64,000 nucleotides of DNA from Chimonanthus salicifolius (lineage: Eukaryota; Streptophyta; Magnoliopsida; Laurales; Calycanthaceae): the NCBI GenBank assembly GCA_013350335.1, contig CM023536.1, positions 14,079,520-14,143,519 on the forward strand, read 5' to 3'. The position numbers were made by a program, and so were the translations under genes. Shown piece after piece: positions 1 through 64,000 of this stretch (positions are counted from its first letter, which is position 1; the number at the start of each line of letters is the position of its first letter). Below the pieces are notes generated by a model that made no database searches, was not told the origin of the DNA, and saw only the letters and a program-made list of their open reading frames with translations.

Positions 1-2
1 TT

Positions 3-2301
3 GTTCTTCAGACTCTTCGGGAGCATCAGCTATTTGCTAATCTGAGCAAGTGTGAGTTTTGGTTGACTCAAGTGCAGTTTCTGGGACATGTGGTGTCTCC
101 AAGAGGAATCTCGGTAGATCTACCGAAGGTTGAGACCGTAAAGACTTGGGAGAGTCTCAAGAGCGTGTTCGACATCCGGAGCTTTCTGGGATTAGCAGGA
201 TATTACCGAAAGTTTATCCCGCACTTCTCTCAGATCGCGGTACCGATGACTCTGCTGACGAGGAAGAACGTCAAGTTCGAGTGGAGCGAAGCTTGTGAGA
301 AAGCATTCCAGGAGCTGAAAGAGAAGTTGACGACCTCTCCAGTGTTGGTGATACCCAAGCAAGGACAAGGTTACGATATTTATTGCGACGCGTCCAAATT
401 TGGTTTGGGTTGTGTGCTGATGCAAGAGGGGAAGGTAGTAGCTTATGGTTTCAGACAATTGAAAGGACATGAGCAGAACTACCCAACTCATGATTTGGAG
501 TTGGCAGCCGTTGTATTCTCGTTAAAGTTGTGGAGACATTACTTATATGGTGAGAAGTTCAATGTATTTTCTGATTACCATAGTCTCAAGTATATCTTCA
601 CTCAGAAAAATTTGAATATGAGGCAACGAAGATGGATGGAGTACCTGGGAGATTATGACTTCAGTCTCTCTTATCACCCAAGGAAAGCCAACGTAGTGGC
701 TGATGCCTTGAGCAGGAAGTCTCACAGCGACGTGGCAAGGATGACATCCTTGCAGTGGAAGATGCTGGAAGTTCTGTCCGAGTACGATCTGGAGCTGATC
801 GAAGGAAGCGGGTCAGCAAGAATCCATAGTTTGGTTCTGCAACCCGATGTAGTTAGATTGGTGTTGGAAGGACAACAGAGCGACCCAGAAGCGAAGGAGT
901 TGGCAACTCAGCTTTCAGGAGGAGCGACTCTAGAGGATTGGAGGATCAAGGCGAATGGAAATCTGACTTTCAAAGACAGACTGTTTGTGCCAAAGTCGGA
1001 TGAGTGCAGGAGAAAGGTGCTTGATCACTTTCATCGATCTCGCTTTGCGGTGCATCCTGGTGGAACGAAGATGTATCGTGACTTGCGGCGACTTTTCTGG
1101 TGGAAAGGTATGAAGCGTGAGGTAGCAGATTTTGTGTCCAAGTGCCTAACTTGTCAACAACTGAAGGCGGAACATCAACGACCTGGCGGAAAGATGCAAC
1201 CTTTGGAAGTGGCTGAATGGAAGTGGGAGCATATCATGATGGATTTTGTAACTGATTTTCCTAAGTCTCCTAAGAAGAATGACGCTATTTGGGTAATAGT
1301 CGATCGATTGACGAAGTCAGCTCACTTTCTACCAATCAAAAAGATAGATTCCTTGGCTACCTAAGAAGATTGTATTTGAAGGAGATAGTCAGATGGCATG
1401 GAGTGCTTGTATCCATTGTATCTAATAGAGACCCGAGGTTCGTGTCAAGGTTTTGGCAAGGATTGCAAGAAGAGTTGGGACTAAGTTGTGCTTCAGCACT
1501 GCTTTTCACCCTCAGACGAATGGTCAGTCAGAGAGAACCATTCAAACCTTAGAGGATATGCTAAGAGCTTGTGTGATGGATATGCAGGGAAGTTAGGAAG
1601 ATCACTTGCCTTTGATCGAGTTCGTCTACAACAACAGTTATCACTCCAGTGTGCAGATGGCACCCTACGAGGCTCTGTATGGCAGAACTTGTAGGTCACC
1701 TCTTTGTTGGACGGAGGTAGGAGACAAAGCGCTGCTAGGACCTGACCTAGTGCGTGAGACGTCAGAGCAAGTTGAAGTGATCAGACAGCGTCTCAAGACA
1801 GCCCAGAGTAGACAAAAGAGTTATGCTGACAAAAGGCGACGACCTTTGGAGTTTGCAGTTGGCGACCGAGTTTTCTTACGTGTGGCACCACGTCATGGAG
1901 TGCAGCGGTTCGGGCGCAAGGGAAAACTATCACCTCGATATGTTGGACCCTTTGAGATCTTGAAGAGGATAGGTGAAGTGGCCTATCAGTTGGATCTTCC
2001 TCAGGCTTTGGAGAGAGTGCATAGTACGTTCCACATGTCTATGTTAAGGAAGTACGAGCCTGACCCGTCGCATGTAATCAGTTTTGAAGAGATCGAAGTC
2101 TCAAAAGACCTAACTTTTGAAGAAGCACCAGTCAAGATTCTAGAGCATCGGACTCAAAAGCTCAGAAGGAAGTCTATACCTCTAGTGCGAGTCCTGTGGC
2201 AACATCGCGACGTGCAACATGAGACGTGGGAACCAGAATCGACGATGCAGAAGCTGTACCCTGGTTTGTTTACAGACCAAGGAGATAAGTGCTTGTTTTG
2301 A
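3..2301 (+). pseudogene. Decayed gypsy pol: RT end, RNase H, integrase, chromodomain
   Basis: The frame is open from base 3, upstream of the first start-like codon, so this is the middle of a polyprotein. In order I see the RT connection (FLGHVVS, FLGLAGYYRKFI), an RNase H domain (YCDASKFGLGCVL, then HDLELAAVVF and VVADALSRK), the integrase HHCC zinc module (HFHRSRFAVHPG ... CLTCQQLK), the integrase core acids ([22 protein letters not shown]), and a tail with WEPE typical of a chromodomain. The gene is broken: the frame changes near 1362 and again near 1479, and there is an in-frame TAG at 1594-1596 where a Trp is usual. It cannot make an intact integrase. Confidence 0.92.
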
Positions 2302-2336
2302 ATTTCGGAACGAAATTTTCTTTTAGGGGGGTAGGA

Positions 2337-5300
2337 TGTAATATCCTGCCCCAGATTAGGCGTGTTTTAGTTTGATAATCCTATTTAACCAGTTAATCTC
2401 GAAGATTTTGGTTAGGGCTCCGAGGAAAGCCCAGGTTTGGCCCGATCTGAGCCTGAAAACTCAGTGATCCGGCTCGTCAAACTGGATGGGCATTTTGGTA
2501 ATTTACCACTTTTAGTTATTATTTTATGAATATTGTTGATATGTATATATTATTGGTAAATAATGTTCTCCTAAATAAAGTATTTGCATTTCTGATTTTA
2601 AAATGAATTTATTTTCAGAAAATGGCATTTAAATCCCGCCCGTCAAAACCCCGAAAGGGAGTATTAATTATTTTAAAGGGTTTTGAAAATGAAATAAAAT
2701 TTGAAATTAGTATTTTATGGTAGACCATTTTAAGAATGGTCTAGTTATTTCATTTCACCTCAAAATGATGTTTCTAAATTGTTTATTTTAACAATTGTTT
2801 ATTTAAGTAAATAGTGTAAATTTATGATTTTTATTTAAATAAATGGTTTTTAATAAGAGATAATTTCCAAAAATTTTATGGTGACCAAGGTTTTCAAAAC
2901 CCAACCTATCTGTAAGGTTGGATCAGGTTTTTGAGTTTTTAAATTATTACTTTTAGTTTAAAAATCAATTTTTATTAAAACCGGGACTTATCTGCAATTT
3001 GGAAACTGTTGAGGGACTAATATGCAACCAACAGAAAAACCTGCAGTTTACTGTTACGAGCGTCAGCGGCGTGCAGCGGCCTGCTCGACCCGATTTTCCG
3101 ACCAATGATTTCCCCGTCGTCCCGTCCCGTCCCATCGCATGCGCACCGGATTTCCCGACCAAAAACCTAAATAAACCGGCCTTCCCTATCGGTTTTGAAC
3201 TCCCAGCATCTCTTCTCCCTTCTTTCTCTTGCAGAAACCCAGCCGAGACCTTTAAGCTTCCATTTTTTTCAGTAACAGTAACTTAGAGGAATTTTTTTTC
3301 AAAAATCCGGATTTCAACCTAAGAATTCAATTCAAGGTAACCACTGCATTCCCCTTTCAATTTCGATCGGTTTTGAATCAAGAAATTTTGAATTTGGCTC
3401 CCTTTTCAATGAGAAAAATAATTTCAAAGTTTAGGAAAAATTCTAGGGTTCCTCGTATCAGTGAGCTTCTAGTGCTAAGATCGGATAACTTACTAAGTTT
3501 CAAAGCTCCAAACTCTCTCTATGGAAAAAGGACTCCCGGAGGAATCCATCGGACCGGTCAGATGTAAAAACCGAATACAGAAAATCCCCCATTTTCAAAT
3601 CCGTTTTTCACTGTTCCCGGCCGTTCACTGTCTGCAACAGACAGTGAACGGGAGGAAAAATAAGAAGAAGAAAAAAAAAATATTTTTATTTGATATTATT
3701 GTTGCTTGTGATTTTTAATGTTGGTTCCCATTGAAAAAAAAATGAATAAATGATTGAATAAATAAGTATTATTATTTTATTCAAAAAAAATATTATTTTG
3801 TTAGATTATGTGATGTGATGATTAGTACCCCTTTTTGTTAATTAAAATTGTATTAACCCTCTTCTCTTATTACTTATAGTGTAAATACTATTGTATCCGC
3901 TTCCAGGCCGACCCTATTGGTCAGGCACTGAGTGATTCACTTTCAGGCCGACGCTATATAGTCGGGCACTAAGTGATTCATTTTCAGGCCGACGCTATAT
4001 AGTCGGGCACTGAGTGACATCGAGGCCTACTCAAAATGTCAGATCTAGTCCTATCCAGAAGACAACCGAGAAGTGACCCGAGGATCTAGACCTAAGTCAA
4101 TAAGTCAATCTGGTCAATATCCAGAAGACAATATGAGTTTTGGACTGAACCCCTTTTTATTTATTAATATATTGTGGATTATGATAATTTAAAAAGGATA
4201 GAAACCCAGTAGGAGACTCAATTCCATATAGCTCGGATATTTTTGGAAAAACGTATGATTTCCAAATACTACGTATGTGTACGTATTTGTTATGTATGTT
4301 AATTGTGCACTTGTGTGTTGTTTGAATAGAGATCGCGTAAACCACACATCACGGTGAGGGAACTTAACTCTGCAAATTTTGTAAACGGGTTTTATAATGA
4401 GATAAATATTGAGCAATGAGTGGTTTCAGTTTTGATGAACCCACCCATGTGCCTATACATGATGCACTATGGTAAGAGTGCTGATATTGATTGTAATATT
4501 ACGATGTTGATCGTATGAGTATGTAAGACTGCTTCCACGTACTTGGGCTATTGAACCAATATCGGCCATATGAGAGATGATTTATGTCTATTGGACCATG
4601 GGAGAACCATGCTGTCGTCAGTTGCTGACTTGAGGGTGTCAGTATCGGCTAAGTCAAAGCCGGAGATGTACTTGCAATGATGTATTTTGACCGTGTCGGG
4701 ACTTAATACTAGTCTCAGCGTAGTCTGCAGGAGTTATGGTGGATAATGGCAGTGATTGATGATGTTGATATATTACTTAAGACTATGCTTATTGTTATCA
4801 AGCATGTGATATTATTGAACTGTTGCTAACCTGTTGTTTACTTAATTTGCATCGTTATATTTCCTTCTCTGGGCTAGTTAGCTCACACCACTCACCTTTC
4901 AGGAGATGAACCCGAGGAGGAGGACCCTCTCTTTCATGCGTAGGGTGGTTAAGGTGCGACGGTAGTTTGGGATTCCCATGAAGAGGGAATACCCTTATTT
5001 GTGTTTTCTGGTTCTTGGAACCTTTAGTTTTTTGTGAAGTACTGGTTGTGGTACTTAGTTCTTTAAAAACATTATTTTATCGAGACTACGACGTTGCTGT
5101 AGTCTTTTTGTTGTGACTTTGAATGATGAATCAATGGATGGTTTTGTTTGATGATATTATGATGTTGTTGATGTCTATTTTATGGGGTAGGCATATGGTA
5201 CATGTTTGAGTCCACATGATGGGATCATGTGTGACCCTTGGGCCCAACTGTTGATTCCGCCCAATTAGATTGCATATGCTTGTGGTTTAGTTTACTTATC

Positions 5301-5355
5301 AAAAAAAATAAAATCAGTCGCGTTCCGGGCCCACCCTTCAGGTCGGGGCATGACA
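2337..5355 (+). repeat. 3' LTR of the gypsy element (3,019 bp)
   Basis: It starts with TG right after a G-rich purine tract and ends with CA. An inverted relative of it fills 5356-7666, which independently confirms the start (TGTAATA...CCTG). It contains AT-rich stretches and near-identical short modules around 3900-4010 (ATAGTCGGGCACT units). The short ORFs inside are not genes. The right edge is inferred from the TG/CA termini and from the jump to inverted LTR sequence at 5356. Confidence 0.85.
3898..4016 (+). repeat. Short tandem module inside the LTR
   Basis: Three copies of a roughly 40-bp unit containing CAGGCCGACGCTAT and GTCGGGCACTGAGTGA follow one another. Counterparts are seen reversed at about 6420-6500 in the inverted LTR, so the module is part of the LTR family. 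Confidence 0.6.
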
Positions 5356-7663
5356 AAGTACCACATCCGGTACTTTATAAAACCATGAGGTTCTAAGAAC
5401 CAGAAAGCACAAATCAGGGTATTCCCCTCAGGGGGAATCCCAAACTACCATCGTAACTTATCCATCCTAAGCCTGATAAAGAGGATTCTCCTCCTCGGGT
5501 TCATCTCCTGAAAGGTGAGTGAGGTGAGCTAAATAGCCCAGTGAAGGAAATATAACAATGCAATTTAAATAAATAACAGGTTAGCAATAAACAACAGTTC
5601 AATAATATCTCATACTTGATAACAATTAAACATAATCTCATGTAAAGCATCATCATCATTTTCATCTTTCGTCAATTACTGTTATCTTCCAACATAACGC
5701 CTGCCGACTACACTGAGACCTGTATTAAGTCCCGACACGGTCAAAATACATCCTTGCAAGTACATCTCCGGTCTAATTTAGCCGATACTGACACCCTCAA
5801 GTCAGCAACTGACGACACTCCTGGTCCACCCATGACCGAGTAGACGTAAACTATCTCCCATATGACCGATTTTGGTTCAATAGCCCAGGGTACGTGAAAG
5901 CAGTCTTACACATTCTTATGATCAACATCATAATATTCACAGTCATCATAAGCACTTTTACCACAGTGCATCATGTCTAGGCACATGAGTGGGTTCCTCA
6001 AAACTGAAACCACTCATTGCTCAAAACTCATCTTATAATAAAACTTGTTTACATATTCTGCAGAGTTAAGTTCCCTCACCGAAGATGTGTGGTTTACGCG
6101 GTCTCTGTTCAAACAAACAGACAAGTGCACAATCAATATACATAACAAGTACGTACACACAAGTAGTATTTGGAAATTATACGTTTTCCCAAAAATATCC
6201 AGGGTACATGGAATTGAGTCTCTTACTTGGTTTTAAACCTTTTTAAATTATCATAATCCACAATATAATAATAAATAAAAAGGGGCTCAGTCCAAAACTC
6301 ATATTGTCTTCTGGGCATTGACCAGATTGACTTATTGAGTTAGGTCTAGATCCTCGGGTCACTTCTCGGTTGTCTTCTGGATAGAACCAGATCTGACATT
6401 TTGAGTTAGGCCTCGAGGTCACTCAGTGCCCGACAAATATATCGTCGGCCTGGAAGTGAGATCACTCAGTGCCTGACCAATAGGGTCGGCCTGGAAGTTA
6501 CTACAATAGTATTTACACTATAGTAATAAGAGAAGAGGGTTAGTACAATTTTAATTAACAAAAAGGGGAACTGACATCACATCACATAATCCAATAATTT
6601 TTTTTAATAAAATAATACTATTTATTTATTCATTTATTTATTTATTTATTTCAATGTGAACTAACATCACAAATCACAAGCATCAACATAATCAAATAAA
6701 AATATTTTTTTCTTTTTTTCTTTTTTTCTTCTTCCTCCTTCCTTTACTGTCTGTAACAGACAGTGAACGGCCGAGAAAGCATGAAAAACGAATCCGAAAA
6801 CAGTGGATTTCCCGGATTCGATTTTCATATCTGACCGGTTCGATGAATTCCTCTGGGAGTCCTCTTTCCATAGGGAGAGGTTTGGAGTTTTGAAGCTCAC
6901 TGGACCATCCGATTTTAACACCGAAAGCTTCAGGGGAAAAGGAACCCATGGTTTTTCCTCAGATTTAAAACTGGTTTTTCTTACTCAAAACAGGGCCAAA
7001 ATTAGTTTTTCTTGATTCTAAACCACATAGAATTTGAAAAGGAATACAGTGGTTACCTTCAATAGAGTTCCTAGGCTGAAAATCCGATCTTTGAAAAACA
7101 GGGAAGAATAGAGGCTAAGGGTTGGCTTTAAAAATACCAGAGAGCACTGAGGGAGAGAGATAGAAAAATCTAAGGGAGTTTGATACTATTTACTTAATTA
7201 AACAAATGTTAAATAAAACAATTTAGAAGCCTTATTTTGGGGTGTCAAAGAATAAATAGACCATTCTTAAAATGATCTACCATAAACTACTTGTTTCAAA
7301 ATTTATCTCATTTCGAAAATCATTTAAAATAATTATTACTCTCTTTTGGAGTTTTGACGGGCAGATTTTAAATATCATTTTCTAAAAATAAATTCATTTT
7401 AAAATCAGAAATACAAATCCTTTATTAAGGAGAACATTATCATCCAACAATAATCATATAATAATATAATTTAAAAAAAAATAATAACTAGAAGCGGTAA
7501 ATTACCAAAATGCCCCTCCAGCTGGGCGAGCTGGATCACTGAGCTTTCGAGCTTGGATTGGGTCAAACCTGGGTTTTCCTTAAAGCCCTAACCGAAATCT
7601 TCGAGATTAACCGGTTAAACAAAGTTATTAAGCTAAAACACGCCTAATCTGAGGCAGGGTATT

Positions 7664-7666
<3 letters not shown>
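5356..7666 (-). mobile_element. Truncated LTR of the same gypsy family, inverted
   Basis: Read on the minus strand it begins TGTAATACCCTGCC at 7666 and runs parallel to the LTR at 2337. It stops at the equivalent of about position 5062 of that LTR, so its last ~290 bases are missing. Matching segments include the polypyrimidine/NNN-style leader near 7540-7650, the H-rich GC block near 6740-6960 and the AGTACC...TTCTGGTTCTT block at the junction. No polypurine tract lies to its right, so it is a solo LTR or a 5' LTR of a minus-strand element rather than a 3' LTR. Confidence 0.88.

Positions 7667-7702
<36 letters not shown>
7666..7702. repeat. (AT)n microsatellite
   Basis: A run of about 18 AT dinucleotides directly abuts the outer edge of the inverted LTR. 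A second related TA-rich tract follows at 7703-7720. Confidence 0.9.
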
Positions 7703-7703
<1 letters not shown>

Positions 7704-7720
7704 GTATGTATATATATTTT

Positions 7721-8610
7721 ATTGAAGGTTTCTAGAGTCTCACTTGTAAGAGATTTTATCTCTCTAAATCTTTCAAAACATATATATACCTCCTTATACA
7801 CATATACCAAATCTAAATGATAAAGTATACTCTCACAAATAGTGGCCTAGATAAGTTTGATGGTGAATCAAACTCAAAATATCCCTTCATGAAGGATTAT
7901 TTGACCGTGAGACCAACTTCTTTTGAGTTTGCACACGAGTATATGAAACTCTTTATAGTTGTGAAATTCTTGCATGATGCAAATTAGCACATGGTGGTTT
8001 GAAGTGTGCATAAATGTGAGTATTGCATTTGAGAAATTTTACTATTGAAAATTTTTATCCTGATTATTTCCATCGAACTAGAGCAACTATATCTAAAAGG
8101 CCAAAGTATAATATATGAAATTTGTTTTTATATTACATGATTATTTATTTTATCACATTTGATAGAAGATGTAGATCTAATGGGTAGGATGTGTTAATTC
8201 CTTGAAATAATTGCTTAAAAGTTTTATCCCCAAAGACTGCATAAACCCCCATACAAAACAACTTGACAATACCCAATGCATGTTATAAAAATGAAATAGA
8301 AGCACCTAAAAAAGTTTGAAGATCTAACCTATTTGTTATTTTGATCTACTGTTGGCCTCAAAAGCTTTACAAATTTTACCTAATCTGTAAACAGATCTCC
8401 TATTCTTTAAGGAAATCAATTCCTATATACAGTGGCCTAGCAAGCAAGGATTCAAGTTGATTTGGTGTCTCAATTATATGTCAAGTATCCATCTAAATGA
8501 AGAAAATGTCTTATCCAACCAATTAATGTTTGAACGTATACAAAGATAAAACTATAATGGCAATAACCCACAAACTTATAAAATCACAATGGAAATAACC
8601 TATAAAAGAA
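7721..8610. other. AT-rich intergenic DNA, no gene seen
   Basis: No long ORF, no clear transposon termini. A stretch near 7820-7890 translates to LDKFDGE-like residues on +, reminiscent of a copia gag start, but it is too short and interrupted to support. Confidence 0.5.
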
Positions 8611-8618
8611 CTAATAAA
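8611..8618. repeat. Target site duplication, left (CTAATAAA)
   Basis: The eight bases before the MULE end GGGTCCCC are repeated exactly at 18606-18613 after the other end. Eight bases is at the short end of the 8-11 bp usual for Mutator-like elements. Confidence 0.85.
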
Positions 8619-9514
8619 GGGTCCCCATTTACACACCCGATTTTTCTGCCTCTACACACCCATTTCCGGGTGCGGGTGGCAAATTACCATTTTGCCCCCG
8701 CGTTCCCATTCGTTCAAACGAATGCTCAGTTCATTTCTCCATTCGTTCGAACGAATGGACGCATACCACCTCTGTTTTCATTCATTCGAACGAATTCCCA
8801 GTTCATTTCGGATTCGTTCGAATGAATACATGCATCCTGCCGAGATTTTGACTCATTCGAACAAATGCCCATGTGTAAAATCCATTCATTCGAACGAATT
8901 CCCCAGTGTAAATTCCATTCATTCGAATGAATGGGCAGAAGTTGTTCATTCGTTCGAATGAATCTATCCATTCATTCGAACGAATAAATCAGATGGGACT
9001 GGAAAATGACAATCCTTCGATCGAATGTCATTCATTCGAATGAATCAATCCATTCATTCGAACGAATGACATATAGACGTGCATTCATTTGAATGAATGG
9101 ATCATTCGTTCGAAAGAATGTATCAGAGAGGACTGGAAAATGACAGTCCTTCTCTCGAATGTCATTTGTTCGAATGAATTGAGTCATTCATTCGAATGAA
9201 TGCACGTCTATATGACATTCGTTCGAATGAATGACTCAATTCATTCAAACGAATGACATATAGACGTGCATTCATTTGAATGAATTGACTGATTCATTCG
9301 AACGAATGTATCAGAGAGGACTGGAAAATGACAGTCCTTCTCTCGAATGGCATTCGTTCGAATGAATCAAACCATTCATTCGAATGAATGCAAGTCTATA
9401 TGCCATTCGTTCGAATGAATGGGTTGATTCATTCGAACGAATGACGTATAAGTTGTCATTCATTCGAATGAATCAACCCATTCATTCGAATGAATGACAA
9501 CTTATATATATAAG
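8619..9514 (+). repeat. Left TIR made of TTCGAA palindromes
   Basis: After about 85 bases of unique terminal sequence the arm consists of more than twenty near-copies of an 18-base palindrome, type form CATTCATTCGAATGAATG or CATTCGTTCGAACGAATG, separated by 5-35 bases. Three times (near 8990, 9121 and 9309) a second motif is interposed: GGACTGGAAAATGACAGTCC, itself a hairpin. The arm ends at a palindromic TATA tract, CTTATATATATAAG (9501-9514). The right arm mirrors the order of modules. Confidence 0.9.
9501..9514 (+). promoter_or_regulatory. Candidate TATA box for the + strand MULE gene
   Basis: CTTATATATATAAG sits at the inner end of the left TIR, 287 bases before the ATG at 9801, followed by a CT-rich leader with ACCCTAAACC-like motifs. 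The same tract occurs at the inner end of the right TIR. MULEs usually carry promoters in their TIRs; the assignment is inferred from position. Confidence 0.5.
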
Positions 9515-9800
9515 CCGCTAATTCATTCGATCGAATCAATCGATCGAATCTAAACCCTAACCTCTCCTCCCCTTTCTTCGAAACCCTAAACCGAAGCTTT
9601 CCCTCCCTTTTCCTCTTCCTCTCCCTCTCCCTCGTAAATCCCCCATTTATTCGAACCTCTCCCCATTCATTCGAACCAATCACCCCCATTCATTCGAACC
9701 AATCACACATATTCATTCGAACCAATCACCCTACACCCTTTCCATTTTAATTTTTCCCTCTCCCTCTTTCTTCCTCTCTTTCCAAAAATACACCATGTAA

Positions 9801-11577
9801 ATGACATCTTCAAGTTCCAAAAGGAAAGCAAACACAACAAGGAGAGGGAAGAAACAAAAGAAAGACACGGCATTTGACCCGACGCATTTCATATCTTCTA
9901 AAGCCTCGACCTTCTACCAAGAAGATTTTTGCGCACGATCGTATATTTTTGGTAAAATCGTCGACCTTTCATTTTTCACACAATTTGGTTTGAAAATCGA
10001 ATCTTATTTTGAAGAAATGGGTTAGGGTTCATTTTTGTCATTAAAATGTGACATGTACCCTAGTTTAGTAAAAGAATTTTATGCGAATGTAGAAAAAATG
10101 GATGATGAGACAGTTAAGACAACCGTCTGAGGCCAGGAAATTGTGATTACATGGGAAAGGTTGAATTACCTATATAATTTCCCAAAATACGCCATTAGAA
10201 GGTATGATTGTCGTACATGGATCACTGATGTTGAGGGTTCGATGTTTTGGTAGCCCTCAACGAGATGTGTGGGAGGACAAATATTATAGAGAAGAAGACC
10301 CCCCCACTGATCATGCTTACATTAGAAGCACGAATCATCCATCAAATAATTGTCAATTGCCTTTTTCCTAGAAAAGGGCATTCTAGTGTGACATGGTTCG
10401 AAGTGTTTCTTATTTGGTGCATCATGCATGGGAAATAAATCTCCCTCTCCCATATCATCATCAGTCACATGCGCGCCTGCCGGAAGACCAGAAGATGTAG
10501 TCTTCCGTACGGTGGAATCCCTCTTCACCCTATGATAAAGTATCTATAGATCGCTATGATTATTTTAATGAGTCAACTTTGAAGAAGATGGGATTCCACC
10601 TCGACAGAGCTAGTAAGAAATGGCTCTCCAAAGTTGTCGAGGCACCTCAAGTTCAGGTTCACAGTTCACTTGAGCCATCTGAGGCGCGTGCGGCACTTGA
10701 GCCACCTGGGCCATCTGAGGGCAGTGAGGCACGAGACTCACGTGAGGCAGGGACTCCTCCGACTATTGCAGCAGTTGATACGCGGTAGATTCTTGCTAGC
10801 ATTTCTGCTTTAAAGGGGAAGATGAAGCAGAGATATGATCAGCAGGTGCAGAGATATGATCAGCTTACCGCAAGGGTGGATGTTATGCAGAGCCAGATTA
10901 TAGATACTTTGCGGTTGACAGTTCTTTTAGCACAAACGAGGGGGATAACAACATTCCTATCTACAGAACCAGATGGTACTGTACGAGCAAGGGTATCACC
11001 CGAGTTTGCAGGCGCAGTTCTTCCCCCTGTTCGTCCATCTGGAGGGGTAGCTGAACGAGCAGGAGCATCATCTGGCACCCCTGCTCTTACTGAACGAGCA
11101 GAAACATCATTTGGCACCCTTGCTCGTACTAAACGAGCAAGAGCAGCATTGGGGGAATCTGGTAGTGTTAGTCGATTTGGAGCATCTGTTCAGCCAAGCG
11201 GATCAGCTGGTTCTGGGCCCCGTTCTGTGATGGTTGGATTAGCAGTAGCTTCTGGTCCATTGCCTCGTCCGACTGGAGTTGCAGCATCTTCTCGCCCCAT
11301 TACACCTCAGAGTGGATCAGCTGGTACTGGCCCCCGTTCTGTGTTGACGAGAGTTGCAGTAGCTTCACGCCCCCTTCCTCGTTCGACTGCAGTTATTCCA
11401 TTCGTGCGACCTCAGTTTGCACCTCCTGCTTCTGCACCTATCACCATAGCTCTGATTGTTGCACCAGTTCATGCATCTGCTCCTTCTGCATTTGCCTCCA
11501 CTGGTCCACCTGCTGCACCACCTGTTGCACCTCCTGCTGCACCTTCTACCTCTGATCCGAATATTATTTGTATTTGA
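9801..11577 (+). pseudogene. Decayed accessory ORF of the MULE
   Basis: The likely start is ATG at 9801 (TSSSSKRKANTTRRGKK, a basic nuclear-localisation-like run). The same frame continues to 10253 but holds TAG at 10023, TGA at 10128 and TAG at 10251. The segment FYANVEK ... RLNYLYNFPKY resembles the 'putative plant transposon protein' domain that occurs in many plant repeat ORFs (resemblance from memory, not searched). The frame then shifts; the C-terminal part (10579-11577, one TAG at 10786) has a coiled-coil-like stretch (MKQRYDQQVQRYDQLTARVD) and a long Pro/Ala/Ser/Gly-rich tail ending at 11575. Its role is unknown; it could be a captured gene or a second MULE protein. Confidence 0.6.
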
Positions 11578-12176
11578 TATACTATTGTTTTTTTTTTATT
11601 GACATGTAAAAGAGATGTAAATTTCATATGTTGAATGAACATGTTATATTATTTATCAGATTTTCATTGTGAATTGGGTCGTTACTTTAAACATGTTATT
11701 TTGAACTGAAATAGCATTTAAATTTTATATTTCATTTGATTTTCATACTCTCCATAAATCAACTTCATTTTCCACTTAAAATGAACACATTGAAGCTGAC
11801 AAGAGCATTCAAGAGCATTCCTAACTTAAATATCAGAATAAGTCTACTTCAATCAGAAGCCGTTCAAGACTATGCTTAATATAAAAGAGAGTACATTCAC
11901 GAGCATTCCTAACTTAAAATGAATACATTTTCCATTTAAAATGAATACATTGACACTTATATCTTCACTTCATTGATTCCACCATTGCATGAAATCGTCA
12001 TTATCTCTAATATCACCAGACCACTGCATAACATTTAAAAAAATCACATTAGAATATATGGAAAAGTTATATGTCGATTGGTAAATACATATAAGATCTT
12101 TAAGGAATGAACTTACTTCGGTCATTTCTGTAGAGTTATATGTTGAATCGTCACCAAAGTTGTAAAATCCATTATC
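11578..12176. other. Spacer between the two convergent MULE genes
   Basis: AT-rich, no ORF. Holds short direct repeats (AAGAGCATTCCTAACTTAAA-type, near 11805-11835 and 11900-11925). Probably the 3' untranslated regions of both MULE genes. Confidence 0.5.
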
Positions 12177-13931
12177 CTATGAAAAACTCGCTGTTTGTGA
12201 TTTATGGAAATCACATACATTATAATCAGCATTTAAATCTACACTCGTAGATGCCTGTGAAGAATGTAGCCTATTCGGACAAGTTCTCCTCGTATGACCA
12301 GTATTTTTGCATAACCCACATCTTCTTCCATTTAGTTGATTCTCTACAATATTAAATGCAGAAGGATCTCGACGTGTAAATGTTTGGCCCTGTGTAGAAT
12401 TCCTTGAACCTGGATGACGTCCTCTAGAATATTGCATAATAGAGTGACTGATTGGCTTATCATGGATGGCAAGATTTTGGAGATGATTTAGGACCACCTC
12501 TTGATCATACGAAGACAAATGTCCATATTTGTTCTTAATACCTTCAAAGTGTACGACTAATACATCCCTAGGCCTTTGCCTTACAACATTTAAGTCGTCC
12601 AATGAAATTAAGTCGATTCTCCATTGTGGGTGTATATCATCCAAATGTAATTTGTCCATCCATTGCATTTTGTGCGCACACGGTAGGCCCATTGAAGCTG
12701 TAAACTCTTCCGTACAAATGGGTGACAATGATCAGTTCATAAACATATCATATTGATTGTAAACCTTATTCATTGCGAAATGAGAAACTTTGCCGTTCAA
12801 TTCATCAAAGAAAGGAATAGACACATCACATGCAAACTGAATCTTCTCATCCTCAAGTTGAATATTGAACTCTTCAAATTGATTTTCAATGACATGGGCT
12901 ATGTTTCTTCGGACAACATCTAGATCACCTGTAGATGTAGATATATAACTTTTCAGAATAGCATGCGCACCCTCAACCGTTGAAGTAGCTCGATTCTTAA
13001 AATGTAAACTCCATCCGATCCATGCCTTGACGAATTGTTTTCTAAGTGGGATCCACGTCCTTGTTAAGTAGTTCACTGCTTGCGAATCATCTCTGAAATT
13101 TTGTTTGAATGCCTCAAACGCTGTATTGAATGCTTTTTCTGTTGGGGATCAATCAGGTCATTCCATTCGGTAAAAAATGCATTCCAATCTTCGATTTTCT
13201 TAAACATAGCTTTACAACAAGCAACAATATTCTTGTTGATGTGCCAAGAGCACAAAATATGTACAACATTAGGGAACTCCAAATCAATGACATTCTTTAA
13301 AACCAATTCCCTATCAGTCAAAAGAACTAGTCGACCATGCTCCACTCCAAAGATCTTTTTAAACATCTGTAATGTCCATACATAATCTTCAAATTTCTCA
13401 TTTCGTAGAAATGCAAAGCATGAGTAGAAGTTCTTATTGAAACTTGTTATACCAACAATATGAAGCAATGGCATATGATATTTGTTGGTTTTGTACGTGC
13501 AATCCATTAGAAGAACATTATGATAGCTCTTGGTAAGAAAAATGGACTTTGGATGTGCAAAAAATAGATGGGACAAATGACCATCATTGTCATAGTCAAG
13601 AAAATATTGGTAACCACCTTCTTAAAGATCATCTATCAAAGCTTGAATTGTAGTTCGACCCCTTAGTTACTCTTTCCGAAGCGCAAAACAAAAGTTGTAC
13701 AAATCACCAGCTGATATTCCAATATCTGGATTTTGCTTTGTAAGGGTCGTCAAAATTTGTCGTCGTGGTATATTGTAACTCCTCATTTCAATGATCATTT
13801 TTTTTCTCAGCATCTGAAAAACATCTTATACTTAGATGACCTAATAATAACTCTGATATATCATGATTGTGATCCAAATTCTTTATGGTCAACTTCCATG
13901 ACCCATCAACAATCTGTTTACCTTTCACTTG

Positions 13932-16795
13932 TGATGTGAATTTTAAATTACTCGCAAGCGTACGAACCAGTTTATAGTATAGAATATGAGTGCGAGATCG
14001 TACCCAAGGGAAATCTACAAAATAAAAAAAAATAGCACTATTTAAAAATAATGTGATTTAAGGAAATAGTTTTCTAAAACATTTAGTTATCATCTTAATT
14101 TAGAACAATAAATTGTTTTAGTGAATTTTTGAGAAAAAGAAAAATAAATCAAGAATAAATAATTTTTTTTTTACATAATCTACAATGGAATCGGGTCAAA
14201 CATCGAAGTGCCATGTTATCCGATTTAAAAACAAAAAACATGGCCTAGACTATGAAATATTCTGAAATTATTAAATATAATTCAAGTTTCTTATTTAATA
14301 AAATTCTAATTAAAATAATCATTAAATCAGATTTTTCAAATCAAGCCTTAGGCTTGAGCGGGTTTTAAACTTGTGTTTCCCCAATTCTAAAACAACTGTT
14401 CTTGATAAGAACCTTAGACTGGAGAGACGGCAAGTCCCACTGATCCTAAAAGGGGTTCCACTTTTCCTTGAAAAATCCTCAAATTAATTTGTTTCATAAA
14501 GTTCTTAAAAAGAATTAAAATTAAATTGAAAACCATCATTATTTAATATTTAATAATCATACATCTAAACAAACCGCCATGGATTTTATTAAAAATTTGG
14601 AAATGAAATACAATTCTTTTGGACTTTACATAAAAATAAAAAATTAAAATAACTTATAAGAAATTATTTATTTTTCTCTGTCTTTCGTCGTCCAACTTCA
14701 GCCTTCAATGTCTTGCCTGGTTCAACCTTCAATGGATCCAAAGCCTTGAATTTATAGAAGAGAGGGGATGAGATAAGAGTCCTTCAAACTCAACCGGGAT
14801 AAGACCCATTTTAAATTCAAATTCAGCCAGGCTGTGCTTTGTCCTTCTTCATCTCCTTATCCCTTCTATCTTTGAAACTCAGCTTCCAACGGCAGCTGAT
14901 TCTTATCCTTTATCTTCTCTTCAATCTGTTAATTCTATCTCTTGCAAAACCTTCCTTCCATCGACAGATAACTATCCCCTTTCTCTTCTCTATCTTTGAA
15001 ACTCAGCTGTTATCGATTAATCTTATCCTTCCTCATATTTTTGAAACCCAGCTGCTATCTTATCCAGCAGCTACACGGCAGCCCTCTATTTTGATTCCTT
15101 CTCTGCTTATCCCAGCTAAAAATCAAATTCTTCTTTATCCTCTGATCTTCCTTTCTCAGTTTCAATCGGCTAATCTTATCCTTATCTTATCTTCCTTCTT
15201 TCACTGATCTGAAATCAATTTTATCAGCAGCTAATTCTTTCCTAGTTGCTCGGTTAACAGCTGCTGCACGGCAGTTCTGCTGTCTTCTTTATCTTCCTCT
15301 CTGCTTGCTACTGCCAGTGCTCTATTTCTGCAATAAAAAATCGCAACTGCTGCTCTCTGTTTTTCCTCTGCTAGTTGCCGTCGGTCACTGCCCCTCAACT
15401 GGCTGCTCGTTGGAACCTTGCTGCTGCCTCTGTGTACAATGCTGGCTGCCCAGACTGTTGTTTCGCTGTTTGCAAACAGTCTCTGCTTTCTTCCCAGCTA
15501 GCTGCGATGGAACCTTGCTGCAGCTCTGCTTCAGCCGGCTGCCGGCTGTGCAGACTGCTTTCCATCGTCATCTCTTCTCAGCTGGCTGTTGTTCATGTGG
15601 GCAACAGCTCGGGCGGAACAGATCTAGTCACGGCCGGCCGCTGCTATGCTCATCTCAGCTGGTTGCTGTGTATGGCTTCAATCTCTGCTTGGACTGCCAT
15701 CTTTGTTCTCCTTCAGCTGCCCTCTTCTCAGCTGGCTGTTGTTCATGTGGGCAACAACTCGGGCGGAACAGATCTGGTCAAGGCCGGCCGCTGCTATGCT
15801 CATCTCAGCTGGTTGCTGTGTATGGCTTCAATCTCTGCTCGGACTGCCATCTCTGTTCTCCTTCAGCTGCCCTCTTCTCAGCTGGCTGCTCGGGCGGAAT
15901 CGATCTGCTGCTGCAGTGCTGGTAGTTGTTCTTGTGTTGCTCTTGTTGCTTTCTTCCTTCATTTCGTCTCTGCTAGCTGCTCATGTGGGCAGCATACTGA
16001 TGTCGGTTGCCTCTTCTCTACCTCTACTCCTTCCTCAGCTGCTGCTCGTCATCTCTTCTTGGCCGCTCTTCTTCTATTTGCTGGCTGCCGTTCATCTCAA
16101 ATGGCTGCCCGGGCGGAACCCTGCTGCAACGTCGATCTGGCTGCGCCTCCTTCTTCTTCTCAGCTGCTACTTGTTTCAGCCCTTGAGATCACAGCTGCTG
16201 TCCACCGTTGCTGCTGTGTTCGCTGCTGCTCGCTCGGACTGCTGTTTTGCACTCAGTTGCTGCCTCTTCAGCTAGACATCGCTGGCTTCAGCTTTGCTTG
16301 CTGCCCGTGTCAGCTGTTCGGACTCTACTTCAGTCGGCTGCCTTCTTTTCTCCATCGCTGGCTGACCATGAGTCCCCGTAACCTGTAACCAGAGAAAGAA
16401 AAGAGTAGAAAAGAAATAGAAATATAAAAAGAAATGGTAATAATTTATTTAGGCTTTCCTTCATGTGCCGGGCACCCGATCGACGGTAAGTGAGAAGGGT
16501 TGGTAAATGAAACTCGACATTCACTCGAAATTGGACAAATTAATTAATGAGTGTAGAAGGTTATAGGTTCTGAGACCCAACTGGTTTAACCAACTTGACC
16601 TGACCATTCTGAAGGTGACGTCGACCGTATTTTTTCTTAGCCATTTTTTTCATTTTTATTTTCTTTTTTTTTTTGTATTTTTCAAAATAAACTGTAAAAC
16701 TAAAAATAACATTTTAAATCTATCTAATATTTATAAAATAAGGACTAATTAATCTAATATTAAAGGGTAAAATTGTAATTTTACGGTGTTCATCA
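13932..16795. mobile_element. Solo LTR (2,864 bp) inside the MULE transposase
   Basis: Starts TGATGTGAATTTTAAATTAC and ends GGTGTTCATCA, so both ends show a TGATG/CATCA inverted pair. The flanks are ACTTG at 13927-13931 and again at 16796-16800, a 5-bp target duplication. No internal retroviral genes and no repeat of one end at the other, hence a solo LTR left by recombination. The opening ACTCGCAAGCGTACGAACC is a pattern I associate with long LTRs of plant Ty3/gypsy elements (from memory). The middle is CT- and GCTG-rich; the long ORF read there is low complexity and not believed. Confidence 0.8.
15572..15880 (+). repeat. 150-bp tandem repeat in the solo LTR
   Basis: CTCTTCTCAGCTGGCTG recurs at 15572, 15722 and 15872, so two complete 150-bp units and the start of a third stand head to tail. 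Units 1 and 2 differ at only a handful of bases. Confidence 0.9.
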
Positions 16796-17025
16796 ACTTG
16801 AAAAGGACAATTGCATTGGCGAGAGTATGCTTTCCTTTTTCTCGCATCATCTTCCACGCTAATCGTGCTACGGTATTTACCTCCTCAATCGCAGCCAATG
16901 ACTACTTTCTTTTCCTTATTACATGACCTCTTTATGATAGTTACAAATCCTTTTTCATAAGCGATATTCTTAACATAATTTATAAGCTCCTCATGACTTT
17001 CAAAACATCCCTCAACAAACTCCAT

Positions 17026-17710
17026 GCCACTTGAGGATTAAAAACTACCACTAAAACACTAATAATAATGAGATAAGAGAGAGAGAGTTACCTCCGATTT
17101 GAGATAAGAGATCCAGACAATAGCTTGAGAGAGACAACTTCGAACCGATATAAGAGAGAAGGGATTGAAAAGGGGGTTTAAGGGTTGAAAATTTAAATGG
17201 GTTTCAAGGGTTTGGGATTGAAATGGGGGTTGAAAAATGGGATTTTAAGGAGAAATCTTTGAAGAAGGTGGTTCAAAATGGGGTTTAAGAATTTGGGATT
17301 GAAATGGAGTTCAAGGGTTTGGGATTGAAAAGGGGTTCAAGGGTTTGGGATTGAAAAGGGGGTTCAAAATGGAGTTCAAAATGGGGTTTTAAGGAGAAAT
17401 CTTTGAAGAAGGTGGTTCAAAATGGGGTTTATGGGTTTCGGATTGAAATGGGGTTCAAGGGTTTCAGATTGAAAAGGGGCTTGAAAATGGAGTTTTAAGG
17501 AGAACTCTTTGAAGAAGGTGGTCTCAAATGGGGTTTAAGGGTTTGGGATAGAAATGGGGTTCAAGGGTTTGGGATTGAAAAGGGAGTTGAAAATGGGGTT
17601 TAAGGGAGAAGAGATTCAGAAAAGAGTTCAAGGGCAAAGGGAAAGGGAGAGCGAAACCACGGTTTAGGGTTTAGAATGTAATAAAACGAGTGGAATTTCG
17701 TGGATGCTCA
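17026..17710 (-). promoter_or_regulatory. 5' leader of the MULE transposase with a minisatellite
   Basis: Between the right TIR and the transposase ATG. It is G-rich on the + strand; from 17160 to 17640 it is built of imperfect 22-45 base units such as GGGTTTGGGATTGAAATGGG and GGAGAAATCTTTGAAGAAGG. The inner end has AAACCCTAAACC on minus, as does the leader of the other MULE gene. Confidence 0.6.
17160..17640. repeat. G-rich minisatellite
   Basis: At least ten imperfect copies of GGTTCAAGGGTTTGGGATTG-type units, mixed with four copies of a longer unit containing AAGGAGAAATCTTTGAAG. No coding sense. Confidence 0.75.
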
Positions 17711-17724
17711 CTTATATATATAAG
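17711..17724 (-). promoter_or_regulatory. Candidate TATA box for the MULE transposase
   Basis: CTTATATATATAAG, identical to the tract at 9501-9514, lies at the inner end of the right TIR, about 690 bases upstream of the transposase ATG on minus. Inferred from position and symmetry. Confidence 0.45.
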
Positions 17725-18605
17725 TTGTCATTCGTTCGAATGAATAGATTGATTCATTGAATGAATGACAACTTATATGTCATTCGTTCGAATGAATCAA
17801 CCCATTCATTCGAACGAATGACATATAGACTTGCATTCATTCGAATAAATGGCTTGATTCATTCGAACGAATGCCATTCGAGAGAAGGACTGTCATTTTC
17901 CAGTCCTCTCTGATACATTCGTTCGAATGAATCAGTCAATTCATTCGAATGAATGCACGTCTATATGTCATTCGTTCGAATGAATTGAGCCATTCATTCG
18001 AACGAATGATATATAGACGTACATTCATTCGAATGAATTGAGCCATTCATTCGAACGAATGACATTCGAGAGAAGGACTGTCATTTTCCAGTCCTCTCTG
18101 ATACATTCGTTCGAATGAATGATCAATTTATTCGAATGAATGCACGTCTATGTGCCATTCGTTCGAATGAATGGATTGATTCATTCGAACGAATGACATT
18201 TGATCGAAGGACTGTCATTTTCCAGTCCCCTCTGATTCATTCGTTCGAATGAATGGATAGATTTATTCGAACAAATGAACAACTTTTGCCCATTCATTCG
18301 AATGAATGGAATTTATACTGGGGAATTCGTTCGAATGAATGGATTTTACACATGGGCATTCGTTCGAATGAGTCAAAATCTCGGCAGGATGCATGTATTC
18401 ATTCGAACGAATCCGAAATGAACTAGGAATTCATTCGAATGAATGAAAACAGAGGGGGTATGCGTCCATTCGTTCGAACGAATGGAGAAATGAACTGAGC
18501 ATTCGTTCGAACGAATGAGAACGCGGGGGTAAAATGGAAATTTGCCACCCTCACCCGAAAACGGGTGTATAGAGGCAGAAAAACCGAGTGTGTAAATGGA
18601 GACCC
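17711..18605 (-). repeat. Right TIR made of TTCGAA palindromes
   Basis: Reverse-complement counterpart of 8619-9514, 895 bases, with the same order of modules. The interposed hairpin motif appears near 17885, 18075 and 18205 as GGACTGTCATTTTCCAGTCC. It ends with TGGAGACCC at 18605. Confidence 0.9.
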
Positions 18606-18613
18606 CTAATAAA
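18606..18613. repeat. Target site duplication, right (CTAATAAA)
   Basis: Exact copy of 8611-8618, immediately after the MULE end. Confidence 0.85.
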
Positions 18614-20632
18614 TGCCAAGAAAAATGTTAAACTTGAATCAAACAATAGAATGTAGTAATATTACGACCCACTTTGTAAGAATCAAGTTTTAATTGGCCA
18701 AACTAAGAATTCTAGATTATACAATTTTTTTATAACCAAGGTGTCGAGGACTCTTAGAGCATTCAATTAAGTTTTGGAGCATGTGTGAGCCTTTCTACCT
18801 ACACTTACTGGATAATTCTACGGAAATGACTCTTTAAAGTGGAGTTAGAATTAAATTTAGAACTCCTACTTTTTTATACGGATTCTTAGCCATCACTTCA
18901 ACTCCTTTGCATTCTAGATTATACAAGTTTAAAAGACTTCTATAAAATTCTTTATATTCCAAATCACATTGTTATGTTTTTGGCTTGGTTAAAAAATAGG
19001 AACTGAGTATGCAAGATTTTATATTTGTATTTTTCTTTTGTCCCATTCTTCATAAAAAAGGGTGACTTCATTTTGTAAAGAGAGGAGTGCTCTCACATAT
19101 TGGCTTAAAAAACAAAAATAATTGTCAAGAGTTTCCCCAAGGTCTCAAAAAAAAAAAATAATAATAATAATAATAGAATCAAGCACTTAATTAAACCTCC
19201 AATATCAATTTTGGAATTCATGACGAAAAAAAAAGAAAAGAAAGCACAACACATGAGTATGACAGTTGATCCTCAAACCAACATTTTATTTTGAAGGCAT
19301 TCCATCGAATGCCTGATGACTTTCCTTATAGAATCCATGAAATTAAAGGAAAAACATGAAAAATGAAAAGTAGAATCCACACTCATATTAGATTATAAAC
19401 CCTTCAATTAAATATAAAAGCTCCAATTTAGAAGTAAAATAAGTAAAGAAAAATGGACAAAATATGAAGTTGACATTAAAAATTTAAAATAATTAACATG
19501 CAAGAAAAAAAATTCCAAATTACCTTTTAATTGACCAAAATTGGAACACTCATTCACGAGGACATCTATGGGCAAGTTGCTTGGGGTCTCCCATTTCATC
19601 TCCTTTGGATGTTCTATCACTACTTGTTCTCTACATTCCCTTTCAAATCACAATTGCCGATCATCCATTACAAATTCAATCAACTTAAAAAAACCCCAAA
19701 TTCCAAAATCTATGGGCAGAAAGGAGTGCTTAATTCAGTTCACAGAGAAAATCCCAAATCCCAAAATCCAAAGCCCAAATTTGGTGCCCACAATGCAGGA
19801 AACTCTCTACATGAGGACTCGTTTTTCATGAAGTTGGAGTGAGTGATTCATTCTCATTGAGGTGATACGTTTCTAGTAGGCTTTGATTGAATTGTAGATG
19901 CCGGAACTTTCATGTGATTTTAATTTACACGTTTTAAGGATTAGTCGGGTGCTCTAAGAGAATTTGAACACTTCAATTATTAAATAAAAGATAAAAAATG
20001 AAGAATTTGATAAGAGTGAAATAAAAAAAAGGAGCGAAAAGACTCACATGTGACAATCGGATTGCACCTCTTCTTTGACATCTAAGCACCAATATTATAG
20101 ACAATGAAAAGGAAAATGACTACATGATAAATTAAGGATATCAGTTGCACTCTCACATATGTTAGTTCAACATTAACAAAATGAGAAAAAAAAAAAATCA
20201 AGTCAACTTTTAAATATAAAATCAATACAATGAGGTTCAGCGTGTATACACCTATCAAATGGAAAACTGACTAAAAGAAACCTTATCCCATTCTTTTTTA
20301 CTTTTTCTTTTTTATACTAATAGATTTTCCTCAAAACCCAAACATAAAGTGCCCCAAGGCATATAAGTTTACACAAATTTTCTTAGAAAAATGATTTTTC
20401 ACAAGTTTCTTTGGAATTTAAAAATTTAAAGCCAAATTTCTTTGAAAAATAACTTAATTTTTTTCCATCAAAACTTATCAAAAATGCTTTAGCACACTAT
20501 CGATGAGTTGACTCAATTAATATTAAAAACCTTAATCATGTCCGTACCCAATTTATTAAGTGATTTAACACAACCCAACTGAGTTTAAATGAATTAAATC
20601 CAAACAAAATAAGTTTAAATGGGTAGACCAAA
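18614..20632. other. AT-rich intergenic DNA
   Basis: No convincing gene. On minus, about 19820-19500 reads through a short open stretch (HPKEMKWETPSNLPIDVLVNE) that ends at a GT-rich donor-like AAAAGGTAATTT; this could be an orphan first exon, but no partner exon was found. An (ATA)n tract lies at 19155-19175. Confidence 0.4.
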
Positions 20633-20637
20633 CTCAA

Positions 20638-20960
20638 TGTTGTGCGAATTACACACAAATCAAATCGCAAATCACAGATTTAAGGACACATAAGAAGAAC
20701 ACAGATTTTACGTGGTTCAATAAAATTGTCTATGTCCCGGGATGTGCGACTAGTTCCACTATAAAGAAGATCCTGAACAGGTTATAAAGGATCACACACC
20801 CTTCCCTTCCTTCTTCCTAAGAGTCTATCTTTTCTCTTTGTTTTTCTCTATTCCATGTAACTGCATAGCTCAAAGAATCCTTACAACCGGCTGGGCCCAG
20901 TGGGTCTGAACCCAGCAGACAACTCAAGCCCAAAAGGGCTTTGAGCCATAAAATCCAACA
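20638..20960. mobile_element. Candidate solo LTR, 323 bp
   Basis: Starts TGTTGTGCGAATTACACAC and ends AAAATCCAACA, with TG/CA and TGTTG/CAACA-like ends. Flanks are CTCAA (20633-20637) and CTTAA (20961-20965), a 4-of-5 match. Contains TTACGTGGTTCAATAAAAT, a pattern I associate with short LTRs of plants. Orientation not settled. Confidence 0.5.
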
Positions 20961-21255
20961 CTTAATCCTTTTAATAATGAGTGTCCCAACCCGATTAATA
21001 CTTAATTAACAAGTTGGGTCAACTTGACCAATTTTAAGTGTGTTAAATCGACTTAGACTTGATATGTCTTATTTTTCAAATAAATTGACTGGCACAAGGA
21101 CACAACCATGCTTAAATGGGCTAAATCCAACCTAACCCATTTACTTAACACTTGAGCCAACCCAACTTGTATCAAGCTTGACCATTTATTAAAGGAGACA
21201 ACCTACCAGGTCTAGTCCTTGTGTTATCATTGACCTATCTTATTAAATATATAGT

Positions 21256-21448
21256 AGCAATTCTCCCACGGGTATTTTGTTTAATTCGACATGGATTTTA
21301 GTTTATTGCCTATTTTGCCTTTTGAATCGGCTCGCTAAACTCTTCGAATTACTTACAGTAAAGGGTTTGGCGAGCTGACTCGAACGGCAAAATAGGCAAT
21401 ACAGTAAAACCCGTGTCGGATTAGACAAAATGCTTGTGGGAGGATTGT
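21256..21448. mobile_element. Fold-back MITE, about 190 bp
   Basis: The left arm (CTCCCACGGGTATTTTGT ... GTTTATTGCCTATTTTGCC) and the right arm, read in reverse (CTCCCACAAGCATTTTGT ... CTGTATTGCCTATTTTGCC), match over about 75 bases and nearly meet in the centre. The ends resemble those of the MITE at 63119 (CTCC.ACGGGCA.TTTG). No target duplication identified. Confidence 0.65.
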
Positions 21449-22100
21449 TGGCACCAATTTAACCACTTGATTATGCTTAAATAGGTCAATTTAATTTAGC
21501 TCATTTTTAAAAGGTTGATTTAACTTGACTCATGCTAAACTCGACCCAAGTATCCAACAAGCCGTGATGGATTGATCTAACTCATCCACTTATTAAAATA
21601 TTGATCAGAATCAATTTGTATCAAATTGATTCATCTATTAAATAGATTAATTCAACTCAAAAAAATCTTAATTATAACTTATAGTTGACCTAATCTCATT
21701 TAATAAATGGGTAGATCTAATTCGATACTTGACAAAGAATAATTAGGTTGAGCCAACTTGACGCTTTATTAAATGGTGGACCCGATTTGATTCATTCAAT
21801 TTCAAACTATTGATTAAATGAATCGACTCAACCTCAAATATTTATATTCTGATTTTTTTAGTAAACAAAATTAGAAAATTTTATATTAAAATTAAATTCG
21901 GAACAAATTATTTTTCAGAACTCTTTTCATCTAAGTCTATTTTTTATTAAAATTTAATTTACTGAGAATGCCCTGGAGGAGAAAAAAAAAATGATGGAAT
22001 GCACCAGAAAGAAGGGCCAGGTGGAGAACGAAATATGAAATGGAGTTGGTGGAGAAAGTTATGAACAAAGGCGGACATTTCCATTCTTCTGCTCTTTCTC
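21449..22100. other. AT-rich sequence upstream of BADC
   Basis: No ORF of note. The last part presumably includes the BADC promoter. Many short degenerate GACTCAACC/ATTTATTAAA words appear on both strands, perhaps an old degraded repeat. Confidence 0.4.
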
Positions 22101-22213
22101 TCTCTTATTAACATTCAACCCCAAACATACCTACCCTTTCTCTCTCTTGTTTAAATTCCTACCTTCTCGCTTCATTTCCACACCTCTCTCTCTCTCTTTG
22201 TCTCGTTCTCAAA
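22081..22213 (+). promoter_or_regulatory. Pyrimidine-rich 5' leader of BADC
   Basis: CTCTTTCTCTCTC runs at about 22090, 22138 and 22189 lead up to the ATG at 22214. Such CT-rich leaders and Y-patches are common at plant transcription starts. No clear TATA box was found. Confidence 0.5.
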
Positions 22214-25200
22214 ATGGAAGCTGTTTCCTCGTTCCGTTCCTTCCAATGTAAGTCCTCTCACTCATGGAAAGGGTAGTAATTTATTGTAAACAACCATTTT
22301 TAGCTAAAATTGGAAATGGCTTTACCTGTTTTACTTTAAAGTTATTATTTTCCAAGATACTATTATCCTTCCTAGGATCCAAAAGGAGCCTTTAATTCTC
22401 TCTCTCTCTTCTCTCTCTCCATACCTCAGCTGGAATTTTCATTTCTTGACAATGGGATCCCAACTGAAAGTTCGATCTTCCGCGATTGATCGGTCAAATG
22501 TCTTTGCAGTTTCCGTTTCCTCACTTGTAGGCTAGTACTTGAAACTGCTCTTATCCTGATTAAGAAAAAAGAGTTTGATCATGTATGACCAGCCATCTGA
22601 TCTAAAGATGTGATGGTGGGCTGTGGACATAAATTGGCCAATGGCCCATCACCGCCTTATATCAGATTAGACGGCTGGTAGTGTCTGCTGTGGAACTTTC
22701 TTGAGTACACTGGAACATCCACAACGGGAGTAGGCCTCACCAAAATGCTATGTGCTGCTGTAAGAGAAAATCTCTGCTCAAGATCTAGTTGGGGTCCACC
22801 TGTTTGGTCAATTGAAACCCCTGCCCGCTACCATGCTCCATAAGCTCGAATTGAAACTAGGCCAACTGGGCAATTGATCCTCACTGTTGGATTAATCAGT
22901 CAAGCATAAAAAAATAATTTAAAATCAATGATTCAAACAGTAAAGGTCTAAAATCAAGTTTTGCATTGATTTGTCAGAAGTCCACTCTCTTAAGATATGG
23001 TATCTCTCCATCAAATTTTCCATGTTGCTTGTTGCAAATCAAGGGTGTTGAGTGCAAAATTTTATTAGATGTCCCCGTTTTAAAATTTGTTTGTTTCTTC
23101 TTCTTTTCTTTGGGTTTTGAAATAGTAATATAAGAAGGAACATCTTCAACATATCTAGAATTGAAGTAATGTTTTCAGTTATGCAATCTTTGGCTGTCAA
23201 TCTTTTTTCTAGGGGTGCAAATTGGGTTGGCTATTCCCTAAATGCACATGGATCCAACCTGAAAATAAAAAACCTTGGGTCTGGACATGGGTTGGTTTTT
23301 AGTTTTAAATACCCATGAAAATTTCAGGTTGGTTACGGTCAATATAGCCAAAGCCCAAGACTCGAGATCTGACCGGATTTTTTTATACATGATATATATA
23401 TCCTCGATTCCTTTCTAAGAAATCCTAAAATTGCTGCTCATTTCTCACTCTCTCCCTTTCCATTCTTCGACGATTCCCTCTCAAGCTCTTGCCCTTTTGG
23501 TAGCTCTTATCTCTTGATTCCCTCTCGGCTTTGCACTCTTTCCATTGCTCGCATTTGTCATCTTCACGAAGTTCTTTCCAGTCCCTCTTACTCTTGTCAC
23601 TGCTCTTGGTCTCTCAACGCCACTTTCGGCCTCTTGTCACTGTTCTCGGGTATTTTTCATGGGTTGGGTTGGGTTGATTCTTAAAAGTCGGGTAGTTCGG
23701 GTAGGGTGGGGTCTTGGTTTGAAAAAGTTGGGTTGGGTTGGGATCATAGATACCTGACCCTACCCCCTCTCGTCTTGTCTGCAGTGTAATACAATTCCTA
23801 TTGTCAATGCCCAAAAAATCCAAATAATGGAATCAGAGGATACCCTTTCATCCTCTCAAAATAATGGTCCACTGGTGTTGATGAAGTCCAATATCTTGTT
23901 CCTTTAATCTAAAATATGTTCAAGAGCAGCAAAACTGCAGGGTAATATTCTGCAGCAAATGTAATCGAATGGGTATCGGGAGTGAAAAGCCCGTGGAAGT
24001 TGGCTATAGTGGTGAGGGAGATAAATGTTTTACTTAAGGGTTTGGAAATCTCGTTCATCAAAGTTAGTAGATCGGCCAATGGTGTTGCAGACTTCTTTGC
24101 AAAACAAGGAGTAGACTCAACAAGCTAGGGTGTTTACTATTTGTGACACATAGGACAACACCTTTGGGGTGGGATTCTTTCTCTTTTAATGAAAATTCAT
24201 GTTATTGCTCAAAAAAAAAAATGTTTTGCACCTATTTCATGGATGCTTTGCCCCTTCTTGTACATGTTAAAATTGGATAATGCATAGGTCATACAACCAA
24301 CCAAGATAGTGATATACCTTATACCAATCAGATTTCTCTTAATTATGTGCTACTATGAGTCTATGATGCATAATTGGTAACCATGAGAACCATGTGGGAC
24401 CATGTGGGACTGTGAGGGTGATGTAGGACACGGCATACACGTGGACTCCACTTCTATTTTTTTATTTTCTTTATTTATATTTATTTTAATTAGCAAATTT
24501 GAGTACATTAGGATTTGTTACTTTTGTTGTAGAATATTGGAAAGAGTCCTTGTTTTAGTAGGATAGGAAAGCCTGCTCGATGGCCTTCCCAATCGAGTCT
24601 AGAGTCTACTATTTTCGTTTGCATTGTCTTTTATATAAACCCATGTACCGTATGGGACATAGAACACAATATGGATATTCAATAAAATTAATCAAATCAT
24701 AGCATTTTTTCCTATCTTCTTTCTTTCTTTTTCTCCTGTCTAGCTACAGGCATATCTTCTTCTTCTTCTTCCTACCAAGTTGCAGGCGTTCTCCTGCATC
24801 ATTTGGTTCAAATCCAAGGTCTTTTGTATCTCTGTCATAGAGAGACGTTCCTATCCTATTCGGAGACAAGCCCCTGCATTATCAGGGACGATTGTAGTTT
24901 CCCCTCCCTTCACACAAAAAAAAAAAAAAAAAAATCCAGATATACCAATTTCTTCGAGCCAACCTTGTTTCTGCCAAAATCGCAGTCGTCGCCTCATCTT
25001 GCTGCCTTCTTCCATCGTCCCAGGTACTATTTTCACAAACTCGAACCTCTCCTTTACCCTTCACCAGCCTCTGCAAGTATCTCCCTCTTCCACGACTCTC
25101 ACTCCTTTCTCCTTTTCTCTTGCCTCCGCCACCATTTCTTTCGCTATCCAAACAGCCCCATTTGCAGCCCCCTTCTCGTCTTCTTCTCCTGTGATTCACA

Positions 25201-28200
25201 GCTGTGCAACTGTTCCTTTGCTTTCGCCGCCAGCCATCCCTCTTCTTTTCCATCCCTTTCATTGCCGCAACACCATTTTACCCCATTCGTGCCCTAAGTA
25301 ATAACATAATCTTTAATGGCGTTGCTGAGCCCAGTTCCAAGGTAGTAAGGTGTTGTCTCACCAAGTGCGCTTCGTGGGCAGTCTCAATTCAGGAATTCAG
25401 GAATATATCTATGTCAGACACCCTGCGTGTTAAGAAAGAATGTGCTGATCTTGCCTGATCTCATTTGGTTCCTTTGCTGATTATTGACGCCCTTGTGGGC
25501 GTTTATTTTTCCATGTCTTTTCTTGTAGCTCTTTCTTTTCTTCTTTTGTATGTTGATTTTCACCTTTGGTGCTCTCTATCTTTTATTTAATATATATATG
25601 AACCATTTCAAAAAAAAAAAAAAAGTTACTTCCAAACTATAGCTCAAATAATCCCAATCGCACCAACCTCCGTTTTCCCCTTAATCTAAACCCACGTGCA
25701 ACAAACCCTTTCGTTTTACCCTTCTTTTGTCCATTTAACCTAATTGTAAGTCACGTGTGGTCACGTGCCTACAAACCAGCCACTGATCCCATTTACCCCT
25801 TTCCATTTAATGACCCATCTTTGACCAGATTGACCCATGTTGACCAAGTTTGACCAGACACTTTAAGTCCACAATGCTTCTGCTACATCAAGTTGTATCA
25901 CTATGACTTCCTCTTGTGCCTACTCAAGCGACGGTGACAAGGACTATGTCCCACATTTTTATGGTCAATGGCACAATGAGTATTTCCTTGATTGGCTTGT
26001 AAAAGTCGAACACTTCTTTTTTTACACCAAGATTGAGGAAACGAAAAGGTAGACTTCGTGGCATATTGTCTCGAAGATGAAGCGTCTGCATGGTGGACAG
26101 AGTTGCAAATCAACAGCAAGTATTACAACCAGCTTCCTATTAGCTCATGGACATAGATGAAAAGATTACTACGTAATCATTTCCTTTCTGTCGACTATAA
26201 GCAATTTATGTTTGACCAATATGCAAATTGTTGGCAAAGAGATCGGATTGTTCGAGATTATGCAGTTGAGTTCTACTCTCTCTGTGCGAGACACGTTGAG
26301 ACTGAGTCTCAACGAATCTCCAAATTCCTCCGAGGACTCCATCCTACGATCTATGACTGCATCGTCTTCCGCGATATCTTCACTTTGAGAGATGCGGTAC
26401 GAATGACCATAAGAACAGAACGTGAGTTAGAACGACCTGAGGTAATTAATGCTCTTACAACTACTGATTTTGAACCAGATTCAACTCCAAAGTCATCTTC
26501 AGAGTTCATGCATGCTGCTCCAAAGTCCGACTCAGAGTTAATGCCTGCTTCTCCAGAAGTTGTGACCCCACAACCATGGCCCATCTTGGAGAAAGAGCCA
26601 GTTGTGTTACCGGCGTCACAGTCGATGCAACCGACGCGTGTCGATCCACCACCACCACCAATACCATCACCTACACCACCTCCCCCACCACCACTGCAAA
26701 TTAACCAACCATCTCCATTATCCAAACTTGATCCCATTACGGATACCAAGCATTCATCTATGGTGCTTCGTTCGACAGCGCCTCAGGACCGTGTGATCAC
26801 ACTAGTGCCATATGAAGACCCCTTTGTGTTCAGCTTGGTTCGTCCATGCTTGAGCCCGTTTGCGGTCCTTGGCTTCTGCGTCCCACAGAAGGAAAGCACT
26901 CACCATCCGTGCATTGAAGATTGTGCAGTTAAAAGCTTCATCATTCGTATCTTCGGCCTTGGTCTTCATCTTTGTTTGGTGCCTTGTGATTTTACTGATT
27001 TCAACTCTAGGACGAGTTCTTTTCAAGACCCGGGGACTGATGTAGGACACGGCATACATGTGGACTCCACTTCTATTTTTTTATTTTCTTTATTTATATT
27101 TATTTTAATTAGCAAGTTTGAGTAGATTAGGATTTGTTATTTTCGTTTTAGAATATTTTAAAGAGTCCTTGTTTTAGTAGGATAGGAAAGCTAGGTCAGT
27201 GGCCTTCCCAATTGAGTCTAGAGTCTTTACTATTTTCGTTTGCATTGTTTTTTTATATAAACCCATGTACCGTATGGGACAAAGAACACAATATGGATAT
27301 TCAATAAAATTAATGAAAGGCAAAGCCTTTTTTCCTATCTTCGTTCTTTCTTCGTCTCTTGTCTAGCTATAGGCATATCTTCTTCTTCTTCCTGCCAAGT
27401 TGTAGGTGTGCTCTCTCATCAGAGGGTGTGCGGGTTTTCTATACTCTTGCAATTCTCTATTTGGGGTAGACCCAAATCTGCTCTTAGTTTTTTTTTTTTC
27501 GTTTTGTTTTGGCTGCTAAGTATTTTGGAAGCTTTGAAAATTCTCTCCTGTTTTTTCAGATATTGATATGCTACTTTTAAATCCAGCCCCTCCGCCACTT
27601 TCCCTTCCACAATCATGAAATGAAGAAAGAAAGAAAGAAAAAAATCCTCAGCTCTTTTAACTGCAGTGAGCCAAGTACAACCTTACAGTGTTCGACTGAA
27701 TTATCATCTCTCTCTTGTTTTTTTTGAGATTTTGACCATTCTACTTTTAAATCCACCCCTTGTGCCCCTCTCCCCTCTCCAGTCAGGAAATGAAGAAAGA
27801 AACAAAGAAAGAAATCCTCAGTTCTTTTAACTGCAAAGAGCCAAGCACAACCTTACTAGTGTTCAACTGAATTATCCTATGCAGTTATTATCTTTCTTTT
27901 TTTCTTTTTTTGGATAGGTATGCATAGTTTTAATTTTCATGGCTCCCCAAAAATCTCAAGTTAACGTGAACCTGGTCTCAAGATTATTATTATTATTATT
28001 GTTATTTGTATAGCATGGGTATCCCCAACTCACATTGGAGGTGAGACTAATCTCATGGATACAAGAAACCACTTGCAAGCTTTGTGTATTAGGTAGGCCC
28101 GAGGTCCAAGATCATTTTAGCTAGCATTTGTATCAAGATTACTATATCGTCCCATAATATTTTGCACATACTTCCAAGATGTTCATTTAGTGATTTGTGT

Positions 28201-31200
28201 CATTTTTCTCGACTTTTTTGAGTTTACCTTGAGGATCCCTTTTATTTTTTCCATTGCAAGTTTCCCCACAACTAATTATATTTGTATTTATGGCCTATGA
28301 TGCCCTGTTACAAATATTTGTATGAACCAATGTTGTGAAAATCGAATCGTATCGTAAATCGTTAATACATTTTGAATCGCAAATCGTGTATCGTAAATCG
28401 TAGAATCGTAATATTCATAAGTGTTTTCCTTAAAAAATATTTAATATATGAAATAACATAAAATATATCTAAAATTTAATAACATGAGCAATTCTCCAAC
28501 TTTCTTTCAATATTAAGTGAATTCTATATAATTAGTTTATTGGAACTCAAATTTAGTGCTTGAACTCCCAAAAGTATGACACCAGTAAATAATCCAACTA
28601 TACTGTGAAGAGTCAATAATGAACTAAAAAACCCTCAAAAAATCGAAAGGTCTTAAATGCTCATTAACTTAAGCCTTAAAAACCATTAAAATGAAATGTG
28701 TCATACTTTCACACTCCTAATAACCCCATAATTCTATTATTTATACGAATCGTAAGATTTGTTGATAGACGAATCGTTCCTCTTATTATATCGTATGAAT
28801 CGTAAGATAAGAATCCGTGTATCGTAAGATTTTAACAACCATGGTATGAACTCAAATATGAGGAAAGTATTAAAAATTTGGGCCATGAATCATGATCCAA
28901 GACCATGAACTAGAAGCTTGGATTTTTTTTTCTTTTTAGGTTAAAAAAAATCCAAATTCTAGTTAATGGTCATGGACATGAATATCTAACAACAATGCGA
29001 CAAATTGATAGGAAATATAAGAAAACTGAGAACTGATGACATCATTTTAATTGTGCATGTGTGGCATCATGCCTTCTGCAATAATCCTTATACATGTTCA
29101 TGTCTAATTATGGATGGTTGCATACTGTCAAACCATAACCTTAAGTATGTAATACCAGCTACCAGCTATGAGTGTCAGTATTGGCAGTTGGCACCATAGA
29201 ATATTGTACTTTAACATGTTTAGACAATAGACATTGAATTTTTCAAATAAATTATGAAGAGTAAGTACCTTTATCAGATCTACCACTTCCACGTTCTTGC
29301 TTTGATACTTATTTTCGATTTCTATCTTTTCATCCTCACTCCATCTTTGATATCAAAAGGAATTACTAATTTTTAGTAGCTAAATATTTATTTGATAAAG
29401 CATACATGGAAACTAGGAAGCAACGCAGGCAGATGTGTTGAATAACAGAATCCATTTTAAAAACCACCTGTTTAACTGACATATTACAAGGTTAACTTCC
29501 TAGAGAATTCAATTAAGATGTTAAAGGAAGTGATATGTTCTTCTTTTCATTGATGAACAGTTAGAAATTGATGATTGCCATGTCCTGTCCTCTTTGTTGC
29601 ACATAACAAAATTGGGCTAGAGAAAAACTATCCACCATGAAACCTGTTGTAGAATTGTGTGGACCACTGAGGATTTTTTTTTTTTTTTTTTCAGAATGGA
29701 GCTCTAGAAAATTAGCCAGAAGTTCCCCATTTTCTCTGTCTTTGTATTTTGTAAGACTTTCTTTCTAACTTCCAATGGACAATTTTGCAGAGCTCTCAAT
29801 GAGAGAGTCTTACAAAAGATTGTGGCGTAGAATGACATTGTCTATTAGATTTCATTTTCTCTCAAATTTCTGTGTTATCTCAACCCAATAATGAAATATC
29901 CCAATGTATGACTGAGCAGTTTCTGTAGAACTTTCTCCTTAAATGGTACATCATGCAAGAGTCAAAATTGTATCAGTCACCTTATTTGGTAAAGTCTCAA
30001 GTCAATCCAAATAGAGTTAAAAGTAATTTCCATTATTTCCTCCTTGATTCATTATCTTTATAATCTAATTTTCGGAAGAATTGCGCTATATTTCCCTAAA
30101 GTGATCACAAGCAATAATTTTATCTTCTAATAATCAAGAGGAAAGAAACTAGGCTCTTGGTCCTAATTTTAGATGTTGCTGCCTTCTCACTCATTGACAA
30201 GATGAGAGACTTGAAAAGTTGGATGATCTATTCCTCCCTTTTTTTTCTTTTTTGATGTATGAGAGTAAACCATGCTGATCTTTCCTATATCCATTGTCCA
30301 GTTCATGCTTTGGCCCATAGAGCCATTCAATTGTCTTTTAATGTGATTGACACTGCAATTACTTGTCTAATAATTCCCCCTATAAATCTAAAGTTCAGTA
30401 TAGTTTTCCTTCCAAATCTTTGAAAATAAATTCTGATTGCACAGCATTAGACAAGATTGTCTAATATGGGTGACAATGAATCTCCCGCAGTTTCCAACTT
30501 AATAGTTCTCTGAAAGCCCTTCATATTCTCTTACTTTATGATAAATGCTTCTTTTCTTTATTTTTTGTCATCTATTAAAATACTCTCTACTACATCTAAC
30601 CAATTATATTTCTTAAAGTTGATTTGGCATTTTTTTCTTTGGCATATAATATATGATAGTCTCTAGTGATAAAACAGCTGCATGTGCAGTTGACTGCTCT
30701 ATTAATGCCAAATGCCAGGTACAGGGACCTTTTCACATGTCCTGCCCATTCTTGAGAAGCCTGGTGTAGTTCCTGTATATTGCGCTACTTTGAACAAACC
30801 ACTGTCCACTCAAGGGCTGACAATATGCGGTAGGCCTATTTCCTGGCCGGTGGGAAGAAAAGGATCATATCTATCACACATGGAGGCCTCAGAAACTACA
30901 GTAGCTGTGACTTCTGATGGTTTGTTTCTTCACTTTCAATAATGTACTTTGAACTTCTTTCAAGGAATATAGTTTTATCCATTGTTACCTATTTTACGAC
31001 TTGACTAATTCGCATTCAAATTCAGAGTTAGCAATTTGATGTATGTCATAATTTGCCAAGTCGTTTGTGTAAGTTAATTTACTTCTCTTCTTAGCTTGTT
31101 AAATTCATAGGTTGAGTTAGCTAACTTAAATGAAGAAATTTAAATTTCTAACTAAATACAATTTGATTTGTTTTACATAGTTCATATACCTAACTAATTT

Positions 31201-34200
31201 ATTGATAAATTATTGGCATTTCTCAGTACCATTATATATATATCATCAAACCTTAAATGACTTTATTAATGTCTATATATTGAAGTTTGATCAATTATTC
31301 ATTGATCTTTGTTGATAAACTTTTAAAAAAATATTTTTTTCTCTTAAGCAAAAGAACATGAACATTATATAGTATAAAATTTAGTCATCCTTTCAATATA
31401 TATACAATTAGAGTTAGAAAAAAACCTAAATAAGGCGGACTAAATTAATCTAATTTGTGAACTAAACCGAATCAACATTTAACTGTTTGATGAATCAAAT
31501 CAGGAATTGTTCAAAAGAACTAGTTTGTAGTTCAAGACCAGTTAGAACGAATCAGGTAACTAAGTTTTAACCTTTGTTCAGAGAGAGAGAGAGAGGTCCC
31601 ATAGAAAGGAAATTGATTTTTACTCTAGGGATTTTGATTATGGTACACTTTTGAATACTTTTTTTTTTTTTTTATTTCAATTTTACCCACTTCTGCCCCG
31701 TTTTTCTTCTTTCCAGCTTTTCCCGATCTCCCTCTTTCCCATCGCAGCAGAATGGGAAACTCCTCAGCAGATCTTCATCTCGACCTCTCTCCCTCTCTTC
31801 TTGGATCTCTCCCTCTCTCTCTCGTCCTTCATCTCTCCCTCTCGTCCTTCATCTCTCTAAATGAAAGAGTGAAGGACCTTAAGATCTCAATAACAAAGCT
31901 TTATGGCTGTATCAAATGTCAGTACAAGTGTTACTGTTCTTGATCTCTTTGGGAAGGATAAATCTGTGACACCACCAAGAAGACTTTCAATTCCTGCCAA
32001 TTCTAGCTTCAGCCCCCTGCCGATACCTGAGAGGATTACTCCAATTTCAGGAACTAGACCAATGAAATCAACTATTGATCAAGGCAGAAGTGATACACCA
32101 ATGACAGAATTGTCAAAAGGAATTTTACTGTTCTGTCATCAGCTTCTTATTTTACTGATGGGGAGAGTTGAGACAAGCATCTGTGATTGAGAGTTCTCTG
32201 AGCAGAGAGGAGAGAGAGGTGGAGACGATGAGAAAAGGAGTTTCTGTGTAATGCTACAGAGGAAGTTAACTAATATCCCTGGGAAGGTACTGACAGGTAA
32301 CAGAGAGAGTCATCTCCTCTTATCTCTGAATAGATATAAGAAGAAGAAACGAGTAGCAGAAGAAGAAGATGATGGAAGACTGCTCTGTAACGTGAGCTCT
32401 CGTCTGATCCGGAAGTATCAAATGCTTCAGGTTGAAGATGCTGCAGAGAGACTGAGCGTTAAACAGAAGATGATGGAGGAAGATGCTTGCAGACGCTTCA
32501 GCTTCAGGTCGAAGATGATAGAGGAAGGTACTTGTAGAGAGACTGAGATGAGAACCCAAATCCTGCAGAGATATGAAGGACAAGAGAGACAGAGGGAGAG
32601 ATGCAGGACGAGAGAGAGAGAGAGATATGAAGGACAAGAGAGAGAGGTAGAGACGAAGATCTGAGTGAGGTGGGAAAGAGGAAGACCGAGAAAATGGGAA
32701 AGCTGGAAAGTGAAGGAAAACGAGGCACGAGTGGGTAAAATTGGAATTTAAAAAAAGTATTCAGAAGTAGTGTACCATAATCAAAATCACTGGTGTAAAA
32801 ATCAATTCCCCCATAGAAATTGTCATTCACTCAATTTGATACTCATTTGAGTGTTCTCCTTTGGGGTAGAGATCCACGAGAAAATATGCTGTTCATACAG
32901 CCCTAATAACTTTGTGGCCCACAAATCAAGGGTTGGGATGATCAAGTGATGGTGAGACTTTGCTATCTCCACAGCCCTTGAATCCATGTAGATCTCTGTG
33001 ACAGATCTATGGAACTTGTCAAGGATGGGCCTGCTAGACAACTTTGTGTGCATTCTTAAAGTGTGTATTATGTGTCCTGGTGTGTGTAAACTATGCTCCT
33101 GCACACATACACAATCTTATCCTTTCCAATTGCAATTAAAAAAAAAAGGTTATCTTTTCTCATCTTATTTTCTTGATTTGGTGAACATTCAGAAATTCTT
33201 GATGCAATGCATTGCTTAATGCTGACTGTTTTTAGCATTACATTAAATGCCGGTCCAAATGTTGGTTTTTATGTTCTACTCTTTCGGCAAAATTATAATT
33301 GTCTTTAAAAAAGTGAGGGCACGTTCTTGTTTGTGAAAATAATAACATAATTAACATTCTTAGGGTACCATATCATTTGACTGTTTTATCTATTTAAGAA
33401 ATTAGGATTGATAATCTATTTTCTGAAATCTAATTGTCTTTCGTTTTCTCAGCAAGATTGACTTACCTAGAAAAAAAGACTAAAAGAGTGTTTCTGACAG
33501 AAGGGTGACCTTTTTTTAGGCAAAACAAATATCATTAAAAGATCAAAAGAAGACAAAACATGGTCGGACTAACCTGGGACACCAAAGCCTAGCAGGCGTA
33601 CAAGATCTAACAAAACAAAGAAAGGAGGTATCAAACTGCAAAAGCAGAAACAAAAAGACTGAAAACACTATCAGGACAATCATAAAAACCAGCCAGCTCC
33701 AGCAAATGGGAAAACCCCCAAGACCCCATCCAGCATGACTACCAGCAAAATAACTCATGAAAGGTCTCAGAGATTTCCTCCATTTCTTGACTGCATGGTG
33801 ACTTTGCTATAGTTGTGGTATTATGTAATCTGATTCCCCAAAAGTCCAAATTCCTATCTGTCCTTATATCCTAATCCAGTTTCCTACTTTATAATTCCTT
33901 TTCCATTGAAGGACATGTCTGGTTTGATTGGAAAGATTCGAGCTATACAACCATCCTTAGAAGTATGATCATGGCTTGGGTCCTAATATTTTCTCACATG
34001 TTTGAGGGCCTTTTCCATACATTTTATTGGCTGGGTTTCGTTGGTTGGGACCTGGTTTAGGATAGACTGATTCAAGAGGCTCTTATATGTTAAGGGATTG
34101 CAAGAGTGTAGACTGACAAATCAGATTTTGATAGTGTTTTGTGGTGGTTTGATTGTGGTATCATGGTTGTTAAAAATCTTACGATACACGATTCGTATCT

Positions 34201-37200
34201 TATGATTCATACGATATGATAAAAGGAACGATTCGTATCTATCAACAAATCTTACGCTTCGTATAAATAATAGAATTATGGAGTTATTAGGACTGTGAAG
34301 CATGAAACATTTCTTTTTAGTGGTCTTTAAGACTAGAGTTGATAAACATTTAAGACCTTTCGATTTTTTGAGGGTTTTTTAAATTAATTATTGACTTTTC
34401 ACAGTATAGTTGGATTATATACTGGTCTTATAGTTTTGGGAGTTGGAGCATTAAAATTTGAGCTCAAAGGAACTAATTACATAGAATTCACTTATTATAG
34501 AAAGAAAGTTGAAGAATTGCTCATGTTTAGATATATTTTACGTTATTTCATATATTAATAATTTTAAGGGAAAACACTTATGAATCTTACGGTACACGAT
34601 TTGCGATTCAAGATATATTAATGATTTATGATACGATTCGATTTTCACAACATTGGTACAAATGACCTTGCATCCAGATGGTTGCAGACCATTTCAGGCA
34701 GCACTGCTGGTGGTGCTGGACTGTGCCAAGAGAGGTGGCCGTATGTGGAAGATCTACTCTTAAGTTTTGATACAGGACAACTAATAGGGTAACCCTAAAT
34801 GCTTAAATTGGTTCTCTAAAAGTTAAAAGGGATGAAAATAATGTACCTAAAACTAATATGGGTTGAAATTAAAATTCAATTAATAAATGTAATTAATTAA
34901 TATAAAATGATCACAAATAATTATGCATAAATGTCCTTGGAATCTGAGATTTTGAATGAAATATGTATATGTAGCCTTAAATGAGATGATATATGGTTTT
35001 AAATAATAAGATAGGAGGATTTAGTGGGTCACGGCCAAAAAAGAAGAAAAGTGGAGTCACAGAAGTAACTCCATAGGAAACGAAGGCATGGGAAACTCTC
35101 AGCAAACAGGGAATGGTTCGTGGGGGTCGCGGAAGTCACATGGAATGGTTGGAAGAAGGTGGCGGAAGACAAGGAGGGCTACTGTAGTAGATCTGGGAAT
35201 TTGGAAGGCTTAGGAAAGGATTCAAAGACCTTGGAGCAGCAATAGCAGGCTGTATGAAAGGGACGAAACAAAATAAGAGAGGAAAGAGAAGAGAAGAGAA
35301 TATGGGAAGAGAAATACCTGAAGAAGAAGATATGGTCTCACACCAAGCCTCACGCCGTAGCCTTACGCTCTTTGGAATCACTCCAACAATCAATCGCACC
35401 TTGCAAAGGTATCTTGCAAAAAATCTCAATGTTTATTTCATTAATCGTCTGTCATAATGCTAACAAGAGAGGGCTTTTATAAGATTGTCTTACCCCCAAA
35501 TAAGGAAACTAAAATTACATAATTATTCTCATCTAAAAATAAACTAACAAAAGAAAGAAAGAAAATAAAGTATAACAAAAATAGCAGAGGCACGGAAATA
35601 GCAAAAACAATGGACTGGTATTATGCTCCGCATCAAACTCTCCATCTGAAAAAGAACTCGACCTCGAGTTCAAACAGATAAAAAGATACAAATCTACCCA
35701 CGCACGCGTCTTCCCAATGTGGGGTCTTCAAAATGCAATCACGCATACGTGAGGCCTTTAGGTGTAAACCAAGCGGATTAGTATCGGGCCAAAATAAGAA
35801 TGCTGGATCGGCTCTCCTCCCCCATCGATGATATACTCAGAATCTGATACTGACGTCACGACCAACTCTGGGTGGCGATAACAGCAATATGTAAATATAG
35901 TGCGCCTCCGATGTGACATGACACTTAAATATCTCTATTAAATCAGGAGCAAATCGATGTAACTCAAGCTCAGGCAACCAAGTGATATCAGGGGCCTGGG
36001 CTTCCACTAAGAATGATACAATGCAAATTTTTTTATATAATTAATTAATTTTTTAAAATTAATTAATTAAAATTTTAAATACGACCTAAGATCTAGAAAG
36101 TTAAGAAACTCTTTTAACCTAGGCTTTGATACCAAATTTGATGCAGGACAACTAATAGGGTAACCCTAAATGTCTAAATTAGTTCCCTAAAAGTTAAAAG
36201 GGATGAAAATAATGCACCTAAAACTAATATGGGCTAAAATTAAAATTCAATTAATTAATAGAAAATTACCACAAATAATTATGCATAAATGTCCTTGGAA
36301 TCTGAGATTTTGAATGAAATATGTATATGGAGCCTTAAATGAGATGACATATGGTTTTAAATAATAAGATAGGAGGGATAAGTGGGTCACGGCCAAAAAA
36401 GAAAAGTGGAGTCACGGAAGTAACTCCAAAGGAAACGAAGGCATGGGAAACTCTCAGCAAGCAGGGAATGGTTCATGGGGGTCACGGAAGTCACATGGAA
36501 TGGTTGGAAGAAGGTGGCGGAAGACAAGGAGGGCTGCAGCAGTAGATCTGGGACTTTGGCAGGGCTTAGGAAAGGATTCAAAGACCTTGGAGCAGCAATA
36601 GAAGGCTGTATGAAAGGGACGAAACAAAAGAAGAGAGGAAGAGAAGAGAAGAGAAGAGAAGATGGGAAGAGAAATATCTGAAGAAGATATGGTCTCACAC
36701 CAAGCTTCACACCGTAGCCTTATGCTCTTTGGAATCACTCCAACAATCAATCGCACCTTGCAAATGTATCTTGCAAAAAATCTCAATGTTTATTTCATTA
36801 AACGTTTGTCATAATGATTACAAGAGAGAGCTTTTATAAGATTTGTCTTACCCCCAAATAAGGAAACTAAAATTACATAATTATTCTCATCTAAAAATAA
36901 ACTAACAAAAGAAAGAAAGAAATAAAGCATAACAAAATTTCAAACTCCAATAATATTATGTTTAAGGATACTGATTTTAAGGATTTGAATCTTCATTTTT
37001 ATATGTTACATGTTTGTCTCATATATCATTAATTTTACATTGCAAAAATCGGCTCTTCCAGAGTTATTAGGCTTCTTCACAGGCGGGGTTCTACCACCAA
37101 AAGCCCAAGCTCTTTCAAAGCCCGTCGGGCTTTTGATGGTAGAAGCTTGAGTCCGTCCGCTTAAAATCTATAAAGCTCGAGCCCACCTGTTTAAAGCCCG

Positions 37201-40200
37201 TTTATTTTGTAATTTTTTAAAATTTTCAAAAAAATCAATAATTTAGAATTTTAGACCATTTAGGTTAGTGAGCCATAAACCCACTTTTGAAGCTCAATTT
37301 TTATTTCCTTAGATAATTAGGACTCGATTTCCATTCAATACTAGAAAAGCTGAAGGTTTTTTTTTCCTTCCATATGAGAAAAATAAAATATAATTTTAAA
37401 TATAAATTTTTATATTCAAATCAACATGATTCAAACTATATAGCTTGTGAACCCATTTAGAAGACATGTGTCAATAAATTTAAAAAAAATTAGTCTAGCT
37501 ACACTGAGGCGCAAAAACCTAGGGTAGTTTTTTAAAAATAAAAATAAAAATTAAAAAATTTGTCATGACTATACCATGGTGCAATCAGCCATCTTTTATA
37601 TTTTTATATTTTGAATTTGTTTTAATAGCTCATGGCTATGGGGTAAAAGAAATTGAAAATTTGGTGAGGAACTAATGGGAAAGAATGGAAGAATCACCTA
37701 TTATGTCGATCAATACCATTTTTATCTGTCGGGCCTGTCAACTTTTGCTCGGCATGGGTCTTGGGGAAAGGTGAGAAGAGAGGGAAAAGAAATTGAAAAT
37801 TTGGCGAGGAACTAATGGGATAGAACGGAGGAAGATGCATGGTTTGGCCTTTTTTTTAAACCTCGATAAGGAAAGGAGAGGGTGGAAGCCTCTAGGAAAA
37901 AGAGAGGATTGGGAGTGGGGGTATGTGGGGGGTACTTGTTGGATTCTTTATTATTTATATTTATATAATATATAAAAGAATATAAACGGGCCGAAAGCTT
38001 GACGCTTTTCAGAAAGCTTTAGGTGAAAGCCTGAGCCTTTCCATTTATTTAAGAGCTTTAAAAAAGTCCATGCCCAGCCTGTCGGCCAAAAGTTTATGTT
38101 CAGGCTCTTTTATTTAGGTCAGGTTTGAGCAGGTCACAGGCTGGGTTCGGACAAATGAACAACCCCAAGTGTTACCTGATACATGAGGCTTGCAGGTGGT
38201 TTTATGTATCCATGGAATTAGTCTCACTTCCGACGTCGGGTGGAGATGCTCATGATATTTAAAAAATCCATTGCAAAAAGTATTATAATATTAATTTTTA
38301 ATTATACAAATTCTTTGCTTGGTGCCATAGGTAGAGCAAAATGTCATTTTGATTCAACAGTAGCTTGACCCAACCAGATTCTATAATCCAACACTTCAAA
38401 ATTTCTTCTACAAGATTTAACATCATCTGGAAATATTCTTGGAAATTTGGAACAACTGGTGGGCATTTCCACCTCCAACTGTCCTTAACATAAGCCAGTT
38501 ATTCACAAATCAAAATTCTCATACAAGTCCTTAATTCCTCAAAAAAGGAGCAACTCTAGGGAGATTGGGGTACCATTTCAGTGGGGAGGATTCACATTTA
38601 TCATGGGTTGGGTCTGTCATGGTTGAGTGGATGGATAGATGACTTCATGTACGATATAGTTTAGGGGAAACTTCTCTATCTGATCATCATAACTTTGTGT
38701 AATGTCCATGAAAAATTAACGGCCTATAGCATTCAAAATTTCAAATTCCAAAATCACAAGGTTAAAATTATCATATGATATTTAAATTTTTATTCACCCA
38801 TTTTTTTTTTTTGTTATTTTTACATGTCCAATCCAAAAATGTATGGACCACTTCAAATCATAATGAACAACTTCTTGTTTAGGTTTGATGGGTTGCTTGT
38901 GTTTTTTTTTTAATGGTTAATATATTAAGAGAAAAGGAAGCAACAGAGGTGCAAGTACAAAAAGCTAAAAAGGCAAAACAAATATACAATACTGCCTGCT
39001 TCCCCAAGACACCCATAAAGAAAAATAAAGCCTGGAAAAAATACATAAGAACCTAAGCTAAATCAATGCATTCTTTCTAGGCTCACAGGATATCATTAGA
39101 AGAGATATTCTTGAAAACTGCTAAAGTAGAGGCCCATGAAGCGGACGTGGCAAAGACTCTTGTAGAAATAGGTTCTGACGATTCAACACTATCTTTAAAA
39201 ATTCTATTGTTGCGTTTCCACCAAAGACTCCACATAGTGGTGAAAAAACTCAATTGCCACAATGATGAGCATTTTGGGGAACCGAAACCATGTTCCTAGC
39301 ATAGGGTTGCTTGTGTTTTGTGCTTGATCCCTTTTGTATTCTTTTCCTTTTTGATTAATGAAGTTACTTTTCAAAAAAAAAAGAGAAGTCTCCCTAGAGT
39401 TTTCATTAAAACACATGGCAAAAATGTATACAGTAACAGCTTTAGTCCAAGAAGTAAATAATTTCATAAAATTGAGTTTTTTACCTCTAACAAAACGTGT
39501 CCTGTTTTTCTGCTATTTTCTAAAAGCATCCCCCATGAATGCTCTTTTTGTTTTTTTAGTAGCGGCTCCCACTTTGATCAATCAAAGGCCTCGTCACACT
39601 TATCTCACCCCTAAATGACACCGATCAATTAATACCCCACCATTGAATTAAAATTCATCTTCAAACCATTCATATTAGCCATTAACCTGTGGACTGCAGA
39701 ATCAGGGGTCAGCGGGATTGGATTAAGGTGAAATTTGGCCTGTTGGAATCATCATACGGTTCCTACACATTATTCCCTAGCCCATAACTTGGAACCATGA
39801 AAAAAATGGGCACCATAAAGGAGGCAGCCATTTGTCTTGTAGCAGCAATCCCTTTTCATGTATTGATCCACTCCAATTTCCATTTGACAGCCAATGCTGC
39901 CACATGTTGGATTTGGACCTTGTTGAGAAATCCATGACTTGGAACCACGAAAAAGTGGGCCCTACAAAGGGGGTGACCACTTCTCTTGTAGCAGTTTTTT
40001 TTTTTTTTTTTCTGGGAGAGAGAATCCTTTTCTTTTTACTTAGATGTTGGCTTTCATTACTCGTCTTGTAGCAGTGAACTTTCCCCCCCTTCCCCTTTTT
40101 TGTGAAAGAGAATGCATCCTTTCTTTTTTACATAAATGTTGGCTTCCATTCAGCCAAAATTAGTGGGCCCCAACATTTGTCATATTGGAATTAGGTGTTT

Positions 40201-43200
40201 TTTTAAAAAAAAAATTGCAGAACAATAATTTTTGAAAACACCACGATGGAGTTGATGTGGCAGTTGTTCAACTGAGTTTAGATTCAATTTCTAGCCCCCC
40301 CTTTCACTTGGCAGTGTGCTCACATGCATGCTATCCGTCCACAATTTCCCTTGAAACATGGAGAAGTTATTCCATATTCTTTCACTTGGTGCTGTGCTAT
40401 GCGGCACGAACACTTTAATGTAGGTAACGTCTATGTGTTGGGCACTTCATTTTTATGTGTAAAATCTGTGTCCTTGTAGTATCATGGCATGACCCTGCTG
40501 CTGTCTCCAGTGCCTTGCCACAGATGCTGTCCCATTTTCAGAGAACTTCGACTTAGTTTGAGAGAGGGAGGGGTGAACTTGTTTGATTGAGATGGATACT
40601 TTAAAATATATAGTTCAGTAATCTTCTATTACACATGGAGATATATACCCATTAGTGTTACTTTATTTTTATTTATGATGACATTGCATTTTGAAAGTGT
40701 ACTATAATTTTGTACCTATCCATACGTTTTGTAGAAGTTATTGAGTTGGATGCTTTAACATATATAGTTCAGTAATCTTCTATTGCACATGGAAATATAA
40801 GCCCATTAGTGTTGCTTTATTTTTATTTATGATGACATTGCATTTTGAAAGTGTAATATAATTTATACCTATCCATACATGAAGTTTTTTCAATCAATCA
40901 TAGTTAAGTTAGATACCATGCTGAAGCTGTTTTCTGCCATAATACAGCAATTTCTTCTGGGAGCAGTTCGCAGGGACCATTGGAGAAGAAAATTCTTCAA
41001 ACTGCAACTTTTCCTAATGGATTTGAGGTCAACTTTATGCACCTTTTTTCTTTTAGCTTTTAATGCATAGTGCAACTTCAAGTTTTCTGAATTTGTGGTG
41101 CTGATTGATGAACCTGGTTGAAGATGAAATGTATTCATTTTATTCTACATTGGGGTTCATCTCATTCACTTCTCTACTGTTGGTGGATATAATCAAATTT
41201 CAAAAGTTAAATTATAGTATATTCAGTTTAATATCTCTTGTGACATTGTTTTATTCTGCTCCATCTAAGCCCTACTTCATTCCTTTAATTTTTGCAACTG
41301 AATCTATTTAAGTGGGCACTCTTTCACAATGAGGACAACTTTCTATCCATCATCATCATCATCTCTCTTTCGGTTAAGTTATATAGGAGATTGTGCTTCT
41401 TTCCTGAAGCCACACACCCATGCCCTCATAGTCTATCTGTACTAAGACTAGTTAGCATGACATATGGTAAGGTTAGGATGGAAATGGGCCAGGGGCTTGA
41501 ACTAATGTATTTTGGAGTTATAGCCCAATCTGAACCTGAGCCAGAAATTTATGAGTTATTCTGATGAAATAAAAAATACAAAGGGTCTTTGATTGCAACT
41601 TGGGTCAGATCGACAACTATCAAACCCAGAAATTGTCATTCACGTAATCCATTCACAATAACGATTTCTGATCGCATTTAACAAAACAAAATCTCCCAAA
41701 CAAATCTTCTAACGGTCACCAACCCAACAGTGGTTGGTTGGACTGATTCAACCTCTTTGCAACCCTCTCAAATCTTTGGATTGGTTGATAATCCAATATC
41801 ACCATCAGTTAATAGAGTATTTGATTAAAAATACTATAATGAAGTTGTACCTTTTGGGATAAATGAAGAATCGTATCAATAGATTGTTGATGCCATAATG
41901 TGCACTGTCTTATGTAGATATGATCTAATGGATAGATCTTGATCATGCTGTGGTTGGTTCCGATCAAGCCTTTAACACTGAACTCAATCTCACTTATTTG
42001 ATGTAGACTCTATCTACAAAGGTTACATAATGACCAAAACATGAGAACAAGAAAAAACCTTGTCTCTCAAATTTTCTATTCCATTCACTAGAAAAAACAA
42101 AACCACTCCCCCTCCTCGTCACGCTACATATAATTTATAAGAAAATTTTGTCACAAAACTAGAAAGTCCCATCAAAATTCTAATATATATTTTGCCAAAC
42201 ATAATTAACAAAACAATCCACTCTAATGGATATTTATTAACAATTATGAAAACCTTACTAAAAATTGCATGAAATGCAAAGGTGAAGTTTGGATTGCAAC
42301 TCTTTTGACCATTTCTATCTAGTGCCGATGTCTGTCCATACATAGAGTGGGCCCCTTGATCACTTCTTGGACTAATTGCTCACATTTGAGAGCCTCATGG
42401 ACCTGGGCTTCTTTGTTGCTCTTTGACAATCTGCACCTGCATCATAACCTGACCTGATTGGACAGCCTTGATTTGGAAAAGTAAGATCCTTGAGAATTGT
42501 TCCTGGCATAAAAATGGTTTATTGCTTTCAGAGATGGAAAACCCTTATGATGCAGCACTCTGTTGTCCCCACCACATGATGTTCCAATCTAGCTAAATCA
42601 CACCCTTTTTCTTTTGTAAAAGACAAAGAGGCCACCCCCGTTGGGGGCTCGAAGTTTAATGTAGATGGGGTAGCTAGGTGGAAACGTAATGGGGGCATTT
42701 TGCACAGTGAAGGAGGTGATATTAAGATGTTCTTTTTGGTCCTCTAGGTGAATTTTGCACACCCTTTCTCTTTTGTAAAAGACAAAAAGAGGCCACCCCT
42801 ATTGGGGCCTCGAAGTTTAATGTAGATGGGTAGCTAGGTGGAAACGTAAAGGGGGCATTTTGCACAGTGAAGGAGGTGATATTAAGATGTTCTTTTTTGT
42901 CCTCTAGGGCTAAGGATTCAAATGTGTCTGAATTAATTGTGGATTAGGAAAGGGTTGGAATTGTGGAATACTTATGGGAAAGGAAAAGTGATTGTTGAGG
43001 GAGACTCAGCTAATGTGATTGCGCGGGCAAAAGACAGGAGAAACCTTCTTGGAGGTTGATATCTATTTATATGGACATTTGTAGGCACTGTTGTTGGATG
43101 GATATTGAGTTCAAACCTGTCTAGAGATCTGCTTATGTATTGGTGGATCTTTTTTACTGAAGCAAGGGTTGAGAGATTTGATATTTCTGTTGGGTTTTTG

Positions 43201-46200
43201 TGAGTTCCGGAAGGGAGTTCTGTGTTTTGGTTTTGTTTGATATTTTAATTGTATTGATCAACGCAGGCCTCATGGGTTGAAATATTTTGATGTACCCTTC
43301 TTTTATTTAATGAAAGAGAAAGAAGAAACCCTAGAAAAGGCTCCCATAATCTGTAGTACCATGAGTTAACAGTAGAAAGCTTAGGCATTTCTTTCTAATT
43401 GAAGGGGGAGGGAGGGAGGGAGAGAGAGGAGGAAGATCAATCTAAAAAACTTCGTCCAAAATTCCTCCAAGAAGCCCTTGACTTTCCCTCTCCAAAATTT
43501 CTTTCAAGAAGCCCTCAACTTTCCCTCTTTCCAGCCACTTCACCTCTTCTAAGAATACTTAAAAAGGAGGAGCCCTAAGGTACCATTTGCTTTTTATCCA
43601 TTCTTGCTGCAATTTGACAAGAAAAAAAAAAGAAAAAGAAACCAGCCACGTGAACCCGATAAATGCTGCATGTTACAACACATGTTGGGATGTGTCATTG
43701 AAACTACTTTCCATGTTTGTTGCTGTGAATGGGATGGAAAGGGAAATACGTGCAAGATGTGTGGAAACATGAAATTGTTGGGGTGCAAATGAGAGTCCCA
43801 CATCGATTGTGAGAGGGGAAAACAAAGGACTTATATAGGATAGAGTCACTCCACCTATCAGGCTAGTCTTTTAGACTGGAAGTCCAGTCCCAACAAGTGG
43901 TATTAGAGACAGGTTCCCAAGCCACAGCATGTGGACTCTAAGATTCCCTAGCCGAACGGGATGGTTGGCGACGTTCTATCCTCCGGAGAGCCTCATTCGA
44001 GGGGGGATTGTTGGAGTGCCAATGAGAGTGCAACATTGGTTGTGAGAGAGGAAAACAAAGGACTTATATGGGACTAGGTCACTCCACCTATCAGGCTAGT
44101 CTTTTGGGCTGGAAGCCCAGTCCCAACAGAAAATGCATTCCAAGTTTCCTTTCTATTCTTTTCCCCAACCTCACCCATCAGAAATTGATTTATGTGGTAA
44201 ATGGGGGAGGATTGATTTTCTACTTTGTATGGATTCTGTGTCATGGAAAAAACAAATAGAGTCTAAGGAAAATGTTAAATTAAAGATGTAATACCCTACT
44301 CCAAAAAGTCCCACATTGCTAGTAGCATTGGAAATTCTCTGGTATATAAGTAGTAGCCTTCGTCCTTCTAGCACAAGGCTTTTTGGGAGCAACAGTGGGT
44401 TGGCTCGCCAAAGCAAAGCCATGCGGGTCTATGTGTAGGCCCAAAGCAGACAATATTGTGCTAGCAGGACGAGTCGTTACAAATGGTATCAGAGCATGGT
44501 TCAACTCTCTGCCTGAGGGTGTGGGCTTAGTTGTTGTGTGTACAGAGCCGGAGACGGCTCTGGCTTTAAGGGGGGTAGATTGTAATACCCTGCCCCAAAA
44601 AGTCCCACATTGCTAGTGGAATTGGAAATTCCCTGGTATATAAGTAGCAGCCTTTCTCCTTCTACCATAAGGCCTTTTGGGAGCAACAGTGGATTGGCTC
44701 GCCAAAGCAAAGCCTTGCGGGTCCGTGTGTAGGCCCAAAGTGGACAATATTGTGCTAGAGGGACGGGTCGCTACAAAAGATCCTAAAATCAAATACCAGA
44801 AAACCATCACAAATGAAAGTGTACACATTTAATTCTGCTAATTGAAACATTAACTTTAAAGCTCCCACGTACTCAATAGAACTGGTTCTAAAAAAATTCG
44901 AGTCAAAGGATCAAATTTGGGTTAGAAAGGAAACATTGCAAAAAGCCTTGAACCAATGCTTCAATTTCAATTGTAACATAGTATTACTACCATGAATATG
45001 GGAAATCGACATCTGGATGCTTGTTTTATTCTTGCTCATCAATCACTGTTTTGTAGCTATTTATAAGGATTGCATGAGTGCTAGTACTTAAGTTGTTATT
45101 TGAGCACCAGTGCTGTATGGGGTCCACAATGGACCCAATGAACCCCGCCAACTCAGGCTGACTTACCTTCTGTGAATTGCACCAATTCCTAATTTGACAC
45201 CAATCCAAGATTTACAACCTATTAATCTAATATGATGAATTTCCACTGTTAGATAAAGTTGAATTTTGGGCCCTTAAAAAATGTGGCTTTACTTATCCAA
45301 TCAAGATTAATTTTTAAAGACACCATATACAAGCCTAAAATTTTGAAATCCACCCATCCATGTGGGCCCAAGTGGGCTTCACCTTAGAGTGCTCAAATTA
45401 GAACTTGAGCACTAGTGCCTAGGTGATGTCTGCTCTAGCTACTCTCCATTTTATACATTAGAGAGGGCAATGAGTTTCCCTCTATGGTAATTTAAAAGAA
45501 AGACCTGTGTTACCCAAGGTGGTGACTATGCACCCTTTATGCCCCAACGTAAATCCTTTCAGTTCCAATGATTTCTTGATGGACACAGCTAGAGAGAGAC
45601 CTAAGAGGGGCAATAGAAGCTAGTTCCTGGTCAATGACTATGAGCTTTTAACCATCTCTGCTTGCCCCCACCCCAACCCCCACCCCCACCCCAGTGATAG
45701 CAATGGAGCAGCCCAACAGATCTATCTTGACCCATCTTGACCGAATTTTCAGCCTGACCTTCGCCAATGTTTTGTTTGGGTGGGTCAGGTCAGGTCTCTG
45801 GGTTCTGTTAGAATTTTCCACCCTATCATGTGGTGATGATCCTCTGGCATTTGAAAGAATCCAGTTCTGGGAGGATATCTGATGTGGTGGTTCTCCATCG
45901 CTATCTATTTTGAAGTATTTTTATGGGAAGATTACTGTCATTCATGAATGGTTGTTTTAGGTAACGATATCCTCTACCTTTCAAGGGTTGGTTGCTACCA
46001 TGGAGGTTTGTGCTATCTTCGAAGGTATTGGCATTGCTTCCGCCATGGAGAATGGCCTGTTCATAGTTGAAGGTGATACATAGGCATCATCCCATCAGTT
46101 TTTGGGTGACATGCTTGTCATGGTTTGCTTATTGGAAAGAGCAAAGTTATAAGTTTTTTTGGGATGTGGAAATCCTTTTTCTTCTGTTCCTGTGATGAAA

Positions 46201-46833
46201 TTAATCACAAAAGCAGTTGCCTCACCAAAGAGGGTGCATCTTGCTGGCAGTTAGTTTAATTGCTTAGTGCTTTACAATTTATTTCAGTAGTGAATGCATT
46301 TATCTTAATTATAGGAATTGATTTCATTGCGATAGAACTGATCATGAATTATTCTCCCTATGCTTGTACTCGTTCTCTCCAGAGCTACACCTCGGGAACC
46401 TTTGTCACTATTTTTCAGAATGATTCTACTTTGCTAGCTTTTTAGACAAAAGATCACTGTTGCAAAATGCTTCTACTTTGACATGGTCATGAAATGGCAT
46501 AGAACCAACTTACTTTCTTGAAAATGGCAATTTTTCTTAAGTTACTTCACAAAAGTCCAATTCTGTTTGTGCACTGCTGATTAAATATGATATTGACAAT
46601 GCTTCATTCTGGATTAGATAAACAGTTTCTACTGTGGTTTTATCCATTTATTAATTTCTGCTGTTTGTATTAAATTGTATCTTTATTTAAAGCATGACCT
46701 TGTTCTCTTGTTTCTATTGCAGTCATTAGTCCTGGAAGTGTGTGACGAGACTGAAGTTGCAGAACTAAAACTAAAGGTGTGTTATTTTCTATTCATTCAT
46801 GATTAGTCTTTTATGGACAAAGTACATTTCATC

Positions 46834-46889
<56 letters not shown>

Positions 46890-49194
46890 TTCCTTTATGA
46901 AATGGTAACACGACTTGAACCAACCACATGGCTGCAACAGGAAGCACTTCCTATCTGTCTTGGAAGCTTGTCGCACATCATTCATAATGATCGTTAAAAT
47001 TCTGTGAAAATGTCAATCAGAATACATTTCAAATAAACTCAAATCATGGTGTCAATGAAAACTAAAAGAACATAACTAGGTTTCTCGATCTTCTAGTTAG
47101 AGAATGACGTGTTCCTCTATAATAATGGCTTTGGTGGAAGAACATACGTTTTAGCTGCATTTCAGCACTGCAAGCCGCATATCTCAAGATTCGACTCTTT
47201 CAAAATCTGCCTTGGGCCACATCAGAGTCTGAGTTCACACTCTCTCCTTCTCACACCCATCTACCTCCCTTGAATTGTATCCATACCCAATTTGAACCCA
47301 TTTCAAGTTGATCTCACCGTTGGATTAAAAATCTATCGAAATGTGACCCCATTTTGACCGTTGATCTTTGGGTTCTTGAAAATCGTGGCTTCTCAAATGC
47401 AATGGACTTGATTTTTATGAGAAGCATCACTTTGAAAACACCTTTCAAACCCACCTGCACCATGTATTGGACTCTACCTCTGTGGGCCGGAAACTCGTTC
47501 TTCAAAGTTACTCAAACGCCCTGAATTCTGATTACACCCATCTGATCCTCTACAGCTGTTAGCCCCATATTTAAATTGAAGAAATGGAGATGATGTCATT
47601 CAAGGGGTGATCAGGGATTGAGAATGTTGAAATCTTGAACATAAGGATTGTCGTGCTCTCAAACCAAAAGAAGAAATGTATTATTGATTGTGTGGAGGTA
47701 TTGGGAGAGAGGCTGGTATGTTTGTTAACTTTTAGAAGAAATTTGATGGACCATGAGGTAGTGCTGTTTGAAGAGCTTGTGACTCTAATTGCCATCCTCA
47801 CCAATGTTTTGAAACCTGAACCTTTAATAAAACCATTCAAGGCTCCAGTTTGGTCCAACCAGGTTTAATTGGACTGTACAAATCGGGTCAAACATTGACT
47901 TCATCATACATCATAAATAATATAATATATATTTTTTACATACACACAACACTAAAAATATACATCTAACTATACACGCAAAATAAAGAGGTAGAAAAGT
48001 TTATAATTAATTTCTTAAAAAGTGAAGATAATTATGTTTTAAATTATGTTTGTATTTTGTTCTTGTTTTGATTAAAAATAAAATTAATACATTTTATTTT
48101 ATATTTTAAAATTTAATAAAGTGAATCTAAAGAGAATCAGTTAAAATAAATATTTAATAATATACCTCACTCCATTTAATCTTCCTCTTTGCTTATTTCT
48201 TTTTTCTTATTTCTTAATAATGTCAAAAAGACTAGAACACCCTTCCTTTTAGATAAGAGGTGAGGATATTAATGTAAAATACAATTTTTAAAGTTTAAAA
48301 AGACTTCAATATCCAACCTTTAAGTTAAAAGTGAAGGGTATTAATGATAATATGCTGCTCTCCTCTCTCATCGTCTTCTTCCTTCGTCTCTTTCGACTTC
48401 CATAGTTATTTGCATTTTTTAAAATGTAAACTGTTGTGAAAAAACGGGTGGTCCTCACGGTTCAAACAATTCACTGGATGGACTGCCAGGTTTATACAGT
48501 TTTAGTTTTGAAGCGGGTTTAGCAGCTGCATGGACCACTATCGTCTCCTGTTCCAGTTCTACTGGGTTCTACCGGATGGTCCAGTCCAGGTTTTAAAACA
48601 TGGATCTGTGAGGGACATAGAAGAATTTGGTGTAAGGAACCTTCTGGGATCTTTTCAAGCAAGTTTATTTACTTTTGTCAGACTGTCCTCTTCCCCTCCT
48701 TTCCCTTTTTAAGCAATTTGGAAATCTATTGCCCCTTCGGTTAATGATTTTTGTTACTGTTTATCTCAACAAAATTCTTACCCTTGATAATATGTTCAGG
48801 AAATTTGCCCTACCTAGTGTTGGTGTCCTTTTGAATCATGAAGATTCAGTTGATCATTTATTCTGTTATCGTTCTTCTGTTTCTTCCATTTAGTTGGTAA
48901 TAATTGTGTTCTTTTGATGTCTTCCCATACCCTCATGGTGAATGGTGGTCAGCGCTCTTCCATTAGAAAGTCTAAATCTTGTAGACATGCATACCCCTGG
49001 CCATTGCCTGGATTGTGTGGAATGAAAGCAATAGGTGTGTTTTCATAGATAAGGTGGTTTTCAGGGGCATCATTGCAGAAAGAACTAAAGCCTACATCAT
49101 CCACTGGGTATCAGTGATAAAGGATTTTGCAAAATTCTTGGAGATCCACTTCAGGGATTATTGGGAAGATTCTCTTGATCTTGGTCAATCTAAC

Positions 49195-49231
<37 letters not shown>

Positions 49232-52200
49232 GTATCGGTGATCTGGGTTTGGCCCAAGATCTCTCTGGGCCTGCATCAAAATTGTACTTCTCTCCCTTAC
49301 CTCTCTAAAAAAATGTTGGCGTCTCCCTCTCTCTGCGAACTAAGTACGTCTCTAATTGCTATTTACACCAAATATTGACTTGATTAAAGCACTCTGAGTG
49401 CAGTTTCTAAAGGTCCCAAAAATCAATGGTAAATAAGTATGTAGAAAAGTTGTGCTTCAATTCAATGGTAGATCTAAAATATAGTGGGTGATTTCTTTTA
49501 TAGCAGGATGTTGGTGTAAATAGCTCCAATAATGTGCTTGTGGTCCCTATAATTGGTTTATATGTTGCATGTTGTTCAGTGCTTCCTCAAACATTCAAGT
49601 GACAAGTCTTCTTAGGAAATCAGATGCAGTTTCTTGATTTCCATGTCCAAGTTGCATACTCATATATTAAGGCATTTAAAAAGCTCAGTGAATCCAAGAA
49701 AATTTAAAATGTCATTTTTAAAAATGTTCTGTAGGTTGGGGACTTTGAAATGCATATGAAGCGGAATATTGGAGTGACAAAAGCTCCGATGCCGCTTATT
49801 GCATCACCTTCAACAGCACCAGCTATTCCAAGCAAACCCATGGTTGAATCAGTTTCTGCTGCTCCACCTGCTTCACCACCGAAATCCTCCCCAGTAACCC
49901 CTAGTCCATTTCCTAATCCGTCTCTAGCGAAGTCATCAAAACTAGCTTCTTTGGAGGGTTCTGGAACAAATGCATATGTCATAGTATCATCTCCAACGGT
50001 ATGAGATTCTCATTTATTGGACTTCCTGGTTTTTTCTAGAACATGACATCAGGTTAAGAAAATATTTCTTTTCCTGTTTTTTTTTAGGTTGGATCATTCC
50101 GAAGGGGAAGAACAGTGAAAGGAAAGAAGCAGCCACCAATTTGTAAGGAGGTAATATGATTAACTTCAGCTCTCAATTGTGCTTTCCAAACCTTTACTAC
50201 TAGACTAATTGTCGATCTGTCTTTAAAATATCTTGGTTGCATAATTTATCACACTATTTTCACAATGCATTCATTCAATAATTGTGTTAATGTTGCTTGC
50301 CTCTTTTGTTGAATTGTTGAGAAAGACAAGAAAATTTGGAGAATACAAAATTTAACTTGATTAGACATGTGTGATTGAATTGTTTGTTATTAATGAATAA
50401 AACATTTTGGATCATTAGATACCGTCATGATTTAAATATGAGAAAAATGGATTAGATAATATCTTTCATAATGTCATCGTGTCTCATAATGAGATGTCCA
50501 CTTGTGCACCGGGTTGCACATTATCATGGGGCACATTAAATGGAGTGATGATGGGTCCATTATAATGGTCTTTCCTTCAATATGTAACCTACCAAAAATC
50601 ACCTTGATCAGAATGATCAAGCCATGTTTTTAAAGGTCTCAAAATTTTATAATTTTAAATTATTCTTTTAATCCCCAAACTTTATAGCCTTAAAAAATAT
50701 GGGTTAATCAATCTGATCAAGATGATTTTTGGTGAATCATATATTGAATAAAAAACCATTTCAACGGGTCCATCACCACTCCATTTGGTGGAATCCACAC
50801 TTAGGTGCACATGGTAATACCATGCAACCTAGTGCATAGGTGATCATTTGTCGTTTCTCATATTGCCCAAAAGAATTATTGTGTAGAGTTCTTAAGACAA
50901 TATGGTATAAGTTGATGTTTGTAAGACTCAAGCAAAACTAATGAAACCGTGTATGACAACATTGCATGTATGAGTTGCTTAACCATCAATATTCAAAAAC
51001 TTAAAATCACAACTCGACTTGAATTTTCCCCAAGTAGAGTCAATAGAAGACTTGGATGAATTCTAACCAAGTAAAAAAGTCAAAACTTGGTTAACATTAT
51101 TAAAAATATTATTCTAATATAAAATTATGAATGTAAAAATATGTTAAAAATGTAAAAAAAAAAAAAAAAAAAGATGAAAAACTTAAGAAAAAAATAAGTA
51201 TGAATACAAAGAAGAGAACAAATGACAAAAAACCAAAAAATATAAATATGAAAAGAAAAAATTGAAAGAATAATAAATGAAAAGGAAAACACCAAATGAA
51301 TAAAATTATATAAATTTGAAAGAAAAGGATGAAGAGGAGAAGAAAAAAGGAGTTGCAGGAGGAGAGGAATGAATGAAAGTACAAAAATAAAAAAGAAGTA
51401 GAGTAAAAGAAGTGTGAAAAGAAGAAAAAGGAGAAAGGAAAAAAAGAAACAACTTAAAAGAATAAGAGAGAAGAAAATGCATATAGGAACCTTTCAAGAA
51501 GAAGAAGAAAAAAACAAAGATTCCTTTTACACTTGCTTTTGGAAAGAGATCACAGGGAAAGTCACCATACTTGGGCACCACCTCCTTGCGTTTTTTTTTT
51601 TTTTTTCATTTTTGTTTTTTAAATTATGTAATGATGCAATAACGATGTCATGGACACTTGTACAGCTTTCTAATTTTCTTGCCTGTGTCATAGAACCATT
51701 GTGGAGAATTTTCTTTATAATATATAGGGATAGGAGGAGGTTGTGACATGTAAACATGCCACATTTGTGCATAGAAGCTGAAGGCATGTTAGGATTATTG
51801 TTATTATTTTTTATTTTCTCTCTCTCTCTTCCATGTATAAATAAGGCCTTTGGCCCATGGAATGAACAAATTATTTTCGTTTGAATTTTCTTGACCCTTC
51901 TGTGTTTGTTATTTAGTTGAATTTATTGTTTGAATTTGCAGTAAAATTCTAAGAATTTAATTGATCTTAAATTGTTTGTTTGATTTCTTGCGAAAAAGAA
52001 AGAATACAATTTGTCCTAAGTGAGGCTTGCATTTTTTTCTGGTGTGAGAGAAACCTATCAAGCTTCTGCTGAATTTTGAGGTTCCCTCTAATTTCTTAGA
52101 GCTTGATTTTTGCAGCGTTGATATCTTGAATTGTATTTCTTAGATCTAACGCCAAGCAAATTAGTGTCCCTAAGAATTTTGTGGTGTTAGAACCTAGGAT

Positions 52201-52990
52201 TGCATCATTATCACAAATCATAATAATGGCCTCTGAGGAAGAAACCTTCAATTCTCTTAGAAATTGCTTAAAACACAATAGTTCACAATAGTTCACACAC
52301 CATTAGTCCGTTTGCTTTAGCGCTGTAACATGCAACAACAACTTTGAAAGAATATGCGCTTCACAAAAAATGAATATTTACATAATCTTTCAACAAGTGG
52401 GTTCATCAGTTTGGTACACAATGCACAACAATTCATGCAGTCTTGGCATTCTGTGCCTTTCAAATTCATCTTCCTCTTCTACGTTACAAACAAATTTACT
52501 TCTTTACCTGATCTAATCGCACCTGAAAAACAGGGAGATGTAATCAAAGAAGGGCAGGTTATTGGCTATTTAGATCAGTTTGGAAATGAGCTCCCAGTTA
52601 AAGTGAGTCTCTGAGCCTTCTACTAATCTCCTAATTGCTATATTTCATGATTTAGAGATATTCTGATATTGCTTCTCGTCACTCTGCACAGTCTGACATT
52701 GCTGGAGAAGTCCTCAAGCTTCTTTACAAGGATGGGGGTAACTTTCTTAACTCACTTCCAAAATTTGAATCAAGTATAGAAAATGCACTTCTCTTGTCTC
52801 TACCGGTACTTGGATTAGGGCTTAGGGTGTAAACTGGGGACTAGAGCTGGTAGAAAGATAAAACTTTTTATCTAATAAAAATTAGAAGCCTAAAACGTTA
52901 CATGTATTTACTCTTTTGGGATTTGCAGAAGCAGTTGGCTATGGTGATCCCCTCGTTGCTGTCTTGCCGTCATTCCGTGGGATCCAGTGA
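22214..52990 (+). CDS. BADC: BADC: biotin/lipoyl attachment domain-containing protein, nine exons
   Basis: Exons by GT-AG sites and phase: 22214-22247, 30719-30919, 40948-41027, 46723-46776, 49735-49998, 50088-50150, 52534-52602, 52692-52737, 52929-52990. They sum to 873 bp (290 residues) in one open frame. Residues 1 to ~75 look like a plastid transit peptide. Residues 106-131 (SLVLEVCDETEVAELKLK, GDFEMHM) match the BCCP/BADC N-terminal helix region; a Pro/Ser/Ala linker covers about 138-190; GSFRRGRTVKGKKQPPICKE and the lipoyl-type fold follow (residues 212-290, ending LVAVLPSFRGIQ). Where BCCP has the biotinylated Lys of AMKL, this has GYLDQFGNELP (243-253), so no biotin can be attached. 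BADC proteins are known to replace BCCP in plastid acetyl-CoA carboxylase and damp fatty-acid synthesis. Intron sizes are 8471, 10028, 5695, 2958, 89, 2383, 89 and 191 bp. Exons 1 and 3 rest mainly on splice phase and family resemblance. Confidence 0.88.
22588..22681. mobile_element. Small fold-back MITE in BADC intron 1
   Basis: ACCAGCCATCTGATCTAAAG at the left and, in reverse, ACCAGCCGTCTAATCTGATA at the right form an inverted repeat of about 38 bases around a short loop. Confidence 0.6.
23215..23780. other. Possible old MITE or simple GGGTTGG-rich sequence
   Basis: Starts AGGGGTGCAAATTGGGTTGG and ends in a GGGTTGGGTTGGGATCATAG stretch. Such starts are common for hAT-type MITEs in plants, but I could not match the two ends. 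It includes (TA)n near 23392. Confidence 0.3.
23940..24222 (+). mobile_element. LINE 3' fragment with RNase H end and poly-A
   Basis: From about 23970 the + strand reads WVSGVKSPWKLAIVVREI ... SANGVADFFAKQGVDS then a stop at 24124; this matches the end of the RNase H domain found at the C-terminus of plant LINE ORF2. A short 3' UTR ends in AATTCATGTTATTGCTC and an A-run at 24211-24221. Truncated at the 5' side. Confidence 0.75.
24419..24801 (+). repeat. 5' LTR of the gag-only element
   Basis: TG...CA ends, TATATAAACCCATGTACC as a likely TATA region near 24633, and ATTCAATAAAATTAAT as a likely poly-A region near 24680. Matches 27038-27421 along its whole length. Confidence 0.88.
25903..27028 (+). 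pseudogene. Broken Ty3/gypsy-type gag
   Basis: ATG at 25903, then PHFYGQWHNEYFLDWLVKVEHFF, a typical start of the retrotransposon gag domain. A frameshift near 26050 moves to FVAYCLEDEASAWWTEL, and an in-frame TAG stands at 26155-26157. The last part continues open (LLRNHFLSVDYKQFMFDQY ... RDYAVEFYSLC), then Pro/Ser-rich sequence with PPPPPIPSPTPPPPPPL. No CCHC knuckle is visible. The product would be a capsid-like protein; this copy is not functional. Confidence 0.8.
27038..27421 (+). repeat. 3' LTR of the gag-only element
   Basis: Starts TGATGTAGGACACGG and ends TCTCATCA. Preceded by ACCCGGGGAC, a weak polypurine-tract equivalent. Confidence 0.88.
27985..28085 (-). mobile_element. SINE fragment, 3' part
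   Basis: On minus it reads GCTTGCAAGTGGTTTCTTG, then GAGATTAGTCTCACCTCC and ends ACCCATGCTATACAAATAAC before an (AAT)n tail (+ strand ATT run 27987-27999). The same body occurs at 38170, 53237 and 53585. Confidence 0.6.
28328..28843. mobile_element. hAT-type MITE, copy 1 (516 bp), BADC intron 1
   Basis: Ends CAATGTTGTGAAAATC and, in reverse, CATGGTTGTTAAAATC. Flanked by GTATGAAC at 28320-28327 and 28844-28851, an exact 8-bp duplication as hAT elements make. Subterminal regions are full of ATCGTA/TACGAT words. No coding capacity. A second, inverted copy lies at 34162-34655. Confidence 0.85.
28852..30718. other. Remainder of BADC intron 1
   Basis: AT-rich, unremarkable intronic DNA; includes poly-T tracts near 28921 and 29671 and no recognisable transposon. 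It ends in the acceptor AATGCCAG before exon 2. Confidence 0.5.
31608..32809. mobile_element. Pack-MULE-like element, 1,202 bp, BADC intron 2
   Basis: Ends GGAAATTGATTTTTAC and, in reverse, GGAATTGATTTTTACAC; the arms match for about 135 bases and, with gaps, to roughly 250 through CT-rich sequence. CCCATAGAAA flanks both sides (31598-31607, 32810-32819), a perfect 10-bp duplication typical of Mutator elements. There is no transposase. The centre (about 31860-32570) looks like host-derived sequence, including an open stretch from ATG at 31903. Confidence 0.85.
31903..32190 (+). pseudogene. Captured gene fragment in the Pack-MULE
   Basis: Open frame of 95 codons beginning MAVSNVSTSVTVLDLFGK, with PPRRLSIP and a Ser/Thr/Pro-rich stretch (ITPISGTRPMK, QGRSDTPMTELSKG). 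It has the feel of a basic, phospho-rich N-terminal region of a plant protein, but I cannot name it. The last ~20 codons look like intron or non-coding read-through. Expression from the Pack-MULE cannot be judged. Confidence 0.4.
33513..33790 (-). mobile_element. LINE 3' end fragment
   Basis: On minus it ends GATCTTTTAATGATATTTG then TTTTGCCTAAAAAAA, a typical 3' end of plant LINEs with a short A tail (T-run at 33509-33516). No ORF left. Confidence 0.5.
34162..34655. mobile_element. hAT-type MITE, copy 2 (inverted), BADC intron 2
   Basis: Ends CATGGTTGTTAAAAATC and ACGATTCGATTTTCACAACATTG. Matches the reverse complement of 28328-28843 over its length with many point differences. The flanks no longer show a clean 8-bp duplication. 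Confidence 0.75.
34768..36949 (-). mobile_element. Short non-autonomous LTR element (minus), BADC intron 2
   Basis: Two direct repeats of about 810 bases, 34768 to ~35580 and 36139 to ~36940, both starting TGATRCAGGACAACTAATAG on +. Just left of the second copy is GGCTTTGATACCAAATT (36122-36138); in reverse this is TTGGTATCAAAGCC, a tRNA primer-binding site, so the element points to minus and 36139-36949 is its 5' LTR. The interior is only ~550 bases without coding sense. The outer ends and target duplication are not clean. Confidence 0.75.
36950..38905. other. BADC intron 2, mixed repeats
   Basis: GC-richer stretches at about 37070-37200 and 37985-38165 (AAAGCCCG, CAGGCTGGGTTCGGACAAATG) look like the two ends of an old MITE. 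A 45-bp word, GAAATTGAAAATTTGG..GAGG, is repeated at 37649 and 37789. A SINE piece similar to 53237 lies at about 38170-38260. Confidence 0.35.
38170..38260 (+). mobile_element. SINE fragment, 3' part
   Basis: CCTGATACATGAGGCTTGCAGG then GGAATTAGTCTCACTTCC, the same body as the SINE at 53237 in the opposite orientation. Confidence 0.5.
38906..39303 (-). mobile_element. 5'-truncated LINE with target duplication
   Basis: On minus the copy reads MWSLWWKRNNRIFKDS ... FATSASWASTL to a stop near 39090, the C-terminal end of LINE ORF2, then a 3' UTR and an A tail (T-run 38901-38911 on +). GGGTTGCTTGTGTTTT stands at 38890 and again at 39304-39319, a 15-16 bp target duplication, which sets the 5' truncation point. 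Confidence 0.85.
40594..40885 (+). repeat. 154-bp tandem duplication just before BADC exon 3
   Basis: GGATACTTTAAAATATATAG at 40594 recurs as GGATGCTTTAACATATATAG at 40748, and the following ~135 bases match with few differences. The second copy ends about 60 bases before the acceptor at 40946-40947. Confidence 0.85.
42600..43325 (+). mobile_element. LINE 3' fragment with internal duplication, BADC intron 3
   Basis: On + FNVDG.ARWKRNGGILHSEGG (near 42655) is the start of a LINE RNase H domain, and VIVEGDSANVIAR-like sequence follows near 42985. About 150 bases (FNVDG block) occur twice, at 42605-42760 and 42766-42910, period 161. It ends in a 3' UTR with TTTATTTAATGAAAGAG. No open frame. Confidence 0.65.
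43776..44128 (+). mobile_element. TRIM element 1 (353 bp)
   Basis: Terminal repeats at 43776-43895 (120 bp) and 44007-44128 (122 bp), TGTTGG...CCCAACA. TGGTATTAGAGAC at 43898 is a near match to the initiator-Met tRNA primer site, and CGAGGGGGGAT at 43997-44006 is the polypurine tract. Flanks GAAAT (43771-43775) and GAAAA (44129-44133) fit a 5-bp duplication with one change. It has no genes; the whole unit is a terminal-repeat retrotransposon in miniature. Confidence 0.88.
44287..44775 (+). mobile_element. TRIM element 2 (489 bp)
   Basis: LTRs at 44287-44481 and 44581-44775 (195 bp each, about 20 differences), TGTAATACCC...(G)TTACA/CTACA. TGGTATCAGAGC at 44484-44495 is an exact initiator-Met primer site, and AAGGGGGGTAGAT at 44568-44580 is the polypurine tract. 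AAAGA flanks both ends exactly (44282-44286, 44776-44780). TATATAAGTAG in each LTR is a likely TATA box. The interior is 99 bases. No 5S-rRNA-like sequence was seen in the LTR, so it is not a Cassandra-type TRIM. Confidence 0.93.
45079..45418. mobile_element. MITE, about 340 bp, BADC intron 3
   Basis: Left GTGCTAGTACTTAAGTTG then TTATTTGAGCACCAG; the right end in reverse reads CACTAGTGCTCAAGTTC then TAATTTGAGCACTC. The middle is AT-rich without ORF. No target duplication settled. Confidence 0.6.
45666..45693. repeat. C-rich CCCCAC repeat
   Basis: CCCCCACCCCAACCCCCACC followed by CCCACCCCAG. The minus strand has six G-runs of four or more, able to form a G-quadruplex in principle. Confidence 0.7.
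45930..46110 (+). mobile_element. Possible LINE RNase H fragment
   Basis: On + a short stretch reads GLVATMEVCAIFEGIGIASA then MENGLFIVEGDT and a stop near 46082, resembling the middle of a LINE RNase H domain. No ends seen. Confidence 0.4.
46837..46887. repeat. (TC)n microsatellite
   Basis: About 23 uninterrupted TC dinucleotides, 61 bases after BADC exon 4. Confidence 0.95.
47807..48602. mobile_element. Possible hAT-like MITE, BADC intron 4
   Basis: CCAATGTTTTGAAACCTGAA at the left and, in reverse, CCATGTTTTAAAACCTGGAC at the right. The subterminal parts contain CCAGTTTGGTCCAACC and GGATGGTCCAGTCC. The middle is AT-rich. No clean duplication found. Confidence 0.5.
48610..49232 (+). mobile_element. 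LINE ORF2 C-terminal fragment, BADC intron 4
   Basis: On + ILTLDNMFRKFALPSVGVLL then EDSVDHLFCYRSS is the zf-RVT region at the end of LINE ORF2; further on WIVWNESNRCVFIDK and AYIIHWVSVI follow. Frames are broken. It is followed by (TA)n and T-run at 49195-49233. Confidence 0.75.
50484..50861. mobile_element. Fold-back MITE, about 380 bp, BADC intron 6
   Basis: Both halves are inverted copies of each other over nearly 190 bases: left GAGATGTCCACTTGTGCACC ... AAATGGAGTGATGATGGG; right in reverse GAGAAACGACAAATGATCACC ... AAATGGAGTGGTGATGG, meeting at a short AT-rich centre near 50670. Confidence 0.7.
51100..51600. repeat. Purine-rich (A/G) low-complexity tract
   Basis: About 470 bases of mostly A with G on + (GAAAAGAAAAAAT, GAAGAAGAAG) ending in a T-run at 51590. 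The ORFs read here in several frames are low complexity. Confidence 0.7.
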
Positions 52991-53236
52991 ACTTTTCCTT
53001 TCAAAAGATGCTTCCATTCTTTCTCCTCCGGTCATGCAAGTTTTGGATAACTTCTTATTTTCCAATTTGTCTGTATTTGTTTCTGTTTCCAATTGGAGGA
53101 CAGGTAATTGTGATCTAAATATGTTTACGAGATGTTGTCGGGCAATCAGATATTTACTGAAGAAATAACTCAAGGAGAGTTGGGATTGATCTACCTATTG
53201 CTTTATATGGATATTTGCTTTGTGGTTCATAATATT

Positions 53237-53376
53237 TTTTCCACCTTATTTGTAAGTGAGATTAATCTCATAGACACAAGAAACCGCTTGCAAACCTCGT
53301 GTATCGGGTTACTCTGAGAAGAGTCAAATCCGAAACCTCTAGTCTCCTCTTAGAAGCCAACTGAACTACCCCTTCG
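53237..53376 (-). mobile_element. tRNA-derived SINE, about 140 bp
   Basis: On minus it begins GGGGTAGTTCAGTTGG, a tRNA-like head with a good A box, and has GGTTTCGGATTTGACTC as a B-box-like part 30 bases on. The body GATACACGAGGTTTGCAAGC then GAGATTAATCTCAC is shared with three other places in the window. It lies just behind BADC. Confidence 0.75.
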
Positions 53377-53584
53377 GACTTGTTTCCATTTATGCATATC
53401 CCTGCACCTATAACTTGAGTTTCTTATTTGAAATTAGCCATTGGGGAGTGTAGAGAATGATCCAAGTTCTCTTCCAAACTCAGCGAAGTCGCTGATTAGA
53501 ATTCGTCTTATTTGGTTGATCTATTCAAAGTCCATTTTGGTTGTCTTTACAGTGAAATATTTTTCTAAGATTAGATTAGAGGTC

Positions 53585-53645
53585 ATGGGTTTGACTCCTC
53601 CTAGATTTACTTGATACACGAGATTTGCAGGTGGTTTTGTGTAGT
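53585..53645 (+). mobile_element. SINE fragment with B box
   Basis: GGTCATGGGTTTGACTCC (B box) then TTGATACACGAGATTTGC and AGGTGGTTTTGTGTAG, the same family as 53237 but in the other orientation and truncated at both ends. Confidence 0.6.
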
Positions 53646-54695
53646 TTTAGTAAAATTGGTTACCTGACCCAAACTTGAAATAGAGAGAAAAAAACTTACT
53701 TAACCTGCTCACCAAGACTTAAAAGTCAGAATGGATCTGAACCTGAATATCGAATACGATCCGTTTTGACCCACAGGTAGGCCTGTACAGGGGCCTGGAT
53801 GTGGCATACTCATTTTTTGTCCTGATCTGGATCCATTAAGATCGGATCCTCATCTATCTGGCCCATTTAAATTTATCTGTTTATAAACGGATCCAGGCTG
53901 ACTGTTTACCGGATGATCCATTAACCCGTTTAGGATCATCCATTAAGGATGACTTGAGCATGATGAGCTGTTGAGCATAGGATCCATTAAGGTGCCACTC
54001 GATGTTTTGAAAAATAATCGTTACTAAGATTACTTTTTGTGATGGTTTGGTTTAATTACATTCAACCACTGGCTCTTTGAACTGTTTGGAATGTGATCAA
54101 TACAACATCATAATAATATAATATATTATTATATTTAAAAAAATTATTACAATTATGAAAATATGGAAATTATATTCAACTATAATACTAGTAAAGTATA
54201 TATCCGGATTCTGGATATATTTGGAACGCCCTCTCCCTCTAGTACATGATGTTTTCCTAGTGATGGGACACAGCCATGAGGGAGAGAAAAATATGCTAGG
54301 CACTGCAGGTATTTACATTATAAAAAAATATTTTAATTATCAATTCATTGTAAATAATATCATAAATATTTATAACTAAGATAAGTTTTACAGGTTTTTC
54401 TAAAGACCAGGTTTAGAAAAAAAAAATTAGGTGATCAAAATTTGAAAGTTAAAAAAATTACCTGTTGGATTTGATAATGATATTTTTTATTGCTCAAACA
54501 TTCAAATATAAACCTTTTAAACAAATTTCTTTTCCCATATGTTTCTAAAGATAGAGCATTGGTCTAATATATTCAAAATTCCTCTTGATTTATTAAAAAA
54601 TAATCCATTAGACTTGGATTGGAAGGGAACACTTGGTCAATCAACCACCTCAATTGGAATCTAATATAAAAATATTTTTTTTAAAGCTACAAATG
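53646..54695. other. Intergenic, between BADC and the receptor kinase
   Basis: AT-rich; GGATCC/CATTAAG-rich stretch at 53780-53990 may be an old MITE (CCTGTACAGGGGCCTGG at its start). No gene. Confidence 0.4.
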
Positions 54696-54795
54696 NNNNN
54701 NNNNNNNNNNNNNNNNNNNNNNNNNNNNNNNNNNNNNNNNNNNNNNNNNNNNNNNNNNNNNNNNNNNNNNNNNNNNNNNNNNNNNNNNNNNNNNN
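54696..54795. other. Assembly gap (100 N)
   Basis: Exactly 100 N, the conventional size for a gap of unknown length. The open frame that spans it is an artefact. Confidence 0.99.
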
Positions 54796-56128
54796 CAATA
54801 TTGGATAAAGATACCTATGTTACCAAAAAAAAAAAAAAAAGACCCGTTTAAAAACAGGCCAGATAGGCCAAGCTTTGGGTGTTAGGCCCTACATACTTGA
54901 TTTGATTTTTTTCCTTTTATTTCTTTTTTCTTTTTTAATTAGATTTAGTCCTTATAAATTTAGTAATTGGCCAATCTCTATACACACGAGAATTGAATTA
55001 AGTTTTTGCTTTAAGCTAAGTTTAGAGTCTCTCTAAGTTGAGGTGAGCATTAATTTGGTCTTAATTTTGATATTGTTTGTATTAGAATTAATTCTTCTAA
55101 TTGTGGTTTTACTTTACATGTGAATTGAAGTTTATGGCGTGCACTATTTTTCAATTGCTTTAATGAATTCTAATTTCACAACCAAATTGAATTAAAAAGA
55201 TTGATGAATATCAATTTGAATTAGTGTCAGATTTAATTTCCATGCATACATATGATTTTTTTAACATTTAATTGTGAATCTCAATTAATTGCATAAGTCA
55301 CTTAATTCATAATAACAATTCCACAGTAGACGTTAAAAACCCTTTTACCCCGTCATCAGAAGTGCAAACGTTACAACTCTTGATATATATAGGTCATGAC
55401 TCTTGATTGCCAGCCAATATTGTTGTTTTCAAAAATTAAATCACAACCCTCTATTTATCCTTCATTATTATTTAAACAGTCAAAATTTATTTCATGGTCA
55501 CATGGAAACTTTCCCTTTTATTTGTACGTAAGGTTGTAAGATTTGCATATAAATTCTAGGTCCAAGCTTTACATAGAAAAAAAAATTAAAAAATACAAAG
55601 CATACTTTCAAAACTAATTAAGTGATTCTCACCAAAAATAAGCAAAAACTTTATAAGCCAATAATAATAAATACAAAAACTACTTCATAGAGAAAAGCTT
55701 TGTCTATCTGTATAGTCTATCATGTCCTTTTTTATGAATCTTCAAATAATCTACCGAAGTCTTTAAATAATTCTGTGAAGAACTAAGAACACAATAAAGT
55801 GAGCATCTGTTATGAACAAGGATTGAAAACCAATAATGTCATTAATGTATGCAGATCTATTGTTCTGTAAACAAATGAAAACACCCTTTCCCTTCCCTGC
55901 TTACAAAAATTCTTATGTATCATCAAGAATAAAGAATAAATAAGAACATAAGAATAATTTAGGAGAAAACCAATTCTAGGCCTAGGCTTATCTATGTTGT
56001 ATATCTATGTATCTTTAAATGCTAATCTCATAGGCCACACACAACAACAAAAAATCAGAGAGAAAAAAATCTCCTCACGTTCCTTTTTTCCCCTTCTATT
56101 TGCTAATACTTCTGCTAAAGAAACCCAG
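54796..56128. other. AT-rich 3' flank of the receptor kinase
   Basis: No gene. The 3' UTR and poly-A site of the minus-strand kinase should be in the part next to 56128. Confidence 0.4.
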
Positions 56129-59100
56129 TTAATGATCTGTGGAAGGGGCTCCATTACAATCATCGCCAGATTCGCAGCTGATTCCGGCCTTGATCTCTTC
56201 CAACTGCTGGAGCACTTGCTGAATTTCTGGTCGTGCCTCTGGCGATGGGTCGACACAGTGCAAGGCCAATTTCAATGCTGTTGAGCAGTTCATCCTCTGT
56301 TGTAGGTGAAGCATCCCTTGTCAAGTCCAAATCAAAAACCTCATTAGTCCACTCTTCATTCACAATTGATGCCACCCATTGTGGCAAATCAAGGCCATTC
56401 ATCACATCAGAGGGAGATTTCCTGTCAAGAGCTCCAGTATGATCACCCCAAGGCTGTACACATCAGTCTTTGTGTTTGCAATCTTCACCTTTGAGAGCTC
56501 AGGTGCTCGGTAACCAAGTGTGCCGGCTGTTGCAATCACATCACATTCTGAGCCATTTGCCATAAGCTTTGAGAGGCCAAAATCAGCAATCTTCACATTA
56601 TTCTGCTCGTCGAGTAGGATGCTGCCAGATGTCAAATTCCCATGAACCATGTTCACATGTGTGTGGAGATGGCAGAGGCCGCGTGTAGTGTCAATGGAAA
56701 TTCTCATCCTAACTGGCCAACTGATGACTGTGTCAGGTCCACGAGCTGCAGATGCAACATTCCATTAGGAACATTTCACTGGAAAATCCTAAAACTGGTA
56801 GTATGTGCCGATGGCTGAAAATGTGTATAAACAGGATCTTGGTGTGTAAAGGGATCAACGATTGGGAAGAAGTCCATCAATTGAAGATCATTCTACTGAA
56901 CAAAGATGACAGGATTTGTGCCAGATTTTACGTCTGTCAGGATTAAATCTAGTTCAAGGTCATCATATCATATTAGTAGTTAGCTTGGATCCCTTTCAAG
57001 TATATCTGACCCAAATAATACTAGTTCAATAGAAGTTTTACTGTGACACCACAAAGGGTTATCTTAGAAAGTATCAATTGTTATTGAGATTTAGGCAAGT
57101 TGTAATACCCACAAAATTGGGTTCCTGCAAGGAGTCATATTTTAGGCAGAAGGGTCATGATTCTTGAAATCTTTTGGAAAAAGGGTCATGATTCTAAAAA
57201 CCCAAGGGTGTTTTAGGATGCTTTACTTGTACATTGAAATGATATAGAAGGGCAAGTTACATTGCAAAGTGTAGACATTGGAGACATTGGAAGTGATTGA
57301 TATAGGACGAGTCACATTGCAAAGTGAAGGGGCATATGATTTTTGATATGTTAAGAGTGAAAATGCACAACTTAGCTGTCAAGTGAAAGAGGAAAATGGC
57401 CATGAAAACGATGCTGATGATTTAAATAGAAATTGCGGATCTTAAATGGGTGCTAGGAAATCAAGATCTTAAATAGGACATCATTTTGGAAGTTGTGTAC
57501 CTCACCAAGATCATCATTTACTAGGATTCTAAAGAAGGATTAGGAAAGGTGCAGCACTTCAAAACAATGATATCAAATATTAGAATATTTAGGAACTTCG
57601 TCAGTTTATTTCAAGACTAAGATCCCAAATAGGACTGAAGTATTTAAAAAAAAAATTGTGGGTCTTGGGAGTTTAGAACCATTGGTTGCTTACTAAATAA
57701 GTAAATTCTTGTTTATTGGCATTTGGAATAGCACAGGTGGCAAAAGCAGGAACCCCCTTTCCAAGTTTCCAATCAGCAACTGAAAGGAGAATTGAACAAA
57801 GAAAAGTAAGGAGAGAGTACAACAGCAATTGGAAGGAGGGGATATTAGGAAGTGTCCAAATTTCTGTTTGTTTTTGCAAGAGCAGACCCACCATTCATGG
57901 GAACATTTCTACAGGTTTGAAAGCTGAGAAACTCCCAATTTCCTGGTTTCTTGAAATTTCTGAAAGGAAAGAAATTGTGAATTTCTATTTGAATCTGAAG
58001 ACATCACCCATATAAAAGCTAAGATAGATCTGTCTACTCTAACTTCAGTTAGAGTAGATTATTTCAAAAACAAGAATAAGCTGTAGCACAGTCGACAGGT
58101 TTCTTATTTTCTGTAACTCCCAATTTCTTGGTTTCTTGAAATTTCTGAAAGGAAAGAAATAGTGAATTTTTATTTGAATCTGAAGACATCACCCATATAA
58201 AAGCAAAGATAGATTTGTCAACTCTAACTTCAGTTGTAGTAGATTATTTCAAAAACAAGAATAAGTTGTAGCACAGTTGACAGGTTCTCATTGTTGCAAA
58301 ATCTAGGACGTGGTTGAGTGCCATCCAGTTAGAGGACTCTAAATCCTCTGGAAGTCCACTTACATAGAGCATCCTTTCCTCTAGAGTCCTCACCTCATGT
58401 GGAATGTTCACTTCGAGAGGATCCAATCTCATTGTGAGATAGGCAGTCAAACTCGTAGAAAAAATTTGTCAAATTCAATTGTATCAGCCCCAAATAAAGG
58501 GATAAACAGCTATGGTAATTGATCATGAGTAGAAAACATACAAGTTGGTTGAGTTACCAAAGAAAAAAATTGTCAGATAAATGAGATAAAATGATGTTTA
58601 TGATGAGTAGAAAGAAAGGAAGTTGTTCAGATAAAATGATATTTATGAGTAGAAAGCAAGGAAGTTGTTCAGTTACCATGGAGGAAAGATGCAAGACTCC
58701 CTTTGGGCATGTAATCAAAGACAAGAAGCTTCTCTCCTTTGGGTCCCAAATAATATGCTCTGAGAGCTAAGAGATTTTCATGGCGTATCTTCCCAAGAGC
58801 ATAAACCTCATCTTCAAATTCTCTCTGATTTTTTGTGAACTTCTCCTTCAATCTCTTCACAGCAACTTGATTACCCTCTTCCAGCGTTGCCTTGTAGACT
58901 GTCCCATAATTGCTCTTCCCCATGATCTCCGCCGTTGCACACAACAGATCATCAGCCGTAAAAGCCAGTGGCCCATCAAAGTGAACTAATTTCCCGCCAG
59001 CATCCTCGCCAGTTTGTACTTCTGCTCTGATTACCTGTTCCTCCTTTCTGCCTTTTCTCCCGGAAGCACTGGATTTACTAGAACTTCTTTGGCTGCAACT

Positions 59101-60735
59101 AGACCTCTTCCTAATAAAACAGAGCAAAACAGAGAAAAATAAAAGGAAAAGAGCTACAGCTATGAGAATGATATCTCTAGTCCTCACTTTCCCATGGTGG
59201 GGTTTCTGAACTGGGGTATTTTCAATCGAAGAAAGTGGTGGAGGAGAAGGACAAGGAACTGAAGCGCTGTAACCACATAGCTGAAGGTTTCCTTTAAAGG
59301 AGCTGGAATTGAATTTCTTAGATAGAAGGAAAGGAACAGAACCTGAGAGATGGTTATAAGAAACATCGAAAGATTCCAGATTAGGTAGACTGGAAAGCGA
59401 ATTTGGAATGCTCCCAGTGATGTTATTTTCTGAAAAATCTAATTGAGATAGCTCAGGAAGGTTTCCTAAAGTACTTGGAATCTGCCCCTCAAATTGGTTC
59501 CTCCTCAGAACAAGAACTGAGAGATTTTGCATTCTGTTGATGGTTTCAGGGATGTGACTCTTGAGGTGGTTATTCTCGAGATCCAGTCGAACAAGTGTCG
59601 ATAAGTTGCAGAGGCTAGTGGAAAAGGTTCCGGCAATGCCATTGTTGGATAGATCAAGAATCCGTAGTCTTCCCAGCTTCCCAATTTCTTCTGGTATGCC
59701 ACCCGTGAAGTTGTTTCCATTGAGATAAATCTCTTCTAGCATTCCCAACCTGTCTAGGGAAGAAGGGATGGAACCTGAGAAGTTGTTTTGTTGGAGATCA
59801 AGAAAGACAAGCGAATGGGGGTGAGTGATGTTCATGGGAACTGGACCCACTAGTCCATTGTAGCTGAGATTGAGTCTATAGAGTCTGGTGAGGTTGAAAA
59901 GACTATCAGGAATGACTCCGGAGAGAAAATTCTTACTAAGGTCGAGGTTCCGAAGCTTAAGACAGTTCCCAATAGACAATGGGATTGAGCCTGAAAGGCG
60001 GTTGTTGGAGAGGGACAGCAGTCTAAGATTGGGGAGAAGCCCAAGCGACGAAGGGATCTCTCCTTTGAAGAAATTGTCATGTAGACTTATCCTTCGAAGA
60101 GCTTCAAGTCTACCAATCATATCAGAGATCTGACCACTCAATCCCATCCATGGGAGCTGAATTGCTATAACCCGGCTTCCAATACATTTGATTCCAGTCC
60201 ACTCGCCTGAACATGCCCTGAGACCGTTATCATTCCAGCTCATCAAGACTCCCCTTCGATCAATCAAAGCGCGTTTAATTGCCAACAGTGCTTGATAATC
60301 AGATTTCTTGATAACGGTCTCATTTGATGGAAGACTCAAGGCAGGGCAAAACGCTAAAACAATCAGTAGGAGCATAATGCGAAGTCGGAACTTGTTTTTA
60401 AATCTAAAATGCCCAAATGGCTTATTAGACATGGAAGAATTTTCCTTCCATGTCTCCTCCAAATTTGAAATTCGGTACCATTTAGATGTTTTTTTACTAA
60501 AGGACTGGAAAAGAAGTGTTAGTAGAAGAACAAGGTGACTAGGAAGGAAGCTGAAATGGGTGTTCTGAAATCCAAAATAATGAAATGGGTGGTAACCAGA
60601 TGAAGATGAGTTCTTCGACGCCTCCTCCTTTTGGCTCGGCATTTGGTGCTGATTTGCCGCTTTTTTCATCTGGAATTGTGGATGCTGGAATGTATATTGA
60701 TGGGATCCACTGAAAACCAGATGGGGCAGCTCCAT
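56129..60735 (-). CDS. LRR receptor-like kinase, IMK type, frame broken in exon 2
   Basis: Exon 1 is 60735-58677 and exon 2 is 56745-56129 (donor CATG/GTAACT, acceptor CTGCAG). Domains: long N-terminal extension, signal anchor ([16 protein letters not shown], 121-136), LRR cap ([14 protein letters not shown], then WTGIKC), about ten LRRs (190-470), membrane helix ([20 protein letters not shown], 521-540) and kinase (glycine loop [13 protein letters not shown] 604-616, VAVKRLK with Lys627, DFG 741-743, GTLGYRAPE). The sequence resembles IMK2/IMK3 (meristematic receptor-like kinase). The catalytic HRD is HGN (721-723), so it is probably a pseudokinase. One base is missing in the T-run at 56418-56420, giving a stop at 56402-56404 (residue 801), and one extra base near 56277 restores the frame, ending at the stop 56129-56131. 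The true start could be a later Met (102 or 121). Confidence 0.85.
57931..58290 (+). repeat. 185-bp tandem duplication in the kinase intron
   Basis: ACTCCCAATTTCCTGGTTTC at 57931 recurs as ACTCCCAATTTCTTGGTTTC at 58116, followed by some 170 well matched bases. Both copies lie within the intron (56746-58676). Confidence 0.9.
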
Positions 60736-60744
60736 CCGGATGGT

Positions 60745-60945
60745 GGAGATACTTGATTGGAGATTTTAGATAAGTAAAAAAGGGAGAGAATCCAGCATAA
60801 AGGGTTAGCTGCAGAAATATAGAAACACTTGATTGAGAGATTTTAGATGAGGAAAAAAGGGAGAGAATCCAGCATAAAGGGTTAGCTGCAGAAATATAGA
60901 AATACTTGATTGGGGAGATTTTAGATGAGTAGAAAGGGGAGTATA
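60745..60945 (-). repeat. 77-bp repeats in the 5' leader of the kinase
   Basis: ATACTTGATTG.GAGATTTTAG and GAGAATCCAGCATAAAGGG, then TTAGCTGCAGAAATATAGAA recur with a 77-base period, two complete copies and a partial third just upstream of the ATG. Confidence 0.85.
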
Positions 60946-60951
60946 ATCGAG

Positions 60952-61003
60952 AGAGAGAGAGAGAGATCCTATGTACCGTTGATGGAGTCCATACCTTTAT
61001 ACC
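60952..61003 (-). promoter_or_regulatory. Core promoter of the receptor kinase
   Basis: On minus GGTATAAAGG (60994-61003) is a reasonable TATA box. About 30 bases further down comes a (CT)n tract (GA repeat at 60952-60966 on +), typical near plant start sites. Distance to the ATG is about 230 bases, filled by the 77-bp repeats. Confidence 0.5.
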
Positions 61004-61011
61004 GTTACAGG

Positions 61012-62340
61012 ATCAGTAGCATGACGAGGAAGTTGCATACACCGCGCGAGCACATTGTAAATATGTTCCACGACTTGGCTGCTATCTGAGTTAAGATCTT
61101 ATTCATTGGTAGGGATGTTCAAAGGATTTTAATTATGGGTTCTTAAATAAGCTATCGGATAATGTAATTTTGAAAAAAAAATTATTTTATTATTTCAATT
61201 TTTAATTCATCAAGAATAAAATCAAATGCAAAATGAAAAAGTTCTTAAAATTAATTCGTTTCATACCCTATTTATATAAAAAAAAAAAATACTAGCTCTC
61301 AATTTCCTTCTCTAGATTATTATAGATATTTAACAATTTAAATATGAAAGCAATTTATCAAAATTTAATTATAATTATCAATTTTATAATTGGAATCAAT
61401 GGTTTTTATTGTCAATGATGATCTTTGAAATGAAATGTTAATAATTATTATTTTGTAAATTTACATTGAACTATAGGGATAAATTGGGTGAATAATTTTT
61501 ATTTCTACAAATCTAGTAAGGATAAGCTCGAATAGATTATTCAGAGTAATGAAATTAAATGTTAAAAAAATTTATGATGTTTAAGTGTTCATTACGATCT
61601 CATTATTATAGCTTAAAAGATAACTTTCTACGTAATTAATCACTAAGATTTGAAATATACACATTCTTAAAAAAGGCCATGCTTTTACAACGATGAATTG
61701 CGAAAATTGATAAATAAACAGTTGTAAAATAAAGATTATAAAATTCATTCTTTCATATCTCATCATTTAAGAAATAAAAAATATTAATATTTTCTTATTA
61801 TTTAATTTTTCAGTATCTAAATTATAAAGCAAACAAATTAATTTCATAGCCGATTGATATATGTAAGTTGGATATTTCAAATTATGGCTTATGATGATTA
61901 AAATCCTACATTCTAATCCTCTAATTTTTATACATGTGGGACCCACTGGCGAAACGGCAAAAATTTGAGTGCATATTAATCTAGGAAACTGGAAGGTAAT
62001 AATGAGGCAACGACAGGAGCAGGAGAATCCGGGTGCACTTGCAGTGTATGTTGAATATTTTCATTTTAACGGCTAGTTTTTCTGGTTCCTAACCATTCTA
62101 CTGCAGCGAGGGAACCCATTCCACGTTGTGGGTCGCTCTCCTCCAACGGCTATATTTTGTAGCACCTTTGACTATAAATCTAAGGGAGACTTGACACTTA
62201 CCTCTATTGAAGATGAACGGTAGGTACATGCCTAGATCAACATAGATTGGAAGTAATTAAATTTTCAACCTCCAAGGCATCTAATTTTTAATATTGAAAA
62301 GTAAGGATTCGTAATAATTAAATTTTATATAGGTCGCCCA
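61012..62340. other. AT-rich upstream DNA of the kinase
   Basis: No gene or clear element. A GC-richer part at 61920-62170 includes CCCACTGGCGAAACGGC and CCACGTTGTGGG, not assigned. Confidence 0.4.
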
Positions 62341-62443
62341 TCCTAACACAGATAAAATTTATTAAGAGATATGGGATAGAGTGAAATTCTCATTTTATTG
62401 TACCGGTGTACCGCTCATCAAGTACCAGTGTACCAATATGCAA

Positions 62444-62477
<34 letters not shown>

Positions 62478-62775
62478 TTCTTAACGAGCGGTATACCGAT
62501 AGAAATAAAATAGGAATTTCACTCAATTCCGAGTCTCCTAACAAATTTTGACTGTATTAAAATAGCTCACCTTTATATACTACGATGCACTACTTATAAA
62601 TCCTAGTAGTATCCCCTACAAAACTTTCAATATTGAAAAGTAAGGATTCATAATAATTAAATTTTAAATACTATGATCATATTCTTAAAATCATTAGATA
62701 TGAGGCAAGCTCTTTTTTTCTCTTTTTCATGCAGTACTCTACTTATAAATCCTAGTATCCCCTACAAAATTTCCT
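62285..62775 (+). repeat. Split direct repeat around a MITE
   Basis: AATATTGAAAAGTAAGGATTC occurs at about 62298 and 62630; CTTATAAATCCTAGTA and ATCCCCTACAAAA occur at about 62593 and 62740. This suggests a duplication of roughly 150-330 bases with the MITE at 62344 inserted in or next to one copy. Confidence 0.5.
62344..62560. mobile_element. Fold-back MITE with (AT)n centre
   Basis: Left TAACACAGATAAAATTTATT, GAGTGAAATTCTCATTTTAT and GTACCGCTC; the right in reverse TAATACAGTCAAAATTTGTT, GAGTGAAATTCCTATTTTAT and TATACCGCTCG. The arms are ~95 bases around an (AT)n run at 62449-62475. Confidence 0.7.
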
Positions 62776-63118
62776 TTCTTAATTACTGAGGTTGTCAATT
62801 ATATTTTTTTAACAAGATCACACTTTTATTCTGTGTATTAAGTAGAAAGTGACTTAGCTTTAAAGTGGAAATTAGGAAATGCATATGCATCTTTTGAGGT
62901 AAGGCATACGTGAAATTCACTTCTGACTAAATTTAGATTAATGAATTATGTTGTTTCAATTTGATCCAATTATTCATATGCATATTTGATGCATTTTTGC
63001 TATTGAATTGATTATTATAATAAATTTATTTATTTACTAATTCTCTATTTTAAAAAGTAGAAAGTAAAATAATTCTACAAGGTCTCGTTTTAAACATTCT
63101 GATAGCCCTTATGATAAT

Positions 63119-63494
63119 GGTGAGAGATCCTCCTACGGGCACTTTGTGTATACAGACATGGGTTTTACCATATGCCCATTTTACCCTTCACCTGTTATAC
63201 CGAAGATGTAAAACAATAGGAATGTCAAAAATCGGCTCGCTAAGAGCAAAATCGGCTCACCGGATCACTCGTGAACAGTAAAATTGGCTCTCCGAATCAT
63301 CTATGAACATTAAAATTGGCTCTCTAAATCACCCGTAAACAGTAAATCGGCTCACAAAAAACTAGTAAGGAATCCGATTGATGAGCCGATTTCTGACATT
63401 TAAAACTTTTTCGGTACAACAGGTGAAGGTAAAATGGGCATCACCGTAAAACCCTTGTCTGTATACACAAAGTGCCCGTGGGAGGATCGCTAGC
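63119..63494. mobile_element. MITE of Mutator type, 376 bp, 10-bp duplication
   Basis: Left arm GATCCTCCTACGGGCACTTT, GTGTATACAGACATGGGTTT; the right arm in reverse GATCCTCCCACGGGCACTTT, GTGTATACAGACAAGGGTTT; arms match for about 85 bases. TTATGATAAT lies at 63109-63118 and 63495-63504, a perfect 10-bp target duplication. The centre has four or five ATCGGCTC/ATTGGCTC units with AACAGTAAA spacing. Confidence 0.9.
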
Positions 63495-63504
63495 TTATGA
63501 TAAT

Positions 63505-64000
63505 CTATTTTTCATTTATTTTTTTATCATAAAATGAGATTCACTCTCTGATATGACTTATTAGAACACCTGAGCTTTCAAGCCACACCTCTTAGATCTC
63601 CTGAGCTAAAAAATAGATAAAATTTGATCTCACTTGATTGTTATCGCGATCTTGAGTTTTAAAGTAACTGATTTTTCTTAATGCATCTTATAAAGTTAAA
63701 TCAATTAGATGAAGCAATTTGACATAATCTTTTTATCCATGTAAGCCCGTTTAAATTGTACTCAACTCAATTATATTAGTTAAAATGAATACTCTGAGCA
63801 TGACATGAACAATGCAATCTCCACAAGACATTTGGTGGTCCACTTTTCCTCAAATAAAAGAAAATGAGAATAATAAATTAACAGTGAAAACTGAAAACTA
63901 TGGTGCAAGTGCTAGAAATTTAATATAACAAAGACACCACCAAAAATCTCTTAAGTGTCTCAAAATTTTTACTCTTGATATTTATCACTTTAATGTTTAT
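63505..64000. other. AT-rich end of the window
   Basis: No feature recognised. Confidence 0.4.

What the first reader, a model, noticed from the sequence alone, without database searches (positions are those of the whole stretch)
8619..18605. A 10 kb MULE whose TIRs are palindrome arrays
The ends match for 0.9 kb, but unlike ordinary unique-sequence TIRs each arm is built from more than twenty copies of an 18-base palindrome centred on TTCGAA. Every unit is its own inverted repeat, so each arm can fold locally as well as pair with the other arm. Mutator TIRs usually carry one or a few transposase sites; an array of identical palindromes suggests many binding sites per end, or ends that grew by unit amplification. 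Each unit also has a central CpG, giving a dense methylation target in AT-rich DNA. I do not know a described family with this design.
Basis: partly seen in the sequence, partly recalled or inferred. Interest (0 to 1): 0.8.

Follow-up and report, generated by a model that had tools for sequence, protein, structure and literature searches.

The report
Mobile element with palindrome-array ends
A plant cut-and-paste transposon family carries, at both ends, long arrays of one short near-palindrome at fixed spacings; this is a family trait rather than a local accident, and the arrays may be landing pads for the element's own proteins.

Summary
8619-18605 is a Mutator-like element (MULE): ~0.9-kb terminal inverted repeats, 8-bp target duplication, MULE transposase domain (E=1.2e-24). 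Its arms carry 25 and 24 copies of ATTCRTTCGAAYGAAT (55 hits in the window, all inside the element; 0.05 expected). It is not a local accident: the exact 16-mer has 19,284 sites in the host genome (reversed control 0), and 20 of 20 further ends read carry units, the first 88-89 bp from the tip. The outer spacing 33-39-32 is kept in 22 of 24 older-type arms; inner modules vary in number. A young branch (arms 98.8-99.9% identical within a copy, 8-9 bp duplications, open transposase frame in 3 of 3 copies read) has 401 of 447 units identical and about 28 versus 36 units in its two arms. Corrections: in the window copy only 13 of 50 units are perfect palindromes; a 2.9-kb LTR-like insert inflates the length; MULEs with arrays of short repeats in their TIRs ("foldback" type) are described. 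Most likely the units are many binding sites for an element protein, working like CACTA subterminal repeats. Constraint and helical phasing support this only moderately; no binding was shown. New variant of a known kind.

The parts
8611..8618 (.). left target-site duplication CTAATAAA
8619..9516 (+). left terminal inverted repeat arm (898 bp)
   Evidence: aligned to the right arm; 94% identity
8619..8706 (+). tip outside the array, with TACACACCCG at 8630-8639 and TACACACCCA at 8653-8662
   Evidence: 4 matches with up to 1 mismatch in the window, all at the element's ends; 0.91 expected, 3 of 100 shuffles reach 4
8708..9495 (+). left array, 25 units of ATTCRTTCGAAYGAAT (<=2 mismatches), spacing 33,39,32,39,33,33,31 then 22/31/60 modules
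9665..9726 (+). three near-units ATTCATTCGAACCAAT at 23-bp spacing in the leader of ORF1 (four ATTCATTCGAATCACA at the corresponding place in the young copy L034)
9801..11577 (+). ORF1, broken in this copy; the relative in L013 is open for 638 aa and matches Pfam PF20167 Transposase_32 (E=2.4e-25)
12177..13931 (-). MULE transposase gene, downstream part, broken frames; PF10551 E=1.2e-24 in 13073-13621
13932..16795 (.). 2,864-bp insertion with TG...CA ends and a 5-bp duplication ACTTG: LTR-like; splits the transposase gene
   Evidence: absent from all 14 of the 17 compared stretches that cover this place; boundaries
16796..17060 (-). upstream part of the transposase gene (N-terminal AFT/FAR1-type finger region, by position relative to L015); far boundary approximate
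17711..18605 (-). right terminal inverted repeat arm, with 24 units at 17730-18516
18606..18613 (.). right target-site duplication CTAATAAA

Best explanation
A plant MULE family of the 'foldback' build. Shown: each end has a ~88-bp tip, an outer set of near-palindromic units at fixed spacing, and an inner array that varies by modules of several units; relatives encode a MULE transposase (AFT/FAR1-type finger at the N terminus) and a second protein with the Transposase_32 domain; a young branch has dispersed copies with open transposase frames. Inferred: the tips are cut; each palindromic unit is a two-half site bound by a dimer of an element protein (transposase or ORF1 product), so that the arrays load many copies of it at both ends, help to bring the ends together, and may sense CpG methylation at the central TTCGAA. 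It would work like the subterminal repeats of CACTA elements bound by TNPA, or the repeat arrays of the active mosquito MULE Muta1.
For: Units at 20 of 20 further ends, first unit 88-89 bp from the tip, 33/38-40/31-33 spacing in 18 of 20. 33-39-32 in 22 of 24 arms of 12 older-type elements, 34-38-32 in one; the last arm, L021 left, is interrupted after its second unit (some of the 12 are allelic or duplicated). In 20 young arms 2 of 280 non-CpG unit columns vary against 29 variants in 439 spacer columns; stratified by base composition, units against all other columns, p=0.004. 401 of 447 units identical in 7 young copies. Higher identity in units than outside in 15 of 15 comparisons of 6 end types (the comparisons are not independent). 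The strongest periodicity of unit positions between 6 and 20 bp is 10.3-10.5 bp, close to the helical repeat, in 9 of 10 arms tried. Transposase domains; D218 and D281 nearly invariant and E395 invariant among 25 sequences (that these are the catalytic residues is inferred). Best PDB fold match ISCth4 transposase, E=7.4e-08. Perfect 8-9 bp TSDs in 10 of 10 young copies.
Against: No binding data. Constraint weakens when base composition is controlled: older type, A/T columns only, 0.026 in units against 0.047 elsewhere, p=0.043, where the uncorrected test gave 1/10001. Recent decay at flanking CpGs whose consensus is CG (49 of 283 cells TG/CA) is not much above that at the central CpG (29 of 279). 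Margins between types can be small (window vs young 0.87 vs 0.84). The phasing null that respects repeated modules gives p 0.010-0.42, below 0.05 in 3 of 10 arms. Ends with very few units exist (4 in the 1.2 kb read at L045 and L054; a ~353-bp element, L047, with 5 in all), so long arrays are not needed to be an element. The ORF1 fold could not be predicted (pLDDT 39).
Confidence: 0.6

Rival explanations
1. The arrays are a passive by-product: palindromes and repeated modules slip and recombine during replication and repair, so arms lengthen without any binding function; only the tip matters.
For: Arms of one young copy differ by whole modules; arms fold strongly (z -23.2 and -35.3), which could promote slippage; ends with few units exist; composition accounts for much of the unit/spacer contrast; recent decay at central and flanking CpGs is not very different.
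Against: The outer units hold their spacing while inner ones vary in number; in the 401 identical young units both flanking CpGs of the older consensus unit are CA/TG while the central CpG is kept.
Confidence: 0.2
2. The units are promoter or enhancer sites (for a host factor or an element protein) driving the two inward-facing genes from the two arms; their role is transcription, not pairing of ends.
For: ORF1 reads inward from the left arm and the transposase from the right; 3-4 further near-units sit in the ORF1 leader; MULE TIRs are known to hold promoters (PMC3310237, abstract).
Against: Short derivatives with only ~0.4-0.5 kb between the arrays keep dozens of units (56 in the 2.5-kb L069, 63 in the 2.8-kb L070, both arms together), which a pure promoter role does not require.
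Confidence: 0.15
3. The arrays mainly shape silencing: hairpin transcripts from the arms make siRNA and the dense CpGs make the arms a methylation target; they are handles for host control rather than element machinery.
For: CpG observed/expected is 1.55 and 1.69 in the window arms against 0.62 inside and 0.53-0.69 in the flanks; strong foldback.
Against: High CpG o/e argues against long heavy methylation of the arms; selection on the element should not favour a silencing target (inference).
Confidence: 0.05

Closest known systems
Muta1 and related Aedes aegypti MULEs (PMC5225508, passages read)
   Same: MULE with 8-9 bp TSD; TIR made of a 10-bp palindromic terminal motif plus 9 copies of a 12-bp subterminal tandem repeat; called a type-2 foldback element by its authors; derivatives carry variable numbers of repeats; Muta1 is active
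   Different: Animal MULE; 12-bp tandem repeats in a 145-bp TIR, not 24-36 near-palindromes in a ~0.9-1.3-kb arm; one transposase gene
Tm1, Meloidogyne Mutator/foldback family (PMC3169594, passages read)
   Same: 9-bp TSD; composite TIRs with variable numbers of ~14-bp repeats; arms of one element differ in length; MULE-type transposase
   Different: Nematode, Phantom-like transposase; tandem repeats; asymmetric 7-bp end motifs
MuTAnT of Medicago, and FARE of Arabidopsis as cited there (PMC4486113, passages read; the FARE paper is not held)
   Same: Plant MULE/foldback elements with modular TIRs; FARE1 is said to carry long palindromic repeats on both ends; AutoMuTAnT transposase is Jittery-like, 9-nt TSD
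   Different: MuTAnT targets TA microsatellites and has a mean TIR of 47 bp; no array of one short palindromic unit is described in the passages read
Tandem-TIR MULEs of tomato, maize, rice, Arabidopsis (PMC3310237, abstract and discussion read)
   Same: Plant MULEs with amplified TIR sequence, suggested to raise recognition by transposase
   Different: Whole or nearly whole TIRs are duplicated, not a 16-bp unit
CACTA elements En/Spm and soybean Tgmt* (PMC2613891, passages and section 7 read)
   Same: Works-like comparison: reiterated subterminal motif forming palindromes (2 in the left border, 12 in the right), unequal numbers at the two ends, a DNA-binding protein of TNPA type, possible methylation control
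   Different: Different superfamily: CACTA ends, 3-bp TSD, different transposase
Tetris of Drosophila virilis (PMC4079207, abstract and passages read)
   Same: Foldback element placed by its authors in the Mutator superfamily; internal tandem repeats in its TIRs
   Different: Apparently non-autonomous; ~220-bp repeats that also form satellite-like arrays

Membership tests
Mutator-like elements (MULE superfamily) | MULE (PF10551) DDE transposase | tested here: met
   E=1.2e-24 in the window, 2.2e-26 in an open young copy; D218, D281, E395 conserved; best PDB fold match ISCth4 transposase (its IS256-family label is recalled)
Mutator-like elements (MULE superfamily) | 8-11 bp target-site duplication | tested here: met
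   10 of 10 young copies perfect, 8 or 9 bp; of 12 older copies 10 perfect (one a run of A), 2 with one mismatch (the 12 include allelic or duplicated insertions)
Mutator-like elements (MULE superfamily) | Mobility: dispersed copies with the same ends | tested here: met
   19 older-type elements (20 pairs listed, one counted twice) and 11 young ones paired by position
Foldback-type MULE (type-2 foldback) | Long composite TIRs holding arrays of short repeats, variable in number | tested here: met
   13-27 units per arm in 12 older-type elements, 27-37 in young arms, fewer in short elements; arms of one copy unequal
Jittery / FAR1-type plant MULE group | FAR1-type N-terminal finger, CCHC or SWIM C terminus; phylogenetic placement | tested here: inconclusive
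   FAR1 scores 22.4 and 26.5 bits, under the 28.1 cut-off; the related AFT finger 34.5 and 26.8, over its 21.6 cut-off; C-terminal zinc fingers below cut-off. No transposase tree was made
FARE (Arabidopsis foldback) | Sequence relation to FARE TIRs or its ORF | not testable with these tools
   No FARE sequence at hand; paper not held
CACTA (En/Spm) | CACTA tips and 3-bp TSD | tested here: not met
   Ends GGGTC or GGGAGCAC, TSD 8-9 bp
Satellite DNA | Unit arrays outside mobile elements | tested here: inconclusive
   The 5 groups of sites behind the first 100 listed hits look like elements or parts of them, but the list covers only the start of C1; the spaced-pair count did not complete

The most novel reading that the evidence does not exclude
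A two-protein MULE: the transposase recognises the tips while the Transposase_32 protein of ORF1 (a domain reported also in an extra ORF of an Athila retrotransposon) binds the palindromic array as a dimer on one face of the helix, an independent invention inside the Mutator superfamily of the TNPD/TNPA division of labour of CACTA elements; the CpG at the centre of the units makes each end a many-site methylation switch, and the unit sequence drifts in concert within each lineage.
Probability: 0.2. Interest if true: 0.8.

Novelty: new variant of a known kind. Interest (0 to 1): 0.55.

Why it matters
It is unclear what the repeat arrays at the ends of foldback-type MULEs do. Here one plant genome holds older elements whose ends range from a handful to more than twenty units, and a young set of near-identical copies with open transposase frames and near-uniform arrays. 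That makes the question testable: does unit number set binding, end pairing and silencing? The young unit ATTCATTCGAATGAAT is a ready-made probe. If the ORF1 protein proves to be the array binder, it would give a function to a domain that Pfam lists only as 'Putative plant transposon protein'.

Tried and rejected
Free satellite or local accident: not favoured, but not excluded genome-wide. Heat-shock element reading of the TTC/GAA repeats: rejected by eye, since TTCGAA lacks the 2-base gap of the recalled nGAAnnTTCn consensus. Simple CpG decay as sole cause of the R/Y variation: disfavoured, because the central CpG of the same units is kept at family level, though recent decay rates at the two kinds of CpG are not far apart (29 of 279 against 49 of 283 cells). 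Uncorrected unit-versus-spacer test: replaced by composition-stratified tests, which weaken it. Phasing with a free-jitter null gave p below 0.01 in all four arms tried; the fairer null that moves each spacing class together gave 0.010-0.42 in ten arms, chosen by me from more than fifty held. Transposase relatives in viral contigs and genome contigs: none, as expected of collections of viral, bacterial and archaeal sequence. ORF1 homologue search: 7,992 candidates scored, none significant, probably flooded by low-complexity words. ORF1 structure: pLDDT 39, discarded. Host identity: a small heat-shock gene beside L034 matches many flowering plants at up to 81% among the 120 listed; the largest contigs number about 11; species not established. 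The four exact unit strings occur in no paper of the held library. The FARE paper is not held.
Full report
Observation. Sequence 8619-18605 is bounded by GGGTC...GACCC and flanked by CTAATAAA on both sides, and the first ~897 bases of one end match the reverse complement of the other (94%). ATTCRTTCGAAYGAAT is found 55 times in the window with at most two mismatches, always inside the element; 0.05 are expected. Spacings run 33, 39, 32, 39, 33, 33, 31 from the tip and then in 22/31/60 modules. A ~420-bp part of the left arm matches its own reverse complement at 83%, and the arm folds with z = -23.2.

What it is. The interior carries a MULE transposase gene on the minus strand, broken here (PF10551, E=1.2e-24), and a broken ORF1 on the plus strand. 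Of 17 other stretches compared, 14 cover 13932-16795 and all 14 lack that 2.9-kb segment; it duplicates ACTTG and runs TG...CA, that is LTR-like. Nine of 19 older-type and 8 of 11 young elements measure 7.2-7.8 kb. In relatives, ORF1 is open for 638 aa (L013) and matches Transposase_32, PF20167, E=2.4e-25; the transposase of L015 also has an AFT-type finger, E=2.6e-8, and a FAR1 match below cut-off. A protein search with the L015 transposase found 80 relatives; the named ones are mostly FAR1-like or MULE proteins of flowering plants, the best full-length ones 47-48% identical, with some from fungi and an oomycete lower down.

Genome-wide. The genome has 852.6 Mb in 591 contigs. The left arm gave 196 matches with 40 of 2,954 candidates scored, the 88-bp tip 40 matches with 40 of 1,108 scored, the young arm 227 matches with 40 of 2,992 scored: lower bounds. 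The exact unit has 19,284 sites, the reversed control none. By position the listed arms form 19 older-type elements (one search lists 20 pairs, but 11,278 and 11,739 bp are one element; 27 arms unpaired) and 11 young ones (42 arms, 20 unpaired). Only the best candidates are scored, so many partners are simply not listed: of 15 unpaired young arms probed at the expected distance, 9 show the partner tip and 6 do not.

Units per end. I read 20 of the 22 ends listed that I did not yet hold, 1.2 kb each. All 20 carry units, the first 89 bp (88 in one) from the tip; 18 of 20 keep 33, 38-40, 31-33. The reads hold 4 to 36 units with up to three mismatches; in short elements a read reaches the other arm: L040 is ~816 bp with 4 and 3 units, L047 ~353 bp with 5 in all, and L050 probably includes part of its other arm. 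In 12 older-type elements arms hold 13-27 units, and the two arms can differ widely (13 and 26 in L014, 15 and 25 in L011); 33-39-32 is found in 22 of 24 arms, 34-38-32 in one; the last, L021 left, is interrupted after its second unit. Some of the 12 are not independent: L013 is the other haplotype of the C6 copy, L011 and L017 share flanks, L015 and L016 share flanks in opposite orientation. Related, more divergent elements exist (L029, L030, L031, L032).

The young branch. L034 (C1:2773667-2781355) and nine further copies have arms 98.8-99.9% identical within a copy and TSDs of 8-9 bp in 10 of 10. In seven full-length copies 401 of 447 units are the same 16-mer; one arm has 27-28 units and the other 35-37, the difference being essentially two 4-unit modules, so growth is by modules. 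The transposase frame is open for 735 codons, 714 from the first methionine, in 3 of 3 copies read and has one stop in L034. The branch differs from the window type in its tip (GGGAGCAC) and outer spacing (33, 18, 32, 18, 32), while the transposase DNA is 92% identical.

Is the array constrained? In 29 older-type arms (9 of 38 rows dropped before the count: duplicate, partial or divergent) diversity at non-CpG sites is 0.042 in units, 0.117 in spacers and 0.130 in the tip, permutation p = 1/10001. But units are A/T-rich there; with A/T columns only it is 0.026 against 0.047, p = 0.043. In 20 young arms 2 of 280 unit columns vary against 29 variants in 439 spacer columns; stratified by base, p = 0.004. 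The central CpG is CG in 239 of 279 cells and TG/CA in 29; flanking steps whose consensus is CG are CG in 228 of 283 and TG/CA in 49 (summed), so recent decay differs only modestly. At family level, however, half of the 20 flanking steps of the ten consensus units, and all of them in the 401 identical young units, are CA or TG while the centre is CG. Unit positions show their strongest periodicity between 6 and 20 bp at 10.3-10.5 bp in 9 of 10 arms tried; a null that keeps the module structure gives p 0.010-0.42, below 0.05 in the two window arms and L042. I call this moderate evidence for binding on one face of the helix; the arms are related, so these are not independent tests.

How it may work. 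Shown: anatomy, mobility, open frames. Inferred: cutting at the tips; units as dimer sites loaded by an element protein; module gain as a neutral or favoured route of growth; the central CpG as a possible switch. The closest working model is the CACTA pair TNPD/TNPA, where a DNA-binding protein recognises reiterated subterminal motifs; in soybean Tgmt* these form palindromes in unequal numbers at the two ends (PMC2613891, passages and section 7). Here the second protein could be ORF1; nothing yet shows that it binds DNA. PF20167 is also reported in an extra ORF of a sunflower Athila element (PMC11728184, one passage).

What is known. MULEs with arrays of short repeats in long TIRs are described: 10 of 12 long-TIR Aedes families and active Muta1 (PMC5225508), Tm1 (PMC3169594); among plants MuTAnT, whose paper cites FARE1 as carrying long palindromic repeats on both ends (PMC4486113); passages read in each. 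So the kind is known. Not found in nine searches of the held open-access library are the unit itself, arrays of 24-36 near-palindromes at fixed spacing with higher-order palindromes, the fixed outer set, and a young branch with nearly uniform units. Most subscription papers and Repbase could not be searched, so an entry for this family may exist.

Noticed in passing
window 3900-4017 and 6415-6498: Two short tandem arrays (41-43 bp units) that read as reverse complements of each other about 2.5 kb apart: perhaps another transposon with tandem-repeat ends beside this one.
   Followed up: no
window 13932-16795: LTR-like insertion (TG...CA, 5-bp duplication ACTTG) that splits the transposase gene of this copy; described only.
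   Followed up: partly
L013 (C529:101351-108954) versus C6:12473261-12484324: Reverse-complement flanks: most likely the other haplotype of the same insertion, differing by an internal ~3.4-kb segment.
   Followed up: partly
L013:4308-6221 and L034:2613-4094: A Transposase_32 (PF20167) protein inside a MULE; the same domain is reported in an extra ORF of an Athila retrotransposon (PMC11728184, passage).
   Followed up: partly
L034:66-572: A small heat-shock protein gene lies about 0.6 kb from the tip of a young copy.
   Followed up: no
L030:2250-2710: Compact ~0.45-kb element that looks like one long inverted repeat with variant units such as GTTCGTTCGAATGAAT and ATTCATTCGAACGAAC (boundaries by eye).
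   Followed up: no
L021, C7:22656773-22657145: The left arm is interrupted after its second unit by roughly 0.4 kb.
   Followed up: no
window 31787-31858 and 32567-32658: Two tandem arrays about 0.7 kb apart that look like reverse complements of each other, perhaps the ends of a further short element.
   Followed up: no
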